Shown here one piece after another: positions 1 to 64,000 of a stretch of DNA of 64,000 nucleotides. Position 1 is the stretch's first letter. Each line of letters opens with the position of its first letter. The position numbers and the translations under genes were made by a program. A model generated the notes under the pieces. The model was given only the letters and a program-made list of their open reading frames with translations. It was not told the origin of the DNA and did no database searches. The stretch lies in assembly GCF_001889605.1 (NCBI RefSeq), contig NZ_CP018171.1:1364001-1428000 (forward strand). The letters run 5' to 3'. This DNA comes from Aquibium oceanicum (GTDB lineage Bacteria; Pseudomonadota; Alphaproteobacteria; Rhizobiales; Rhizobiaceae).

Positions 1-350
1 GGACATGGCGCGGCCTTGTCCTGGACCGTGGTGCGGATCGGCTTGCCGCGGATGACGCCGTGTAGGCCCACGTCGGCCATTAGCCGCTCGACTGTGCAGC
101 GCGCAACGCCGAAGCCTTCGCGCAGCATCTGACGCCAGACCTTGCGCGCACCATACACCTCGAAGTTCTCGGTGAAGACGCGCTCGATCTCGGGCTTGAG
201 CTCCAGGTCCCGCTTCGCCCGCGCCGACAGCTTCTCGGGATTGGCGCGCTTGGCGACATGGTGGTGGTAGGTCGACGGGGCGATCGGCAGCACCTTGCAG
301 ATCGGCTCGACCCCATACGCCTCGCGGTGATCGTCGATGAACGCGATCAT
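1..350 (-). CDS. IS3-family transposase orfB, 3' part missing
   Basis: This is the N-terminal ~116 residues of the catalytic (DDE integrase-type) subunit of an IS3 transposase; the catalytic core lies beyond the window edge. The visible part has the typical OrfB start ([10 protein letters not shown]), the segment YHHHVAKRA and the ARKVWRQM block of the HTH_21 region. Its ATG overlaps the stop of orfA in an ATGA arrangement. In this family OrfAB is normally made by -1 ribosomal frameshifting near this overlap. I did not pin down the slippery site. Confidence 0.85.
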
Positions 351-673
351 CGTTTGAATGGGCGGTCGAGCTCCGCCTGGGCAAAATACGCCGACGCCTT
401 GCGCAGGATCTCGTTGGCCTGCCGAAGTTCTCGGTTCTCCCGTTCCAGGGCCTTCAGCTTGGCCGCCATGTCCGCCGGCACACCGGCCCGCTTGCCGGCA
501 TCCACCTCGGCCTTCTTCACCCACTCGTTCAGCGTCTGGCCCGTGCAGCCGATCTTGCCCGAGATCGACATGATCGCCGCCCAGCGGGAGGGGTGTTCAT
601 GCTCGTGATCCAGCACCAGCCGCACGGCTCGCTGGCGTACTTCCGGGGAAAACTTGTTCGTCGTCTTGCTCAT
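347..673 (-). CDS. IS3-family transposase orfA
   Basis: This 108-residue protein is the DNA-binding subunit of the IS3 transposase. It has the HTH_Tnp_1 fold: an N-terminal [12 protein letters not shown] helix, then a recognition region around [13 protein letters not shown]. It ends with a leucine-zipper-like coiled coil ([20 protein letters not shown]) used for multimerisation in this family. The length is normal. A good ribosome binding site (GAAGGTGGAG) precedes the ATG. It is complete and in frame, so the element may be active if orfB is intact outside the window. Confidence 0.93.
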
Positions 674-726
674 GATGGCTCCACCTTCTCAGGAGTTGGA
701 GCCTCCGGCAAACCCGGGGCGGTTCA

Positions 727-2000
727 GTACCGACGTCTGTAACGCAAGGAAGAAGTGGCATCGCGGGCAACGCATCGCACAAGCCATCGCCATCCTTGTC
801 ACCACCGATAGTCAGCTTGTCGCCGGGCAAATAGACGGTTCCCAGGAGCTTCTCGGCGTGCCGACTTTCGATCTTGAACTCGCGGACTTTGCCCGAAATG
901 GGCTGAACATACATGAGGACGCCCGCCATGGGGCCGTCCTCAGGGGCAACAAGAGAGATCGTTGAATCGTTCTTGAGTTCAAGCTTCGCGTCTTTCCCTC
1001 TGAAGACGAAGCTGACGTTGTGCCCTAGCAGCTTAGCCATTTTGTCGAGCTTCAGAGCACCGTCCTTGATGACGTATATACCCGGCGCAAGCCTAACCTC
1101 TGAATTTTCAGTGATCTCCAGGCCATCGCAATAGGTGCCGGGTGACAGTGTTCGGATCTCTTTTTCGATCTTCAGCTTGGTGAACTTGCACCCCGAGCTG
1201 GCCGCCTGATCCATCACGGGAGCACGAAGCGCCAGAGGGTCACGAATTATGGGACAGTCGGTAACCGGTAGGGGTGAGAAGTTGATGCTCCTACCGCGAA
1301 AGCCGCCGACGGAACACGAGAATTGAGCCACGATCCGGGAAACGTCCTTCGCGGCAAGACCGCTCGGATGTTTCGAATTGGTGTATGTCGAACATCCTTG
1401 AGCCCTTATCTCTGACTTACCACTGATTTTGAACACCTCTTTGCCGCTCTTGGCTTGCACAATGATGCACAGCATCGCTTGGCCGTGAGCACGAGCCACT
1501 GCGCGAACGGTGATCTGGGGACTTCCGGTGAAATAGCCAAGGAAGAAGTAGCCATAGTGATCTTGAGTAAGGGATAATTCGATTCTGCGCTTTGCTTCAT
1601 CGATCACTACTTCGGTCTGGAATGTCGCGCCGGCGAAGCGATCCACAAGATTCGCTGATACGACGGATTCCGCAACCTGCTTTGCTGTGGTGGTATTCCA
1701 GCCCTTCATGCCCGCTTCCGTAGCGACGGCCATCACTGCTGCGTCCGCTGTATTCTGCAATTGGTTTTCTTGGTTCTCAAAAACATAGAGGTCGATGGCG
1801 CCGCCAACGACACCGAGAAGCATAGGTGCAATCAAGGCAGCCGTAACTGCGAAATTGCCCAGCCGATCGGCAACGAAGGCTGAAAAGGACTGTCCAAGGC
1901 GGACAATTGCGGATGGCCGTTTCATACGAGCGAAGTTAGCCGAGTTTACTAAATTCCTTGTTAAGCGCGGACTGAACCGTAGCAATTGATGATCGCGCAT
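727..2000 (-). pseudogene. TadG-like pilus-assembly protein, 3' end removed by IS3
   Basis: The protein resembles TadE/TadG-like proteins of Flp/Tad pilus systems. Near residues 50-70 there is one membrane segment ([19 protein letters not shown]) followed by the typical [13 protein letters not shown] region, and then a long extracytoplasmic part with several cysteines. The frame runs into the IS3 element at 726; the last native residues are about TDVGT, and the following ~43 codons to a stop at 597 are read from IS sequence. The start may be the ATG at 2000 or the ATG at 1925 (MKRPSAIV); neither has a strong ribosome binding site. No other tad genes are nearby. Probably non-functional or altered at its C-terminus. 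Confidence 0.75.
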
Positions 2001-2309
2001 ACGGAGTTGACGGCAGCAATGTCACAAGACGTAGGAGCCAACTTCCCTCGATGTCGGCTACAGAGACTCACCAGTTCTGTCGCGACGCACGAATGAAGGC
2101 CGCGTCAGTGTTGAAATGACACGGTTACCCGAATGTCCGCTTTCCAGAGGCCCCTCTCAGAACCGGTCGGGCAGACATCCACCCCCAAGCAGACTTCCAC
2201 GAGGCGTTGATGCGTCCGATACTGACCCCAAAGCCAAATGCCGATGGACCCTTTCAGTGTCGCGCCTTATGTATTCTGGGCGTTTTGGTAGAACGATAAG
2301 AGAGCAGCA
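2001..2309. other. intergenic, no feature recognised
   Basis: This stretch separates the disrupted pilus gene from the M29 aminopeptidase. A small open frame at 2116-2313 has no ribosome binding site or coding character. I see no convincing promoter or hairpin. It presumably holds the divergent control regions. Confidence 0.4.
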
Positions 2310-3566
2310 ATGACATCCCACCCCCGCGCAATCTCCGCCTCGATCGACCCGATCAAGCTCGACCGGCTCGCCGAGGTGGCGGTCAAGGTCGGCCTACAAC
2401 TCCAGCCGGGGCAGGACCTCGTCATGACCGCCCCTGTGGCATCGCTGCCACTGGTGCGCCGCATAGCCGAGCACGCCTACAAGGCCGGCGCCGGGCTGGT
2501 GACGCCCTTCCTCTCCGACGAGGAGGTGACGCTCGCGCGCTTCCGACACGCCGCGGAGGAGAGTTTCGACCGTGCCGCCGGCTGGCTCTACGAGGGCATG
2601 GGCAAGGCCTTCGCCGGTAATGCCGCGCGGCTGGCGATCGCGGGCGACAACCCAATGCTGCTGTCGGGACAGGATCCGGCCAAGGTCTCGCGCGCCAACA
2701 AGGCGAACTCGATGGCCTACCAGCCGGCGCTGGAGAAGATCGCAGGGTTTGATATCAATTGGAATATCGTGTCCTACCCGAACCCTTCCTGGGCGAAGGT
2801 CGTCTTTACCGGCGACGAAGAGGATTTGGCGGTGGCCAAGCTGGCCGAGGCGATCTTCGCCGCCTCGCGCGTCGACAACGACGATCCGGTTTCCGCGTGG
2901 GCAGCACACAACGCGGCGCTGCGAACCCGCACCGAATGGCTGAACGGCAAGAATTTCTCCGCGCTGCGCTTCACCGGTCCGGGCACGGACCTGACCGTGG
3001 GCCTCGCCGATGGGCACGAATGGCACGGCGGCGCCTCGACGGCGAAGAACGGCATCACCTGCAATCCCAACATCCCGACCGAAGAGGTCTTCACCACCCC
3101 GCATGCGCGGCGCGTGGACGGTCGCGTGGTCAGCACCAAGCCGCTCTCCTACCAAGGCACGCTGATCGACGGCATCGAAGTGCGCTTCGAGGAAGGCCGC
3201 ATCGTGGAGGCGAAGGCGGCGCGCGGGCAGGACGTGCTGGACAAGGTGCTCGACACCGACGAGGGCGCACGGCGACTGGGCGAGGTGGCGCTGGTGCCGC
3301 ATTCCTCGCCGATCTCGCAGAGCGGGCTCCTGTTCTACAATACCCTGTTCGACGAGAACGCGGCGAGTCACATCGCGCTCGGCCAGTGCTACTCGAAGTG
3401 CTTCCGCGACGGCGCCACCATGACGCCCGACCAGATCGCGACCGCCGGCGGCAACAAAAGCTTCATCCACATCGACTGGATGATCGGTTCGGGCGAGATC
3501 GATGTCGACGGAATCGCCGCCGACGGGTCGAGCGAGCCGGTGATGCGTAAGGGTGAGTGGGCGTAG
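2310..3566 (+). CDS. M29-family metallo-aminopeptidase
   Basis: A cytoplasmic aminopeptidase of family M29 (aminopeptidase T/AmpS/PepS type), which removes N-terminal residues using a two-metal centre. The 418-residue length is normal. The C-terminal half carries the family's metal-site blocks: IPTEEVFTTP (Glu), FDENAASHIALG (His) and FIHIDWMIGS (His, Asp). GAGAG-type Shine-Dalgarno bases lie just before the ATG. A second copy, cut after about 150 codons, lies inverted at 33.2-33.6 kb; over the shared 447 bases the two differ at 32 positions (about 93% identity, counted by eye). Near codons 147-156 this copy uses A/T-ending codons unlike the rest of the gene, exactly where the other copy breaks. 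Confidence 0.93.
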   Translation: MTSHPRAISASIDPIKLDRLAEVAVKVGLQLQPGQDLVMTAPVASLPLVRRIAEHAYKAGAGLVTPFLSDEEVTLARFRHAAEESFDRAAGWLYEGMGKAFAGNAARLAIAGDNPMLLSGQDPAKVSRANKANSMAYQPALEKIAGFDINWNIVSYPNPSWAKVVFTGDEEDLAVAKLAEAIFAASRVDNDDPVSAWAAHNAALRTRTEWLNGKNFSALRFTGPGTDLTVGLADGHEWHGGASTAKNGITCNPNIPTEEVFTTPHARRVDGRVVSTKPLSYQGTLIDGIEVRFEEGRIVEAKAARGQDVLDKVLDTDEGARRLGEVALVPHSSPISQSGLLFYNTLFDENAASHIALGQCYSKCFRDGATMTPDQIATAGGNKSFIHIDWMIGSGEIDVDGIAADGSSEPVMRKGEWA

Positions 3567-3882
3567 CGAAGGGACCGGGCGAAAGCGTTGCCCGCAGGAA
3601 CCTAATAACCTCCCAGTTCGATACCCGGGCGGAACACGTCACGGCCTAAACCGATAGATTCGTGCTGTGCCACAAGATCAGGTGGACACATACTAGGTCC
3701 GTCTCCCCGATCACGTTTGGTTACAATCTGTAATGCGGGTGTTGCCCGCTGTGGCTCAGTGTTGCTCGGTGTGGCTCGAATACGTGAAAACCGTAATATT
3801 CTCAATATCTTAGCGCCTTGACGGCTGGTCGCAGGCGTACAATCTGCATCTCGTTCAACCTCATCACATGAAAGGAAACGAG
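3567..3882. other. intergenic, left junction of accessory region
   Basis: No convincing gene. GC content drops here and a run of near-repeats occurs (TGTTGCCCGCTGTGGCTC followed by TGTTGCTCGGTGTGGCTC, about 3738-3778). Together with the change in gene character, this suggests the left border of foreign DNA lies nearby. No integrase or tRNA gene was found. Confidence 0.4.
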
Positions 3883-4095
3883 ATGAACACGAAGCACGAA
3901 CCCGATCTAACTGAAGAGCAACTGACGCAGATTCTCGATAACCTCAGTCAGGAAGATAAAGACATCTTGCAGTGTTTCGCGCAGTTGACGCTCGGCGAAT
4001 TCAAGCTGTTGCACGACGCATCCCACAGCATCCCGGATTTCAGACAGAGAGTGAGATCCTTCTTTAATGATGATCTAACTAGGAAGGAGGTCTGA
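3883..4095 (+). CDS. small acidic hypothetical protein
   Basis: A 70-residue acidic protein of unrecognised family. The start at 3883 was chosen because AAAGGAAACGAG sits just upstream; an in-frame ATG at 3868 would place the ribosome binding site inside the gene. The sequence is helical in character (LTEEQLTQILDNLSQEDKDI, then FAQLTLGEFKLLHD). It is followed one base later by the DUF3102-like gene with a strong AGGAAGGAGG site inside its own end, so the two are probably co-transcribed. Confidence 0.6.
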   Translation: MNTKHEPDLTEEQLTQILDNLSQEDKDILQCFAQLTLGEFKLLHDASHSIPDFRQRVRSFFNDDLTRKEV

Positions 4096-4096
4096 T

Positions 4097-4819
4097 ATGA
4101 ACACCGGAACAAAGAGCGCAGCCGACCTCGCATCCGAGGCGCCCAAGATACTCAAGATGCTGGAAGGTATCCGGATCGACAAGGTCAAGGTCGGCGAGGA
4201 ACTGATCAGTATCAAGGAGAGCCTCAAGCGTGGGGAATTCGATCTGTGGTGCGAAAACCACCTAAAGACCCCAAAGCGAACTCTCTCCGATTACATGTGG
4301 ATGGCGAAGGCCAAGAAGAGGCTCGCTGAGAAAAATGTGGATTTCACACTTTTCCGAGGCACCTCACTCGTGAAGATCGCCAACTGTTCGACCAGCGCAC
4401 TGAACCAAATTGTCGCGAAGGCGCAGGGCAAGACAGACCTGTTCGATGCTGAGCTTGTCGCGCGGATCGTCAACAACCGGAAGTCTTCGAAACCCTCGCG
4501 CCCTGCAAAACCCACGACCCGGTCTGCGACGGCGAAGTCTGACACGATATCAGCCAAGGTCGAAAACACCCCGGAACCGAACACCGAGGAACCGAATGAC
4601 GCCGACCCCTATGTGCCACAGGAAGGTGAGATCAAGCCCGAGACCGAGGAATCGAACCCGCACCTGATCCGGCTGCTTGTGCTTCTCGACACTCTCGATC
4701 CGGATGACCGCGCCGAAGCCCGTCAATGCCTCCGCGATCTGAACTTGCCGGTCCCGTATGACGAGCCGCGAGCACCTCCAATGCTCACCTATCAATCCCA
4801 GCCCACAAGCGCCCACTAA
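4097..4819 (+). CDS. DUF3102-like hypothetical protein
   Basis: A 240-residue cytoplasmic protein. The first ~120 residues resemble the DUF3102 type found on phages and plasmids (IGEELISIKESLKRGEF-like block at 30-50, then WCENHLKTPKRTLSDYMWMAKA). In those proteins this part is thought to bind DNA, but the function is not established. Residues 130-200 are a low-complexity Lys/Pro/Thr/Glu linker, and a short helical tail follows (LVLLDTLDPDDRAEARQCLR). The start is firm: AGGAAGGAGG lies 6 bases upstream. The last codons (PTSAH, stop) are repeated at the end of the next gene. Confidence 0.7.
   Translation: MNTGTKSAADLASEAPKILKMLEGIRIDKVKVGEELISIKESLKRGEFDLWCENHLKTPKRTLSDYMWMAKAKKRLAEKNVDFTLFRGTSLVKIANCSTSALNQIVAKAQGKTDLFDAELVARIVNNRKSSKPSRPAKPTTRSATAKSDTISAKVENTPEPNTEEPNDADPYVPQEGEIKPETEESNPHLIRLLVLLDTLDPDDRAEARQCLRDLNLPVPYDEPRAPPMLTYQSQPTSAH
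4801..4817 (+). repeat. short direct repeat at gene ends, copy 1
   Basis: GCCCACAAGCGCCCACT at the end of the DUF3102-like gene recurs at 4997-5013 with one difference, in the same reading frame and again directly at a stop codon. It encodes PTSAH in both genes. Confidence 0.7.
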
Positions 4820-4835
4820 CCGACAGGAGGCCAAT

Positions 4836-5015
4836 ATGCTCGGCAGAATAATATCGTTCCCTACGGATTTCGCAATCAGCATCCTAACTGACCTTAGACA
4901 GTATATCGAAAGCGAGGCTGATCTCTCAACTGAAGAGGTTTTAGCTACCATTCAAGTGACCATCGACTTGCTCAACGAACAGAAAGAAAAGTACGCGCCC
5001 ACAAGCGCCCATTGA
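4836..5015 (+). CDS. small hypothetical protein ending in PTSAH
   Basis: A 59-residue protein of unrecognised family. The start at 4836 follows a clear ACAGGAGG site; an upstream in-frame ATG at 4758 lies inside the previous gene and has no site. It has a hydrophobic N-terminus (MLGRIISFPTDFAISILTDL) followed by an acidic amphipathic helix. It shares the C-terminal PTSAH and 15-16 bases of DNA with the gene before it, so one end may have been copied onto the other by recombination. Confidence 0.6.
   Translation: MLGRIISFPTDFAISILTDLRQYIESEADLSTEEVLATIQVTIDLLNEQKEKYAPTSAH
4997..5013 (+). repeat. short direct repeat at gene ends, copy 2
   Basis: Second copy (GCCCACAAGCGCCCATT) of the repeat found at 4801-4817. 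It again supplies the last five codons of the gene, PTSAH, before a stop. Confidence 0.7.
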
Positions 5016-5130
5016 CTCGCGCTCCTGCCCCTCGTCCGCCTTCTACACCGTGCGTGCGCCTCGCTTGACACACCGCAATGCAGACGCGTAACGTCGCTCG
5101 ATCACACGCAAAGGACGAGGGGTACGCGGC

Positions 5131-5316
5131 ATGTTCGACAGGATCGAAGATCGAATCCCTTTCGACCCGCAACCCTTCAAGATCCCCGCTAAGCTCGATC
5201 ATCCGGTCCCGTCGTGGGCGTGGTCGATACACGAGTGCCGGGCCGCCAGCGACGCAAGATGCGAGCAATCGACTCCACGTCCCAGCCAAACCCTTTCAGC
5301 CATCCGCACCCGCTGA
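5131..5316 (+). CDS. possible small hypothetical protein
   Basis: A 61-residue open frame with an acidic, proline-rich first half (MFDRIEDRIPFDPQPFKIPA) and a less convincing second half. A weak GAGGGG motif lies 9 bases upstream of the ATG. It would converge with and overlap the end of the minus-strand gene at 5296 by 21 bases. The family is not recognised, and it could be a chance frame. Confidence 0.3.
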   Translation: MFDRIEDRIPFDPQPFKIPAKLDHPVPSWAWSIHECRAASDARCEQSTPRPSQTLSAIRTR

Positions 5317-6111
5317 ACCCCGCACCCTCCACAACGAGTCCGCCTGATACCGCTGATCCAACGGTATATTGGCACGCGCGATCTCGACCACGCTCTCAAA
5401 CGTCTCCCGCACACGGTCAGGCCCGTACTCCACAGCTTCCCGATACTCATTGCAAAACGAGACCGGCAGCGAGTACTCGACCCCTTCGAAAGTGTTCTCC
5501 CCATACCCGCGCTCGACAACCTCATGACGTAGCCACAGAGGCCGACCTGGCTCCCACTGATTCCGGCGCCACGATTTCAGAATCCCGCCCATGATCTTGC
5601 GGACCTCGCCGACCGTCCACTCGTCATCCCCGCCATGCCCCGAACCCACGTTATGCAACCCATTCTTCGGTCTCTTCATAGCGCGCTTGATTAGGACCGA
5701 ACCCGTCGACCCGCTTACGCGCTTGTTGATAAGCATCTCCTCGATCAGCATGCGGCCGAACCCGTGATCCATGCCGCCGGTTGGCATCAACTCCAACACA
5801 TTGTCCACATAGAGCCACCGCCCATCATCCCGAAGTTCATACAGCAGCGGCACGCACCACATCTCGTTCGGCCCGCCCTCGACCACCCTCCCGCCCATTA
5901 GGAGCGTCAGGTACGCCATTCTGATATCGCGCAACCCGCTTACGAAGATATCGACGTCCGAAGCCTTGTATCCGATGGCTCGCGATCTGCGACCGGTACC
6001 GTTGGCGAGGTAATCCAACACCCAAATCGGGCGCTTCCAGCCTGACATCAACACATAGTCAGTCGGCGTCTGATCCCGCTGCAGGACCGCATCCCATACC
6101 TGCATTGTCAT
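5296..6111 (-). CDS. hypothetical protein, last gene of coupled operon
   Basis: A 271-residue protein of unrecognised family, without signal peptide or membrane segment. It is rich in Trp, Arg and Gly, with blocks such as MSGWKRPIWVLDYLANGTG and RPLWLRHEVVERGYGENTF. Its ATG overlaps the stop of the gene before it (ATGA), so it is translationally coupled. It is the final member of a five-gene minus-strand operon starting at 7043. The neighbours give no function. The coupling and lack of obvious enzymatic motifs suggest a structural or accessory protein of the mobile element. Confidence 0.65.
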   Translation of the reverse strand: MTMQVWDAVLQRDQTPTDYVLMSGWKRPIWVLDYLANGTGRRSRAIGYKASDVDIFVSGLRDIRMAYLTLLMGGRVVEGGPNEMWCVPLLYELRDDGRWLYVDNVLELMPTGGMDHGFGRMLIEEMLINKRVSGSTGSVLIKRAMKRPKNGLHNVGSGHGGDDEWTVGEVRKIMGGILKSWRRNQWEPGRPLWLRHEVVERGYGENTFEGVEYSLPVSFCNEYREAVEYGPDRVRETFESVVEIARANIPLDQRYQADSLWRVRGSAGADG

Positions 6112-6425
6112 TGCCGCACCTCTGATCCTTCACCGACCGAAACCCGCTCGATCACCAACTCCCCATCGCCGTCCTCACCGCGAGTCCGATCACGCTTCGA
6201 GACCCGAAACACCTCCGGCCGGCGATCACTTTCAAATGAGACCGTCAGCAAGTTGCCCTCGATATTGATCCCGATTGTCGGACCATCCTCGACCGGGAAA
6301 TGTGCCAGCACCTGAGCGAATGCGCTGACCATGCTAAGGAACAGCGGCCCGACCGAGTCGCGATACTTCGATGCGAGGTTGGCGACACGCGCGGCCTCAT
6401 TCGCCAACTGCTGCATGTCATTCAT
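6108..6425 (-). CDS. hypothetical protein in coupled operon
   Basis: A 105-residue protein. The start at 6425 (MNDMQQLANEAARVANLA) overlaps the end of the upstream gene by 8 bases. The longer upstream extension of this frame is arginine-rich and looks like a shadow of that gene. The N-terminus is helical, the middle is beta-like (IGINIEGNLLTVSFESD) and the tail is charged. The stop overlaps the next start as ATGA. Family and function are not recognised. Confidence 0.6.
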   Translation of the reverse strand: MNDMQQLANEAARVANLASKYRDSVGPLFLSMVSAFAQVLAHFPVEDGPTIGINIEGNLLTVSFESDRRPEVFRVSKRDRTRGEDGDGELVIERVSVGEGSEVRQ

Positions 6426-6603
6426 GATCCGGCACCTGCATCGTTTCATCCTTGACGAGCCGCGCACGTTCGCTCTGAACCGCGGCGTCGCGTTCACGCT
6501 GCATCCGCGCCCATTCGCTATCGAGCCGCCGACCCTGCCCGCGATCTGCCCTCTCTGTGGCAACGGTCCCAAACACGCCCAGCGCTTCATCGAAATCGGT
6601 CAT
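6418..6603 (-). CDS. small charged hypothetical protein in coupled operon
   Basis: A 61-residue protein, probably one long helix (residues 20-55 are rich in Arg, Glu, Asp and Ala: SEWARMQRERDAAVQSERAR). Its ATG overlaps the stop of the preceding gene as ATGA, and its own end overlaps the next start by 8 bases. This tight packing is the main evidence that it is real. No family recognised. Confidence 0.6.
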   Translation of the reverse strand: MTDFDEALGVFGTVATERADRGQGRRLDSEWARMQRERDAAVQSERARLVKDETMQVPDHE

Positions 6604-6932
6604 CGCTTCCCGCCCTTCTTAAACTGTTCGAGTTCTTCACGGCGTTTTGCGGCTAGATGTTCCTCGCGAGTTGGGGTGTCGTAGGGCGGCTGAAGTGTTA
6701 GGATGACTTGCGGACCCTCGCCCGGCCAGGTTTTAAGCACGCCCTCCGCGCAGCATCGCAGAACCGCCGCCCGCACGGCCTTGATCCCGTCTGCACGCCC
6801 TCGAAACGGATACAGGTTCGCGAGGCGACCAATGAACTTGAACCGGTCGATTTCGCGATTGTGCCACGTAGACGCTTGAGCGGTCGCGATCGCCACGGCC
6901 CGCTCTTCGAGTTCCTGTTCGGTCTCAGACAT
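6600..6932 (-). CDS. hypothetical protein in coupled operon
   Basis: A 110-residue protein of unrecognised family. It starts with an acidic helix (MSETEQELEERAVAIATAQA). The middle (IKAVRAAVLRCCAEGVLKTW) could be a small winged-helix-like fold, and the C-terminal helix is strongly charged (REEHLAAKRREELEQFKKG). It lies 12 bases after the stop of the small membrane peptide at 6945-7043 and overlaps the following gene as ATGA. Confidence 0.6.
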   Translation of the reverse strand: MSETEQELEERAVAIATAQASTWHNREIDRFKFIGRLANLYPFRGRADGIKAVRAAVLRCCAEGVLKTWPGEGPQVILTLQPPYDTPTREEHLAAKRREELEQFKKGGKR

Positions 6933-6944
6933 CGCTGCACCAGA

Positions 6945-7043
6945 TCAGATCGCCAAAAACATAAAGACGGCCGCGATGAGCATCCATATCACCTCTCGGT
7001 TGGTCATCGGCTCCCGCATGCTACGAATGAACAATTGTTTCAT
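6945..7043 (-). CDS. 32-residue single-pass membrane peptide
   Basis: A 32-residue open frame (starts MKQLFIRSMREPM, ends with WMLIAAVFMFLAI). The basic, Arg-containing N-terminus followed by a hydrophobic stretch reaching the C-terminus is the form of a type II or tail-anchored single-pass membrane peptide. AAGGGA lies 8 bases before the ATG. The gene ends 12 bases upstream of the next start and heads the coupled operon. Lysis-associated or toxin-like peptides have this form, but nothing here shows that role. Confidence 0.5.
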   Translation of the reverse strand: MKQLFIRSMREPMTNREVIWMLIAAVFMFLAI

Positions 7044-7141
7044 TGGAGTGATCCCTTAATTTCGAAACATGGAAACGCACAAACCAACTAAACCGACGCA
7101 ACCCGAACAATTGAACGCTGGCACCTCACGAACGCGACTGG

Positions 7142-7903
7142 TCAGTAATTCTTGCTGGCTTGGTTGTGCAGCCAGTCGAGGCCGTCACGATCAACGCGGA
7201 CAAGGCTGGTGTTCGGGCGTTCCTTATCCGGTGCGTTGAAGAGAACCCTGTTCTCGAAGAGTATTTGGACGAGCATGTCGAGGCGGTCAGCCAGATGAGG
7301 TCCAGTCAGTTCGCCCCACTCGATGCGCTGCCGAAGGCCGTCACGCACCGCACGCAGCGGAACCGGCTCGTAGATCCCTCTGAGCAGGTTGAAAGCCTCT
7401 ATGGCCTCGTGTTTCGAGAGTGACGGTGCGTTTTTGTTGATCTTCGTCGCCTTCACAGGAGCTATTTCAGGCGCAACGCGTTTTGCGGACTCGACCGGCG
7501 CACCGACCTCCACGATGCGGTTAATATTGCCGAACTCGGGGTTCAGCGGGTCAGGGCCAACGCGAAGTTCCCAGCGGGCATCCACGTGCATGTTCGCTAA
7601 GATGATCGGCACGAGTTTCCGGGCGTCGAGATGAGGCAGGGTTGCGCGCCCTGACCGAAACGCATCGAGCGTCGCAACCGACACGCCTGTCTTCTGCGCG
7701 AGCACGGCGTCAGGGTCACTCCACGCTTTGAGGACCTTGCGAACCTTTTCCAGCGTGGCTTCCTGATTTCGAGCGATACGGTCAAGCTCGTTGAATTCCT
7801 CGTCCACGACGCGTTCCACAGGTCGTTCAACCTTCGGCTTGCGATGCGCCTCAGATGTGTTGATGAACCCGCTCAGCATGCTGCCAATCTTGTCGATCAT
7901 CAT
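7142..7903 (-). CDS. XRE-like hypothetical protein, long
   Basis: A 253-residue protein. Residues 45-110 contain a helix-turn-helix-like block (LAQKTGVSVATLDAFRSGRA followed by LDARKLVPIIL). This resembles the small protein encoded just upstream (7900-8145) and the N-terminus of the protein at 23504. The C-terminal ~90 residues (from about 165) form a separate helical region with NLLRGIYEPVPLRAVRDGLR and DRLDMLVQILFENRV, perhaps a winged helix. Its ATG overlaps the stop of the upstream gene (ATGA), so the two are coupled. Function unknown; a regulator or replication accessory protein of the element is the likely guess. Confidence 0.6.
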   Translation of the reverse strand: MMIDKIGSMLSGFINTSEAHRKPKVERPVERVVDEEFNELDRIARNQEATLEKVRKVLKAWSDPDAVLAQKTGVSVATLDAFRSGRATLPHLDARKLVPIILANMHVDARWELRVGPDPLNPEFGNINRIVEVGAPVESAKRVAPEIAPVKATKINKNAPSLSKHEAIEAFNLLRGIYEPVPLRAVRDGLRQRIEWGELTGPHLADRLDMLVQILFENRVLFNAPDKERPNTSLVRVDRDGLDWLHNQASKNY

Positions 7904-8145
7904 TCTTCTCCTGAAGTGCGTTCGCCTGTGGCAATCGGAAACAACCCGTAGCTGAAACCAGGCATTACGATTGGCAGGAGTTTCTCGATAGTTGTGTTTG
8001 CGATGGTTACGCTTGGACGCTTCACAAAAAGTGTTAGCGAGGCATAACTGATGCCCGACTTATGGGACAGACTATACAGAGATGATTTCGCCGCGTAAGC
8101 TACTGTTGCATCACGAATAAGCTCGATATCAGCAGAAATATTCAT
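7900..8145 (-). CDS. small XRE-like DNA-binding protein
   Basis: An 81-residue protein with a Cro/XRE-like helix-turn-helix: YAAKSSLYSLSHKSGISYAS gives helices 2-3 and LTLFVKRPS plays the part of the recognition/turn segment, followed by IEKLLPIVMP. It is translationally coupled to the longer XRE-like gene at 7142-7903. A perfect 6-bp inverted repeat lies 17-33 bases upstream of its start and could be its own operator. Family membership is inferred from pattern only. Confidence 0.6.
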   Translation of the reverse strand: MNISADIELIRDATVAYAAKSSLYSLSHKSGISYASLTLFVKRPSVTIANTTIEKLLPIVMPGFSYGLFPIATGERTSGEE

Positions 8146-8161
8146 CGCTACGCCTCGTTTT

Positions 8162-8178
8162 AATGTCGCGATGACATT
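8162..8178. promoter_or_regulatory. candidate operator upstream of XRE-like gene
   Basis: AATGTC-GCGAT-GACATT is a perfect 6-bp inverted repeat with a 5-base spacer, inside an AT-rich stretch between the XRE-like gene (start 8145) and the SRAP gene. Its position suggests autoregulation; binding is inferred. Confidence 0.4.
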
Positions 8179-8419
8179 TATATTAATTTGACACCAAATT
8201 CAATAATCAAAGCTAATTTTCGCAGGTGCAGGCGCGCGTTAGTGTAATATATGAACAACAAAATGCAAGTAATCGATTTCCTTTTACTCAATGCCAAAGG
8301 ATAGGCGCTGCATGGGACTCCTTTATTTCTTCTACTAGTTACTGGGCGGAAGACCAGCGGATATCTTGGCATTCCGTCGATCACTTGATTTCGTACCAAC
8401 CGGGCTCCACCATGGCGCA

Positions 8420-9148
8420 ATGTGCAACCTCTACAACGTCACCAAGGGACCCCAGGCGATCCTCGAGTTCACGCGGGCGATGATGAACGACGCCGGCAAT
8501 CTCCAGCCTGGGAACATCTATCCGGACTATCCAGCTCCGATTGTTCCAAACGGTTCTTCCGGCCGCGAGCTTGTACGGGCGCGGTGGGGAATGCCCTCGT
8601 CCCAAAAGGCCATCTTTGATGCCACAGCGAAACGGGCGGCCAAGCTCGAACAGAAAGGCAAGGTAGTCGACTTCCAGGAACTGCTGCGGAACGAGCCGGA
8701 TCTAGGCACCACCAACGTGCGGAACCTAAGCTCGAAGCACTGGCGTCCGTGGCAAAGCGTCGAGAGTCGATGTCTCGTGCCGGCAACGTCGTTTTCGGAG
8801 TATGGGAAAGACCGCGATCCCGAGACTGGCCGCCTGCCGCTCTTCTGGTTCGGATTGGAAGAGACCTGTCCGCTCTTCGTTTTCGCCGGAATCTGGACAC
8901 ACTGGAACGGCGTGCGCAAAGCGAAGGAGGGAAGAGTCAGTGCGGATATCTTCGCCTTTCTCACGTGCGAACCAAACGCCATCGTGGCGCCGATCCATCC
9001 AAAGGCGATGCCCGTCATCCTCACAACAGCCGAAGAGATGGACGTGTGGATGCGCGCCCCGTGGGAAGAGGCGAAGGATTTACAACGCCCGCTGCCCGAT
9101 CACATGCTGACAATCGTCCAAAAGCCCGAGAACGCGGATGCAGCCTGA
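8420..9148 (+). CDS. SRAP/HMCES-type DNA-protein crosslink protein (YedK family)
   Basis: A 242-residue SOS-response-associated peptidase (SRAP). Family members cross-link covalently to abasic sites in single-stranded DNA through Cys2 and protect them. The start at 8420 is fixed by the invariant MCNLY beginning, which places Cys at position 2; upstream in-frame codons would bury it. The family's Glu is in PATSFSEYG, and the catalytic His is in [14 protein letters not shown] (usual form H-x-R-M-P, here HPKAMP). Length is normal. It is the first gene of the bacterial cargo segment. No strong ribosome binding site is visible. Its 3' end overlaps a convergent small gene by 49 bases. Confidence 0.9.
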
Positions 9149-9297
9149 CGAACCGCCTGGCTTCTTCTCGCGCTCAAGCCACCGAGCATTCTTTGTCTCG
9201 CATTCACCTCGGTGAGCGCTCTCTGCAAGTGGGCGATGGACTGCTCCAAATATTCCTTGTGACGAAGCAATGCCTCTTGAGAGAAACGCCGTTTCAT
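9100..9297 (-). CDS. small coiled-coil hypothetical protein
   Basis: A 65-residue protein, mostly a charged amphipathic helix ([20 protein letters not shown]) with a basic, Ala-rich tail. The start at 9297 was chosen because GAGGAGAAG lies 6 bases upstream; an in-frame ATG at 9360 exists but would lie almost at the predicted transcription start. The last 49 bases are antisense to the end of the SRAP gene. Unrecognised family. Confidence 0.5.
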
Positions 9298-9368
9298 CGG
9301 CTTCTCCTCGGTGATCTCAAGCACGGTGTCGTCATTGATCGTCTGAAGGCGCTGTCGCATGCGCCTTC

Positions 9369-9397
9369 ATTATACCATTAAATGATTCGCGGTTAAA
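9369..9397 (-). promoter_or_regulatory. sigma70-type promoter for the small gene at 9297
   Basis: On the minus strand TTTAAC and a consensus TATAAT are separated by 17 bases. This is one of the few near-consensus promoters in the accessory region and it points at the small coiled-coil gene. Confidence 0.55.
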
Positions 9398-9419
9398 TGC
9401 GCCTTCTGGTACAGGCGCT

Positions 9420-9905
9420 CTACCAGTCGGTAATTATCCACATTTGACCAGTATAATTGCCGCACGCAGCCATCGTTAAATTGTTATTCCGCCCATCATT
9501 CACGATATCGAGACACTTGTTGCTGCCCGTGAAGTCAGTCTTGAGCTTATGACTACCGTCGTTCATTCTCGAAATCTGCCACATCTGGCCAGAATAATTA
9601 CCACACCTTGCCATCTGGAGTTTATTATTATTGCCATCGTTTACAATATCGAGGCACTTATCAGGTCCGGTAAAACTGGTTCTAAGTCTGTATCTGCCGT
9701 TCCCTGACTGAGTAATCTGCCAATTCTGCCCGCTGTAGTTACCACATTCCGCCATGGTCACTTTGTTGTTCGCGCCGTCATTGACGATGTCGAGGCACTT
9801 ATAGGGGCCGGTAAACTCCGTCATCAAAGTCTCTGCGGACGCTTGAGGTACCCCCATCGCAAGAGCGGTTACGATGAATACAGGAACTAGCTTGTATGCA
9901 GGCAT
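9420..9905 (-). CDS. secreted ricin-B-type lectin with three near-identical repeats
   Basis: A 161-residue protein with a signal peptide (about residues 1-24, cut after QASA). The rest is three successive ~46-residue repeats (about 27-72, 73-118, 119-161). Each has FTGxxKCLDIVNDG, then an NN-K/N-L/V-x-M-A-x-C-G-N-Y segment, and QMW or QNW near the end. This is the beta-trefoil ricin-B/CBM13 pattern, with QxW-like motifs and a Cys pair per repeat, so it probably binds carbohydrate outside the cell or in the periplasm. No catalytic domain is attached. A GGTGGGG site precedes the start. The very even repeats suggest recent internal duplication. Confidence 0.85.
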   Translation of the reverse strand: MPAYKLVPVFIVTALAMGVPQASAETLMTEFTGPYKCLDIVNDGANNKVTMAECGNYSGQNWQITQSGNGRYRLRTSFTGPDKCLDIVNDGNNNKLQMARCGNYSGQMWQISRMNDGSHKLKTDFTGSNKCLDIVNDGRNNNLTMAACGNYTGQMWIITDW

Positions 9906-10406
9906 TTCAGTCTACCCCACCAAATACGAACGTTTGCGCCCTTCCGCCAACAGCATGAACACGCTGATAATGGCACTTTAGGGAACGCAAATCGCGAAGT
10001 CGAGCGCCTCAAGAGCGGAAAGTGGAACAGAAATCACAATTCTTGCCACTAGGAATATGTCGCATGTCCCCAAGCGCCCTCGTTTCCGCCTGCACCCGCG
10101 TACACATACCGTGGGAAGGACGTGCTCGGCGCGGCGAGCGTGTCGCTCGTCGCGACTTATCAGCGTCGAAGGCGTTGAGGTTCAGCAGCGTCTCCTGTCG
10201 TCGACGATCACCTCCTTGCTGCGGAGCTGGTTCTGCAGATACTCGATAATGCCGATTGATTTCAGCGTCGCAAACCGCACCTCATACTCAACCGGCATTC
10301 CCCATTTGGATCACTTTTAGGCATGGTAGTAGCACCCAAGGCGGTCCGCCAAGCCTTCTGTCGGCTTTGGCTCGCTCCGGCCGCTGTAAATTGGTGCGAG
10401 GTGGTG
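9906..10406. other. no intact gene; degenerate DNA
   Basis: Between the lectin gene and the IS1380 remnant there are only short frames without ribosome binding sites. The part from about 10250 on may be the degraded 3' end of the IS1380 element. Nothing else is recognised. Confidence 0.35.
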
Positions 10407-10874
10407 CTAAATCGGTCGTTTTGGCACCCAGAGACGTGATTTTAACCATGCGCCGGACACAGCTTTCCCGTCGCCAGCGTTGGATATCGCGGATTTGGCT
10501 GCGGACCCGGTCGCAGGTAATTGGCGAGGTTGTAGGCCAGCGCGTGAAGGTGAAAACGGACTTCGTTCGCCGCAAAGCGCATGCACGAGAGCCGCGTTGT
10601 AGGCGTCGTTGACGTCTTCATAGCCGGCGAAGCGCGAGAAGATCGATTGCCGCAGGAGTGCAGCGAGATCGTGACGGCCGTTCTTCCCGGTGCGTGGATC
10701 GGCGAGAAGATCAGTCGCCAGCCCGGTGAGGCCGAGGGCATCATCGAGGTCGCGGTGAAGTAGCAGACCACCATCGGAACTGATTGAAGAGCAGCAGAAC
10801 GCCAACTTCACCGTAAGGTCAAACTTGAGCCGCAACGGGCCGGATTCTGCATCACCCGTCGCGTTCACCGCCAA
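10407..10874 (-). pseudogene. IS1380-family transposase remnant
   Basis: The N-terminal part is clear: RELD-like GLLLHRDLDDALGLTGLA, then LADPRTGKNGRHDLAALLRQ and FSRFAGYEDVNDA are typical of IS1380 transposases. The catalytic middle is deleted, and the frame joins a C-terminal piece (HLHALAYNLANYLRP) only after a frameshift. Length is far below the family's ~450 residues. The neighbouring DNA down to about 10290 also looks degenerate. Not functional. Confidence 0.8.
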
Positions 10875-11226
10875 GTCCCCGCTCCATCATGTCTAACTCA
10901 TTGTATTCGTGAGGATATCATGCTTCGGCGGGCAGCGAAATCGGGTCCTATCTGGGATATCCGGGTTTGTAGGAATGGGCCGCATTGCCACGTGCGTTAA
11001 TCATATGAATGTTGGTGTACTGGGCCACAGACTCATGATCGCGTGGCCATACGCGGATTGTAACGAGTTTACACAGCGCCATTTGGCTGCCGACCCCATT
11101 CAACCTCGAACCAATAGCGTCAATGCCATAACGGAGTCATTCCTCGTATCAGACTCAAAGCTCCTTTGATAATGGATCCTTCGTAGATGACGCGGCAGCA
11201 AAATCGACCAAAGCTGACTCAGTGGG
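10875..11226. other. no gene recognised
   Basis: This stretch between the IS1380 remnant and the GAF kinase holds only a weak plus-strand frame (10909-11169) without ribosome binding site or coding character. No repeat or hairpin stood out. Confidence 0.35.
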
Positions 11227-12342
11227 TCAAGCGGGGAAAGTCACTGTGACACAGGAACCGGACCCGGAAGGCGATCGGCCTGCCACAATCCGCCCGCCCA
11301 ACTGGCTGGCGAGGACCGCTACCACTTTTGTTCCCAGCCCTCCTCCAAAGGTTGGGTCGTAGCATGACGGAAGACCGCTACCCTCGTCGCATACGCTGAT
11401 CTCGTGCGTCTCAGACATGATCCTGAAAGAGACATCGATCCGTCCATCGCCATGCTTGGCAGCGTTGGTGACGAGTTCGTTGACGATGAGACCGATCGGT
11501 TGAATGCGGGTTGTCGCGACCTCGCCTTCGTCGCCACCGACAGCGACGGTCTTTCCCACAATGTCCGACAGGTCCGCGCACATCCGTCGCAGGAAGGTGA
11601 TGCATGAGGTCGATTCAGCCGCCTCGTCTGACTGGAAATGTCGATGCACACGCGCAACTGCCCCCACGCGGTTGGCCGCAATCTTCAGCTGTTCTGCAGT
11701 GGCGTCCGCAAGATGGTTTTCACGGCTCTGTAGGGTTAGCATGCTCGAGACGAATTGCAGGCTGTTCATGACGCGGTGATCAATTTCGCGCGCCAGGATC
11801 TCCGCTCTCGCAACGGCTTGTCGCGCGGAAAGCCGCAGTTCCATCTGATCCATGACAACGGATGCTAGGTCCTTGAGGTCTTCTACTTGAGCATCGTCAA
11901 TGGATCGAGGAGTTTTGTCGATGACGCAGAGGGTACCGAGATTAAATCCGTCACTAGTCGTCAGTGGTACCCCTGCATAAAAGCGCAACCCGAAATCCCC
12001 CGCGACGAGTGGGTTGGTGAGAGAGCGGGGATCGACGCTCGCATCCGCTAGAATATGCGGGTCGGGCGACAGAATGGCTGACGCACATAGACCCGGCTCG
12101 CGGTCGATCTGCTCCACAGAAAGGCCATGACGCGATTTGAACCAGATGCGGTCATGGTCGACGATACTGATGATCGCAATCGGCGCATCGAAGCGGCGAG
12201 CCGCTATCGCTGTTACACGGTCGAACGCGCCGTCTGGTGGCGTGTCGAGAATATCGTAGCGCCGCACAGCGGCCATACGTTGGGTTTCGTTCTCAGGAAT
12301 GATGCTTCGTGTAAGAGCGTTCAAAATTGAGAGATTTCCCAA
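11227..12342 (-). CDS. GAF-domain HisKA_2 sensor histidine kinase
   Basis: A 371-residue soluble kinase. Residues ~25-175 form a GAF domain (RYDILDTPPDGAFDRVTAIA, then IVDHDRIWFKSRHG and GFNLGTLCVID). Residues ~185-260 form a HisKA_2 dimerisation domain with the phospho-acceptor in EIDHRVMNSLQFV. A HATPase domain follows with N-box LIVNELVTNAAKHG and a G-box DEGSGLP. Proteins of this type phosphorylate PhyR-like or single-domain regulators; none is encoded here. The start is TTG at 12342 with AAAGG 6 bases upstream; an ATG (MAAVRRYDIL) lies about 22 codons in and would cut the GAF fold. It is divergent from a second kinase. Confidence 0.88.
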   Translation of the reverse strand: MGNLSILNALTRSIIPENETQRMAAVRRYDILDTPPDGAFDRVTAIAARRFDAPIAIISIVDHDRIWFKSRHGLSVEQIDREPGLCASAILSPDPHILADASVDPRSLTNPLVAGDFGLRFYAGVPLTTSDGFNLGTLCVIDKTPRSIDDAQVEDLKDLASVVMDQMELRLSARQAVARAEILAREIDHRVMNSLQFVSSMLTLQSRENHLADATAEQLKIAANRVGAVARVHRHFQSDEAAESTSCITFLRRMCADLSDIVGKTVAVGGDEGEVATTRIQPIGLIVNELVTNAAKHGDGRIDVSFRIMSETHEISVCDEGSGLPSCYDPTFGGGLGTKVVAVLASQLGGRIVAGRSPSGSGSCVTVTFPA

Positions 12343-12901
12343 CGTGGCCTTTAAGTGTCGAGCGGCATACTATTACCCCGCGACAGGTTTGTCGACATGA
12401 GGCTTGCTCTCGCCGCTGTGCCTACCGGCTGCCTTTTTGCCGCGCCCGACAAAAGTGCCAGGACGACTTCCTAACCGATTCACTCATTCAACTTTTGGGC
12501 TCTACGGCCTAGGGGCGAGAGTGCGCAGATCGAGCCTAGAGCCGAGCCGCGAAACGGGGAAATAGTAAGATAATGCAGGGAGTATGGAACAGCAGCTTGG
12601 TCCCCAATCCGGATCATTGAACTTCCACGTGAACTCTAACCGCACTGTGCGCAACCTTCTGAGCGTCTGCGCCCCGGAAGCGCCCTCGATGGCTTGATGT
12701 TTCTCCAACGCGCTTCCGGATGGTTCTAGTTACACGGACATCGATTTTCCCATCAATCGGATCGGCGGAATCGGTCGCCACGAGCGGCCCCTGGGCGGCG
12801 TGACTTCGGTCATCGACACACCTTCCGAACATCCCGTGCTTCTGCCATGATTGCTATTGGCGCGGGCATGGGGGCAAATGTTTCAATGAGGAAACAGTTA
12901 G
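12343..12901. other. 559-bp divergent intergenic region
   Basis: It separates two divergent kinase genes. I searched by eye for small genes and for GGAAC/CGTT (EcfG-type) promoters and found no properly spaced pair. No hairpin or small RNA signal is clear. It presumably holds both kinase promoters. Confidence 0.4.
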
Positions 12902-14911
12902 TTGAATGACAGCGATCTGACGGGTTCACAGCGCTTGGCGGCCTCATCCGCAGCCGATTCGCCACGTCATCCATCCGTGCGCAATAAAAGTCGGTGGATG
13001 ACTTGGAGCTTTGCCGCCCGCAGACCAAGCGTTCCCGCGCTTGCCTTTGCATATGTGACTTACATAGTGGCCGCTGCGTTTGGTCGCTGGTTGATGGTGA
13101 TCCCCGGGATTCCGATCACTGTTTGGCCGCCCAACGGCGTGATCCTCGCCATGTTGCTGACGCAGCCGCGGCAGACCTGGCCCTGGTGGATTCTCATCGG
13201 AGCCGCGGGTGAACTTACCGGCAATGTGATTTGGTTCCAAAACCCGCCTCTGTGGGCGCTTGGCTATGTTGCTGCGAATGCCGCCGCGGTCACTTCTGCT
13301 GCATTCGTCCTCGCACCCTACGTCCAGGCACCGATCCGACGGGTCGCCACGTTGCCACAAATACTGGCCTTCATCGTCATCGGGGTTCTGGCGGCGCCGG
13401 TCATCAGCGCGACACTCGGCAGTGCGGTCAGCGCGCTGGCTGGGAATAACCCGTTCACTACAACCTGGCCGATCTGGTGGCTCGGCGACGCTACCGGATT
13501 CCTGATCGCCACGCCGCTGGTCATCTCGACCGTGAACGTCTGGCGGGAAAGGGCTTGGCCAACGGGAGCGCAGCTACTAGAGGGCGCCGCCATCGCCCTG
13601 CTCCTAACAGCCATCAGCGTGTGGGAAATCGCCACCGGTGCCACATTCGCTTTCCTGTTGCTGGTGCCTGTTCTTTGGGCGGCGCTTCGATTTGAAGTCC
13701 GCGGCGCTGCATTTTCGGTGCTTGGAGTTGCGATTGCGATCGGTTTCTATGCGCAAAGCATCGATCCTGCGCAGGTATCTGCCGCCACTGCGGCACTGCT
13801 GCATCTCAAGATGCAGGCACTGACACTTGTCGCCGCGTCGACCGGGCTCATCGTTGCTACCGTCATCCGACAACAGCGTCAGGCGGCAGTGGATTTGGCC
13901 CGCGCTAATGCCGAACTAGAGGCCCGCGTCGCTGAACGTACTCGAGCCATCGAGATCGCCGAGCAACGCTTCAAGGCAACGTTCCAGAATGCGGGCGTCG
14001 GCATCAGCATCGTCGGAGGCGACAGCATGCTCCTTCGTGTCAACGACCGTCTGGCACAAATGCTCGACTACGACGTCGACGAGATGGAGGGCCATCCGCT
14101 CGACCAGTTCACCCACCCGGACGACCTTTCGCTTGGCGAGGCGGCCTGGAGCCGGCTAAAGTCCGGCGCAGCGGACGATTATGAACTCGAGAAGCGATAT
14201 ATCCGCAAGGACGGTTCGACCGTCTGGGGCCATACGACGGTCAGCTGTGTTCGCGACCCCGACGGCAGGATCGCCTATCTCATCAAGATCATTCAGGACA
14301 TTACTGCGCGCAAGCGTTCGGACGAGGCACGCCAGTTGCTCATGCGCGAGGTCAACCACCGCAGCAAAAATCTGCTCACGATCGTTCTAGTCATTGCGCG
14401 CCAGATGGCCGCGCGATCGCCTCAGGACTTCGTCAGGGTTTTCAGCGAAAGACTACAATCCCTTGCGGCGAACCAGGATCTGTTGGTGCAGAGCGAGTGG
14501 CAGTACATTGACCTCACCGATCTCGTTCGCACCCAGCTTGAGCATTTCGGCACCGTTGGCGACCGCATCATCCTGTCCGGCCAGTCGGTGATGATACCAC
14601 CCTCCGCCGCGCAGGCGCTAAGCATGGCTTTGCATGAGTTGGCAACGAATGCTGCCAAATATGGCAGTCTCAGCAACGAGACGGGCCGTGTTGAAATTGC
14701 TTGGAACATCAGCGAGGATACTTTCTGCATCTCTTGGCGCGAGACGGGCGGACCAGAGGTGGCCGCCCCCAGATCCGTCGGATTTGGCAGTGTAGTGTTA
14801 GACAAGATGACTGCATCGTCGCTGTCGGGGAAAGTCACAATCGACTACGCACCAGAGGGCATCGTCTGGCAGTTGCGGTGCCCGCTCTCGGCCATCCAGC
14901 CCAAGCGCTAA
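12902..14911 (+). CDS. MASE1-PAS-HWE membrane sensor histidine kinase
   Basis: A 669-residue inner-membrane kinase. Residues ~45-320 are a MASE1 sensory domain with about eight membrane segments (WPPNGVILAMLL and WWLGDATGFLIATPLVI are characteristic). A short coiled coil follows (ARANAELEARVAERTRAIE), then a PAS/PAC domain (FKATFQNAGVGISIVGGD to IKIIQDITARKRSDEA). The kinase core is HWE type: phospho-acceptor in REVNHRSKNLLTIV, N-box ALHELATNAAKYGSL, and the W-x-E segment in ISWRETGGP. The start is TTG at 12902 with GAGGAA 9 bases upstream. No cognate regulator is adjacent, so it probably feeds a general-stress or distant regulator. Confidence 0.9.
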   Translation: MNDSDLTGSQRLAASSAADSPRHPSVRNKSRWMTWSFAARRPSVPALAFAYVTYIVAAAFGRWLMVIPGIPITVWPPNGVILAMLLTQPRQTWPWWILIGAAGELTGNVIWFQNPPLWALGYVAANAAAVTSAAFVLAPYVQAPIRRVATLPQILAFIVIGVLAAPVISATLGSAVSALAGNNPFTTTWPIWWLGDATGFLIATPLVISTVNVWRERAWPTGAQLLEGAAIALLLTAISVWEIATGATFAFLLLVPVLWAALRFEVRGAAFSVLGVAIAIGFYAQSIDPAQVSAATAALLHLKMQALTLVAASTGLIVATVIRQQRQAAVDLARANAELEARVAERTRAIEIAEQRFKATFQNAGVGISIVGGDSMLLRVNDRLAQMLDYDVDEMEGHPLDQFTHPDDLSLGEAAWSRLKSGAADDYELEKRYIRKDGSTVWGHTTVSCVRDPDGRIAYLIKIIQDITARKRSDEARQLLMREVNHRSKNLLTIVLVIARQMAARSPQDFVRVFSERLQSLAANQDLLVQSEWQYIDLTDLVRTQLEHFGTVGDRIILSGQSVMIPPSAAQALSMALHELATNAAKYGSLSNETGRVEIAWNISEDTFCISWRETGGPEVAAPRSVGFGSVVLDKMTASSLSGKVTIDYAPEGIVWQLRCPLSAIQPKR

Positions 14912-15593
14912 GTATGGATCACCCCTGCACTAATAACAGTCATAACAGTGCGGGAACAGCGGATCAATTCCGGAGTAGTCCGAGGAGGGCGGGCACTACC
15001 CGAACCTGCTGGGTCGTTATCTTGCTAACAGCGAAGGCATGCTACTCAACCAGGACAACAGGGTAAATGGCCAGGTTGCCGCGCTGGACGTAATCTCGCA
15101 CACATCGGCGCTCGGCGACGCTACGTCGGACTGGTACAAGCAGAGGTTCAACTGCTGCATGTAGATCGGCAAAGACGTTAGCGGCGCCCCGCTGGAATAG
15201 GGGTCTAATCGACGGGATCGACCGCTACGCGGCGCTCGCGATCTAACCGGCGGCGGGCGGCGTCGATAGCGCGGCGTGCAGAATGAGATGCGCTGGAGGT
15301 GGTGCTGGGGATCGTAGCGAACCCATCGGTGCGCGCCTAGCCGATCACGATCCAGCTGATGAACCTAGCACGGAAACGCGCACCATCTATCGGCGAAGAA
15401 CGCATGGCCACTGCCAGTTCTGGTTGTGCAATCGCGACACACGATCATCGGCTTGTTGCTTCTCGATCCTGTCGGAGTGAGATAGCATGGAAGTCTTCAT
15501 AGAAGTAACCCGTGAAGGAAGCGTGGGCGACGGCACGCAAAATTGGAACGGAAAGCGCTTTATTTGACGGCGGACACGGAAGAAGGGCCAGTC
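14912..15593. other. decayed DNA without intact gene
   Basis: One plus-strand frame (about 14979-15164) reads as real protein, for example GGHYPNLLGRYLANSEGMLL and SALGDATSDWYKQRF. It has no start with a ribosome binding site and ends early; a neighbouring piece reads VSGAPLE before a stop. I take this as the remains of a larger gene that I cannot name. The rest, to the DUF6636 gene, holds nothing recognised. Confidence 0.4.
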
Positions 15594-16019
15594 TTAGTAT
15601 ACGAGTTGCTCTCCCCGACTGAGCGCGAACCCGCTGCCGCGAGTGTTCTGGCATTCCAGCCCCGTGGTTTCCGAATAGCAAACGAGGTAGTCGCCGATAA
15701 GAAGACGCTCGCCGTACTTTAGAACCTGGGAATCCGGATTGACAATCGTATCGCCTGCGCAAGCCAGTTTGGCGGCTTCCGCCGCGCCCACAAAGAAAGT
15801 CTGCCCCCAGTCTAGATCGCAATCTTGAGGTCTTCTGGTAAAGCTCTGCTGATCGACCTCCAGGATGTCGCAGCGCACGCCGCCTTCTTCGGGATCGTCG
15901 TCCGCCTCGCAATGGATGTTCCCCGAAGGCGACTGAAATTCGAACCTCTCGGCCGAGGCGGGCGCGGTGAACATGGTCGCAGCAGTCAGTAAAATCAAAG
16001 TGGCCGGTGAGCGCGACAT
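15594..16019 (-). CDS. DUF6636-type secreted protein
   Basis: A 141-residue protein with an N-terminal signal peptide (LILLTAATMFTAPASA, cut near residue 23). The mature part has the DUF6636 pattern: FQSPSGNIHCEADDD, CDILEVDQQSF, DCDLDWGQTFFV, and a final GLECQNTRGSGFALSRGEQ. Cysteines at regular places suggest disulfides in the periplasm or outside. The biological role of the family is not known. It is the first of two small secreted-protein genes in the same orientation, separated by a strong hairpin. Confidence 0.8.
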   Translation of the reverse strand: MSRSPATLILLTAATMFTAPASAERFEFQSPSGNIHCEADDDPEEGGVRCDILEVDQQSFTRRPQDCDLDWGQTFFVGAAEAAKLACAGDTIVNPDSQVLKYGERLLIGDYLVCYSETTGLECQNTRGSGFALSRGEQLVY

Positions 16020-16049
16020 CGTAACTCCAAAGCCGGTGTGGTAATGAGA

Positions 16050-16073
16050 GCGAAGGGCCGCAGGGCCCTTCGC
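16050..16073. terminator. strong hairpin between two secreted-protein genes
   Basis: GCGAAGGGCC-GCAG-GGCCCTTCGC is a perfect 10-bp stem with a 4-base loop, 34 bases beyond the stop of the crystallin-like gene on the minus strand. There is no T-run after it, so it may stabilise the mRNA 3' end or separate the two transcripts rather than act as a classic terminator. Confidence 0.55.
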
Positions 16074-16106
16074 AAAGCCGCTCCGCGGCCGGCGCGACCG
16101 TATCGA

Positions 16107-16463
16107 CTACTGCCGGCAGAGTACGACGGAAGCCTCATCGTTGAAATCCGGCAACGAATTCACGCCACGATTGCCCTGGACAGTCTTTACTGCCCCGCTG
16201 CCGTCGTCGTGCTGCTTCAGGATCGCAGTTGAATTGTGGTTGAGCCGCACGGAGGAGATACGATCGTTCCACCCCTCCAGGACCTTCGCGTTCAGACCTT
16301 CGCAACCCGCGGTGCTGTTGCGGGAAAGCACGGCGCACTCGCCGTCCTTCAGCGCGAATACGGCGCCCTGGAGGTCGTTATGCTCGAAAAAATCACAACC
16401 CGCCTGGGCCATAGTGCCCGACCCCACGAGCGCGACGGCGGCAGCGGCAAAAATCATCTTCAT
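16107..16463 (-). CDS. secreted beta/gamma-crystallin-like protein
   Basis: A 118-residue protein. The start at 16463 follows GGGAG; upstream in-frame ATGs lack a site. It has a signal peptide (MKMIFAAAAVALVGSG to MAQA). The mature region fits a beta/gamma-crystallin-like fold: CDFFEHNDLQGAVFALKDGE and then WNDRISSVRL. NDRISS matches the family's calcium-binding motif (N/D-N/D-x-x-S/T-S) exactly; a second, weaker one is NDEASV near the end. Four to five cysteines may form disulfides. Calcium binding is inferred. It may alternatively be grouped with peptidase-inhibitor-like I36 proteins. Confidence 0.65.
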   Translation of the reverse strand: MKMIFAAAAVALVGSGTMAQAGCDFFEHNDLQGAVFALKDGECAVLSRNSTAGCEGLNAKVLEGWNDRISSVRLNHNSTAILKQHDDGSGAVKTVQGNRGVNSLPDFNDEASVVLCRQ

Positions 16464-16592
16464 GATGTAGTCTCCCAGTCTTTTCATCAAGGCTACAGAA
16501 TGCAACCCCTCCACATATGAGGCATCAAATGATTAGCCTCGATACATGTATGCGGTCACAAACATGAACGCGACATGAATGGAAAGAATGCG

Positions 16593-17321
16593 CTAGCGCG
16601 GCTCCTTCCACAGATTGAGATAGGTGGCATCGAAGTCGGCGCGCGTCGCCAGAGCCTCGAAATCCAGGATGCTGACGCTCGTTCCCTTCCAGGTCACCTC
16701 TCCGGTGCTACGCAGTTCCTGGATTGTTCGGTTCATATGGACCACGGATAGCCCCATGATGTCGGCGATATCGGCCTGAGTTATCGGAAAGTCGAACCTG
16801 TTGTCGCGTGCCAGTCCCGCCACATTCAGCCGTGTGTATGTTTCGCAGATCAGGTGCGCGAGGTGTTCCTCAGGCACCCGGCGTCCAATGCTAGTTATCC
16901 ATTCTTTCGCAATGGCGCCGTCGCAGACCGTCAGCAGCCACAGCATGCGGGTGAGATGAGGCTCACGCTCGCAAAGTTCTCTCAGATCCCGGTGCGGGAA
17001 GAATACCACTTCGCACTCGTTCAGCGCAACTACGTTGTGGCTGATCTTCTTCAGGAGTAGCGCCGGAAGGTCTACAAAGTCTCCGGGAACATGGAGGCCG
17101 TTGATCTGGCGCTTTCCGGATCTTAGGTGACTCGCTCTTACCGTGAAGCCGTTGATGACCAAGCAGCTTTCCCGAAGCCGCGCGCCGTCCGGGATGATCT
17201 GTTCGCCACGCTCGCAAATTCGTTTGCGGAACGGCAACGAGCGTATCTGCGCGACTTCGTCGGCACTCAGATGGTCGCGCTGCAACAGTGCTCGGAGAAG
17301 TGGTTCGAAAACCTCAGACAT
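16593..17321 (-). CDS. Crp/Fnr-family transcriptional regulator
   Basis: A 242-residue regulator. The N-terminal ~130 residues are a cyclic-nucleotide-binding-type beta-barrel (RICERGEQIIPDGARLRESC, then GLHVPGDFVDLPALLLK), followed by the dimer helix and a C-terminal helix-turn-helix (FPITQADIADIMGLSVVHMN, RTIQELRSTGEVTW). No Fnr-type N-terminal cysteine cluster is present, so it is unlikely to sense oxygen through an iron-sulfur cluster. Many Hyphomicrobiales carry several such orphans. It is divergent from the truncated gene at 17434 and may be a cargo gene of the island. Confidence 0.88.
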   Translation of the reverse strand: MSEVFEPLLRALLQRDHLSADEVAQIRSLPFRKRICERGEQIIPDGARLRESCLVINGFTVRASHLRSGKRQINGLHVPGDFVDLPALLLKKISHNVVALNECEVVFFPHRDLRELCEREPHLTRMLWLLTVCDGAIAKEWITSIGRRVPEEHLAHLICETYTRLNVAGLARDNRFDFPITQADIADIMGLSVVHMNRTIQELRSTGEVTWKGTSVSILDFEALATRADFDATYLNLWKEPR

Positions 17322-17433
17322 GCGAACGTTTCCCTCCGGCGTTTGTTAGGGTTGTCATCCGGCATACGAAATCGGGGCTTGCACTAACAAATGGGAAAGC
17401 ACCGCCCGCGACGCAGAATTAGGTACGCCGCCC

Positions 17434-17727
17434 ATGGTCCGAATAGAGCCTGTATCCGTTCGCGCGTCTATTGGCGTTGAGAAAGGCAACATCGCTTACG
17501 TCGATGAAAGCCTGGTCGCGGTGGTGGTCTATCTCGAGGATGATGTTTACGAGGACATGCGAGGGTTGCCCTCCCAACTCCAAAAGCCCTCACCCCCAAG
17601 TCGCCACGCTCATTTGATTCCGAGCAAGCAAAAGACCGAAGAAGATCTCAGCCTGGACATTTGCAACAGACGACGACAAAAACCTCATGCAGATGTGATA
17701 GGCGGTGCCCCGGCATTGAAAGGTTGA
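17434..17727 (+). pseudogene. truncated small conserved-looking protein
   Basis: The first ~42 codons read as a real protein (VRASIGVEKGNIAYVDESL, VAVVVYLEDDVYEDMRG). After about 17560 the frame turns into low-quality sequence (PSQLQKPSPPSRHAHL) that looks non-coding. I infer that a small gene lost its 3' half when the neighbouring phage-like segment arrived. The family is not named. Confidence 0.4.
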
Positions 17728-18010
17728 AACCCACCGGGGCAAGCGAAGCACGTCGATCAGCACCGATCTTCGCGCCCCAAACTCGTGGGAACGACACGTT
17801 GCCACAGGCTGTGCCGCTCCCTTTCAAGGCCGGTTGTCTTCGGGACCGGTCGCCCATCTCATTTGAGTTTCGCACCGTTTATGGCTGCTTGGAATTTCGC
17901 GTCATCTTTGTAAGCTTCGATGAAATGTCCAAGCCGATACAGCAACTTACGCAACGGTAACGAACTCAAATCTCCGCCAGCGTGATAGACCATACGATTG
18001 GCCGTCTTGA
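17728..18010. other. no gene recognised, border of phage-like segment
   Basis: Between the truncated small gene and the tail-like module there is no convincing frame on either strand. It lies downstream of the minus-strand module, so a transcription end is expected, but no clear hairpin with T-run was seen. Confidence 0.35.
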
Positions 18011-18649
18011 TCAACTTGCGGGACTGACTTCCAAAAAACGCGGGGCTATCCTCGTCATGATGAAGAGGCCGTCGGTCATTGTGATCTGGTCGAGCGCCCA
18101 GGACGGGAGCCGCAAGAGGTTAACGTCACCGCTGGCCGGCTTGGCGATGTTCATGATGGCGATTGCTTGGTCGATCTTGTTGTCGGCGATCACAGCGTCT
18201 TCCAGATCGGCGAGAGTTTCAGCGATGAATTCGAGGTCGGTGATGTGCTTTCCGTCACCTGCGCTCAGCGGCGTTCCAAGGGTCATCATGACCGCCTTGC
18301 TGATCCCGTCGCCATCAATCGAAATCTTCGGCGTGCCTCCGGGCTGCTCTTCGGAAACATCGTTGAGCGCCTGTTTGAGACGCAATGCAGCCTTGATTGG
18401 CAAGAGCGGGATCGTCTCGTCGGTGAGCCACGCAGTAGAGCCGTCGGCCATTTCGACCGCGACCTGTCGCTTGAGGCGTTCGCGAAAGAGGTTCTTCTGG
18501 ACATCGTTGTCGGTTGCCGCAGCCTTGGCAGCTATCGTTCCCATTTTGGCGAACTGGATGAACCCGACGCCGGTAACCTGAAACGCCTTCGCGTCCCGCT
18601 CTGCGATCCTGAAATGCTCGTTAGGTTCGAGCTTGACGGTGATAGTCAT
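18011..18649 (-). CDS. hypothetical protein downstream of tape-measure gene
   Basis: A 212-residue cytoplasmic protein of unrecognised family. It starts with a compact basic/acidic domain (MTITVKLEPNEHFRIAERDA) and has a helical middle (LLPIKAALRLKQALNDV). It lies 44 bases after the tape-measure-like gene on the same strand, a place usually held in tailed phages by tail-associated proteins, but the sequence gives no motif to confirm that. Alternatively it is an element-specific protein. Confidence 0.55.
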   Translation of the reverse strand: MTITVKLEPNEHFRIAERDAKAFQVTGVGFIQFAKMGTIAAKAAATDNDVQKNLFRERLKRQVAVEMADGSTAWLTDETIPLLPIKAALRLKQALNDVSEEQPGGTPKISIDGDGISKAVMMTLGTPLSAGDGKHITDLEFIAETLADLEDAVIADNKIDQAIAIMNIAKPASGDVNLLRLPSWALDQITMTDGLFIMTRIAPRFLEVSPAS

Positions 18650-18693
18650 TTGGGGGTGCTCCCGCGTTGAAATTTAAGTCGAACTCACGCGTA

Positions 18694-21600
18694 CTAATCG
18701 ACAATGTTTACAGCGCCCGTATTGGTTGGTTGCTGTTGAACTTTGATATTGACTGCTGCTTGATTGATGATCGCAGCCGCGGCTTGCCCGATTGCCGTCC
18801 CGATGCCTGGGGCGAATGACGCGATGGCGGCGCCAATGACTGGTCCCATTGTGGAGGCCGTCTGATCGAGAGAAGCCGCCGCTTGCACGCCTCCCGTGGC
18901 AATTGAATTCGTGATATCGTCGGCGGACACTTTCAGCTGGGCATCCCATGCCGCAATCTGCGCCTCGATAGACAACTTCTGCGTTTCGAGGGCCTGAACC
19001 TGAGCGTCCGACGATCCGGGAATCTTCTCGGCTTCTTTGGCCGCGCGAATCTTTTCGTTGATCGCTGCGAGTTCGGCTTTCAGTGTCGCCATACCTGCAT
19101 CGAAGTCAGTCGGCGTTATCGGTTCGGATTCGACCTGCTTCGCAAACAGTTCCTTGAACCCCTGCCCCACGCCCTGTGGTGTCGCTTCAACCCCGCCGTG
19201 AAGAAGGTCAACGAAACTTTGCGGCAGCATAGATTCGAGACGTTCGTTGAGCTCTTTTGAACGCTGGGTGTTGGCCTGTATCTCGGCCAGCATCTGCTCA
19301 GTTGACTTTCCGAAATCCGAGACAATGGTCTCTCCCCAAGACAAGATATTCAGAAGTCCGATGAAGCTATTTGTGATGCCAAGACCAGACGACGGCATTC
19401 TAACGCGAGGTGTGCGATCTCTTCGTGAGCTACCAGATTGATCTGTGATCTGATCCATGATGTCATCGGCTGCTTCGTTGACAGCGTCGTCTAGACCTCC
19501 TTTGCCGGCCCGGAGGCCTTGCGCTGCTGCTGCTGCCATCAGCATTCGTGCTGCACCTGTCAGCGCAACGGCTGAACCATCGAGCGCCGCGGCCGATACG
19601 TTCAGCGGGTTGAGCGCGTTGAGAACCCCTTTAAGCAGGAGTGCTCCGATGCCGACCAAGGCCGCATCCTTACCGACACCAAGCGCGGCATCCGCTGCAC
19701 CTTCCGGCAAAGTGTCCCCTCGCAGCAGGGCATCAATCGACTGCGCGGTCGTGGCGATGTTATTCAGCGACTCAATGAACGGGCCTTCCAGTTTAGAGGA
19801 TATCGTTCCGAACAGATCGGAGATGCGCTTGCCTGCTTCATCGAGCGCGACGAGTGAGGACGTGGCATTGCGCGCTGCGATTTTCATCGGGTCGAACGGG
19901 TCTGCTGCGGCGAACTGTTCGAAGAACGCCGTGAGAGGTCCGAAACCCTCAATCAATTCGAGCGCCATATCGCGTGAGTTTTCGCGGCCAATGAACGGCT
20001 GCAATCTGCTCGCCAGTTCGGCGGGGTCCATTTCCGAAACGGATTTACCCGCTGCCTTTTCGAGGGCCGGCACGAGATGCGTCGCGATCCATTGCGGAGG
20101 ATTTCGACGGAGATCATCTTCGGCGACTGTCTTGCCGCCCTTCCGCAGCTCCAGTGCAGCTAGAGCCTTGTTTGCTTCTTTCGATTGATTGCCCGACAGG
20201 TTGGTAATCAGCGAGTTCATCGAATTCGCGGCGCGCATGCCCTTGTCGGCGACGATGGAGAACATGGCCGCGAGACCTTGGTCATCCAGCGTTCGACCGG
20301 CCGTCTTCGAGAACGCTAGCGCAGTGCCGATCTTTTCCGGATCGAACTTCTCGCCCATTGCGATGACCGACATTTCGAGCGCGCGGAAAATCTTCTGTGT
20401 GTCGGCCGTGAATTCGCCAGTCTGAGCATCGACCAATTCGCCGGCTGCGGACTGTATCGCTCGACCAATCGATCCCGCTTGATCCGTTCCGAACTCGCCG
20501 GTTGATCGCAGACCGACAAGAAGATCATCGATGCGGTCCACCAGTTTGATTGCGGAGGTCATGCGTTGCTCGTCGGTGCCCTGAATCTGAGGAACGATGT
20601 CGGCAACTGCCTGATCGCGCGCGGCTCGCGTCATGAAGCGACCGGTCATGTCACGGCCTTCCAGCCGCTCCTTCATCAACGTCTGTTGTTCGACAGTGAG
20701 AAGCTGAACTTTCAAGTCCGAGATGTCGGTTGCGGCTGCGGCTTCCTTGAACCCTTGGAAGGTTGCATTCGTGACGTTGAAGATCGCACTGCCGACAATG
20801 ATGCTCTTCGCTAGATCCCACGTGTTGCTGCCCATGACAGGCGCGAACCCGCCCTCAGAACGAGCACCTGGTCGCCGGGCGCCTGCACCATCGGCTCCTC
20901 CCCCCGTGGCAATGCGTGCCCCTGCACCCGACAACGCGGAGCGGATCGCTTCGGCATCTCGCCGCATCTTGCGCAACTCGGCCGCCATGCGATTGAGACC
21001 GCTGATATCGACGTTTCGCCCGAGGCTGTTCAGCAGGGCATCGGTCTCGCGAATCTCTTGTTGCAGACGCTCCATTCGTGTTTGGGCGCCACCTGTTCCA
21101 ACCGATGGCACGGAAGTCTTGACGGCGGTCAGCTTGTTGAGCCGTTTCAACGCGCGTTCGGCGGCCCGAACTTCTGCAATGAACGCCTTGATGCCTGTGG
21201 TGTCGGACTTGATGTTGACTGGGTTCGATTCCAGGCGGGTCATCGTCGCGAGGAAGCCATTCAGATTGCCGCGCGCGGTGCTCTCGCCGAGCAACTTGAC
21301 ACGCACTTGAGCCTCCCGCCCGCTAAGGCGTCGCAGCAGGGAATCGACCCGACGCAGATCAGCGACGGCCGATGCGATCCCCGTGACATCCACGAGCGCG
21401 GACGACTTCTTGCCCGCCATACGAATCAACATGCGTTCGAGCGCGCGCACTTCGGTCCGTGCTGCGTTTGCCCCTGCGATGTCAACGCGTGGTGCGGCGC
21501 GGCGTCCTGAAAGGCGTGCCAGTTCTTGTTCCAGATTGCGAACCTCCGCCCTCGCCGATTGGATGCCTCGAATGTCAACGAGCGGACGAGCACGGGTGCG

Positions 21601-21816
21601 AGAGAGGCGCGTGAATTCGCGCTCCAGATCACGAACCGCACTCTTTGCCTTCTTGATCTCACGGTCATCGAGACCGAGCTTGCCGAGAAGGTTACCGCCG
21701 CGCTGCAGCTTCTTCGCCGTCGTGAACAGCTTTTCGAGTTCGCGGTTGACCTTGCGAATATTCGAACTCGAACGGTCCTTAACGAGAAGAGTCGCGCTCT
21801 CTACGAATCCGGCCAC
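18694..21816 (-). CDS. tail tape-measure-like protein
   Basis: A 1040-residue protein with the features of a phage tail tape measure. It has a long helical N-terminal region, then hydrophobic segments in the middle (DLAKSIIVGSAIFNVTNATF near 325; VGIGALLLKGVLNALNPLNV near 700), and an Ala/Gly-rich hydrophobic tail (VIGAAIASFAPGIGTAIGQA). Residues ~65-230 form a ladder of ~30-33-residue repeats: VDI-G-ARxEVRxLExxLxRLSG appears four to five times with drift. Such repeats set tail length in tape measures. Five tiny genes precede it and one follows. No head, terminase or baseplate genes are present. A long secreted effector is a less likely alternative. Confidence 0.7.
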   Translation of the reverse strand: MAGFVESATLLVKDRSSSNIRKVNRELEKLFTTAKKLQRGGNLLGKLGLDDREIKKAKSAVRDLEREFTRLSRTRARPLVDIRGIQSARAEVRNLEQELARLSGRRAAPRVDIAGANAARTEVRALERMLIRMAGKKSSALVDVTGIASAVADLRRVDSLLRRLSGREAQVRVKLLGESTARGNLNGFLATMTRLESNPVNIKSDTTGIKAFIAEVRAAERALKRLNKLTAVKTSVPSVGTGGAQTRMERLQQEIRETDALLNSLGRNVDISGLNRMAAELRKMRRDAEAIRSALSGAGARIATGGGADGAGARRPGARSEGGFAPVMGSNTWDLAKSIIVGSAIFNVTNATFQGFKEAAAATDISDLKVQLLTVEQQTLMKERLEGRDMTGRFMTRAARDQAVADIVPQIQGTDEQRMTSAIKLVDRIDDLLVGLRSTGEFGTDQAGSIGRAIQSAAGELVDAQTGEFTADTQKIFRALEMSVIAMGEKFDPEKIGTALAFSKTAGRTLDDQGLAAMFSIVADKGMRAANSMNSLITNLSGNQSKEANKALAALELRKGGKTVAEDDLRRNPPQWIATHLVPALEKAAGKSVSEMDPAELASRLQPFIGRENSRDMALELIEGFGPLTAFFEQFAAADPFDPMKIAARNATSSLVALDEAGKRISDLFGTISSKLEGPFIESLNNIATTAQSIDALLRGDTLPEGAADAALGVGKDAALVGIGALLLKGVLNALNPLNVSAAALDGSAVALTGAARMLMAAAAAQGLRAGKGGLDDAVNEAADDIMDQITDQSGSSRRDRTPRVRMPSSGLGITNSFIGLLNILSWGETIVSDFGKSTEQMLAEIQANTQRSKELNERLESMLPQSFVDLLHGGVEATPQGVGQGFKELFAKQVESEPITPTDFDAGMATLKAELAAINEKIRAAKEAEKIPGSSDAQVQALETQKLSIEAQIAAWDAQLKVSADDITNSIATGGVQAAASLDQTASTMGPVIGAAIASFAPGIGTAIGQAAAAIINQAAVNIKVQQQPTNTGAVNIVD

Positions 21817-21837
21817 GTGGGTGATCCTTGCGGGTTA

Positions 21838-22020
21838 TCAGAACTTGTCGTGCAGAGCGGCGACGCGGGCGGCGTGTTGGGCCTCGAGTTGCACGCGCAA
21901 CGGGTGATTGGCAGGGAGCGGCGGCGGAATCGGGCTCGGGTCCACCTGCGGTTCCGCGACCTTCTTCGACTTCGCCTTGGGCTTCGAACCTCGCGTGCGG
22001 GTGTTCCAATCGCGGCTCAT
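21838..22020 (-). CDS. small proline-rich basic protein before tape-measure gene
   Basis: A 60-residue protein. The start at 22020 (MSRDWNTRTRGSKPKAKSKK) follows GGAGAA; longer readings of the frame have no site. It has a lysine-rich N-terminus, a proline-rich middle and a helical end (HPLRVQLEAQHAARVAAL). Small genes in this place often encode tail-assembly chaperones, but no frameshift pair is evident. Function unknown. Confidence 0.5.
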   Translation of the reverse strand: MSRDWNTRTRGSKPKAKSKKVAEPQVDPSPIPPPLPANHPLRVQLEAQHAARVAALHDKF

Positions 22021-22108
22021 ATCGTGTTCTCCGTCGCCGCCGATTTGGGTTGGACGATTGGCAGATTGGCGACCTGTTGATTGCAAGGAGGCGGTGTCGT
22101 CGCGAGAG

Positions 22109-22324
22109 TCATGAGATCTCTCCTGCAGTGCGTAGGAGCGTCGTTGCGCGTTCGAGAACCGCGGGTTGCGCATCGAGTTGTGGAACCGACGTGTCGAACG
22201 TGATCGATGACTTCGCGTAGAGTTTCACGTCGGAACCTGCGGTGTCGGAAAGGAACGCAACCTTGGTGTGCCCGCCTGCAATGACGAAGCCCGAACCTGC
22301 GGTTTTGTGCGTGGCGCGTATCAT
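22109..22324 (-). CDS. small hypothetical protein of tail-like module
   Basis: A 71-residue protein, beta-rich in its first half (GSGFVIAGGHTKVAFLSDTA) and helical at the end (AVLERATTLLRTAGE). It starts one base after the stop of the previous gene, so it belongs to the same operon. Unrecognised family; the beta-rich half would suit a small barrel. Confidence 0.5.
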   Translation of the reverse strand: MIRATHKTAGSGFVIAGGHTKVAFLSDTAGSDVKLYAKSSITFDTSVPQLDAQPAVLERATTLLRTAGEIS

Positions 22325-22325
22325 G

Positions 22326-22604
22326 TCATTCAGCCCAGTGCCCTTGCGACACCCGGCTCATCGCGAGATTGAGTTGTCGCTTCGCGCCTCGGCGGTCGTC
22401 CTTGTCGAAATGAAGTGCGAGGCCGCCGGTCGACTGCAGTTCGTAGGTTGCGACGACAACGAACTTGGTTGAGTTCTCGAACAGCACGGCTGCGTGCGTT
22501 TGGTTTGACGCGACGACGTTGCCCACAAACCCTGTGGCCTTCTGTCGAACTTCATGCCCGACAGGAAAACTTACGAGATCGGAACCGTCGTCACTGGGTT
22601 TCAT
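22326..22604 (-). CDS. small beta-rich hypothetical protein
   Basis: A 92-residue protein. Its ATG at 22604 overlaps the stop of the gene before it (ATGA), which decides the start over a longer upstream reading. The middle (FPVGHEVRQKATGFVGNVVA, then AAVLFENSTKFVVVATYELQ) looks like a small SH3- or YopX-like beta-barrel, and the end is basic. No named family is certain. Confidence 0.55.
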   Translation of the reverse strand: MKPSDDGSDLVSFPVGHEVRQKATGFVGNVVASNQTHAAVLFENSTKFVVVATYELQSTGGLALHFDKDDRRGAKRQLNLAMSRVSQGHWAE

Positions 22605-22840
22605 CGCTGCATCGCCGCCAGCTTGAGCGACTTGATTGCGAGCGCGAGGTTCAGATGCTTCGTCGCGATTGGTTTCGAAAGCGCACCGGGTTTGTTCGGC
22701 GCTGTACGCGTCACGGGTGCTGCCTTGGCGACAAACAGCGCGTTGCCGTCGTCGCGATGAAGGAACGTACCTGCGGTGCACGGGCCGCTTGTGATGCGTG
22801 AGCCTTTGGTGATGTCGGGGCGTTCGCCTTTGCGGAACAT
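22601..22840 (-). CDS. small hypothetical protein of tail-like module
   Basis: A 79-residue basic protein. It has a beta-like first half (GSRITSGPCTAGTFLHRDDG) and a basic helical end (KHLNLALAIKSLKLAAMQR). It is coupled to the next gene by an ATGA overlap, and its start lies one base past the stop of the gene upstream. The end of the protein (LNLA) echoes the neighbour's RQLNLAMSRV, so the two may be distant duplicates. Function unknown. Confidence 0.55.
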   Translation of the reverse strand: MFRKGERPDITKGSRITSGPCTAGTFLHRDDGNALFVAKAAPVTRTAPNKPGALSKPIATKHLNLALAIKSLKLAAMQR

Positions 22841-22841
22841 G

Positions 22842-23021
22842 TCAGTGCCTCATGGCGGAATGCATCGTGAGCGGGATGCGCGGGATAAGCGGCATCTCCA
22901 ACTCGCGAAGAGCTTCCAATTGTTCGGGGTTGAGGATCGGGATGAGCGAACCCGTCAGCGTCATGTAGATCGGCTTGGACGGGTCGAAATCAGGCGGCGA
23001 CTTGCGGGAGTTCCGGTTCAT
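22842..23021 (-). CDS. first small gene of tail-like operon
   Basis: A 59-residue protein. The start at 23021 (MNRNSRKSPPDFDPSKP) is preceded by GGAG at -12 to -9. The sequence is hydrophobic-proline rich in the middle (YMTLTGSLIPILNPEQLEAL) without a clear membrane segment. It opens the minus-strand run of small genes leading to the tape-measure gene. Family not recognised. Confidence 0.45.
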   Translation of the reverse strand: MNRNSRKSPPDFDPSKPIYMTLTGSLIPILNPEQLEALRELEMPLIPRIPLTMHSAMRH

Positions 23022-23503
23022 GGCAACGGCTCCGAAGCAAGGTTCGGCTTGCAAGAGCCATCGGCGGGGTTGTCAGCCGCAAGGGCCGTATTGACGCGGA
23101 GTCAGCTTCAAGGGTCTGCAAGAGACCAGCCCGCCAAGGCGCGACCCCGCGATCACCACGCGAACCGGTCCTGCGGTCGTCATGGCAATCTAGAATCTGA
23201 TTGGTTGTTTCCTGGAACATCTGATCGTTCTTGAAGCTGGCGGGCGAAAACGATGTCAATATGTGTACGACATAAATCGCCCAATATCAAGCATTATTTT
23301 GTCTTTTATTACTACTATCCAAGTATCATTCAGATTTTATTATTGCGCCAACCCGGCGATCGGTGTCAAAAAGAATTGACAAGGTGTACGCCTATAGTTG
23401 CCGCGTGAAAATTAATGCTTGATTTGAGCGCGAGCGTGTGTAAATCAATGTCATGTGATTTGCATGCGTGCATTACGTATGCGAGGGAAACAGGATTCAG
23501 AAT
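23022..23503. other. AT-rich divergent control region
   Basis: A 480-bp gap separates the minus-strand tail-like operon from the plus-strand XRE-like gene. The part from about 23260 to 23460 is clearly AT-rich compared with the genes around it and probably holds the divergent promoters. I could not assign -35/-10 pairs with confidence. Confidence 0.4.
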
Positions 23504-24031
23504 ATGACCGAGATTGTCGCGATTGGTACCTATGATGATCTGAACCAAGCGGTGCGAGAGTTGATTCCAACGACACGTACCGACTGTATTGAGATCGGCC
23601 TAGTTCCTGAGTTTAGTGAAAATAATCTTAGTGGTTTCAGGACGGGGCGTTTGAAACCCAAATTCCAAACGATGGAAAACCTGCTCGCGATCCTTGATCC
23701 TGAACTGTGCTTTGCGCTCGTTCGAGTTTCGAAAGAAGAAGCCGACGAGATCAGGCGGCGCCGGGCCGAGCAGCGAGCGTTGGGCAAGGCAGACGAGAGG
23801 CCCGCGAGCGCGCCGAGTGGGGCGGTCCTCGTCAAGGAGCCACAGGAAACGACGGTCACGCGTTCGGGCTCGCACGTGTCGCACATGATGACGGACGGCG
23901 CGATTGCAGCGGCTTCGCGTGTCAAGGAATGGCGGCCACTGCCCGACAAAGAGGGGTTTGAATACGGCGTTGATGAAGCCGGAAAGTTCGTGGACGGGGC
24001 GGTACGCCGGGTTGCAGGCGTCGCAGCATGA
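23504..24031 (+). CDS. XRE-like regulator-type protein with disordered C-terminus
   Basis: A 175-residue protein. The start at 23504 follows ACAGGA; a longer reading from 23468 lacks a site. Residues ~10-75 have a helix-turn-helix-like layout (DLNQAVRELIPTTRTDC, NNLSGFRTGRLKPKFQTM, ENLLAILDPEL) that matches the pattern of the proteins at 7142 and 7900. The rest is charged linker (EADEIRRRRAEQRALGKADE) and a short folded end. It faces away from the tail-like operon, the place of a phage repressor or early regulator. A strong terminator follows at once. Confidence 0.55.
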   Translation: MTEIVAIGTYDDLNQAVRELIPTTRTDCIEIGLVPEFSENNLSGFRTGRLKPKFQTMENLLAILDPELCFALVRVSKEEADEIRRRRAEQRALGKADERPASAPSGAVLVKEPQETTVTRSGSHVSHMMTDGAIAAASRVKEWRPLPDKEGFEYGVDEAGKFVDGAVRRVAGVAA

Positions 24032-24041
24032 GCCCCCTTGA

Positions 24042-24089
24042 AAAGAGCGAACCTCCCTCAAGCGGGGCGATGCGTGAGGGAGGCTCTTT
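24042..24089 (+). terminator. hairpin terminator after XRE-like gene
   Basis: AAAGAG...CCTCCCTCA pairs with TGAGGGAGG-CTCTTT across a 14-base loop; a 4-base bulge interrupts the stem. It begins 11 bases after the stop codon at 24031 and ends in a short T-run. Confidence 0.7.
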
Positions 24090-24203
24090 GCGAGGTACAC
24101 ACTAACGCGAGGGGATCAACATCGCGCTGTTCTGATGCGTGCATGATCAATATAAACGCCCTCGCGCGACACGTCAACAATAATATTCAGATGTGAGCGC
24201 CAA

Positions 24204-27128
24204 ATGATGTCAAGTTCTGATGACCAAGATAAGAATAACAATCAGTCACCTGTTGTCAGCACGCCTCCCGGTCGCGTAACCCAATACGATATAATACCTG
24301 CTGAACTACAAGCAATCGACAATTGGGTCATCTACAAAACCGGTCCCGGTAAGGACGGCAAGCTTTCGAAAACTCCGCTATATTGGTACAATCCGGAACA
24401 GGGCGCCGTTAACGTGCTCGATCCGATTTATCATACCTCATTCGAGAACGTGCGCAGAACCTGCGAGAGCGATCCGCAAGGGCGCTACGGTGTCGGGTTT
24501 GTCCTGACTGAGCAGTCGGGGTTCGTGGTTGTCGATATCGATCAGAAGATTGGATCGACCGAGGATCGCGAGCGTGTCCATCAGGCGTCGCAATTACTGC
24601 TTGGGAAACAAGCAACCTACACCGAGTTCTCGATCTCGGGCGGCGGTGGCTTTCACATTGTCTACAAGGGCAAGTTGCCACAGGGCATCGCATCGGCCAA
24701 CGGGTTAATGCCCGGAGTCGAAATCTACGCGTGGAACCGTTTTATTGCTTTCACGGGTAAGGTGACGGCAGGCGGTGACCGCCCGGTTGCGGACGGGTCC
24801 GCGGTCATTGAAGAACTGTTTGCCGAGCGCCCTGAGTATCTCGATACCCACCGGAACGTGCGAGGCGTCAAAAATGTGGATTCCACATATGATCTCGGGC
24901 GGGTGATTGGATTGCCGGACGAGCGAGTGCTGCGCGTGATGCAGCTGCGGTGTGAGGCATCTTACAACCTCATGAATGCCGACAACTGCGACGACTTCTC
25001 TTTGGCAATGCTCCAAATCATCGGTGACCTCGACAAGATCACAGGCGACCCTGCGCAGATATTTCGAATTGTCGCCCGCTCAAATGTCGTGATGAAAGGC
25101 CCGCCGAACGCCGCAGGCGAGGACCGCCCGGATAAACTCCATCGCTTGTTCAACAAATGGATGGCGGACGTTCGTTATGGGAAGAACAAGAACACCCGCG
25201 CCATCATGTGGTGGGTCACGCCGGAGGCCACCGAACACGGGCGCTCTGTGGCAAAGCATCTCGAACAATATGATGAGAACGGCAATCATATTTCCGGTTT
25301 CACGGTCGCCATTCGAAAGAACATGGCGGATGTCGCGGCGAGGAAGAAGCAGGCACAAATACAACGGCGCGTTGGCGATTGGTACGAGTGGCCTGATTCC
25401 GACATTGCGACGCTCGCTCGATACGCAAAGAATTTGGACGACCTGGAGATTGCTGCCAATAGCTTGATGCCTGCACTTCACAATATCGTTGACGACGTGA
25501 CCCCGATTATTGCTCGTGCGCTTGAGCTGGACATCGCATACTTAAGTCCTGCATACGAGTTTATTTTGCATATCGTGTCCGCAAATAAAGTTTGTTCTAA
25601 ATCCGCGGCGGCAAACTGCTGGAAAACCCTTCAAGCGAAATTTCTCAATGCGGGAAAGGAACTTAACCCGACGTGGACGGACGGACTAAAGCGCGATCAG
25701 TACGGTAATCCGCTTCGCACTATGGATAACGCCTTTCATGTGCTTACGAACATGCCCGAAATGAAAGACCTGCTTGCGTACGACCTATTTCAGCAACAGA
25801 TGCTTCTAGTTCGTCAACCACCATGGTCTTTCGAAAATGAGGATCAACCTAAACTGGCCGGTCAGAGATTCGAATCCGATACGAAGAGCAAACTGCATTC
25901 GCATGAAGTCGTTACGGACGCGCAATTAAGGTTCCTAACCATCGCTGTACAACGGGCGGGGATAGCAGCTCCGGAACAAGCAATCGTTTCGGCGATCAAA
26001 GCAGCAGCTTCAACCAACGAGGTTGATATCGTCCGAGACAAATTCTTGTCGCTCAAATGGGACGGTGTGCCTCGGATCGATACGTGGTTGACGACGTACG
26101 GAGGCGCGGAAGACAACGCATATACGCGCTTCATCGGTGCGAAATGGTTGATCAGCGGAGCCGCCCGTGCATTGAAGCCGGGGTGCAAGGTCGATCACAT
26201 TCTGATGTTCCAAGGGGATCAGGGCAAATACAAGACCGAGGCGCTGACGAAACTCGCCTACGACGCGCACTATTATGCGCTCGGCCCCGATCCGTCGAAC
26301 AAGGACGAGAAGATGGCAACGGCAGGGATGTTGATTGTCGATCTTGCCGAGGCCGATATCCTTTTCACGAAAAAAGGGTCTGCTGTCATTAAGCATTTTG
26401 CGACCGAGCGCGAGGATCGCTATCGGGTACCGTTCGGACACACCCCGCAAACCTTTCCGAGACGCTTCATCATGGCGGGCACGTTCAACCCGGAGCGCAT
26501 CTTCAACGATTCCACAGGCGGACGCCGGTTCTGGATCGCACGCGTCGTCAAGTTTGACGTTGCAGCCATCGAGCGGGATCGGGATCAACTTTGGGCGGAG
26601 GCCGTGCATCGCTATCAGGCCGGTGAAAAGTGGTGGCCGGTCGATGAAGAAGATTCGATCTTCGTTGAAGCGGCAAAGGAGCAAGTCTCCGAACGCACCG
26701 TAGAAGATCCTTGGGCCGCGAGTGTTATCGCATATCTCGGGTTCGAGGGGTCAACTTCGGAAACCGGGTTCCACCCGACAGCGCAACGCCCTGATCTCCT
26801 GCCATTTGTTCGTCCAGAACAAATTATGTCCAAGGCGCTTGGTCTCGAACTCATCAAACAAGATAACCGTGCAACCTCTCGCGTTCAGAACATCCTGCAA
26901 GAGATCGGGTATAAGTCGGGGAGTAAACGCCTGTCAGGGAGTGCCGTAATTCGCGCATGGATGCCGGGGACGTCCGAAGACAAACTCGCTGCATTGCGTG
27001 GTCAGATTGCGCACATCGCCGAAGAGTACGGATTGACCTACGCCCGCGAAATGACGGCTGACGAACAGGCCGCGTACATTGCGCACTTGACGACCGAAGC
27101 GCTACGCGCCGCCGGCAAATTCGAATAA
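24204..27128 (+). CDS. PrimPol-VirE primase/helicase
   Basis: A 974-residue replication protein. Residues ~30-220 resemble a primase-polymerase (PrimPol/D5 N-like) domain: GFVVVDIDQK supplies the D-x-D metal site and SISGGGGFHIVYKG the S-G-x-H-like motif. Residues ~600-830 are a VirE/VapE-type P-loop ATPase: RDKFLSLKWDGVPRIDTWL, Walker A in FQGDQGKYKTEALTKL, Walker B-like GMLIVDLAEAD, and RRFIMAGTFNPERIFNDSTG and GGRRFWIARV. Such proteins initiate replication of phages, satellites and plasmids. The P-loop reads GDQGKYKT rather than the usual GxQGxGKS. An iteron-rich candidate origin lies directly downstream. Start is the first of two ATGs; the ribosome binding site is weak. Confidence 0.85.
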   Translation: MMSSSDDQDKNNNQSPVVSTPPGRVTQYDIIPAELQAIDNWVIYKTGPGKDGKLSKTPLYWYNPEQGAVNVLDPIYHTSFENVRRTCESDPQGRYGVGFVLTEQSGFVVVDIDQKIGSTEDRERVHQASQLLLGKQATYTEFSISGGGGFHIVYKGKLPQGIASANGLMPGVEIYAWNRFIAFTGKVTAGGDRPVADGSAVIEELFAERPEYLDTHRNVRGVKNVDSTYDLGRVIGLPDERVLRVMQLRCEASYNLMNADNCDDFSLAMLQIIGDLDKITGDPAQIFRIVARSNVVMKGPPNAAGEDRPDKLHRLFNKWMADVRYGKNKNTRAIMWWVTPEATEHGRSVAKHLEQYDENGNHISGFTVAIRKNMADVAARKKQAQIQRRVGDWYEWPDSDIATLARYAKNLDDLEIAANSLMPALHNIVDDVTPIIARALELDIAYLSPAYEFILHIVSANKVCSKSAAANCWKTLQAKFLNAGKELNPTWTDGLKRDQYGNPLRTMDNAFHVLTNMPEMKDLLAYDLFQQQMLLVRQPPWSFENEDQPKLAGQRFESDTKSKLHSHEVVTDAQLRFLTIAVQRAGIAAPEQAIVSAIKAAASTNEVDIVRDKFLSLKWDGVPRIDTWLTTYGGAEDNAYTRFIGAKWLISGAARALKPGCKVDHILMFQGDQGKYKTEALTKLAYDAHYYALGPDPSNKDEKMATAGMLIVDLAEADILFTKKGSAVIKHFATEREDRYRVPFGHTPQTFPRRFIMAGTFNPERIFNDSTGGRRFWIARVVKFDVAAIERDRDQLWAEAVHRYQAGEKWWPVDEEDSIFVEAAKEQVSERTVEDPWAASVIAYLGFEGSTSETGFHPTAQRPDLLPFVRPEQIMSKALGLELIKQDNRATSRVQNILQEIGYKSGSKRLSGSAVIRAWMPGTSEDKLAALRGQIAHIAEEYGLTYAREMTADEQAAYIAHLTTEALRAAGKFE

Positions 27129-27169
27129 TCGGTCACGACCAATATGTGGATCGTCGGTTATGGGGCGGA

Positions 27170-27540
27170 GTCACGTGATTCCATGCGCTGCTCTGTGCCA
27201 CAGGTTGGGCGGATGGTTGGGCGTGATGCTCGATTAGGTTGGTGACACATTTTTGACGCAATTGGGAGGGGCGGTTGGGCGTGGTTGGGAATGGAGTGGT
27301 GGGGTTTAGGGTTGATTAGGTGGCAGATTTTTCGTTGGGGACGTCGATAAAATGTGGTGCCTGGGACGGGGTGTGCGGTGTCGAGGTGTGAGGGCGGAGG
27401 AGTTTTGGGGAGACAGTAGGAGGGAGAGCGTGGTGAAGGTTGAGTGATGATTGGGTGAGGGTTTGGGGTTAGTTTGGTGTGGACTGGGCTAGATTGGGGA
27501 GAGAATTGTTGGTTAACCGAGGCGGAAACCGGGAAATCGA
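27170..27540. other. strongly G+T-skewed non-coding stretch
   Basis: The plus strand is made of GGG/TTG/GTG-type words with very little C and A for about 370 bases. The minus-strand frame across it would encode only Pro/His/Ser-rich low-complexity sequence and has no ribosome binding site, so I treat it as non-coding. It lies between the primase/helicase and the iteron cluster, and could be single-strand or lagging-strand-biased origin DNA. Confidence 0.45.
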
Positions 27541-27549
27541 GCAAAATAT

Positions 27550-27834
27550 GTAACGCGTAACGCGTCGAAACGCGTAACAGGGGCGTTTTAAATTCCCTAT
27601 ATAGGGATTTCTCTCATGGGAGGGTGATTTTTTTTTTGAATTTTTATTTTATAACCGATGTTCTAGTGTAGATTTGTTGGTAGGTTTAGTGATGTTTTGT
27701 TGTTATATTTTTTGAGACAGAACCCTATATATAACATTTCACAGCCCGTTACAGTCGTTACATGCGTTACATCGTTGAAATCGTTGAGAAAATCGGTTTC
27801 GAAGCAGGCGTTACAGCGCGTTACGTCCCGTTAC
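27550..27834. other. candidate replication origin with GTTAC/GTAAC iterons
   Basis: Three GTAAC words (27550, 27557, 27574) stand on the left. Six GTTAC words stand on the right in two phased groups: 27748, 27757, 27766 (9-bp steps, continued by two CGTTGA words) and 27810, 27820, 27830 (10-bp steps). The two sides are in inverted orientation. Between them is about 150 bp of AT-rich DNA with a perfect palindrome CCCTATATAGGG (27595-27606) and runs of T, a good unwinding region. It lies 420 bp after the PrimPol-VirE gene. Origin function is inferred. Confidence 0.55.
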
Positions 27835-28237
27835 GTAGACTGATAGCGGTTTTGAACAAGAAAATGACACAATTCGAAGTCGTGGGATGGGAGCGGGGTT
27901 TGAGTGAGTGAGGTTTGATCGAAGTGAAGATCTGACGAAATAGAGATGTGTGGGAATGGGAGGAAAAAGCGCTCTTCAGTATATACTCCTAAACTGATGT
28001 GCATCTCCGCATATACGTTACACCAGTCAATCCTCCGCATCCTGCTCAACTCCAGTTCGCCGACCCTCTCGCACCGAATACCCACGCTCGACGCCCGCTG
28101 TGGCAAAGGGACATTAAATAAACCGCCGCATCTTTATTTTGACCACCACAAAGAGTTCAGATAGACAATCAGTTAGACTTGCCTTATATTCGCTGAATCG
28201 CGCAAATCACTTAACAAATACGAGGCGAGTTGATCAA
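27835..28237. other. no gene recognised
   Basis: This is the remainder of the 1.1-kb gap after the candidate origin. Frames on either strand lack coding character and ribosome binding sites. It leads into the proline-rich gene at 28238 and presumably carries its promoter. Confidence 0.35.
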
Positions 28238-28993
28238 GTGAACCAACACACGCCCCCACCTCCCCCGCCGCCATTGTCTCCTGAGATTGCAGCGCAGGTC
28301 GCAGCCAATAGCGCGCCTCCACCTCTTCCGAATGTGCCCCTCCCCGGAAACGGGACGCCGATCATTCCGACACAAGGTAAGCGAGGACCAAGGCCGGGCG
28401 AAGGTGGGCGACAGCCAGGCTTCACTGCACCCATACCTCCCGGTCTCGACGGTTCGGTTGTCATACCGAAGCACGTCAATCCCGGGTTCGCGAAACGAAA
28501 CGGCGCGCCGACCGAACCGAAGGTGGTAACTCACGCTGCAAACCTCGCAATGGCGGCCGATATCAAGGAGCTAATGAAACGCGCTGGGCAGGCGGGATTC
28601 AAACGTCGCGACGGCGCTATGACCGCAATCGAAGCGGCACATGACGTTATCAAGGAGGCCATGCAGCGCATGGTCGAGATGATGACGGACGAGGATGCGA
28701 CGATGGCGCAGGTCAAAGCCGTCGAAAACATCATCGCTTGGGGCGCAGGGAAACCCGAACACTACATCACATATACCCTCAATCTCGGCGGGAAGACGAT
28801 TGTCGAGGCGATGGAGGAAATTATCGTCGCCGTCGGTTCGGGACTTATCTCATTCGAAGCTTCGCAACATTGCATCAACCTGCTTAAGTTGAAATCCGAA
28901 GCAATCGATATCTCCATGATCATGGAACGCATGGAGGAAATGGCCGCCGAAATCCGTCGATTGAAGGGCGGGGACCGTACGATCGATCAGTGA
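28238..28993 (+). CDS. hypothetical protein with proline-rich N-terminus
   Basis: A 251-residue protein. I chose GTG at 28238, which has GAGGCGAG about 8 bases upstream; a TTG at 28139 extends the frame but has no site. Residues 1-90 are Pro/Gly-rich and basic (TPPPPPPPLSPEI; GKRGPRPGEGGRQPG). Residues ~95-250 are helical: DIKELMKRAGQAGFKRRDGA, IKEAMQRMVEMMTDEDATMA, AGKPEHYITYTLN. The layout (disordered basic N-terminus, helical core) recalls phage terminase small subunits, but this is weak. It is the first of three plus-strand genes. Confidence 0.55.
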   Translation: MNQHTPPPPPPPLSPEIAAQVAANSAPPPLPNVPLPGNGTPIIPTQGKRGPRPGEGGRQPGFTAPIPPGLDGSVVIPKHVNPGFAKRNGAPTEPKVVTHAANLAMAADIKELMKRAGQAGFKRRDGAMTAIEAAHDVIKEAMQRMVEMMTDEDATMAQVKAVENIIAWGAGKPEHYITYTLNLGGKTIVEAMEEIIVAVGSGLISFEASQHCINLLKLKSEAIDISMIMERMEEMAAEIRRLKGGDRTIDQ

Positions 28994-29100
28994 ACGTGCG
29001 GGAGGGCGTGACGACACGTGCAAACGCGTACAGAAGGCGGGACGGGGCGGACAGCATGCATTCAAGGGCGTTCAATTGACGCGCATAAGGACGACACGGC

Positions 29101-29781
29101 ATGGCGAAGAACTTCCGGCTGACCGCACTGAATAACAAGCTCGACAAGCTCGAAAGCGAATTACGTCAGACGTCCAAAACGAAGTGCATCCATTTCGCCC
29201 TGTGGCAGCACGACGGCAACCGGACGCTTTCTCCGCACCCGACGCCGCACGACAATCCGGAGTCTGACCGCGCACCGAACTACCTGATTAACTTCATCGC
29301 GATCCCATCGGGCAAGTTTATACACCCGACGATCCCGCCGGCGCCTGTCGGTCCAAATGGTATGGCGATGCCCGTTCTTTGCGATGCCCCGGACCCCGAT
29401 CCGATCTTCTCGCAGGTCGAGAGGTTGCGCGCCGAAGCACTCAAGGAACTGGAAGAGGTCGATGCCGCTAAACCGACCGAACAACTCGACGCGAACGCAA
29501 ACAACAGCGGGGGCAAGTACGCCGGTATGACGCCCGAGGAGATCGAGGTTCGCAAAAAGATCGACGCCATGACCGAGGGGTTCATGGAGGAGCTGCGCGC
29601 GAAACAGGAGGCATATGTCCCTGCCCCACTCGAACCGTTCGACATGAGTAAACTCGTGCCCCTTGTGGCGAAATCTCGTCAGCAACTCATCAACGAGAAG
29701 GTCAAGGGTTACATGGACGGCGGGATGTCGGCGCTCGAAGCACACCGGTTAGCGCGCTCCGAAGTCGGGAGCATGCAATGA
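29101..29781 (+). CDS. hypothetical protein of mobile element
   Basis: A 226-residue protein of unrecognised family. It begins with a coiled-coil-like helix (LNNKLDKLESELRQTSKTK), then a beta-like domain (CIHFALWQHDGNRTL; INFIAIPSGKFIHP). It ends with acidic and basic helices (VERLRAEALKELEEVDAAKP; LINEKVKGYMDGGMSALEAH). The stop overlaps the start of the next gene (ATGA). Its place two genes after the origin region suggests an element-specific function. Confidence 0.55.
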   Translation: MAKNFRLTALNNKLDKLESELRQTSKTKCIHFALWQHDGNRTLSPHPTPHDNPESDRAPNYLINFIAIPSGKFIHPTIPPAPVGPNGMAMPVLCDAPDPDPIFSQVERLRAEALKELEEVDAAKPTEQLDANANNSGGKYAGMTPEEIEVRKKIDAMTEGFMEELRAKQEAYVPAPLEPFDMSKLVPLVAKSRQQLINEKVKGYMDGGMSALEAHRLARSEVGSMQ

Positions 29782-30011
29782 GTGAAGATGCCCCCAAACC
29801 CGCCCATCGATCCGCATGGGAACAGTTGAAGATCGATCAGCGCGAACGTCGTGCACGGATCTCGCGCGAAAACGAGCAACGCGCCGAACGTCGGGCGCGC
29901 GAGCAAGAATCCCTGCGACGGCGGACCCGCGTTTTTGCCTCACCCACCGCCGACGACATCGAACCTAACGAGGAAACGCACGTCGGTATCCCGGTGACCT
30001 GGCGCCCCTGA
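29778..30011 (+). CDS. small highly charged hypothetical protein
   Basis: A 77-residue protein, mostly one arginine/glutamate-rich helix (DQRERRARISRENEQRAERR). It is translationally coupled (ATGA) to the gene upstream. Single charged helices of this type can bind nucleic acid or act as spacers; no specific role is shown. A perfect 11-bp inverted repeat follows 65 bases after the stop. Confidence 0.5.
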   Translation: MSEDAPKPAHRSAWEQLKIDQRERRARISRENEQRAERRAREQESLRRRTRVFASPTADDIEPNEETHVGIPVTWRP

Positions 30012-30076
30012 AAAGTGCGAAATCCACGCTTTTGCGGTCTCGTATCGCTGGCACCCCACATTAGGAACGTGCACAT

Positions 30077-30111
30077 CGCGAACGGTGCAAGTTGACCTCA
30101 CACCGTTCGCG
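30077..30111. terminator. hairpin between convergent genes
   Basis: CGCGAACGGTG and CACCGTTCGCG form a perfect 11-bp stem around a 13-base loop, with GCAC/GTGC flanks that extend the pairing after a small bulge. It lies between genes ending at 30011 (+) and 30131 (-) and fits a two-way transcription stop, although T-runs are absent. Confidence 0.55.
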
Positions 30112-30130
30112 GTGCCGACGCGTTAGCGCG

Positions 30131-30514
30131 TTAGCGCGTTTCCCACAATTCGCGAACTTCCTCGCGCCGCGGATGATCGAGCGGCAAGGTCATGATTTCG
30201 AGGTTTTCGCGCACGTGATCTTCATCGGGTGCGTAACCACCGATAATGGCGCCGACGCGCTCCACGATGTCAGGCGGGAGTTGCTGCAGTTCGCCGAGGT
30301 CGTAGAACTCATCGATCACCTGCGCGCGCCCTGACCGCGCCTGCAAACCGCGCTTATCGCGCTTGTGCAGATGTTTTGGTTCAACACTCGCCATGACATC
30401 TCGATTGGCGGCGTAAGCGTGGTTCCAATCGACGTAGCGTGGTTGTGTTTCGCCCGCGAAGAACAACATCTCGCCGACAGGTTTCGTTGACAGATCTACA
30501 CTTGCGTATAACAT
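30131..30514 (-). CDS. hypothetical protein
   Basis: A 127-residue protein of unrecognised family. AAAGGGA lies 6 bases before the ATG, a good site. The N-terminal half is beta-like (MLYASVDLSTKPVGEMLFFA) and the C-terminal half helical (LQQLPPDIVERVGAIIGG; DHPRREEVRELWETR). Its last codons overlap a small tandem repeat (CGCGTTAG twice, then CGCGTTTC, 30119-30142). It is the only minus-strand gene in this part of the element. Confidence 0.55.
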   Translation of the reverse strand: MLYASVDLSTKPVGEMLFFAGETQPRYVDWNHAYAANRDVMASVEPKHLHKRDKRGLQARSGRAQVIDEFYDLGELQQLPPDIVERVGAIIGGYAPDEDHVRENLEIMTLPLDHPRREEVRELWETR

Positions 30515-30882
30515 TGTTAATCCCTTTCATTGATTGCGTTACAACGTAATAATCGCACACCGTTATTTGCACTTTCAACAGATTTTTTCAGTTAAATGCA
30601 CCAAATATAGTTTGGCTAAACTTGATTTTCTTGGCTGTTGATTTTTCGCGAGCCGAGATAAGCGCGCCGTCGGTGTTGACACCCTGTGGTTGTATCTGTA
30701 TGACGGATGCTGCGTGACATAAACACGTGATCGGTTGGAGTTGCTGATCGACTGCAAACAACGGGGGTGGCCTATGCAGCCGCCCCTTTTCTTTTCTCCT
30801 ACCGGTGTCCTTTCCGGCTTGATCCTTGCAACCTAGACGCGCATATATTGATCGCAGGTTGCAAACCACGAAAGGACACGAC

Positions 30883-31287
30883 ATGACCGAAGTTCAAACG
30901 TTCGCATCTCGCGCAATCGCCCTTCGCTCCGCACGCCGGCAGGGGCTAACCGAGGGCACGTACACCCTTGAGAAAGACGCCACGACGGGTCGCCATTACA
31001 TCGCGCAATTCAGCGCGGTTCCGACACCTAAGAAAGTCACGGCGAAGAAGGGCGCCGCCTCGAAGCGTCCTCCTGTGGCACAGGGCAAAAATTTAACGGA
31101 CGGTCCCGTCGCCCAGGTGCGCGCGTTCTATCTTGCCAATCCTGATATCGACCGCAAGGCGTTCATCGCTGAACTCGTCGGCAAGCGCGGCCTTAATGCC
31201 AACATGGTCAGCACACGCTGGCAGTGGCTCCGCAGCGGTAAGGACCCGGCAACGCGCCCTTATGTTCAGCAGGGCCCCGCGCAATAG
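30883..31287 (+). CDS. basic hypothetical protein, possible DNA-binding
   Basis: A 134-residue basic protein. The start at 30883 follows GAAAGGA; an ATG 19 codons earlier has none. The N-terminal third is compact (TFASRAIALRSARRQGLTEG, YTLEKDATTGRHYIAQF), the middle is Lys/Ala-rich (KKVTAKKGAASKRPPVAQG), and the last 55 residues look like a helix-turn-helix (VRAFYLANPDIDRKAFIAEL, KRGLNANMVSTRWQWLRSG). Family not named. A strong terminator follows 61 bases later. Confidence 0.6.
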   Translation: MTEVQTFASRAIALRSARRQGLTEGTYTLEKDATTGRHYIAQFSAVPTPKKVTAKKGAASKRPPVAQGKNLTDGPVAQVRAFYLANPDIDRKAFIAELVGKRGLNANMVSTRWQWLRSGKDPATRPYVQQGPAQ

Positions 31288-31348
31288 GCCGCTTGTAAAG
31301 GCGCTGCAAGGGCGCTATTCTACCCGGACGATCATCGCCTCGCTTCTG

Positions 31349-31382
31349 GGCTCCGCACCCCATCGCGGGGCCTTCTTTTTTT
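31349..31382 (+). terminator. rho-independent terminator
   Basis: GGCTCCGC and GCGGGGCC form an 8-bp stem (one G-U) around an 8-base loop, followed by TTCTTTTTTT. It serves the gene ending at 31287. Confidence 0.8.
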
Positions 31383-31834
31383 GCCGAGACCGACAGAATC
31401 GAGGGCGTGACACGAGCAAGGAAACAACCTCGGCGCGATAGGCCGGAGCAAGAAACAAGCGCGAGGTTGCTATAGGCTAATGCTCTTCGCCCGGACGATC
31501 CCCGTCTGTGGGAATAGACCCCGCCCTCTCCCGAAACTGTCGGTGCCGCGTGCGGCCTCTCCCGAACCTGACTTTGCTTCTTGCCGCGCATCTCGAGCAG
31601 GGCCACTAAGTGTCAATCACGTAACGAAGTAATCGACTCGCGCGCTGGTTGCACTAGGCCAAGTTGAGGAAAGTTGCAGCGAGATTTAGTTCATGCCGTG
31701 CAATGCTGGAGCGCTTCCCACGCATCACGACGAGATCGACCGTGCGCAGCCGCACGTTTGAACTGCCGTCCTTCCGCGCTATGTTGGAATGGTTTGATGA
31801 CCTACAATAGACATGACGGATGTAGGAGCGGGTT
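31383..31834. other. no gene recognised
   Basis: Frames here are short and lack ribosome binding sites. CCCGGACGATC occurs at about 31323 and again at about 31489, and AACCTCG/CGAGGTT form a loose inverted repeat near 31425-31467. Neither is strong enough to name. The promoter of the next small gene should lie here. Confidence 0.35.
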
Positions 31835-32053
31835 GTGACAGACAAGACTGATCGCATTTGCGCGGAACTGGCGGCTCTCCTCGAAAAGGTGGGACCCGAT
31901 TACGAAGATGATCAGGAAGCTGCGCTCGCAATCCTCGAATGCGCAACTCAGATGGCACATTTTTATGCAGGTGATGCTGCCGCCCGCGAAGTGGTAGAAA
32001 ATGAACTTTGGTCGGCTGAAGAGCTGATCATCGACCCCGCGTCTCGTCACTGA
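31835..32053 (+). CDS. small acidic hypothetical protein
   Basis: A 72-residue acidic, helical protein (RICAELAALLEKVGPDYEDD; EAALAILECATQMAHFYAGD). It starts with GTG; TAGGAGCGG lies 5 bases upstream, so the start is well supported. Unrecognised family. It stands alone between gene-free stretches. Confidence 0.55.
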   Translation: MTDKTDRICAELAALLEKVGPDYEDDQEAALAILECATQMAHFYAGDAAAREVVENELWSAEELIIDPASRH

Positions 32054-32197
32054 TCGAACTGCGGGGGATCGATGGAACCGTTCCGCTAGTCCGCCGTTGT
32101 CGCCAAGCTTTGGGAGCCGCAACTCAAGGCAAACCGATCGATCCTAGTCCCCGCTTAGATCGATCAAAATTGGCGGCGTGCTACTCGACCTCCCTGG

Positions 32198-32455
32198 TTA
32201 TTCGTCAGCCGCCGCCACTTTTTCTCCCTTCACCTGCTGGCCCCACGTCGGCGGCGACACGAGCAATCCGACATTCTTCGAACCGCATTTGGAACATCGG
32301 AGCTTGTGGGCTAGATCCTTGTGAAGCGTGCCGTGGTCGGGGCCGAGGCGATCACGTAGGGCGATCAGATCGAGCGGACGAGTGCGCAGGCACGTGTTCT
32401 CGTGACAGGCCGCATGCAGCGTGTACCCCTCGTCAATCGTCTCTTGCAGGGTCAT
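32198..32455 (-). CDS. small zinc-ribbon-like protein
   Basis: An 85-residue protein of a kind common in Hyphomicrobiales. It has MTLQETIDEGYTLHAACHEN at the start, the RTRPLDLIALRDRLGPDHG segment, and a C-x-x-C pair in RCSKCGSKNVG that with the upstream His/Cys may hold zinc. DNA or RNA binding is likely from the fold but not shown. It lies 20 bases downstream of the excisionase-like gene on the same strand. Confidence 0.65.
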   Translation of the reverse strand: MTLQETIDEGYTLHAACHENTCLRTRPLDLIALRDRLGPDHGTLHKDLAHKLRCSKCGSKNVGLLVSPPTWGQQVKGEKVAAADE

Positions 32456-32475
32456 CGCTGGCAGTCCGTTTTAGG

Positions 32476-33009
32476 TCAATCCGGCTTCTTATCGGTGCGA
32501 TCCCAGCCTAATGCCTCGGCGATTTTCCCTTGCTCCTTTTCTATCTGCTCGATGAACTCAGGAGAGTAGTAGGTTTCAACGGGGTAAGTGTCTTCATGGT
32601 ACTGCTCTATCGCGTCTTGTACCGGGTCGTGGTCCTGAAGCGCGGCAATTGCCTCGCCGATCTCATCCAGCGTGTATCGATCTACTGGCTGTCTAGCGCC
32701 ACCCGGGAATGTGTCATGTCCCCTTCCGGTGCTCGTGCCGGCCTCCTGTGGCATGGGGTCAGGATCAACCCAAGCAATTGTGCCCGGCTCGCAATCTGGG
32801 TGGCGTTCGTAGACAGGGGAGGTGGCTGGCATGTTGGCAATGTGCCGCTCGACCTCGCGCCGATCATATAAGATTGTTCTTCCGCTTCTCAGGTACGCAA
32901 GGGTGCGGTCGCGGCGATGATTGCGCGCGACATTCTCTGACCACCCGGTGATCTCTCGCACGGCGCTGTCGCCAACCAATAGGTACTTGCTCGGGATCGT
33001 CGCTTTCAT
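32476..33009 (-). CDS. excisionase-like helix-turn-helix protein
   Basis: A 177-residue protein. Residues 5-58 fit a MerR/AlpA/Xis-type winged helix: YLLVGDSAVREITGWSENVA, then an arginine-rich RNHRRDRTL and YLRSGRTILYDRREVERHI. The remainder is acidic, with a long helical tail (DAIEQYHEDTYPVETYYSPE). Its position at the right end of the accessory region, beside inverted repeats at 33052-33098, fits an excisionase or directionality factor, but no integrase is present. A plain regulator is the alternative. Confidence 0.55.
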   Translation of the reverse strand: MKATIPSKYLLVGDSAVREITGWSENVARNHRRDRTLAYLRSGRTILYDRREVERHIANMPATSPVYERHPDCEPGTIAWVDPDPMPQEAGTSTGRGHDTFPGGARQPVDRYTLDEIGEAIAALQDHDPVQDAIEQYHEDTYPVETYYSPEFIEQIEKEQGKIAEALGWDRTDKKPD

Positions 33010-33051
33010 GAATCGATCATAACGCCACAGCAGCGGACCGCCAAGGTGGCG

Positions 33052-33098
33052 CTTTCATACATCCACGCTCAACGCAGCGTCGTCAAAGTGTATGAAAG
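33052..33098. repeat. inverted repeat at right end of island
   Basis: CTTTCATACA (33052-33061) and TGTATGAAAG (33089-33098) are perfect 10-bp inverted arms 27 bases apart. A third, shorter copy (CGCTTTCAT) covers the start codon of the excisionase-like gene at 33001-33009. Recombinase/Xis arm sites or an operator of the adjacent gene are both possible. Confidence 0.5.
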
Positions 33099-33136
33099 GG
33101 CGTCGTAACGAAAAATAAGAGCGACAAAACTTTGAA

Positions 33137-33616
33137 TTAATTCAGGTAATTACGAAAATGTTTCGTTTCGATGTCGAAGCCGGCGATCTTTTCCAGCGCC
33201 GGCTGGTAGGCGATCGAGTTCGCCTTGTTGGCGCGCGATACCTTGGCCGGGTCCTGTCCCGACAGCAGCATCGGGTTGTCGCCCGCGATGGCGAGCCGCG
33301 CGGCGTTGCCGGCAAAGGCCTTGCCCATGCCCTCGTAGAGCCAGCCGGCGGCGCGGTCGAAGCTCCCCTCCGAGGCGTGGCGGAAGCGCGCGAGCGTCAC
33401 CTCCTCGTCGGCCATGAACGGCGTCACCAGCCCGGCGCCCGCCTTGTAGGCGTGCTCGGCGATGCGGCGCACCAGCGGCAGCGCGGCCACCGGCGCGGTC
33501 ATGACGAGGTCCTGCCCCGGCTGGAGTTGCAGGCCGACCTTGACCGCCACCTCGGCGAGCCGGTCGAGCTTGATCGGGTCGATCGATGCGGAGATTGCGC
33601 GGGGGTGGGATGTCAT
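33137..33616 (-). pseudogene. M29 aminopeptidase, truncated by island
   Basis: The first 149 codons match the intact M29 gene at 2310 with about 93% base identity (32 differences in 447), starting with the same MTSHPRAISASIDPIKLDRL. Similarity stops at about 33170, and an unrelated tail (ETKHFRNYLN) reaches a stop at 33137. All metal ligands lie in the missing part, so it cannot be active. It stands next to the LysR gene of the chromosome, so this is probably the native locus. The 3' half of this copy is not in the window. Confidence 0.85.
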
Positions 33617-33688
33617 CGATGGCTCTCTCGTTGGCAGGGTGGTGCGCCATACATAGCTTCCCCGCACCGCGCTTTCCAAGGGGGGGGG

Positions 33689-34603
33689 TCACGTCGCCGG
33701 CAGCGTCGCGTGCAGCCGCGCGGTCTCGGCCATCGCCTCGCGCAGCCAGGCCACGAAGTCGCGCACCTTGCGGCTCGGGCGCCTCCCGGCCGGCGTGCAG
33801 ACGTAGTAGCCGAGCCCGAGATCGGCGGCGATGCCGAGCGGTTCGGAAAGCCGCCCGTCGAGCAGCGCTTCGGCGGCAATGAGCGGCCACGCGAGCATGA
33901 TGCCCTGGCCAGCGATCACGGTCTCGAGGCACAGGAGCGGATCGTTGAGCCGCGCCCCTTGCTTCGGCCGGACCGGCGGAATGCCGGCGGCCTCGAACCA
34001 GCGTTCCCAGTCGATCAGCGCCGAATCGTCGTCGATCGAGGTCTCGTGGGCGACATCGGCGGGTGTCGCGATGCGGCCCGCCTTTGCCTCTGCCGCCGCC
34101 ACGAAGACCCGCTGCGGAAGAAGAAGTTCGGCGTCCACGCCCGGCCAGTGCCCGGTTCCCATGCGGATCGCCACGTCGACGTCGGAACCGCGCAGGTCGA
34201 CAAGCCCGCCCGAAGCGTCGATGCGGACAAGCACCTGGGGGTGCCGATCGAAATGGTAGCGCAGGCGCGGCACCAGCCACTTCGACGCGAAGGCCGGGGC
34301 GACCGAGACCACCAGCGTGTCCGAACCCGGCGAGCGCGCCTGCGCCACCGCCGCGTCGAGTTCGCGGAAGGCCGTGGAAAGCCGCGCGAACAGGGCAGCC
34401 CCGGTTTCGGTCGGCAAGAGCCCGCGCGCTGTGCGCAGGAAGAGTGCCGTGCCGATCTGCTTCTCCAGCCGGTTGACCTGCTGGCCGACCGCGCTGGCCG
34501 TCACCCCGAGTTCGTCGGCCGCGCCTTGCAAGGAACCCGTCCGCGCCACCGCTTCGACGGCGCGAAGCCCGTTCAAGTGGACGGAGTTAAGCGACTTGTT
34601 CAA
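33689..34603 (-). CDS. LysR-family regulator, GcvA/VtlR-like
   Basis: A 304-residue LysR-type activator. It starts with the winged helix (LNGLRAVEAVARTGSLQGAA, DELGVTASAVGQQVNRLEKQ) and continues with the substrate-binding domain typical of the GcvA group (VSVAPAFASKWLVPRLRYHF, DVDVAIRMGTGHWPG). The opening MNKSLNSVHLNGLRA is like that of VtlR of Brucella and Agrobacterium, which activates genes for small DUF1127-type proteins and an AbcR RNA. Small open frames lie divergently upstream here. Assignment to VtlR is from memory of the sequence and should be treated as likely, not certain. Confidence 0.85.
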   Translation of the reverse strand: MNKSLNSVHLNGLRAVEAVARTGSLQGAADELGVTASAVGQQVNRLEKQIGTALFLRTARGLLPTETGAALFARLSTAFRELDAAVAQARSPGSDTLVVSVAPAFASKWLVPRLRYHFDRHPQVLVRIDASGGLVDLRGSDVDVAIRMGTGHWPGVDAELLLPQRVFVAAAEAKAGRIATPADVAHETSIDDDSALIDWERWFEAAGIPPVRPKQGARLNDPLLCLETVIAGQGIMLAWPLIAAEALLDGRLSEPLGIAADLGLGYYVCTPAGRRPSRKVRDFVAWLREAMAETARLHATLPAT

Positions 34604-35121
34604 GTTTTCCTAAACCAAACACATGAAGTTCTGGATCGAAGAGAACCGCATGAACGCCTATTTCAGTTGGCTCCAGATGGTTTTCGGGAGACTAGATCAT
34701 GATGGAGTTTTTCTCAACTCTCCTCGCGAATGTACGGCGTCCCGGCACGGCCTTCGAAGCAGGTTGTCTCCCGTCGCGCGATGAGGACTCAGACATGCTG
34801 TCCCATCCGGAAATCGCCCGGATGGACCTTCGTCAGCTCGCCGACCTGCCGTTTCCGCGTCCCGGCCCGGAAGCTTCGCATGGCGAGATGCAAGACGGCC
34901 GGAAGTGCCGTTCGGCCTGAGCGAACTGGCGCAATCCACATCTCATCGTCGTCCGCGGCGCACATTTTTTGATCAGTGGCAACATTTCCGCTACAGGTCG
35001 ATCTCGCCCCGTCCGGGCCTGTTCGTCGTCGGCCTCTCGAAAAGACCTTCTCCCGAAAGTCGCCCGGATATGCCACATCCGGCGCCCGCCCGGCGTCTGA
35101 GCAACATCGAGGAGGCAGATC
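34604..35121. other. region divergent from LysR gene, with possible small ORFs
   Basis: About 520 bp separate the LysR gene from the BCCT transporter. It contains the small frame at 34699-34920 and another ATG frame from 34623 (MKFWIEENRMNAYFSWLQMV). LysR regulators of this group control small genes placed here, so the control site is expected just upstream of 34603. I could not identify it. Confidence 0.4.
34699..34920 (+). CDS. possible small protein divergent from LysR
   Basis: A 73-residue open frame (MMEFFSTLLANVRRPGTAFE; then HPEIARMDLRQLADLPFPRP). The second block resembles a short degenerate DUF1127-like end, as expected for a VtlR target, but the match is weak. CGGGAG lies about 11 bases upstream. 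It could be a chance frame. Confidence 0.35.
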   Translation: MMEFFSTLLANVRRPGTAFEAGCLPSRDEDSDMLSHPEIARMDLRQLADLPFPRPGPEASHGEMQDGRKCRSA

Positions 35122-36726
35122 ATGTCCACTCCATCGGCCGACGCCGGCATCGACGACCACGGCCTCGAACCCGGCCAGGACAACGTCCAGATCCTCGGGC
35201 TCGACATTCACAACCCGGTTTTCTTCATCTCGGCGCTGACGATCATCGTCTTCGTAGCCCTCACCCTCATCTTCGGCGAACAGGCCGCTGCGGTGCTCGG
35301 CGGCCTGCGCGTCTGGCTCACTGACACCTTCGACTGGCTGTTCATGCTGTCGGCCAATCTCTTCGTGCTCTTCTGCCTCGTGCTGGTCGTCTCCCCGTTC
35401 GGCAAGGTGCGGCTCGGCGGGCCCGACGCGTTGCCCGACTTCTCCTATCCCGGGTGGTTCGCGATGCTGTTCGCGGCTGGCATGGGCATTGGCCTGATGT
35501 TCTTCGGCGTTCTCGAGCCGATGTATCACTTCAACAATCCGCCGCTCGGCATTGCCCCGCCCGTCGTCGACGGCGCGCTGGTGGCCGAGCGCGTGCAGGC
35601 CGCGCGCGACGCGGGCATGGCGGCGACGATCTACCATTGGGGCCTGCATCCGTGGGCGATTTACGCGGTGGTGGCGCTTTCGCTGGCGCTCGCCAGCTAC
35701 AACAAGGGCCTGCCGCTCTCTATCCGATCGGCCTTCTACCCGATCTTCGGCGAGCGGGTGCGCGGCTGGACCGGACACGTCATCGACACGATGGCGGTGT
35801 TCGCAACGCTGTTCGGTCTGGCAACATCGCTGGGCTTCGGCGCTTCGCAGGCTCTGGCGGGGCTCAACGATCTTTACGGGGTCCCCGACACCGACCTCGC
35901 CAAGGTAATTCTGATCGCCGGCATCACCGCGGTCGCGCTCCTGTCCGTCGTCGCCGGACTGGACGCCGGGGTGAAGCGGCTTTCCGAGCTGAACATGGTG
36001 CTGGCGGTGTTGCTGCTCGTGTTCGTCATCGCGCTAGGCCCCACGCTCGCGATCTTCACTGGCTTCTTCGAGAACACCTGGCTCTACGTGAAGAGCCTGC
36101 CGGCGCTGTCGAACTGGGTCGGACGCGAGGACGACGCCTTCATGCACGGGTGGACGACCTTCTACTGGGCCTGGTGGATCTCCTGGTCGCCGTTCGTGGG
36201 CATGTTCATCGCCCGGGTCTCGCGCGGTCGCACAGTGCGCGAGTTCATCACCTGCGTCCTCATCATCCCCACCCTGGTCTCCATCCTGTGGATGACGACC
36301 TTCGGCGGCACCGCGCTCGACCAGTTCCTCACGGCCGGCTATGCCGGCGTGCAGCAGACGGTGGTCGACTACGTGCCGGAACTGTCGCTCTTCCGCATGC
36401 TCCAGCCCCTGCCGCTGGCCGGCATAACCTCGCTGATCGGCATCGTGCTCGTGATCGTGTTCTTCGTCACCTCGTCCGATTCGGGCTCGCTGGTGATCGA
36501 CACCATCACGGCGGGCGGCAAGGTCGACGCGCCGGTGCGCCAGCGGGTCTTCTGGGCGATCTTCGAGGGGTTGGTCGCGATCGTGCTTCTCCTCGGCGGC
36601 GGCCTGGCCGCGCTTCAGGCGGGCGCCATCGCGACGGGTTTCCCCTTCGCGCTTCTCCTGCTTCTGATGATGTACGCCACCTGGATGGGCTTGCGCAGCG
36701 AGCATCGGGCGCTCACGGCCACCTGA
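35122..36726 (+). CDS. BCCT-family betaine/carnitine/choline transporter
   Basis: A 534-residue inner-membrane transporter with about twelve membrane segments. Family signatures are visible: AMLFAAGMGIGLMFFGVLEP (the glycine-rich segment of TM3), then YHWGLHPWAIY, and FYWAWWISWSPFVGMFIARV with the tryptophan box of TM8. In this family these bind quaternary ammonium compounds, and uptake is driven by sodium or protons. A GGAGG site lies 7 bases before the ATG. The N-terminal ~25 residues are acidic and cytoplasmic. The long C-terminal osmosensing tail of BetP-type proteins is absent, so osmotic activation is uncertain. Confidence 0.93.
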   Translation: MSTPSADAGIDDHGLEPGQDNVQILGLDIHNPVFFISALTIIVFVALTLIFGEQAAAVLGGLRVWLTDTFDWLFMLSANLFVLFCLVLVVSPFGKVRLGGPDALPDFSYPGWFAMLFAAGMGIGLMFFGVLEPMYHFNNPPLGIAPPVVDGALVAERVQAARDAGMAATIYHWGLHPWAIYAVVALSLALASYNKGLPLSIRSAFYPIFGERVRGWTGHVIDTMAVFATLFGLATSLGFGASQALAGLNDLYGVPDTDLAKVILIAGITAVALLSVVAGLDAGVKRLSELNMVLAVLLLVFVIALGPTLAIFTGFFENTWLYVKSLPALSNWVGREDDAFMHGWTTFYWAWWISWSPFVGMFIARVSRGRTVREFITCVLIIPTLVSILWMTTFGGTALDQFLTAGYAGVQQTVVDYVPELSLFRMLQPLPLAGITSLIGIVLVIVFFVTSSDSGSLVIDTITAGGKVDAPVRQRVFWAIFEGLVAIVLLLGGGLAALQAGAIATGFPFALLLLLMMYATWMGLRSEHRALTAT

Positions 36727-36740
36727 CGCCGTCCGGCGAG

Positions 36741-36760
36741 GGGCCGCCTTCGGGTGGCCC
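36741..36760. terminator. hairpin after BCCT gene
   Basis: GGGCCGCC-TTCG-GGTGGCCC forms an 8-bp stem (one G-U) with a stable UUCG loop, 15 bases after the BCCT stop. No T-run follows. Confidence 0.55.
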
Positions 36761-36817
36761 TATCGTTGGGCGCGGCCGCGGCATTGAAAGCACGGCGCGC
36801 CCGGATATGGTCGCGGC

Positions 36818-37993
36818 ATGAACCCCGAGACGACCGCCCCCTTCCGCTACGCCATCGCCGGCATGATCGCCATGGCCGCCGCCATGGGCGTCGGCCGCTT
36901 CGTCTTCACGCCCATCCTGCCCGGCATGATGGAGGGCTTGCAGCTTTCCGCCTCTGATGCCGGCCTCATCGCTTCGGCCAACTATCTCGGCTACCTTGTC
37001 GGTGCCCTGCTGGCGGCGGGCGGCTGGGCGCACGGGCACGAGCGCCGCGTCATGCTGGCCGGGCTCGGGATCAACGCCCTCCTGCTCGGCTGGATGGGCA
37101 TTGCCGACACGCTTCCCGCCTTTCTGCTAATCCGCTTCGTCGCCGGTCTGGCGAGCGCGTTCATGATGATCTTCATGACCGCCATCGTCTTCAGCCGCAT
37201 CGCCGCCGCCGGCCGCGGCGACCTGCAGGCGGTGCATTTCGGCGGCGTCGGGGTCGGCATCGCCGTCTCCGCACTTCTGACCGGCGTGCTTTATCTGGGA
37301 GAGGCGGGCTGGCGGGCGGGGTGGCTCGCCTCGGGGGTCGTCGCCCTCATCGCCTTCGCCGTAGTCTATCTCATGGCGCCGGGCGGCACCCTTCAGCACG
37401 CTGGCGCCGGCGCGACGAACCGCGAGCCGGCGCTGCCTCGCAGTCCGGAACTGACCAGGATCATCCTCGCCTACGGCATCTTCGGCGCGGGTTACATCGT
37501 TACCGCAACCTTCCTCGTGGCGATCGTGCGGCAGGGCGGAGAGGGTCGGCTCTTCGAGTCCGCCGTGTGGCTCGCGACCGGTCTCGCCGCGGCGCCGTCT
37601 GTGTGGCTCTGGGGCAAGGCGGTGCGCGGCATCGGCCTGACGGCGACGTTCGGCATCGGATGCATCGTCGAAGCCGTCGGCGTGGTTGCCAGCGTCTCGA
37701 TCCCCGGACCCGCTGGACCACTGGCCGGCGCGGTACTGCTCGGCGGCACCTTTGTGGCGATCACAGCCTACGGTCTCCAGGCCGGGCGGCAGTTGGCGGC
37801 AGCGGCACCCCGGCGCGCGCTGGCGCTGATGACAGCCTCCTTCGGAACGGGCCAGATACTCGGGCCGATCGCCGCCGGCTACGGCGCGGATTGGACCGGC
37901 AGCTTCGCGGCACCCTCGGTCGGCGCAGCGATGGCATTGCTCGTGGCCGGCGCGATCGCATGGTCGGCGGGGCGTCGGCCGTTGGCGACCTGA
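36818..37993 (+). CDS. MFS transporter, YbfB/YjiJ type
   Basis: A 391-residue inner-membrane protein with twelve predicted segments. The YbfB/YjiJ signature is at the start ([20 protein letters not shown] then ILPGMMEGL), followed by [15 protein letters not shown]. Substrate unknown; the family is counted among putative drug or sugar-acid exporters. It is in the same direction as BCCT, but a hairpin separates them, so it may have its own promoter. Confidence 0.9.
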
Positions 37994-38150
37994 CGCCGCG
38001 GCACGACGGCGGCTGGCGAGAACCGGGGATAAGCGGCGGGAAGGGACGGCGCGACGGCAAGGCCGCTTGCGAGAGCCTCCGGCTCTGAATAGCGTCTGCG
38101 TGCGGCCGGTAGCGCGGTCGCTGAGGCGCTGCCGACCGAAGGAAACCGCC

Positions 38151-39428
38151 GTGTTCGTATCGTTTTTCCCCAAGCCGAAGCTGTTCTTCATCTCCTTCGT
38201 GGCCTGGACCGCCTTGGCGGTGGCCGTCTGGTACATCTTCGGCCGGGATCTGGGAACGGCGTTCGGCCTCCCGCCGGCGGCGGCCGACGCTGTGCCCATC
38301 GTCGGTGCGCACTACTTCTGGGCACCGGAATTCCTCTGGTTCTACATCTATTTCGTCGTCACCACGGGCCTCTTCGCCGCGTTCTGGTACGTCTACTCGC
38401 CGCATCCCTGGGCGCACTGGTCGATCCTCGGCTCAGCGCTGATCCTGTTCTCGACCTATTTCTCCGTCCAGGTCAGCGTCGCCATCAACAACTGGCGTCG
38501 TCCGTTCTTCGACATGGTGCAGCAGGCGCTCACCCCGCCGGCGTCCGTCGCGCCGGGCGATCTCTATGCGCTGATCCTGGTCTTCGCGCAGATCGCCTTC
38601 CTGTGGATCGCCGTCTATGTCGCCACGCGCTTCTTCGTCAGCCATTACATCTTCCGCTGGCGCACCGCGATGAACGACTACTACATGGCCCACTGGCCGC
38701 AGTTGAGGAAGATCGAGGGCGCATCGCAGCGTATCCAGGAAGACACGATGCGCTTCGCCTCGACGGTGGAGGGGCTCGGCGTCGCCGCGGTCGACGCGGT
38801 CATGACGCTGATCGCCTTCCTGCCGATTCTCTACGTCCTGTCGGCGAACGTGACCGAACTGCCGGTCATAGGCGCGGTCCCGGCCCCGCTGGTCTACGCG
38901 GCGATCTTCTGGTCGCTCTTCGGCACCGTGCTCCTGGCGGTGGTGGGCATACGGCTGCCCGGGCTGGAGTTCCGCAACCAGCGCGTCGAAGCCGCGTACC
39001 GCAAGGAACTCGTCTACGGAGAGGACCACGAGGATCGTGCCGAACCGCTGACGGTGCGCGAACTCTTCGCCAACGTGCGGAAGAACTATTTCCGCCTCTA
39101 TTTCCACTACATGTATTTCAACATCGCCCGATCGTTCTACATCCAGGCCGACAACATTTTCGCCTACTTCATCCTGATACCCACGATCGCGGCGGGCCGT
39201 ATTACCTTCGGCCTGCTCCAGCAGATCCTGACGGCGTTCACGCAGGTGAGTTCGTCATTCCAGTATCTGGTCAACGCCTGGCCGACGATCGTGGAACTCC
39301 TGTCGATCTACAAACGCCTAAAGTCCTTCGAGGCGGTGCTGAGCGGTGAAAGGCTGCCGGAGATCGACCGCCGCTACATGGAGCGCGAGGCGGCGGGCGT
39401 TCCGCCGGAGGACCAGCCGGCAGCGTGA
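38151..39428 (+). CDS. bacA: BacA/SbmA-family peptide antibiotic transporter
   Basis: A 425-residue inner-membrane protein. The GTG at 38151 is preceded by AAGGAAA; an upstream in-frame ATG at 38067 gives an arginine-rich extension that is not part of the family. Signatures: [20 protein letters not shown], then [46 protein letters not shown] and [20 protein letters not shown]. SbmA/BacA proteins import peptide antibiotics, bleomycin and nodule-specific cysteine-rich peptides using the proton gradient; they resemble ABC transporter membrane domains but lack the ATPase. In rhizobia and Brucella they matter for chronic host infection. Divergence from strict BacA versus BacA-like proteins cannot be settled here. 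Confidence 0.9.
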
Positions 39429-39441
39429 AGTGAGGCGCCGG

Positions 39442-40431
39442 TCAGCCGCCGGCGTGCATCTCGGCCGCCTCGTCGAGATGGTCGGAGAGGTCACCATAGG
39501 TGACGCATTCGACGTCGGCCTTGATACAGACTTCGCCGGCGAACCGCTCCAGCGCGCGCCAGTAGGCGCCGCCGTTCATCAGCGTGAAGTGGAAGCCTGC
39601 CTGGAAGGGGATACGCTCCCCGTCATACTGCCGTTGGAAGGCCGCCATGAAGGCGCGGTAGGTGCGATCCTCGAAGCTGCCGTCCACGTCGTCCCTCTCG
39701 AAGCCGCCGGAATGGCGCACGAAGAGATTGTAGTCCATGGCGATGATCCGCCGCTCCTCCGGCCCCTCGGGTACCATCGGCAGCGCGAAATGCCGCAGCC
39801 CGTTCTTGGCTGCCGGGAAGACCGGACCGCGCGAGACGGTACTGGCATCGTAGGTGAGGCCGCGCTCCCTGAGTGCTGCGTCGAGATTGTGCCCGGTCGA
39901 TAGATACGGCGCCCGGAAGCCGTGGATGGCGGTCGACGCGAACGTCTGCCAGCCTTCGGGCTCGGGCTCGATGCCGTTGATCGTCCAGGCGTCGCGAAAG
40001 ATGCGGTCGAACTCAGAGAATTCCGCCTTCCAGTCGGCGCGAGTCCACTCTTTCCCGTCGAAATGCCCGCAGCCATGGCTGGCGATCTCGTGGCCTTCGC
40101 CCCTCGCGGTCCAGACCTGCTCCAGCCGCTCCGCCACTTCCTGCCTCGACCTGGCGAAGCCGACATTCGATCTGCCGGCCTTCATTTCCGGCGGCCGATA
40201 GGTCTCCTTCGTCTCGGGCGAGAGCAGATAGACGCAAGACAGGAAATAGGTGAAGCGCGCCCCGATCGCCTTCGCGAGCGCACGACTGCGCTTCCACTGA
40301 GCGATCTCGTGCGCTCCATCGAACGAGATGACGACGTATTGGACCGGCTTCTCCGGTGTGTGTGAACCGGCAGGCGAGGCGAGGAACACGGAGGCGGCAA
40401 GACAGAGGAGGGCGCGCGAAGATACAGGCAT
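39442..40431 (-). CDS. secreted polysaccharide deacetylase-like protein
   Basis: A 329-residue protein with a signal peptide (ALLCLAASVFLASPAGS). It belongs to the NodB/polysaccharide-deacetylase group: YVVISFDGAHEI (metal-binding Asp region), then GHEIASHGCGHFDGKEW with the H-x(3-5)-H site, GFRAPYLS, and FHFTLMNGG near the end. Family members remove N- or O-acetyl groups from glycans in the periplasm. FDGAHE replaces the usual FDDGP, so activity on a standard substrate is uncertain. It converges on bacA with a 13-base gap. Confidence 0.82.
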   Translation of the reverse strand: MPVSSRALLCLAASVFLASPAGSHTPEKPVQYVVISFDGAHEIAQWKRSRALAKAIGARFTYFLSCVYLLSPETKETYRPPEMKAGRSNVGFARSRQEVAERLEQVWTARGEGHEIASHGCGHFDGKEWTRADWKAEFSEFDRIFRDAWTINGIEPEPEGWQTFASTAIHGFRAPYLSTGHNLDAALRERGLTYDASTVSRGPVFPAAKNGLRHFALPMVPEGPEERRIIAMDYNLFVRHSGGFERDDVDGSFEDRTYRAFMAAFQRQYDGERIPFQAGFHFTLMNGGAYWRALERFAGEVCIKADVECVTYGDLSDHLDEAAEMHAGG

Positions 40432-40566
40432 TTATGAAACCGCTCGATTTGGAATGCCGCACGCGTGAGGGCGAAATGTGGCGAGGGTGGGGAGTGCGGC
40501 GACGTTTCCGGTTTCCAAGCCGCACCGGCCGCGATAGGTTCGCGTCCAACGATCCGCGGGGCTGAC

Positions 40567-41145
40567 ATGCTGATCCTCATACTGGGACTGATCCTCTTTC
40601 TCGGAATACACTCCGTGCGCATCCTCGCGCCCGCGTGGCGCGAGGCGCGGCTCGCCGGCATGGGCGAGAACGCCTGGAAGGGGACCTACTCTGTCGTCTC
40701 CTTCGCCGGCCTGATCCTCATCGTCTGGGGCTATTCGCTGGCATGGGCGACCGCACCCGTGCTCTACGAGCCGCCGGTGTGGATGAAGCACATCGCGGCG
40801 CTGCTGATGCTTTTTGCGCTGATTTCGCTCATGATTTCGTTCGCGCCGACGGGGCGCCTCAAGAAGGCGCTCAAGCATCCGACGCTGCTTGCGGTGAAAA
40901 TATGGGCCCTTGCGCATCTGCTCGCGAACGGCGACCTGGCGTCTATCCTGCTCTTCGGCAGCTTCCTGGTCTGGGGCGTGCTCGCCCGCATCTCAGTCAA
41001 GCGCCGCGGCGACAACGGGCCGGCGGTGGCCGGTCCGGTGCGCAACGACGTGATCGGCGTCGCGGCGGGCGTGGCGCTCTACCTGCTGTTCATATGGCGG
41101 CTGCACCTGTGGCTTTTCGGCGCCGTGCCCCTGCCGGTCGCCTGA
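40567..41145 (+). CDS. NnrU-family membrane protein
   Basis: A 192-residue protein with five or six membrane segments. The start at 40567 (MLILILGLILFLGIHSVRIL) was chosen because it matches the usual NnrU beginning; a longer reading starts in arginine-rich sequence. HSVRILAPAWREARLAGMGE and the central KHPTLLAVKIWALAHLLANG with its conserved histidines are typical. NnrU is linked with denitrification in some species, and related proteins act in haem-linked or 15-cis-zeta-carotene isomerisation chemistry; the role here is unknown because no nitrogen-oxide genes are nearby. Confidence 0.85.
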   Translation: MLILILGLILFLGIHSVRILAPAWREARLAGMGENAWKGTYSVVSFAGLILIVWGYSLAWATAPVLYEPPVWMKHIAALLMLFALISLMISFAPTGRLKKALKHPTLLAVKIWALAHLLANGDLASILLFGSFLVWGVLARISVKRRGDNGPAVAGPVRNDVIGVAAGVALYLLFIWRLHLWLFGAVPLPVA

Positions 41146-41252
41146 GCGGCATTTTCCGCGACCGGCCTTCCATATGGCGCATTTTCGGATAAAAGGCGCA
41201 GTCAACAAGACCCCGAACGAAAAGTGCGGGGAGGAAACCACGGTTGTATTGA

Positions 41253-41918
41253 ATGTCGGACGACAGTTTCATCCGCGAGGTCAACGAAGAGCTTCGCCAG
41301 GACCAGGCGCGGGCGCTCTGGGACCGCTACGGCACCTATGCCATCGTAGTCGCCGTGATCGTGGTCCTTGCCACCGGGTCGTGGGTGGCGTGGGAATACT
41401 GGACCGAGCGCCAGGCAAACGCCTCCGGTGACGCCTTCTCGCAGGCGCTGACGCTCGCCGACGAGGGCAAGACGGACGAGGCGCTGGCCGAACTCGCGCG
41501 GCTGCAGGAGGAAGGTTACGGCTCCTATCCCGTTCTGGCGCGCATGCGTTCGGCGACGGTGCTTTCAGCGCGCGGCGATGGTGAAGCGGCGGTCGCCGCC
41601 TTCGACGAGGTCGCGGCCGACAGCTCGGTCGCCGAACCAATCCGCGACATGGCGCGTCTCCGCGCCGGGCTGATCCTGGTGGATCAGGGCTCCTACGCGG
41701 ATGTCTCGGCGCGTGTCGAAGGACTTGCGGCCGACACCAACCCGCTACGGCATTCCGCGCGCGAGGCGCTGGGTCTCGCGGCCTGGAAGGACGGCCGCCC
41801 GGCCGATGCGCTCGTCTTCTTCGAGCAGATCGTTGACGACCAGGAAGCGCCGCGCAACACGCGCGAGCGCGCCACCCTCATGTCCGAACTGATCCGCGGT
41901 TCGGGCGTCTCGTCGTAA
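41253..41918 (+). CDS. YfgM-like TPR membrane protein
   Basis: A 221-residue protein with a short cytoplasmic start (FIREVNEELRQDQARALWDR), one membrane segment (YAIVVAVIVVLATGSWVAW) and a periplasmic TPR-type helical domain. This is the plan of YfgM, the ancillary subunit of the SecYEG translocon. It stands just before der, as yfgM-bamB-der genes do in many proteobacteria, which supports the call. BamB is missing here. A GGAGGAAA site lies upstream. It ends 9 bases before der, so the two are probably co-transcribed. Confidence 0.82.
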   Translation: MSDDSFIREVNEELRQDQARALWDRYGTYAIVVAVIVVLATGSWVAWEYWTERQANASGDAFSQALTLADEGKTDEALAELARLQEEGYGSYPVLARMRSATVLSARGDGEAAVAAFDEVAADSSVAEPIRDMARLRAGLILVDQGSYADVSARVEGLAADTNPLRHSAREALGLAAWKDGRPADALVFFEQIVDDQEAPRNTRERATLMSELIRGSGVSS

Positions 41919-41927
41919 CGGGGCCAG

Positions 41928-43358
41928 ATGACCTTCAAGATCGCGATCGTAGGCCGGCCCAATGTCGGCAAGTCGACGCTCTTCAATCGGCTGGTCGGCA
42001 AGAAGATCGCGCTCGTCGATGACACGCCCGGAGTCACGCGCGACCGGCGCGTGCACGATGCCCGGCTCTATGACCTGCGCTTCGAGGTGATCGACACGGC
42101 CGGCTTCGAGGAAGCCGCCGCCGCGTCGCTCGAAGGCCGCATGCGCGCTCAGACCGAGCTTGCGATTTCGGAAGCCGACCTCGTGCTCTTCATGATGGAC
42201 GCCAAGGCCGGGCTCACGCCGAACGACCGCGCCTTCGCCGACGTCGTCCGCCGCTCCGGAAAACCGGTCGTCCTCGTTGCCAACAAGGCCGAGGCGCGCG
42301 GTGCCGAATCGGGCATGTTCGAGAGCTTCGAACTCGGCCTCGGCGAGCCCATCCCGATCTCGTCCGAACACGGACAGGGAATGCCGGACCTGCGCGAGGC
42401 GATCATCGCAGCCCTCGGCGAGGAGCGCGTCTTCCCGGATGAGGACGAGGAGGAGACCGCCTTCGCGCTGGAACCGCTGGTCGGCGAAGACGTCGACCCG
42501 GACGCCGAAGAGGTGCCCGCCTACGATCCGACGAAACCGATGCGGATCGCTGTCATCGGCCGCCCCAACGCCGGCAAGTCGACGCTGATCAACGCACTCG
42601 TCGGCGAGGAACGGCTGCTGACCGGCCCCGAGGCCGGCATCACGCGCGATTCCATCTCCGTCGAATGGGAGTGGCGCGGCCGCGGCATCAAGCTCTTCGA
42701 CACCGCCGGCATGCGCCGCAAGGCGAGGGTGCAGGAGAAGCTGGAACGTCTCTCGGTCGCCGATGGCCTGCGCGCCATCCGCTTCGCGGAGGTCGTCATC
42801 ATCGTGCTCGACGCCACCATTCCCTTCGAGAAACAGGATCTGCAGCTTGCCGACCTGATCGTCCGCGAGGGCAGGGCACCCGTGATCGCCTTCAACAAGT
42901 GGGACCTGATCGACAATCCCCAGGTGCTGCTCGCCGAACTGCGCGAGAAGACGGAGCGGCTTCTGCCCCAGGCGCGAGGCATCCGTGCGGTGACCGTCTC
43001 GGCCGAGACCGGCCGCGGCCTCGACAAGCTGATGGACGCGGTTCTGAAGACGCACGAGATATGGAACCGGCGCATCTCGACGGGCAGGCTCAACCGCTGG
43101 CTCGAAGGCGTCATCGCCCACCATCCGCCGCCCGCCGTGGCGGGCCGCCGGCTCAAGATAAAGTACATAACCCAGGTCAAGGCGCGCCCGCCGGGTTTCG
43201 TGATTTCGTGTTCGCGTCCGGACGCGGTGCCGCAATCCTACATCCGATATCTGGTTAACGGCCTGCGCGAGAGTTTCGAGATCCCAGGCGTTCCGATCCG
43301 CATCATGCTGCGCGCGCCCGACAATCCGTATGCGGGCAAGGCGAAATCACGCGGGTAG
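41928..43358 (+). CDS. der: ribosome-assembly GTPase Der (EngA)
   Basis: A 476-residue essential GTPase used in 50S ribosome subunit maturation. It has two G domains in tandem. G domain 1 is at residues ~3-165 (P-loop [22 protein letters not shown]). G domain 2 is at ~205-375 ([26 protein letters not shown]). The C-terminal KH-like domain covers ~380-470 ([20 protein letters not shown]). An acidic linker (PDEDEEE) lies between. The alphaproteobacterial form with NKAE instead of NKxD in the first domain is usual. Length normal. Confidence 0.97.
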
Positions 43359-43467
43359 GGGCTTTGAAAGCCCGTTCGACGGCCATATTGATGCCGTTAA
43401 CTCTCCCTCAAGGTTAATTCCGCATTGTCACTCTCAGTCGTGTCGAGTGGCGTCCGGGAGAGTGCTG

Positions 43468-44652
43468 GTGAAACGGAAACTGGTGTCGCGGCAATCTGCC
43501 GCCACGACCCATAAGTCCCCCTTGGTATCCATCCTTCTCGTCGGTTTCGGTCTCTGGATCGGCTTCCCGACGTTGACAGCCCAGCAGGACATGGCGAGCT
43601 ACGTCGTCGGCATCGAGGCGCCGAAGGCGCGCTGGGGTGCCGTGGTGGAGAAGGCCGTCGCCGGCTCCGTCCATTTGGCCGAGATGCGCTTCGCCGATGG
43701 CGACATCACCGGCTCGATCTCCGGCTCCGGCGTCCGGACGGAAGAGCTCGGCGCCGTCGCCTTTACCGGCAAGAACGGTTCGACCAGCGACGTCCCGGAC
43801 GAGGAACGTGTCAACCGCGGCGACAAGAAGGACCGCATCGTCAACGTGGCGCCCGTTGCGCCGCCGAAGGACTTCAACGCCGGTTCGGTATTCAAGCGCA
43901 CCAGCCTGCTCGAGCCTCCCGCGCTTGGCCAGGAGATCGTCATGGCCTTCGACAGGCCGGCCATCGCCGGCAAGGAGATCGAGATCGCCGCCGCCTTCCA
44001 TCAGCGCACGGAAAAGAAGGTCGATCCCGGCGTTCCCGCGATGCTGGCCAGCCTCGTCAACAACGACAAAGCGGATATCCTCGCCACAGCCTACGCACCG
44101 CCGGAACCCGACTACGCCGAAGCCTCTCCTTTCGAATCGCTGCTCAAGGGCGAGACCGATCCGAACGCCGGCCGCTTCATTCCCCCGCTTGCCAAGGGCG
44201 ACCACGCCTGGATGAGCCAGCCGCTGCCGCCCTCGGTCTTCTCGGACGGCGAGCAGAAATGCCTGACCGCTGGCGTCTACTTCGAGGCGCGCGGCGAGAA
44301 CCTGAAAGGCCAGGCCGCCGTCGCCCAGGTGATCCTCAACCGCGTCCGCAACCCGACCTATCCGAATTCCATCTGCGGCGTCGTCTACCAGAACGACAGC
44401 TGGCGCAACCGCTGCCAGTTCTCCTTCGCCTGCGACGGCATCCGCGACCGCGTCGCCAGCCCGAGCCACTGGAAGACCGCCAAGGAGATTTCCATGGCAG
44501 TCACGGCCGGCAAGATCTTCATCCCGGAGGTGGGGTCGTCGACGCACTACCACGCCACCTACGTTCATCCGCGATGGGCGAATGCCATGCAAAAGATGAA
44601 GAAGATCGGCCTTCACGTGTTCTATCGCACCCATGGCGGCGGCTGGAACTGA
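43468..44652 (+). CDS. SleB-type cell wall hydrolase
   Basis: A 394-residue protein. The GTG at 43468 follows CGGGAG; the upstream frame reaches back into der and is not part of the gene. There is one N-terminal membrane segment (LVSILLVGFGLWIGFPTL), then a long low-complexity linker, and the hydrolase domain in the last ~130 residues (CLTAGVYFEARGENLKGQAA, VILNRVRNPTYPNSICGVVY, CQFSFACDG, STHYHATYVHPRW). The Glu in EARGE is the likely catalytic residue. Such proteins are lytic transglycosylase-like enzymes of the periplasm and often act in wall remodelling. Confidence 0.9.
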   Translation: MKRKLVSRQSAATTHKSPLVSILLVGFGLWIGFPTLTAQQDMASYVVGIEAPKARWGAVVEKAVAGSVHLAEMRFADGDITGSISGSGVRTEELGAVAFTGKNGSTSDVPDEERVNRGDKKDRIVNVAPVAPPKDFNAGSVFKRTSLLEPPALGQEIVMAFDRPAIAGKEIEIAAAFHQRTEKKVDPGVPAMLASLVNNDKADILATAYAPPEPDYAEASPFESLLKGETDPNAGRFIPPLAKGDHAWMSQPLPPSVFSDGEQKCLTAGVYFEARGENLKGQAAVAQVILNRVRNPTYPNSICGVVYQNDSWRNRCQFSFACDGIRDRVASPSHWKTAKEISMAVTAGKIFIPEVGSSTHYHATYVHPRWANAMQKMKKIGLHVFYRTHGGGWN

Positions 44653-44784
44653 CCCGGCCGCACGGGCGATGCGCGGGGATTCGCCGCGCTGCCGGCGAAC
44701 TTGATTCACGGACGTAGTGTCGCAGTGGATTAAGTCATTGAAATAAAATCCAAAAATGCTTCTGGTGCGGGTGCTTTCATTGGC

Positions 44785-44813
44785 TTGACTGCCAGAAGCG
44801 CCCTCACTATGGT
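44785..44813 (+). promoter_or_regulatory. promoter of F0 ATP synthase operon
   Basis: TTGACT and TATGGT are 17 bases apart, 60 bases before the atpI start. This fits a housekeeping promoter. Confidence 0.6.
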
Positions 44814-44873
44814 GCGCGCGACTTTGAAGCGGGCAATCCGTCCAGGATTGAACGGGCAGGAGGTTGGGTCGCC

Positions 44874-45278
44874 ATGTCGAAACGGCCAGGCGATACCGGT
44901 CATGAAATGCCCGGGCAGGACAGGGGCGCGGGGGGCCGCGAGGACGATCTCGACCGCAGGCGCAAGGACCTCGACGCAGCCATTCTGGCGCGCCGCCCTG
45001 CCGCAGGTGAGAAGGATCGCGCCGATGGGTCGAGTGGCATGGCCGGGATCGGCAACGCGCTGAAGCTTTCCAGCGAATTCATCGCGGGAATCGTCGTCGG
45101 TGCAGCGATCGGCTGGATAATCGACCGCCTGGCGGGCACGTCGCCTTTCGGGCTGGTCGTCTTCCTGTTGCTCGGTTTCGGCGCCGGGGTGTTGAATGCG
45201 CTACGGTCCGCGGGATTGATTACGCAGGCGGGGATACGTTCGTCCGGAAAGGACGAGGGCGGCCCCGGTCGGAAATGA
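44874..45278 (+). CDS. atpI: ATP synthase protein I
   Basis: A 134-residue accessory protein that helps build the c-ring of the ATP synthase and may transport magnesium. The first ~60 residues are charged and variable. The conserved part is KLSSEFIAGIVVGAAIGWII, then two membrane segments with LAGTSPFGLVVFLLLGFGAG. GCAGGAGG lies upstream of the ATG. It heads the F0 operon, as is usual in this order. Confidence 0.9.
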   Translation: MSKRPGDTGHEMPGQDRGAGGREDDLDRRRKDLDAAILARRPAAGEKDRADGSSGMAGIGNALKLSSEFIAGIVVGAAIGWIIDRLAGTSPFGLVVFLLLGFGAGVLNALRSAGLITQAGIRSSGKDEGGPGRK

Positions 45279-45323
45279 ATGGCGCCGCATGCGCGTCGAT
45301 GTTGATGAAGGCGGGGTAACACG

Positions 45324-46073
45324 GTGGCCAACGATCCAATCCACCAGTTCCAGATCTCCAGATGGGTGCCGATCGAGATCGGCGGCCTCGATTTCTCCTT
45401 CACCAATTCGTCCGCCTTCATGGTGGCGACGGTGGTGGCGGCCGGGGGCTTTCTCTATCTGTCGACCGCAAGCCGCGGGCTGGTGCCGAGCCGCATGCAG
45501 TCGGTCGCCGAGATGTCCTACGAGTTCGTCGCCAACATGCTGAGGGACGCGGCGGGATCGCAGGGGATGCGGTTCTTCCCGCTGGTGTTCTCGCTGTTCA
45601 TGTTCGTGCTCTTCGCCAACCTGTTCGGCATGTTTCCCTATTTCTTCACGGTGACCAGCCACATCATCGTCACCTTCGCGCTGGCGCTGCTGGTGATCGG
45701 AACCGTCGTCGTCTACGGCTTCATGAAGCACGGTTTCGGCTTCCTCAAGCTGTTCGTGCCCGAGGGTGTGCCGGGAATACTGGTTCCGCTTGTTGTCGCG
45801 ATCGAGGTCATTTCGTTCCTCTCGCGCCCGATCAGCCTTTCGGTGCGTCTCTTCGCCAACATGCTGGCCGGCCACATTACGCTGAAGGTGTTCGCGGGCT
45901 TCGTGACGTCGCTCGGTGCGATGGGCGCGATCGGCATCGGCGGCGCCATCCTGCCGCTCGCCATGACCGTGGCGCTGACCGGCCTGGAATTTCTCGTTGC
46001 CTTCCTGCAGGCCTACGTATTCGCGGTGCTGACCTGCATGTATCTCAACGACGCGCTCCATCCGGGGCACTGA
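45324..46073 (+). CDS. atpB: ATP synthase F0 subunit a
   Basis: A 249-residue inner-membrane subunit of the proton channel. The start is GTG with GGCGGGG upstream. The key segment [20 protein letters not shown] holds the essential arginine beside the c-ring, and [14 protein letters not shown] is the typical end. It pairs with the c-ring to form the proton half-channels. Length and position are normal for alphaproteobacteria. Confidence 0.97.
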
Positions 46074-46143
46074 CCTTTCACCGGCGGGTCGTCCGCCGCA
46101 ACACCAACAACCGACCTTACGGACTTCAAGAAGGAGAATTCTC

Positions 46144-46368
46144 ATGGAAGTAGAAGCAGCTCAGGCGATCGGCGCCGGTATCGCATGCCTCGGCATGGGT
46201 GGCGCGGGCATCGGCCTCGGCACCATTTTCGGCAACTACCTCGCCGGCGCCCTGCGCAACCCCTCGGCAGCCGACGGCCAGTTCGGCCGCCTGATCTTCG
46301 GCTTCGCCGTGACGGAAGCTCTCGGCATCTTCTCGCTCCTCGTCGCGCTGCTGCTGCTGTTCGCCTAA
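46144..46368 (+). CDS. atpE: ATP synthase F0 subunit c
   Basis: A 74-residue hairpin of two membrane helices that assembles into the rotating ring. The first helix is glycine-rich ([20 protein letters not shown]), the polar loop is RNPSA, and the proton-binding glutamate is in [15 protein letters not shown] strong AGAAGGAGAA site precedes the ATG, as expected for the most abundant subunit. A stable hairpin follows. Confidence 0.97.
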
Positions 46369-46392
46369 GAACCGGCCGCACGTCGCACGTTG

Positions 46393-46414
46393 CCGGCCGC
46401 GCATTCGCGGCCGG
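46393..46414 (+). promoter_or_regulatory. intercistronic hairpin after atpE
   Basis: CCGGCCGCG-CATT-CGCGGCCGG is a perfect 9-bp stem with a tetraloop, followed by AGGGTTTT. It may act as a partial terminator or 3' stabiliser, raising atpE message over the b-subunit genes, in keeping with many c copies per enzyme. Confidence 0.6.
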
Positions 46415-46436
46415 AGGGTTTTGACAGGAAGAGCGC

Positions 46437-47024
46437 ATGTTTGTTGTACCGGCATATGCCCAGCAAGAAGTACCGGCGGGGCAGGACTCGGCACATGGCG
46501 AAGTGATCGAGGGGACCGAGACCGGTCACGGGGAAGGTTCCTTCCCGCCCTTCGAGCCTGCGTCGTATCCGTCGCAGATCCTGTGGCTGGCGATCATCTT
46601 CGGCCTCTTCTACCTGTTCCTGAAGCGCGTGGCGCTGCCTCGCCTGGGCGGCATCCTGGAGGTGCGGCGCGATCGCATCGCTCAGGACCTCGACCAGGCC
46701 GCGCGGCTCAAGCAGGAGGCGGACGAAGCCATCGCCGCCTACGAGCAGGGTCTGGCGGACGCCCGCAAGAAGGCCAACCAGATCGGCCAGAAGGCCCGCG
46801 ACGCCGCCAAGGCGGACGCGGATGCCGAGCGCAAGAAGGTCGAGGCCGGCCTCGAGAAGAAGCTGGCCGAGGCCGAGACGCGCATCGGCGAGATCAAGGC
46901 TTCGGCCATGCAGGACGTCGGCGCCATCGCGGAGGAAACCACCGCCGCGATCGTGCAGGCGCTCATCGGCGGTTCCGTCGGCAAGGCCGAAGTGGCCTCC
47001 GCCGTCCGGTCGTCGTCGAAATAG
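46437..47024 (+). CDS. atpF': ATP synthase F0 subunit b'
   Basis: A 195-residue stator subunit. A ~45-residue N-terminal stretch precedes one membrane segment ([20 protein letters not shown]), followed by a long charged coiled coil ([20 protein letters not shown] and on). It pairs with subunit b to hold F1 still while the ring turns. The paired b'/b genes are typical of photosynthetic lineages and of alphaproteobacteria. Confidence 0.92.
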
Positions 47025-47033
47025 GGGGGCGGA

Positions 47034-47513
47034 ATGGACGCCACATTCTGGGCAACGGTCGCCCTCGTCATCTTCCTCGGGATCATGATCTACGTGAAGG
47101 TCCCGGGCATGATCACCAAGTCGCTCGACGACCGCGCCGACCGCATTCGCGACGAACTGGAACAGGCCCGCAGGCTGCGTGAGGAAGCGCAGGAACTGCT
47201 CGCCGAGTACCAGCGCAAGCGCAAGGAAGCCGAGAAGGAGGCCGACGACATCGTCACGGCCGCCAAGCACGAAGCCGAGCTCCTGGTTGGCGAGGCCAAG
47301 CAGAAGACCGAGGAGTACGTCGCGCGCCGCACCGCGCTCGCCGAACAGAAGATCAGCCAGGCCGAGCGCGAGGCCGTGAACGAGGTCCGCGCCAACGCCG
47401 TCGACATCGCCGTTGCCGCCGCGCGGAAGCTCTTGGCGGACCGGGTCGATGGCAGCGTCGCGGACAGCCTCTTCAAATCTTCGGTGCAGGATTTGAAGAC
47501 CAAGCTCAACTGA
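47034..47513 (+). CDS. atpF: ATP synthase F0 subunit b
   Basis: A 159-residue stator subunit: a short N-terminal membrane segment (FWATVALVIFLGIMIYVKVP), then a long right-handed coiled coil rich in Glu, Lys and Ala, and a helical end (VADSLFKSSVQDLKTKLN) that contacts the delta subunit. It follows b' by 9 bases and is the last gene of the operon; a perfect terminator lies 26 bases later. Confidence 0.95.
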   Translation: MDATFWATVALVIFLGIMIYVKVPGMITKSLDDRADRIRDELEQARRLREEAQELLAEYQRKRKEAEKEADDIVTAAKHEAELLVGEAKQKTEEYVARRTALAEQKISQAEREAVNEVRANAVDIAVAAARKLLADRVDGSVADSLFKSSVQDLKTKLN

Positions 47514-47538
47514 GCTTTCAAGCGATCATCATCACATG

Positions 47539-47567
47539 AAAAATGCCGCTCACCGGGCGGCATTTTT
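47539..47567. terminator. bidirectional terminator between atpF and rnhB
   Basis: AAAAATGCCGC and GCGGCATTTTT form a perfect 11-bp stem with a 7-base loop. A-run and T-run on either side let it work for both convergent transcripts. Confidence 0.9.
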
Positions 47568-47585
47568 CGTTTGTTGAGATGATGC

Positions 47586-48266
47586 TTACTCGAACTCCAG
47601 CGCCATCGGCTCGGCGTCGGCCTTGAGCGGCGCGAAGGTCATGCGGTGGATGCGCATGACAGCGCCGCTTTCGACGATCGCGGTGCGATGGCGCACGGTC
47701 GCGTAGCCCATGTGGAACTCGAAGCCGTAGGACGGGTGTACCGCGGCGCAGCGCGTCATCATGCGGTCGCGCGTCACCTTGGCCACGATCGATGCGGCGG
47801 CGATCGACTGCGAGCGCTGGTCGCCCTTGATCAGCGCGTCGGCATCGCAACCGAGCCCCGGCGGAATGTCGCGGCCATCGACCAGGGCATGGCGTGGCGT
47901 CACGCAGAGCGTGGCGGCGGCGCGGCGCATGGCTTCCAGGCTGGCGCGGAGGATGTTGATCGTGTCGATCCCATCGGCCGCGACCGAGGCTACCGAAACG
48001 GCAACCGCCTTGCGCACGATCTCCTCAAACAGGCGCTCGCGGTCGCAGGGCTTCAGCCGCTTGGAATCGTCCAGTCCCTTCGGGATTCGCTTCGGGTCGA
48101 GGATGACGGCAGCGGCGACCACCGGTCCCGCCAGCGGCCCGCGTCCGGCCTCGTCGAGCCCGCATACCGGACCCTTGCCACGCGCAATCAGCCGCTTCTC
48201 GATCGAGAAGTCGGGCGCCTGCGGCAGGTCGAAGAGCAGCGGGGCGGCGGTCTGGGGGCGATTCAT
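47586..48266 (-). CDS. rnhB: ribonuclease HII
   Basis: A 226-residue cytoplasmic enzyme that nicks RNA in RNA-DNA hybrids and single ribonucleotides in DNA. The family start [20 protein letters not shown] contains the first catalytic Asp-Glu pair. [11 protein letters not shown] has the third acidic residue, and [14 protein letters not shown] and [11 protein letters not shown] are conserved. The C-terminus is slightly extended. It converges with the ATP synthase operon. Confidence 0.95.
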
Positions 48267-48334
48267 CCTGCGCGGAGTCTTTCATCCGGCGCGGCTCGCC
48301 GCAAGACGGCGCAGTCCGATTCTCCCCGTTTTTC

Positions 48335-49759
48335 CTAGATCACCTTGCCGGGGTTCATGATGCCCGCCGGATCGAAACTCGCCTTGATGCGCCGCATCAG
48401 GTCGGTGGCGACAGGCGGGGCGGTGGCGATCAGTTCGTCGCGCTTCATGCGGCCGATGCCGTGCTCGGCCGAGATCGAACCGCCGAACCGCCGCACGACG
48501 CCGTGCACGATGTCGTTGACCTCGCGGTAGCGGGCCAGGAAGGCCTGTTCCTCCATGCCTTCGGGCTGCGAGATATTGTAGTGCAGGTTGCCGTCGCCCA
48601 TGTGGCCGAAGGTGACGAGCCGCGCGCCCGGCGCGGCCTGAAGCACTGCCGCGCCCGCCTCGTGGATGAAGTCGGGAATGGAAGCCACCGGCACCGAGAT
48701 GTCGTGCTTGATCGAGACGCCTTCCGGTTTCTGCGCCTCCGACATCGCCTCGCGCACTGCCCAGAAGGCGTCGGCCTGCGACAGGTTCTGGGCGATCACC
48801 GCGTTGTCGGCGAGTTCGCCTTCGATCCCTTCGGCGAGCACCTCCTCGATCAGCGCGCGCGCGTCCTCGGCCGAGCGGCCGGACGAGATCTCCATCAGCA
48901 CCAGCCAGGGATGCTCACTCGCCAAAGGCGCGACGATGCCAGGGATGTGGCGGACGGAGAAGTCGACCGCGATCCGGGCGCAGAGCTCGAAGGCCGTCAG
49001 CCCGCTGCCGGCGCGGTCCGAGGCCAGCGCGAAGAGCGCCAGCGCGGCTTCGGGCGACTGCAGGCCGATCCAGGCGACCTCGCGCCCCTTGGGCTTGGGG
49101 AAGAGCTTCAGGACCGCGGCGGTGATGATGCCGAGCGTGCCCTCCGCGCCGACGAACAGGTTCTTGAGGTCGTAGCCGGTGTTGTCCTTCTTGAGCTTGC
49201 GCAGGTCGTCGAACACCTCGCCTGTCGGCAGCACGACCTCCACGCCGAGGCAGAGTTCGCGCGCATTGCCGTAGGCGAGCACACCCGTTCCGCCGGCATT
49301 GGAGGAGAGGTTTCCGCCGATCTGCGCCGTGCCCTGCGAGGCGAGCGACAGCGGAAACAGCCGCCCCGCCGCGTCGGCCGCCTCCTGCGCGCGCTGCAGC
49401 ACCACGCCGGCCTCCACCGTCATGGTGTTGGAGGCGACGTCGACCTCGCGGATGCGGTCGAGCCGCGAAAGCGACAGCACCACCTGCCCGCCGCTCATGT
49501 CGGGCGTCTGGCCGCCGACGAGGCCCGTATTGCCTCCTTGCGGCACGACCGGAGTGCCGGTTTCGCTCGCCAGCGCCAGGATGCGCGACACCTCCTCAAC
49601 GCTTCCCGGCCGCAGCACGAGGCTCGTCCGCCCGCCGAAGAGACCGCGCCGCTCACTCACGAAGGGCGCGATGTCTGCCTCGGCGACCAGCGCATGGCGC
49701 TCGCCGACGATTTCGGCGAAGCGGGCAACGAGGGAGGCGGAAAGGATCGGATCGCTCAT
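48335..49759 (-). CDS. FAD-binding oxidoreductase (GlcD/D-2-hydroxyacid dehydrogenase type)
   Basis: A 474-residue flavoprotein. The ATG at 49759 overlaps the upstream stop by one base (TGATG). The PP-loop FAD site is clear (VVPQGGNTGLVGGQTP; SLASQGTAQIGGNLSSNAGG), and the C-terminal FAD-oxidase domain has TFGHMGDGNLHYNISQPEGM and ISAEHGIGRMK, ending with FDPAGIMNPGKVI. This group includes D-lactate, glycolate and D-2-hydroxyglutarate dehydrogenases, which pass electrons to quinone or ETF; the substrate cannot be chosen from sequence alone. It is coupled to the Sua5-type gene. Confidence 0.9.
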   Translation of the reverse strand: MSDPILSASLVARFAEIVGERHALVAEADIAPFVSERRGLFGGRTSLVLRPGSVEEVSRILALASETGTPVVPQGGNTGLVGGQTPDMSGGQVVLSLSRLDRIREVDVASNTMTVEAGVVLQRAQEAADAAGRLFPLSLASQGTAQIGGNLSSNAGGTGVLAYGNARELCLGVEVVLPTGEVFDDLRKLKKDNTGYDLKNLFVGAEGTLGIITAAVLKLFPKPKGREVAWIGLQSPEAALALFALASDRAGSGLTAFELCARIAVDFSVRHIPGIVAPLASEHPWLVLMEISSGRSAEDARALIEEVLAEGIEGELADNAVIAQNLSQADAFWAVREAMSEAQKPEGVSIKHDISVPVASIPDFIHEAGAAVLQAAPGARLVTFGHMGDGNLHYNISQPEGMEEQAFLARYREVNDIVHGVVRRFGGSISAEHGIGRMKRDELIATAPPVATDLMRRIKASFDPAGIMNPGKVI

Positions 49760-50730
49760 CAATGCTCCTCCCCATCCCGCGGCGCCGCGGCGCGCGCCAG
49801 TCGGTCGTTGATCGCCTCGCCGATGCCCCGCATCGGCACGGGCTCCACCGCGATGGCGCGCGCGCCGGAGCGGTCGAGCCCGGCGAGATGCGAAAAGAGG
49901 CTGGCCGCCGCCTCGCGCAGGTCGCCAGTTTTCGAAAGGTTCTCCACCGCCACGGCCTCCCCCGCACCGGCGATCCGCTTCGGTCCGAAGGCGAGCAGCG
50001 CCTCTCCGCCACGCACCTCGGTCGCGTTCAGCCGCACAGCGGTATTCGGCGCGTAGTGCGAGGCGAGCATGCCGGGCGCTTCCACCGTCGCTTTGGCGCT
50101 TCCGCGCGCCAGCGGCGCGCCGATCACCGCCTCGATCTCCTCGGCCGCCACGCCGCCGGGACGCAGGAGCCGTGCCACACCGTCCTCAACCTTGACGATG
50201 GTCGATTCCACGCCGACCGCAGTCGCGCCGCCGTCGACGATGAGCGGAATGCGGTCGCCCAGCCCGGCATCGACGGCCGCGGCGGTCGTCGGGCTCACGC
50301 GGCCCGACGCATTGGCGCTGGGGGCCGCGATCGGCCGGCCCGTGCGGGCTGCGAGCCGTGCCGCGAAGCCGAGCGGCATGCGGATGCCGACCGTATCGAG
50401 CCCCGCCGTCACCAGCGGGCTCACCTGTGCGCCGGCCTTCAGCGGCAGCACCAGCGTCAGCGGACCCGGCCAGAATTCTTCGGCAAGCCGCGCCGAAACG
50501 GGATCGAACACGCCGATCTCCTCGGCCATCGCCCGGTCGCAGACATGCACGATCAGCGGGTTGAAGCGCGGGCGACCCTTGGCCTCGTAAATGCACGCCA
50601 CGGCCTCGCCGTTCGTTGCGTCGGCGGCCAGCCCGTAGACTGTCTCGGTCGGCACGGCGACGGGACGGCCGGCGAGGATCAGCTCGCACGCCCGCTCCAG
50701 CGCCTGGTCTTCCCGGATGATGTCCGCCAT
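49759..50730 (-). CDS. L-threonylcarbamoyladenylate synthase, Sua5 type
   Basis: A 323-residue enzyme that makes threonylcarbamoyl-AMP from threonine, bicarbonate and ATP, the first step of t6A37 modification of ANN-decoding tRNAs. The start at 50730 (MADIIRE) follows AAAGG; the earlier ATG gives an arginine-rich extension. The YrdC core covers ~10-205 (VPTETVYGLAADATNGEAV, KGRPRFNPLIVHV, PIAAPSANASGRVSPT). A C-terminal Sua5 domain with the linker PGMLASHYAPN makes it the long Sua5/TsaC2 type, not short TsaC. It is coupled to the FAD enzyme gene. Confidence 0.93.
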   Translation of the reverse strand: MADIIREDQALERACELILAGRPVAVPTETVYGLAADATNGEAVACIYEAKGRPRFNPLIVHVCDRAMAEEIGVFDPVSARLAEEFWPGPLTLVLPLKAGAQVSPLVTAGLDTVGIRMPLGFAARLAARTGRPIAAPSANASGRVSPTTAAAVDAGLGDRIPLIVDGGATAVGVESTIVKVEDGVARLLRPGGVAAEEIEAVIGAPLARGSAKATVEAPGMLASHYAPNTAVRLNATEVRGGEALLAFGPKRIAGAGEAVAVENLSKTGDLREAAASLFSHLAGLDRSGARAIAVEPVPMRGIGEAINDRLARAAAPRDGEEH

Positions 50731-50908
50731 CGGCCGCCTTTCGTCTCGACGGCGCTGCCTATCGCGCGCCACCGCCGACGGCAAGTGACGCGGCGTCATC
50801 CTTTTCTTAATTAGTCGAATGTTATGGATGGTGGCAACGGGAGTGAAGGCGCCTGCGTGCTAGGGGCCTTCCGTTGCATTTCCACGCCCTGAGTAAGGCG
50901 GGAGCGAT

Positions 50909-51538
50909 ATGAGATCTTTGGGCCTGGCCATGTTCGCATGCGGCCTGTTGCTGGCGCAGCAGGCGGGCGCCTCCTCGTTCGCTGTCGTCGGCGCGCCACC
51001 GTCGGGGCCGTCGCGCTCGATCATCATGCTCGGCGAACCCGCCGAGGAGGACCCGCAGGTGGTCCTGGCACCGACCGACGACATGATCCAGACAGCGGCC
51101 TTCTCCACCACCGACGAGACGTCGCGCGCCGCCGTCGCGCCGATCACCGACTTCGACGAGAGGGACAACGCTGCCTGGCCGCCGCCGCTCAGCACATCCA
51201 TGGTCGCATATGGAGAACCTCCAGCCAGGCCGCGCAAGGAGGGTATGACCGGATATGGCGGGCAGGCCGGCCTGCCCATGGTGATCCGTGGCGGTCTGGT
51301 TGGCGAAGCCTATCCCACCGCTTCCGCGCCGCCCGCGCCCCCCGTCCTCCCCGCGCCGGAACCGCGCACGGAGCGCATCGAACGGCGCGCCGAACCGAAA
51401 CCCGAGGCGTCGAAGGTAGCCGACCAGCGCGGCAGCCTGCCGCACGACGAGCCGCCGGGCCGCAACAAGTCGCCGGAACCCGCCGCACCACCCCCGGCCC
51501 CCGCGCCGCCCCCGCCGCCGACACAGCGGCTGGAGTAG
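50909..51538 (+). CDS. secreted proline-rich hypothetical protein
   Basis: A 209-residue protein. An N-terminal signal peptide (LGLAMFACGLLLAQQAGA) is followed by a short folded-looking region (SFAVVGAPPSGPSRSIIMLG) and then ~100 residues of Pro/Ala/Glu-rich low complexity, ending in a run of prolines (PPPAPAPPPPPTQRLE). It probably spans the periplasm or binds the wall. Family not recognised. It converges with glyS, 22 bases apart. Confidence 0.7.
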   Translation: MRSLGLAMFACGLLLAQQAGASSFAVVGAPPSGPSRSIIMLGEPAEEDPQVVLAPTDDMIQTAAFSTTDETSRAAVAPITDFDERDNAAWPPPLSTSMVAYGEPPARPRKEGMTGYGGQAGLPMVIRGGLVGEAYPTASAPPAPPVLPAPEPRTERIERRAEPKPEASKVADQRGSLPHDEPPGRNKSPEPAAPPPAPAPPPPPTQRLE

Positions 51539-51560
51539 CGAGCGGCGGTTCGGTCTGCCC

Positions 51561-54044
51561 TCAGCCGGCGATCCTGGAAAAATCCGCCACCTGGCCAGTG
51601 ACGGTTCGGATGCCGGTCAAGAGTGCCAGCCGGTTGGCCCGGATCTTCTCGTCCGGATCGTTCACCAGCACGGTATCGAAGAAGGTGTCGATCGGCCCGC
51701 GCAGCCGTGCCATGGCGCGCATCGCGGCCGAAAAATCCTCGGCCCGGATCGCGTCGCCCGCCTCTTCGCCGGCCTGACCGATCGCTTCGAACAACCGCTG
51801 CTCCTCGGGCGCCACCAGAAGCGCGGGATCGACGGCCGGCGCGATCTCCGTCCCCCTCTTCTCCTCCGCCGCGATGATGTTCACCGCGCGCTTGGTTCCC
51901 GCAAGCAGGTTCTTTCCGTCTTCGGTATCGAGGAGGTCCCCAAGCGCCTTAACGCGCCGCACGATCATTAGGAGATCGTCGTTCGAGGCGGCGGCTGAGG
52001 CCTGCGATTGGCTGGTATCCCCCCTCCCGGGGGAGATGCCCGGGAGGGCAGATGGGGGCGCCTGGCGCGATCCTGCTTCATACCCCTCGACGACAGCAGC
52101 CCCGCCGCTCACCAGCACCGCATCGATCAGATCGTGCCGCGCGCCCTGATCGCGAAGATAAACTTTCAGGCGGTCGTGGAAGAAGGAGAGGAGATCTAGC
52201 GCGTATGTCTCCAGTACGCCTTGACCTTCAACGTGGCGCACAGCCTTCTGCAGCGGCGGTCGGGTTGTCGGATTGGCAATTATCGACTGGCTCAATTCGA
52301 GCAGGTTCAATCTTACGCCGTTCTCCACCAGGATCCGGATCACCCCTAGCGCCGCGCGCCGCAGCGCGTACGGATCCTTGCTCCCCGTGGGTTTCTCGTC
52401 GATCGACCAGAACCCAACCAACGTGTCGAGCTTGTCTGCCAGCGCGACCGCCATCGAGGCGGGGTCGGCCGGCACGGTGTCGGATGGACCCTGCGGACGG
52501 TAGTGTTCCTCGATCGCGGCGGCGACGCTCGGGTCTTCGCCCTGAAGCTCCGCATACTTGCGGCCCATGGCGCCCTGCAACTCCGGAAATTCGCCCACGA
52601 CCTCGGTCTGCAGATCGGCCTTGGCGAGGATCGCGGCGCGGCGGGCGAGGGCGGGATCGGCGCCGACCATCGGGGCGATTTCCTCCGCCAGTCGTGCGAT
52701 GCGCTCGACGCGCTCGCCCTGCGTGCCGAGCTTGGCGTGGAACGTCACGCCGAGATGATCCAGCCGTGCCATGCGCTGGTCGAGCGGCTTCTCGAGGTCC
52801 AGCCCGAACTTCTTCGCCGACTCCGTCAGCTGCCCGAGGTCGGGAAGGTCGGACTGATCGGTCTTCCAGAAATACAGCGCATCCGAAAGCCGCGCCCGCA
52901 CCACCTTGCCGTTGCCTCGAGCGATCTCGGCTCCGCCGTCCGTCGCTTCGATGTTGGCGGTCAGGATGAAGCGGTTTGAGAGTGCGTCCTTCGAGGCCGG
53001 CTTCGCCGGCACCTCAGGATGAGGGCTTACGGTGGCAGGATCCGCGCCATCGTGCGTGGAAGGCCCGGGATGAAGGACGCCCGCACCATGGTCCTCATCC
53101 TGAGGCGCCGGCGAAGCCGGCCTCGAAGGACGCACCACAAAGCACTTCTGGTTGGCCCGGATCGTCAGCCGCACCACTTCCGGCGGGATCGCGAGATATT
53201 CCTCCTCGAATTCGCCCATCAGCACCACGGGCCATTCGACCAGTCCCGAAACCTCTTCCAGCAGCCCCTCGTCCTCGACGAGTTCCAGTCCGCTGGCGAA
53301 GGCGAGATTGCGGGCGTCTTCGAGGATGATGCTCTTGCGGCGTTCGCCGTCGAGCACAACCTTGGCCGCCTCCAGCTTGGAGACGTAGTCGTCGAAGCGG
53401 CGCACGGTGATCGCGTCAGGGGCGTGGAAGCGGTGGCCGTAGGTGACGTTGCCGGAGCAGATGCCGTCGACGGTGAAGTCGACCACCACCGGCTCCTCCG
53501 TCTCCGGCCCGAAAGTGCAGACGATCGATTGCAGCGGCCGCACCCAGCGCAGCGTCTCGCCGCCCTTGGCCTCGTCGCCGTAGAAGCGCGTCCCTTTTGG
53601 CGCCGACGCGCGGCCCCAGCGCATCGACTTCGGCCAGGGAAAGTTCCGGATGACGCCCGGCATCAGACCGGCGATGATCTCCTCCGTCGCGCGGCCCGGC
53701 CGCTCGACGACCGCGACGTAAAAATCTCCCTTCTTCGGGTCGGTCTGGACTGTCAGCTGGTCGGTCGAGGAAAGCCCCGCCTTGCGCAGGAAGCCCTGCA
53801 CCGCCTGTTCGGGCGCTTTCACCGGCGGCCCCTTGATCTCTTCGCGCACGTCCTTCGAGCGCGCGGTCAGACCGCGCAGGTCGAGCGCCAGCCGGCGCGG
53901 CGTCCAGTATTCGCGCGCCGCCTCGTAGGTCAGGCCCGCCTCCACCAGCCCGTCGGTGACCAGCTTCCTCAGGTCGCCCGCCGCCTTGCGCTGCATGCGG
54001 GCTGGAATTTCCTCGGACCGGAGTTCGAGCAGGAGGTCGGGCAT
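51561..54044 (-). CDS. glyS: glycyl-tRNA synthetase beta subunit with two in-frame inserts
   Basis: An 827-residue tRNA-binding subunit of the alpha2-beta2 glycyl-tRNA synthetase, longer than usual. The core is intact: [18 protein letters not shown] start, [40 protein letters not shown], and the C-terminal anticodon-binding region ([20 protein letters not shown]). Two palindromic DNA repeats have inserted in frame. The first adds about 50 residues ([18 protein letters not shown] through [12 protein letters not shown]) between NQKCFVV and NRFILTAN. The second adds about 25-30 ([20 protein letters not shown] region) before DDLLMIV. The frame stays open, so the enzyme is probably functional with surface loops. 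Confidence 0.96.
51999..52075. repeat. second palindromic repeat inserted in glyS
   Basis: CCCTCCCGGG (52022-52031) and CCCGGGAGGG (52039-52048) are perfect inverted arms in a repeat with the layout TTGGCTGG...GGGAGATG...GGCAGATGGGGG common between genes in Mesorhizobium and relatives. Here it lies inside glyS and adds a Gly/Ser/Pro-rich segment. The ends of the element are approximate. Confidence 0.75.
52984..53133. repeat. 150-bp palindromic element inserted in glyS
   Basis: Arms of 41 bp (52984-53024 and 53093-53133) are inverted repeats with one mismatch; the outer bases are GCGTCCTTCGAGGCCGGC. The inner 68 bp are less symmetric. The total is exactly 50 codons, so the glyS frame continues. 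On the minus strand it encodes a Pro/Ser/His-rich segment. This is the plan of Rickettsia RPE-type elements found inside genes, but the sequence family is of the rhizobial intergenic palindromic kind. Confidence 0.9.
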
Positions 54045-54061
54045 GGTGAAAAAGGTCCGTG

Positions 54062-54433
54062 TCAGGCCGGTTGGATGAAGGCCAGGGTGGCACCCGCCGG
54101 GTCGTCGAGAACCGCGATGCGTCCGAAGCCGGGCACGTCGAAGGGCGCCCGGCGCACATGCGCGCCGTTCGCCTTCGCCGCTTCGCAGCGCGCGTCGATG
54201 TCGTCAACGGCGAAATAGGTCAGCCAGAATTCCTGTGCGCCGTCGAACATCGGCGAGGTGTAGGTGAAGATGCCGCCCGCAAGTGCATCGCCCGAGCGCG
54301 CGAGGATGTAGGTCTGGCCGTCGCCGGTCGGCACTTCCTGGAACGTCCAGCCTAGCACGTCGCCGTAGAAGGCCTTCGCATCCTCCGGGTTCCAGGTGTT
54401 CAATTCGTTGAAGTAGACCGTTCCGCCGGGCAT
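54062..54433 (-). CDS. VOC/glyoxalase-family protein
   Basis: A 123-residue protein of the vicinal-oxygen-chelate fold, two beta-alpha-beta-beta-beta units: [20 protein letters not shown] and GWTFQEVP in the first, [20 protein letters not shown], and then [18 protein letters not shown]. The usual metal ligands are not complete, so it may bind a small molecule rather than act as glyoxalase. It sits between glyQ and glyS and overlaps glyQ by ATGA, so it is made together with the synthetase; why is not known. Confidence 0.88.
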
Positions 54434-55386
54434 CAAACCGCCTCCGCCATCGCTCCGCTCGCTTCCGTCCTCAGAAACGCCTCGCCGCAGGCTTTCGCGA
54501 GGTTGCGCACCCGCAGGATATAACTCTGCCGCTCCGTCACCGAGATGACGCCGCGCGCGTCGAGCAGGTTGAAGGCATGGCTCGCCTTGATGCACTGGTC
54601 GTAGGCGGGAAACACCATTCTGTGAAGGCCGCGATCGACGTTGTCGGCAGGCGCCCCGGCATCGAGCAGCGCCTTGCATTCCTTCTCGGCATCCTCGAAA
54701 TGCCGGAACAGGATCGCGGTGTCGGCATGCTCGAAATTGTGCCTGGAATACTCCTGCTCGGCCTGGAGGAAGACGTCGCCGTAGCTCACGCGGTCTGCGC
54801 CTTCGCCGCCGTTGAAGTTCAGGTCGTAGACGTTGTCGACGCCCTGCACGTACATGGCCAGCCGCTCCAGCCCATAAGTGAGTTCGCCCGAAACCGGGGC
54901 GCATTCGATGCCGCAGACCTGCTGGAAATAGGTAAATTGCGACACTTCCATGCCGTCGCACCAGCATTCCCAGCCGAGCCCCCAGGCGCCGAGAGTCGGG
55001 CTTTCCCAGTCGTCCTCCACGAAGCGGATGTCGTGGCGCAGCGCGTCGATTCCGATCGCCTCCAAGGAGCCGAGATAGAGCTCCTGGAGATTGGGCGGGT
55101 TCGGCTTCAGGATCACCTGGTACTGGTAGTAGTGCTGGAGCCGGTTCGGGTTCTCGCCGTAGCGGCCGTCCTTCGGGCGCCGCGAGGGCTGCACGTAGGC
55201 CGCCCTCCAGGGGCGCGGCCCCAGCGCCCTGAGCGTTGTGGCCGGATGGAACGTGCCGGCACCCACCTCCATGTCGTAGGGCTGCAGCACCACGCAGCCG
55301 TAGCGGGACCAATAATTGTGCAGCGTCAGGATCAGATCCTGGAAGGATCGGGTCGGGCGCAGCTCTGCTGAAAGATTGGCGTTCAA
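54433..55386 (-). CDS. glyQ: glycyl-tRNA synthetase alpha subunit
   Basis: A ~317-residue catalytic subunit that charges tRNA-Gly with glycine. Typical blocks: [74 protein letters not shown] and [21 protein letters not shown] chose TTG at 55386 with GGGAAG upstream because it matches the family length; an ATG at 55485 would add 33 atypical residues. The C-terminus ends a little beyond the usual end. It is the first gene of glyQ-VOC-glyS. Confidence 0.95.
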
Positions 55387-55563
55387 GAGGGGCTTCCCGG
55401 CGGTCGAATGCGGCGAGCACGTCGTAGAGACGCGCGGGTGATAGGTCAAGGATCGAGGCGGCGTCGCGAGAATGCTGGAACGCACGAGCCCGCTGTACTA
55501 TTTGTGGAGGACAGAGGCCGCTTCGCGGCCGCCGCCGTAACCACTCGGATCAGAGGACACTTC

Positions 55564-55866
55564 ATGTTCACGTCTCCCATCGCAAAGGCGCAGTTCGCGG
55601 CCTGCGTCGCCGGCATCTTCATGTCGCTGGCTATTCCGGCCTCGGCCCAGAACTGGCCCGATATCAACAGCAACACGCGCGACGACGTCACCGGCTACAT
55701 CTGCGTGACGCCGGGTTGCGACGTGGTGCGGCTCCCGCAGTCCAACTGCCTGTGCCAGAAGGAAAACCCCGCCGAGAATGACTTGAGGAAGCTCAAGCTC
55801 ACCTGCAGCACCACCGTCGGCCTGAAATGGGTGGCATGCCCGGTCAAGCCGCCGTTCGGCAACTGA
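55564..55866 (+). CDS. small cysteine-rich secreted protein, copy 1
   Basis: A 100-residue protein with a signal peptide ending in AIPASAQ. The mature part has six cysteines in the pattern ICVTPGCDVV, then NCLCQKENPAEND, LKLTCSTT and ACP. The same pattern occurs in the gene 149 bp downstream (56015), so the two are tandem paralogues. Disulfide-bonded periplasmic or outer-surface location is likely. Family and function are not recognised. The start at 55564 (MFTSPIAKAQ) was chosen because the signal peptide begins there. Confidence 0.7.
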   Translation: MFTSPIAKAQFAACVAGIFMSLAIPASAQNWPDINSNTRDDVTGYICVTPGCDVVRLPQSNCLCQKENPAENDLRKLKLTCSTTVGLKWVACPVKPPFGN

Positions 55867-56014
55867 CCCCGCGCCGACGGCGCGGATATCCGCGTAACAT
55901 GCCGGTCGCGTGGAAGTGATCCTTCCGACGCTGTCCCGTTACGGCAGGCGGACTACCTTCTCCCGGACCGGCGGCGAGTGAGTCGCACCCGCTGCGTCCC
56001 CGAAGGAGTTCTCC

Positions 56015-56314
56015 ATGGTCCGCAATTCCCGCCATTCATTCCGCCTCATCGCGCGCTCGGCGCTGGTCGGCGGCGTCCTGCTTCTCGCATCCGCCCCCGG
56101 AGCCTTCGCACAGTCGAGCAGCCACGGACCGACCAGCGATTCGGTCACCGGATGGCGCTGCATCAATCCGTTCTGCGATACGATTGTGCAGCCGAAGACG
56201 CAGTGCCTGTGCCAGAAGAACAATCCGAATGAGACGGTCGCTTCGCGGCTGTCGCTGACCTGCGTCCCGCCGCGAGCCGGGCAGAGCTGCCCGGCGCCGC
56301 GCTTCGGCAGGTAG
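56015..56314 (+). CDS. small cysteine-rich secreted protein, copy 2
   Basis: A 99-residue paralogue of the preceding protein. It has a signal peptide with a basic start (MVRNSRHSFRLIARSALVGG) and cleavage near GAFAQ. The mature part repeats the pattern RCINPFCDTI, QCLCQKNNPNE, LSLTCVPP and SCPAP with six cysteines. The shared core CLCQK-x-NP is striking. GAAGGAG lies 8 bases upstream. Function unknown. Confidence 0.7.
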   Translation: MVRNSRHSFRLIARSALVGGVLLLASAPGAFAQSSSHGPTSDSVTGWRCINPFCDTIVQPKTQCLCQKNNPNETVASRLSLTCVPPRAGQSCPAPRFGR

Positions 56315-56398
56315 GCCAGGAACGGCCGATGTTCAGAACATATCTCGGAATAGCGGCCTAGACCCGAGAGGGCGGGCTGCGAACGTCGGCGTGCTGCC

Positions 56399-58378
56399 TC
56401 AGCCGGGCGGGAGTACCAGTTCCTGCCCGGGCCGGATGTTGCCGGGATTGCCGCGAAGACCCGGATTTAGTTCGAGGATTTCGCGGAAACGCTCGCCGTT
56501 GCCGAGCTCGTCCGCCGCGATCGACCAGAGCGACTGGCCGGGCCGCACCGTGTAGGTGGCGGACTGCGGCTCGGCGACGGCCTTCGGCGCCGGCACGTCG
56601 GGAAGCATGATCGGCGGGATTTCCGCCTTCTGCTCTTCCTTCAGCGGTGCCGTTTCGGGGGGCAGGCCTTCGGCCAGCTTGCGCTCGACCTCGACCAGCA
56701 CGTCTGCGTCCGGCTTCAGGTCGCGCGCATGCGCCCACTGGAAAGTCGCCTCCAGCTTGCGGCCCGCGCGCCAGTAGGCGTCGCCCAAATGGTCGTTCAG
56801 CACCGGGTCGTCGGGCTTCAGCGAGACGGCGCGTTCGAGTTCTGTCACCGCCTCCTCGTAGCGCCCCATCCGGTAGTGGGCCCAGCCGAGTGAATCGACG
56901 ATGTAGCCGTCGTTGGGGCGCAGTTCGACCGCCTTCCTGATGAGATCGAGGCCTTCCTCAAGGTTGATACCCATGTCGACCCAGGAATAGCCGAGGTAGT
57001 TCAGCACCTGCGGCTGGTCGGGATAGAGTTCCAGCGCCTTGCGGAAGTTCGGCTCGGCCTTGTCCCACTCCTTCAGCCGCTCGTAAGCGATGCCGCGCTG
57101 GTAGAAGAGGTTCCAGTCGGCCCGCTGCGGCTCGTCGATGCGCTGGAGAGCGCGATCATAGAGGTCGGCCGCCTCGCGATACTCTTCCTTCGAGGCGTAG
57201 ACGCCGCCGAGCGCGAGATAAGCGCGCATGTCGTTCGGGTCGCTGTCGATCAGCGCCTTCAAATGCTCCTTGGCCTCGTCGGCACGTTCCAGGTCGGCAA
57301 GGTTCAGGCCGAGCTGGAGCTCGGCGATGCGCTTGAGCGGCGATGTCTCGGGAACCTGCTCGTAGAAGGATATCGCTTCCTCCGCGTGGCCCTGCTGCTC
57401 GGCGACTTGCCCAAGCTGGATGAGTACACCGTCGAGATCGGGCTTCAGCGCCCGCGCATACTGAAGGTAGAGCCGCACGAAGGCTTCGCCGCCGCCGCGG
57501 TTCAGCGCGCTGCCCATGTCGTAGAGCACTTCGGCCGCACCGTCGCGCACGCTCGCCACCATCGGAGCGATCTCGGCGCCCGCCTCGATCTCGGCGCGCA
57601 GCGCCACGATCGAGGGGCGGTTGGAAGCGAAGGCCTCGCTTTCGTCGAGAACGGCGAGCGCGTCGTCCTTGCGGCCCTCCCGCGCCAGCAGGCGCGCATA
57701 GGCCTCGACGGCGCGCAGGTAGGTATCGGGCGCGGCGCCTCCGGCGGCCGCGTTCTTTACCGTCTCGTCATAGGCCTTCAGCGCCTCGTCGGTAAGGCCG
57801 GCCCGGTCGGCGATCAGGCCTTCGTGGAAGCCCTTGAAGAGCGTGTACCATTCAGGCCCCTCGAGCGTGCGCACCTGCTCGAGCGCCTCCTGCGCCTCGC
57901 CGGCTCCGAGCATGGTCCACCCGGTCATCAGTCCGGTGATAAGCCGGTCGAGATCCGATTCCAGCGCCAGCTTCAGATAGTTCTGCGCGGCGCCGAAATC
58001 CTGCTTCTGGATCGCCGAGACGGCGAGCGCCAGCCGCGAGAAGCGCTCCACCTCGGGAACCGTCTTCAGCTTCTCCGCATAAGGCAGCGCCTCCTCGAAG
58101 GAGCCGCGCGAGATCAGCGCCAGCATGACGCTCTGCTGCAGGCCGAGATTGTCGCGGTCGAAGGAGAGCGCACGCTTGTAGTATTCGATCGCGCTGTCGA
58201 GGTCGTTGTCGACCTCGGCGACGCGCGCGGCCAGGAATGCGCCGGAGAACGAGCCGATCTGCACCGTCTCCTGGTCGGCCTTCGAAGCCGCGTCCTTGGC
58301 CGAGCCCGGCGTCGCGCCAATCGCGCCCGCCAGAGCGATCGCCGTCGCGATCAACCATTTGCCGCCAATTCGCTGCAT
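56399..58378 (-). CDS. TPR-repeat protein with C-terminal LysM
   Basis: A 659-residue exported protein. The first ~30 residues form a signal peptide (WLIATAIALAGAIGATPGSA). At least ten TPR motifs fill residues ~45-570, for example DLDSAIEYYKRALSFDRDNL, EWDKAEPNFRKALELYPDQP and RYEEAVTELERAVSLKPDDP. The last ~55 residues are a LysM domain (YTVRPGQSLWSIAADELGNG to NIRPGQELVLPPG) that should bind peptidoglycan. It is likely a periplasmic scaffold. A TPR protein with LysM is unusual: most alphaproteobacterial relatives at this place have TPRs only. Confidence 0.85.
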   Translation of the reverse strand: MQRIGGKWLIATAIALAGAIGATPGSAKDAASKADQETVQIGSFSGAFLAARVAEVDNDLDSAIEYYKRALSFDRDNLGLQQSVMLALISRGSFEEALPYAEKLKTVPEVERFSRLALAVSAIQKQDFGAAQNYLKLALESDLDRLITGLMTGWTMLGAGEAQEALEQVRTLEGPEWYTLFKGFHEGLIADRAGLTDEALKAYDETVKNAAAGGAAPDTYLRAVEAYARLLAREGRKDDALAVLDESEAFASNRPSIVALRAEIEAGAEIAPMVASVRDGAAEVLYDMGSALNRGGGEAFVRLYLQYARALKPDLDGVLIQLGQVAEQQGHAEEAISFYEQVPETSPLKRIAELQLGLNLADLERADEAKEHLKALIDSDPNDMRAYLALGGVYASKEEYREAADLYDRALQRIDEPQRADWNLFYQRGIAYERLKEWDKAEPNFRKALELYPDQPQVLNYLGYSWVDMGINLEEGLDLIRKAVELRPNDGYIVDSLGWAHYRMGRYEEAVTELERAVSLKPDDPVLNDHLGDAYWRAGRKLEATFQWAHARDLKPDADVLVEVERKLAEGLPPETAPLKEEQKAEIPPIMLPDVPAPKAVAEPQSATYTVRPGQSLWSIAADELGNGERFREILELNPGLRGNPGNIRPGQELVLPPG

Positions 58379-58518
58379 GCTTTCCCTTCCTGCGCCCAGC
58401 GCCAGATCGGATCAATCTATGCCGCCGGAGCATGGCCTTTTTGCGGACGCACATCAACGTGCTTCCCGCCGTGCCGCCGTCACGCCGCGGCGGTCCCGAA
58501 TCGATGTACTTCGGGCGG

Positions 58519-59541
58519 CTAGGATACACGATCGATGCAGAAGTCGATGACCTCCAGCAGCGCGTTCTTTTGCGGTGTATCCTTCAGCGGCGCCAGCGCG
58601 TCGCGTGCGATGTTGCCGAAATGCCGGGCGCGGCTGATCGTCTCTCCGATCGCGCCGTAGCGAGCCATCAGCGCGGTCGCCTTCTCCAGCGCCGCGTCGT
58701 CGTTGCCGGCGTCCTCGATGGCGGCCTTCCAGAACAGGCGCTCCTCCTGGGTGCCGCGCCGGTAGCTCAGGATTACCGGCAGCGTGATCTTGCCCTCGCG
58801 GAAATCGTCGCCCGTGTTCTTGCCGAGGTCGCGCGCATTCCCGCCATAATCCAGCGCATCGTCGATCAGCTGGAAGGCGAGCCCGAGATTGGTGCCGTAG
58901 GACCGCAGCGCCGCCTGTTCCGACTTGCTGGCGGAGGCGATCACTGGTCCGACCTCGGCCGCGGCCGAAAACAGGGCCGCCGTCTTGGCCTTGATGACCG
59001 CCAGGTATTCGTCCTCGGTCGTCTCGAGGTTCTTCGCCGCGGCGAGTTGCATCACTTCACCCTCGGCGATCACCGAGGCGGCGGAGGAGAGGATTTCCAG
59101 CGCCTTCAGCGAGCCGACCTCGACCATCATGCGGAAGGCCTGGCCGAGCAGGTAGTCGCCCACCAGCACGCTCGCCTGGTTGCCCCAGATCATGCGTGCG
59201 GTCTTCTTGCCGCGCCGCATGTCGCTCTCGTCGACCACGTCGTCGTGCAGAAGCGTCGCAGTGTGCATGAACTCGACGCTGGTGGCGAGCTTGACGTGGC
59301 CGTCTCCCCCGTAACCGAACATGCGCGCGGCCGCGAGCGTCACCATCGGCCTCAGCCGCTTGCCTCCCGAGGAGATCAGGTGGTTGGCGACCTCCGGGAT
59401 CATCTCCACGTCCGAGCCGGCCTTCGACAGGATGAGCTCGTTGACCCGCGACATGTCGCTATCGGTCAGCGCGATCAGCGGCTGGATCGACGCCTGTTGC
59501 TTCTTGCCATCCTCAAGCGATACGACGACGCCCACCGACAC
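58519..59541 (-). CDS. long-chain polyprenyl diphosphate synthase
   Basis: A 340-residue prenyltransferase that builds the side chain of ubiquinone (octaprenyl to decaprenyl). Both aspartate-rich motifs are present: LLHDDVVDESDMRRG (first DDxxD) and FQLIDDALDYGG (second). ISSGGKRLRPMVTLAAARM binds the allyl substrate. Length is right for IspB/DdsA; the chain length made cannot be read here (decaprenyl is usual in this order). It is followed at 59694 by a divergent DUF2007 gene. Confidence 0.94.
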   Translation of the reverse strand: MSVGVVVSLEDGKKQQASIQPLIALTDSDMSRVNELILSKAGSDVEMIPEVANHLISSGGKRLRPMVTLAAARMFGYGGDGHVKLATSVEFMHTATLLHDDVVDESDMRRGKKTARMIWGNQASVLVGDYLLGQAFRMMVEVGSLKALEILSSAASVIAEGEVMQLAAAKNLETTEDEYLAVIKAKTAALFSAAAEVGPVIASASKSEQAALRSYGTNLGLAFQLIDDALDYGGNARDLGKNTGDDFREGKITLPVILSYRRGTQEERLFWKAAIEDAGNDDAALEKATALMARYGAIGETISRARHFGNIARDALAPLKDTPQKNALLEVIDFCIDRVS

Positions 59542-59693
59542 TTCTCCACTCCGTACCCGCGCACGCGGTGACTTTTCGTCCTGACACTATGGTGCGCCCG
59601 CGCGGCCAGACAAGGGGCGAATTGGCGCGCCGGCAACCGCTGGACCGAGCAATATAAGTTTACAGGGTCGGGTCAAGCTGCGAACCTTGGCGG

Positions 59694-59918
59694 ATGATCG
59701 AGCTTCTGCGTACCAACGACCCAGTCGTGATCTCCTACATCGAGGCCCTGATGCGCGATGCCGGCCTTTCCTTCTTCGTGGCCGACCAGAACATGAGCAT
59801 CATGGAGGGTTCGCTCGGCGTCCTGCCGCGTCGCGTGCTCGTGGCTGAGGACGACGTGGAACAGGCACGCCGCATCCTGACCGACGCCGGGTTCGCGGAC
59901 GAGATGCGCGACGGCTGA
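59694..59918 (+). CDS. DUF2007 protein
   Basis: A 74-residue protein typical of DUF2007: MIELLRTNDPVVISYIEALM, DAGLSFFVADQNMSIMEGSL and VLVAEDDVEQARRIL. It has an ACT/PII-like small beta-alpha fold and is thought to bind something in the cytoplasm. The order DUF2007, methyltransferase, S49 peptidase beside a prenyl synthase is often seen in Hyphomicrobiales. Confidence 0.88.
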   Translation: MIELLRTNDPVVISYIEALMRDAGLSFFVADQNMSIMEGSLGVLPRRVLVAEDDVEQARRILTDAGFADEMRDG

Positions 59919-59930
59919 GCCCGGCCGCCG

Positions 59931-60716
59931 ATGGAACCGGAAACGGCAGCGCCCGACGCCACGCTCGACGCGTTCCATCGCGGCGCGTTCTGGCTGGTCC
60001 AGCCGCGTACCGGCGGTCATCGGGCCGGCATGGACGCGATGATGCTGGCGGCGGCGGTTCCCGGCAATTTCACGGGACGTTTGGCCGACCTCGGCGCCGG
60101 CGCCGGAGGGGCGGGGCTCGCCGTGCTGGCGCGCTGCGGACGGGCGCAGGCCGTGCTCGTCGAGCGCGAGCCCGGCATGGCCGGCTACGCCGCGCGCACG
60201 CTCTCCCACCCTTCCAATTTCGCGATCGCCCCGCGCGCCTCGCTCCTGGTGGCGGACGTCTCGCTCGCCGGACACGCCCGCGCCGCTGTCGGCCTGGGCG
60301 ACAATTCCTTCGACTTCGCCATCCTGAACCCGCCCTTCAACAGCGGTCGCGACCGTCAGACGCCGGACGAATTGCGGAAGGCCGCGCACGTCATGGAGCC
60401 GGACCTGTTCGAGCGCTGGATCAGGACCGCCGCCGCGATCGTGCGTCCCTCCGGCGGGCTGGCGCTGATCGCCCGCCCCGAATCCCTTCCGGCGATCCTG
60501 GCCGCGCTCGAGGGCCGCTTCGGCGCAGCGGCTATCAAGCCGATCCATCCGCGACCGGACGCCGCTGCGATCCGCGTCGTGCTGCGTGCCGTCCGGGCGT
60601 CGCGCCGGACAATGTCGCTCGCTCCGCCGCTCGTCCTGCACGAGAGCGGCGGCAACCGGTTTTCCGCCGAGGCGGACGCCATCAACAACGGCCGCGCCTC
60701 CCTCTTCGGCGACTGA
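59931..60716 (+). CDS. TrmN6-like N6-adenine methyltransferase
   Basis: A 261-residue SAM-dependent methyltransferase. The SAM site is LADLGAGAGGAGLAVLARCG and the catalytic N-P-P-F motif is in FAILNPPFNSGRD. This places it with tRNA1(Val) A37 N6-methyltransferase (TrmN6/YfiC) and with the related protein/tRNA N6-MTases. It follows the DUF2007 gene by 12 bases. No separate target domain is seen. Confidence 0.88.
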   Translation: MEPETAAPDATLDAFHRGAFWLVQPRTGGHRAGMDAMMLAAAVPGNFTGRLADLGAGAGGAGLAVLARCGRAQAVLVEREPGMAGYAARTLSHPSNFAIAPRASLLVADVSLAGHARAAVGLGDNSFDFAILNPPFNSGRDRQTPDELRKAAHVMEPDLFERWIRTAAAIVRPSGGLALIARPESLPAILAALEGRFGAAAIKPIHPRPDAAAIRVVLRAVRASRRTMSLAPPLVLHESGGNRFSAEADAINNGRASLFGD

Positions 60717-60801
60717 ACGCGGCGATCCGACGCCCGAGCGGGATTGCAGCGCGCCGCCGAGTTCCTACATCCGGTGGAAACCCTCCGAGACAAGGCACCC
60801 C

Positions 60802-61671
60802 GTGACCAGTTTCCTCAAGCGCCTACTCCCGAAGTCTCTGCGCGGCGACCAGGTGGTCGTTCCCGTGGTCAGGCTGCACGGCACGATCATGGCGACCAGC
60901 GGTCCGATGCGGCAGAACCTGTCACTCGCAAGCACCGCGGGGGTGCTGGAAAAGGCGTTCTCGTTCAAGAGCGCCCCGGCTGTCGCCATATCGATCAATT
61001 CGCCGGGTGGTTCGCCGGTCCAGTCGCGCCTGATCTACCAGCGCATCCGCGATCTCTCCGTCGAAAAGAAGAAGCCGGTTTTCGTCTTCGTCGAGGACGT
61101 GGCCGCCTCGGGCGGCTACATGATCGCCATCGCCGCCGACGAGATCGTCGCCGACCCGTCGTCCATCGTCGGATCGATCGGCGTCGTCTCGGCCTCCTTC
61201 GGTTTCCAGGAAATGATCAAGAAGATAGGCGTCGAGCGGCGCCTCTATACCGCCGGGAAGAACAAGGCGACGCTCGATCCCTTCTCGCCGGAGCGGAAGG
61301 AAGACGTCGACCACCTGAAATCGCTTCAGCTCGAGGTACACCAGACCTTCATCGACATGGTGAAGGCGCGCCGTGGCCCCAAGCTCGCGGAAGACGACGA
61401 CCTTTTCACTGGCCTCTTCTGGTCGGGCATCCGCGGCAAGGAACTCGGTCTGGTCGATCATTTGGGCGACATGCGGGGCTTCCTGCGGCAGCGATTCGGC
61501 GAGAAGGTGAAACTGCGCCTCGTCTCCGCGCCGCGCGGGCTGTTCGGCCGCAAACTGGGCTTCTTCGGCATCCGCGGGGGCGCCGAAACCGCGGAACTTT
61601 CCGCCGGTCTGGCGAGCGGCGTGCTCGACGCCGCGACAGAGCGTGCGCACTGGGCCCGCTACGGCCTGTGA
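60802..61671 (+). CDS. S49-family peptidase (SppA/SohB-like)
   Basis: A 289-residue serine peptidase. GTG at 60802 (VTSFLKRLLPKSLRG) is preceded by AAGG. The nucleophile serine is in DVAASGGYMIAIAAD; AISINSPGGSP is the substrate/oxyanion block; and IVGSIGVVSASFGFQEMIKK follows. The short single-domain form usually cleaves signal peptides or membrane proteins at the inner membrane, using a Ser-Lys dyad. There is no N-terminal membrane segment, so it may be a peripheral protein. Confidence 0.9.
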   Translation: MTSFLKRLLPKSLRGDQVVVPVVRLHGTIMATSGPMRQNLSLASTAGVLEKAFSFKSAPAVAISINSPGGSPVQSRLIYQRIRDLSVEKKKPVFVFVEDVAASGGYMIAIAADEIVADPSSIVGSIGVVSASFGFQEMIKKIGVERRLYTAGKNKATLDPFSPERKEDVDHLKSLQLEVHQTFIDMVKARRGPKLAEDDDLFTGLFWSGIRGKELGLVDHLGDMRGFLRQRFGEKVKLRLVSAPRGLFGRKLGFFGIRGGAETAELSAGLASGVLDAATERAHWARYGL

Positions 61672-61752
61672 CATTTTCGCGTCGGTCGCCGGCGCGGATC
61701 ATGGTATGATGCCGGATGGGACGAGCCGGCCTTGCTTGAGGAGCAGGAAGAC

Positions 61753-61938
61753 ATGCCGCAGTTGATCTTCTTCGTCGTTATCGCGGCGGTCGGCTACATC
61801 GGCTACCGCGCCTTCATCAAGGAAGCCGAGCGCGTGTCGGCGCGGGTTCGCCGGGCCGAAAAGGAATCCTCTGTCGGCTCGACGGGCACGCTGGTGAAGG
61901 ATCCCGAGACGGGCGAGTACAGGCTGGCAAAGGACTGA
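61753..61938 (+). CDS. small single-pass membrane protein
   Basis: A 61-residue protein. The ATG at 61753 follows AGGAAG; an ATG at 61732 is less likely. A membrane segment (LIFFVVIAAVGYIGYRAFI) is followed by a charged helix (RVSARVRRAEKE) and a short end (GTLVKDPETGEYRLAKD) that is common in Hyphomicrobiales. Function unknown. It sits between the S49 peptidase and ispE. Confidence 0.75.
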   Translation: MPQLIFFVVIAAVGYIGYRAFIKEAERVSARVRRAEKESSVGSTGTLVKDPETGEYRLAKD

Positions 61939-61961
61939 GCATCCGGGCTACTTGGCGCGGC

Positions 61962-62837
61962 ATGCCTCCGGTTCCTTTTTCCCTGTGCGCTCCCGCCAAG
62001 ATCAATCTCGCCCTGCACGTCACGGGCAGGCGGGCCGATGGCTACCATCTCCTCGAAACGCTCGCGGTCTTCTGCGAGCTCGGCGACCGGCTCGAGTTCC
62101 GCGCCGCGCGCAAGGACGCCTTCGCGATTACCGGCCGCTTCGGCGCCGGGCTTTCCGATGATGACAACCTCGTTCTTCGCGCCCGCGACCGCCTGCGGCA
62201 GAAAACCGGCGCCGCACGCTGCCCGCCGGTGTCCATCCTGCTCGAAAAGAATCTCCCCGTCGCTTCCGGCATGGGCGGCGGATCGAGCGACGCGGCGGCC
62301 ACCCTGCGCGGCCTCTCGCGACTATGGGACCTGCATCTTTCCAATCCGGCACTCACCGAACTTGGCGCCGCGCTCGGGGCCGACGTGCCGATGTGTCTCG
62401 CCGCGCACCCCCTCGTCGCTTGGGGAATCGGCGAGAAACTCGCCCCGCTGGAGGACTGGCCGGCGCTGGACATGGTGCTGGTCAACCCGGCAATGGCCGT
62501 TTCGACCCCCGACGTCTTCCGCCGGCTCGAAAGCCGCGAGAACCCGCCGCTCGGCGTACCCCCGCGACAGGCGGATTACCGCGCCGCCTGTTTCTGGCTC
62601 GCCGGCACACGCAACGATCTCGAAGCCCCGGCTCGCTCGATCGTTCCGGAGATCGGGCAGGCGCTTGACGCGCTGCGCGAGGCGGGCGCAGGCTTCGCGC
62701 GGATGACCGGGTCGGGCGCCACCTGCTTTGGCCTTTTTTCCGGACCCCGGGCCGCCGGGCAGGCCGCGGCCGGTATCCGCGACCGGCACCCAGACTGGTT
62801 CGTGGAACCGACGAGAACCATGGGAGCGCCTGCATGA
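61962..62837 (+). CDS. ispE: 4-diphosphocytidyl-2-C-methyl-D-erythritol kinase
   Basis: A 291-residue GHMP kinase that phosphorylates CDP-methylerythritol in the non-mevalonate isoprenoid pathway. The N-terminal block APAKINLALHVTGRRADGYH and the ATP-binding PVASGMGGGSSDAAATLRGL are typical, and the third motif MTGSGATCFGLFSG is near the end. Length is normal. It overlaps moaB by ATGA, so the two are co-translated. Confidence 0.96.
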   Translation: MPPVPFSLCAPAKINLALHVTGRRADGYHLLETLAVFCELGDRLEFRAARKDAFAITGRFGAGLSDDDNLVLRARDRLRQKTGAARCPPVSILLEKNLPVASGMGGGSSDAAATLRGLSRLWDLHLSNPALTELGAALGADVPMCLAAHPLVAWGIGEKLAPLEDWPALDMVLVNPAMAVSTPDVFRRLESRENPPLGVPPRQADYRAACFWLAGTRNDLEAPARSIVPEIGQALDALREAGAGFARMTGSGATCFGLFSGPRAAGQAAAGIRDRHPDWFVEPTRTMGAPA

Positions 62838-63394
62838 GCCTGGAACGTCTGGACGAGACCCGCCCCTTTCTCCCCGTCGGCATCGCTGTGCTGACCGTCT
62901 CCGACACGCGCACGATGGACGAGGACAAGTCGGGCCGCACGCTGGCCGAACGCATCGGCGAGGCCGGCCACCGTCTCGCCGACCGCGGCATCGTCACCGA
63001 CGACAAGGAAAAGATTGCCGCGATCGTTCTGGAATGGTCGCGCGACCCCGCCGTCGACGTCGTCATCACCACGGGCGGCACCGGCTTCACCGGCCGCGAC
63101 GTGACGCCCGAGGCGCTGGAGCCGCTGTTCGAGAAGCGGATGGACGGCTTCTCCGAAGTCTTCCACCGCATCTCCTATGACAAGATCGGCACTTCGACGA
63201 TCCAGAGCCGCGCCACCGGCGGGCTGATCAACCAGACCTTCGTCTTCGTGCTGCCCGGCTCTCCCGGAGCCTGCCGGGACGCCTGGGACGGCATTTTGAA
63301 AGCGCAGCTCGACTACCGCCACATGCCGTGCAACTTCGTAGAGATCATGCCTCGGCTGGACGAGCACCTGAAGCGCGGCGGCACCGTCGTCTGA
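62834..63394 (+). CDS. moaB: molybdenum cofactor biosynthesis protein MoaB
   Basis: A 186-residue MogA/MoaB-type protein that binds molybdopterin and in some species adenylates it. The motif VITTGGTGFTGRDVTPEAL is diagnostic, with AVLTVSDTRTMDEDKSGRTL at the start and RATGGLINQTFVFVLPGSPG later. MoaB and MogA are similar; the short single-domain length favours MoaB. It starts inside the end of ispE (ATGA). Confidence 0.93.
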   Translation: MSLERLDETRPFLPVGIAVLTVSDTRTMDEDKSGRTLAERIGEAGHRLADRGIVTDDKEKIAAIVLEWSRDPAVDVVITTGGTGFTGRDVTPEALEPLFEKRMDGFSEVFHRISYDKIGTSTIQSRATGGLINQTFVFVLPGSPGACRDAWDGILKAQLDYRHMPCNFVEIMPRLDEHLKRGGTVV

Positions 63395-63406
63395 GGCCGG
63401 CTGGCT

Positions 63407-63943
63407 TCAGCCGATCTCCGAGATCCGGCGCCTGTTCTGCTTGATTTCGGCGGGGATGATTTCCGCACCGATGCGCTGGCCCGAGATGCGGCGGGCAAAT
63501 GCGTCCACCTCGTCGCCCGGTCTCAGCTTCGCCAGCGCCTGCGGCTTGCTCACCAGCAGGCCTTCCGCCAGCGGCCGTCTGCGGGAAAACCAGCGCGAGG
63601 GGAACCACGCGTCGGACGACCGTGAGCGCAGGAAGCGTCCGGGCGTGGTACGGCGTCCGACATGGGCGACCACTGCGTCGATCCAGCCATCCGTGAGCTT
63701 CGCGCCGGGCTCCATGAACAGCAGCCAGTCGCCTTTGGCGCACCGCATTCCGGCGGCGAGTTCGCCGTTCGGGATCAGCGCGCAACCGGCATGGTCAGCG
63801 ACTGCCTTGGTGTGGTCCGTCGAGCCCCTGTCGTGCACCAACACTTCGCGCACGACTCCTTCCACGGCGCCGGAAACCAGCGACATCAACGTGCGCGCGA
63901 GCGCATCCTCGTCGTTGCGCGTCTCGATGAGCACCGTCAACAT
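63407..63943 (-). CDS. glycosyltransferase family 2-like protein
   Basis: A 178-residue protein with the N-terminal half of a GT-A fold: MLTVLIETRNDEDALARTLM, VREVLVHDRGSTDHTKAVAD, then ELAAGMRCAKGDWLLFMEPG (the place of the D-x-D is taken by MEPGAKL). The protein is shorter than most family-2 enzymes and lacks a clear metal motif, so it may have lost or changed activity. It converges with moaB with a 12-base gap. The last 57 bases of the window beyond its start hold no further gene. Confidence 0.8.
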   Translation of the reverse strand: MLTVLIETRNDEDALARTLMSLVSGAVEGVVREVLVHDRGSTDHTKAVADHAGCALIPNGELAAGMRCAKGDWLLFMEPGAKLTDGWIDAVVAHVGRRTTPGRFLRSRSSDAWFPSRWFSRRRPLAEGLLVSKPQALAKLRPGDEVDAFARRISGQRIGAEIIPAEIKQNRRRISEIG

Positions 63944-64000
63944 CCCTTTCGCTTAGCCGAAAGATTAGCCGAATTCCAGCGCTGCACCGCACAACGAGAA

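Follow-up and report, generated by a model that had tools for sequence, protein, structure and literature searches.

The window analyzed here, a stretch of 64,000 nucleotides on a 5.16-Mb contig of Aquibium oceanicum, carries the gene for the beta subunit of glycyl-tRNA synthetase (glyS), the coding sequence of which holds a long palindromic element and a second in-frame insert. The features of the locus are as follows.

51561-54044, minus strand: glyS, the host gene, glycyl-tRNA synthetase beta subunit, 827 aa (ORF; TIGR00211 at 698 bits, PF02092 at 575 bits).
52982-53135, no strand assigned: palindromic element of family A at site S293, a head-to-head dimer of a REP-like unit, GlyS residues ~304-354 (inverted repeat, shuffles and fold).
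52982-53024, no strand assigned: arm 1, 43 bp, a REP-like unit with the outer end GTGCGTCC and its CGTC tag (inverted repeat; related units elsewhere in the genome).
53025-53092, no strand assigned: centre of the family A element, 68 bp, between the arms.
53093-53135, no strand assigned: arm 2, 43 bp, the inverted copy of arm 1 with one mismatch, outer end GGACGCAC (inverted repeat).
51984-52112, minus strand: second in-frame insert, at site S568, with a family B remnant (52002-52058), residues ~645-687 (alignment; small inverted repeat 52017-52031/52039-52053).
52197-52307, minus strand: site S529, hypervariable and mostly non-palindromic, used as an internal contrast, residues 580-616 (alignment and shuffles).

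A small ORF (54062-54433) between a glyQ-like ORF (54433-55485) and glyS looked VOC/glyoxalase-like by eye.

The family A element in glyS is 154 bp long, in frame and stop-free, and its arms match at 42 of 43 positions (98% complementary). An earlier note on this DNA had correctly described the open frame, the 68-bp centre and the single mismatch, while its arm length of 41 bp and total of 150 bp have to be extended to 43 and 154 bp. The 63-codon segment containing the element gave a palindrome score of 85, with none of 20 shuffles exceeding 24, and the predicted RNA fold of the element (-126.5 kcal/mol, z = -12.9) was equaled by none of 200 shuffles. A single 43-bp arm also folds alone, as an imperfect hairpin closed by a loop of 3 nt. 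The terminal CGTC tag was read by eye on both outer ends, and the glyS copy is a head-to-head dimer with the tags pointing outward. The search for glyS gave a single gene in this genome, the second match being the antisense of the palindrome, and the insert-bearing gene was therefore taken as the working copy.

The aligned segment at S293 measures 63 aa in A. oceanicum and 21 aa in 46 of 83 GlyS rows, and the empty site is represented by a 23-aa segment in two genus mates, G001 and G002 (CFVTRPHGAAPEGGLANRF in G001). The element thus displaces ~10 loop residues, and the net gain of GlyS over its relatives is ~40-42 residues, rather than the 50 added codons that had been claimed. In rhizobia with a type C insert at S293 (see below), both flanks are retained around the insert (TRPQG..LSNRF). 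No target-site duplication was visible by eye at the family A site in glyS.

The arm-end pattern was found at six loci of the A. oceanicum genome, glyS included, and a reversed control pattern at none; the presence of five further loci disposes of the possibility, raised in the earlier note, that the arm might be absent elsewhere. Together with the single glyS, these repeated arm ends uphold the view that a repeated palindrome serves as extra coding sequence in the only copy of the gene. By this pattern, the dimer is confined to glyS and the other five loci are single units. One unit is read in frame within the C-terminal UvrB tail, past the UVR motif (L006, G000:C1:3735639-3735684); one copy is inside an ORF without family assignment; and three seem to be intergenic from the reading of ORFs. 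Family A head-to-head dimers also occur in relatives, in which both 15-bp outer ends were identical in five of the six copies fetched and the second end was missing in one. The centres of the five printed dimers differed from the 68-bp centre and from each other in both length and sequence, as judged by eye. A search for the RAYT-type Y1 transposase family PF01797 yielded no matches in the A. oceanicum genome, and the same search was positive in 5 of 14 control genomes. That the element is "mobile", as had been stated, is suggested by its pattern of presence and absence.

We aligned 83 GlyS rows, made up of the best 80 out of 582 loci that were confirmed, a biased sample, plus five genomes, minus L033 (treated as a duplicate of the L038 genome) and L036 (a partial gene), both dropped before counting. 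A segment counted as an insert when it exceeded the common length at its site by 8 aa or more, and an insert was called palindromic when its score exceeded those of all 20 shuffles. GlyS length ranged from 704 to 944 aa. Inserts were present in 13 rows at S293, 10 at S406, 15 at S568 and 56 at S529, and were palindromic in 11, 7 and 11 rows at S293, S406 and S568, respectively (29 of 38 in total), versus 4 of 56 at S529. The nine inserts at S293, S406 and S568 that failed to beat the shuffles include that of A. oceanicum at S568. At S529, the segment between NGVRL and DLLSFFHDR spans 22-110 aa with very different sequences among species, and this low palindromic share despite such a span rules out that all variable regions of GlyS are repeats. 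Equally ruled out is a reading of the S293 segment as conserved protein sequence common to the relatives, which the earlier note had named as a possible refutation, because 70 of the 83 rows lack an insert of at least 8 aa there. As a control, the matched span of AlaS was 861-864 aa as compared with 706-944 aa for GlyS in the same 20 genomes, a non-random draw with one control gene.

Short-word BLAST clustering of the 38 inserts at S293, S406 and S568 was useless, since 37 of them were linked through shared flanks, and families A-F were therefore told apart by eye in the printed DNA. Six repeat types were recognized in this way at S293 across species, five palindromic and one a half-repeat: type A in A. 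oceanicum, type B (ATCTCCCC..GGGGAGAT) in three rows, type C (HLPLEGGG) in four, type D in two, type E in one, and type F, a half-repeat of the CTGTCGAAGGA type with a non-palindromic score, in one. Types C and D share sequence parts and may be one family. The insert of L116 at S293 contained no recognizable repeat. On a GlyS tree built without the insert columns, the minimum numbers of changes, gains and losses pooled, were 11 at S293, 7 at S406 and 9 at S568; the rows labeled with a family for this tree include some that did not exceed the shuffles, namely L035 and L112 at S406, L049 at S293, and L042, L044, L074 and A. oceanicum at S568.

The second insert of A. oceanicum GlyS (~51984-52112), a degenerate, palindrome-derived one, had been overlooked in the earlier note. 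Its palindrome score of 16 is below the shuffle maximum of 24, and it is a decayed family B palindrome. In Aquibium sp. ELW1220 (G004, L038), the B pattern had four matches, all in frame: a pair in glyS and single ones in ileS and in the gene for pyruvate dehydrogenase E2; a third glyS copy, at S568, was too long for the DNA pattern. Twelve more genomes were scanned, 10 of them picked for B in glyS and 2 without it, and gave 27 places, one of which (in G001) was dropped as not B. Among the resulting 30 places in ELW1220 and the 12 genomes, some of them partial, 17 were in frame in recognized genes (glyS 7, E2 5, ileS 3 and the UvrD/PcrA helicase gene 2) and 13 were elsewhere. Gene identities were established by NCBIfam for one or two copies per gene and by reading for the others. 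For 8 of the 13 other places, Pfam searches of the spanning frames detected domains in two, with the element outside the domains; the remaining five contain N runs and were judged by eye. Several B palindromes of the Mesorhizobium escarrei assembly (G009: L142, L152, L160 and L163) have N runs within them. Because palindromes may break the assembly, the B copy counts are possibly lower bounds.

A peptide query, which is blind to phase, was run against an even sample of 61 genomes from the family, with no genus contributing more than one. Six genomes had B matches (E <= 1e-6) at 10 distinct places: S568 of glyS (4), UvrD/PcrA at the Mesorhizobium site (2), CbiG (1), a helix-turn-helix protein (1) and unassigned (2). 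The CbiG copy is in frame between CbiG_N and CbiG_C of a cobalamin-synthesis fusion protein (L166:908-2938, plus strand), and another, also in frame, follows the helix-turn-helix domains of a protein without assignment. The A. oceanicum genome itself gave zero B matches at E 1e-6 in this search. The B inserts in ileS at L158 and L150 comprise two in Jiella, and their sites match those of the Aquibium genomes by eye.

All 28 in-gene B copies with locatable ends enter with an ATC or ATT codon and have a length of 3n+2, with 2-6 of the six frames open at these copies. The ileS copy of L150, the S568 remnant of A. oceanicum and the S568 half copy of L074, in which the outer motif is missing or degraded, were left out of this scoring. 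The effective number is far smaller than 28, as the B copies occupy about six sites, many of them orthologous, and do not represent 28 independent events. The locked phase would fit either selection for a harmless peptide, rich in P, G, E and S as opposed to the R-, C- and W-rich products of the other frames, or phase-specific insertion.

Substitution rates were compared in 12 overlapping pairs of our own choosing, in which the copies at one site are not necessarily orthologous. In all 12 pairs, the insert had a lower dS than the host gene (e.g., 0.093 vs. 0.643) and a higher dN/dS, and in 11 of the 12 its dN was below its dS. The higher dN/dS and the lower dS suggested a weakly constrained peptide encoded by unusually similar DNA. 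The low dS could result from recent insertion of the repeat, from conversion between the arms or from selection on the palindrome; constraint on the palindrome would be unexpected if the peptide were purely neutral.

The proposal to map the insert on a structural model was followed with AlphaFold2, using an alignment of 37 sequences (L116 and L087 being among those left out). The family A insert mapped to a low-pLDDT turn between two strands: residues 307-357 were predicted to form neither helix nor strand and are bounded by strands 301-306 and 358-363, and the blocks within 311-350 had a mean pLDDT of 33-44. The second insert (648-686) had a pLDDT of <50 and was placed between two helices. 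The model overall reached a mean pLDDT of 72 and a pTM of 0.54, and the GlyRS fold was borne out by a Foldseek search of the PDB (9a71, 7lu4 and 7yse).

Taken together, these data favor, with a probability of roughly 0.7, the interpretation that a REP-like palindrome dimer entered a disordered loop of GlyS, that copies in frame were kept, and that the essential gene shelters the element as a tolerated spacer. Under this interpretation, a head-to-head dimer would have moved into the turn of a surface beta-hairpin of GlyS. Palindromic elements would strike many sites, with almost all strikes in genes being lost, and would persist in a small number of disordered loops in housekeeping proteins, provided that their length and phase preserve the frame and that the peptide, rich in P, G, E and S, is harmless. 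Since imprecise deletion from an essential gene would be lethal, such a loop would retain its element for long periods, and an occupied loop could be refilled or overwritten by other palindrome families. The peptide is predicted to be translated as a tolerated, unstructured spacer with no catalytic role, and its effect to be neutral or slightly costly. Long paired stems are described as deletion-prone in PMC3733652, and the persistence of a 43-bp stem in glyS would fit shelter by an essential gene.

Simple tolerance does not readily account for the extent to which inserts concentrate in a few genes across genera, and other explanations have to be weighed against the sheltered spacer. The very stable fold (z = -12.9) and the reduced insert dS in all 12 pairs would also be expected if the palindrome were selected as RNA, the 43-bp stem in glyS mRNA slowing ribosomes or being cut by RNase III and thereby tuning the supply of GlyS. 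We consider this unlikely, because the majority of rows have no insert at each of S293, S406 and S568, the position, family and sequence of the elements vary, and the S568 palindrome of the same glyS has decayed (16 vs. a shuffle maximum of 24). A similarly low likelihood is given to transposition by an enzyme that recognizes sites in few genes and inserts palindromes in a fixed phase. Identical sites in different genera, the phase fixed in 28 of 28 B copies and the ileS sites common to Aquibium and Jiella (by eye) speak for such an enzyme, but one site hosts different families, 13 of 30 B places are outside recognized genes, and the search for an enzyme, limited to PF01797, provided no candidate.

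A selected function of the added peptide, such as partner binding or solubility, is less probable still; it is favored by an insert dN smaller than dS in 11 of the 12 pairs, yet dN/dS is higher for the insert than for the gene in every pair, six peptide types occur at S293, and the insert is predicted to be disordered. Finally, the element might be absent from mature GlyS through ribosome bypass or removal of the segment. The strong hairpin is all that speaks for this, with nothing direct, and the open frame and locked phase of all scored in-gene B copies would then be needless, which makes it highly improbable. A more speculative generalization is one that we hold to be possible but rather doubtful: coding sequence would be the main long-term niche of these palindromes of Hyphomicrobiales, with a small set of essential or housekeeping genes (glyS, ileS, E2 and UvrD/PcrA) offering docking loops shared by different repeat families and the repeats being phase-locked, stop-free modules kept palindromic by selection or by arm-to-arm conversion.

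Coding palindromes and REPs inside genes have been published before (PMC3733652; PMC2229807). The RPE of Rickettsia are described in the Delihas review (PMC2229807) as coding palindromes of 105-146 bp that lie in frame in genes for conserved proteins and add a peptide. The likeness to RPE drawn in the earlier note holds for this class, defined by repeated palindromes of ~100-150 bp, the family A element being 154 bp long, in frame, stop-free and missing from most relatives. By description, family A resembles RPE in size, palindromic structure and in-frame position in a conserved gene; it differs in that the RPE hosts are Rickettsia and that here several families share the loops of one gene. 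The assumption that such palindromes are otherwise intergenic does not survive, since Di Nocera et al. (2013, PMC3733652) reported intragenic GTAG and CGTC REPs, some of them in tRNA synthetase genes of other species, and equated RPE-4 and RPE-6 with CGTC REPs. According to the same paper, CGTC REPs have stems of 8-9 bp, loops of 4-5 and a CCA tail, and mostly form head-to-head dimers with conserved spacers as a rule of thumb. Family A shares with them the CGTC tag, the outward orientation of the tags, an alphaproteobacterial host, the lack of a dedicated transposase and the occurrence of intragenic copies, also in synthetase genes, but its 43-bp unit, with an imperfect stem and a 3-nt loop, is longer and departs from their stem, loop and CCA-tail definition, and its dimer spacers vary. 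From REP/REPIN sequences mobilized by RAYT it is set apart by the result for PF01797 in the A. oceanicum genome. ERIC/RU-1 of enterobacteria and the 107-bp Correia element of Neisseria are, as described in the part of PMC2229807 consulted, small non-autonomous repeats fused in frame in genes, and are similar in this respect; their hosts are unrelated, and no multi-family hotspot is described for them there.

Neither glyS nor Mesorhizobium is mentioned in the main text of PMC3733652, and no report of glyS hotspots in these bacteria was found in an open-access library, most subscription papers and supplements being outside the scope of that search. What stands out here is the repeated use of three glyS loops by several families, the recurrence of these families in few other housekeeping genes, and the locked phase. 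Six repeat types in one loop of an essential enzyme occur in free-living soil bacteria, outside the obligate intracellular Rickettsia in which coding palindromes were first described, and make the question of whether such repeats are tolerated or shape the protein testable by means of near-relatives with and without each insert.

These data also carry a warning for annotation, in that much of the length variation of GlyS in this group is repeat-derived. Rfam matches on the hairpin (52967-53149) were all below the gathering score, namely MIR4374, MIR1437 and MIR918 on both strands, MIR904, MIR3454, mir-3127 and mir-4847 on one strand, and snaR-A, SNORD67 and the Caulobacter sRNA CC3664, and were rejected because a long GC-rich hairpin gives such matches. 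The microRNA matches nevertheless had small E-values and could mislead automatic annotation.
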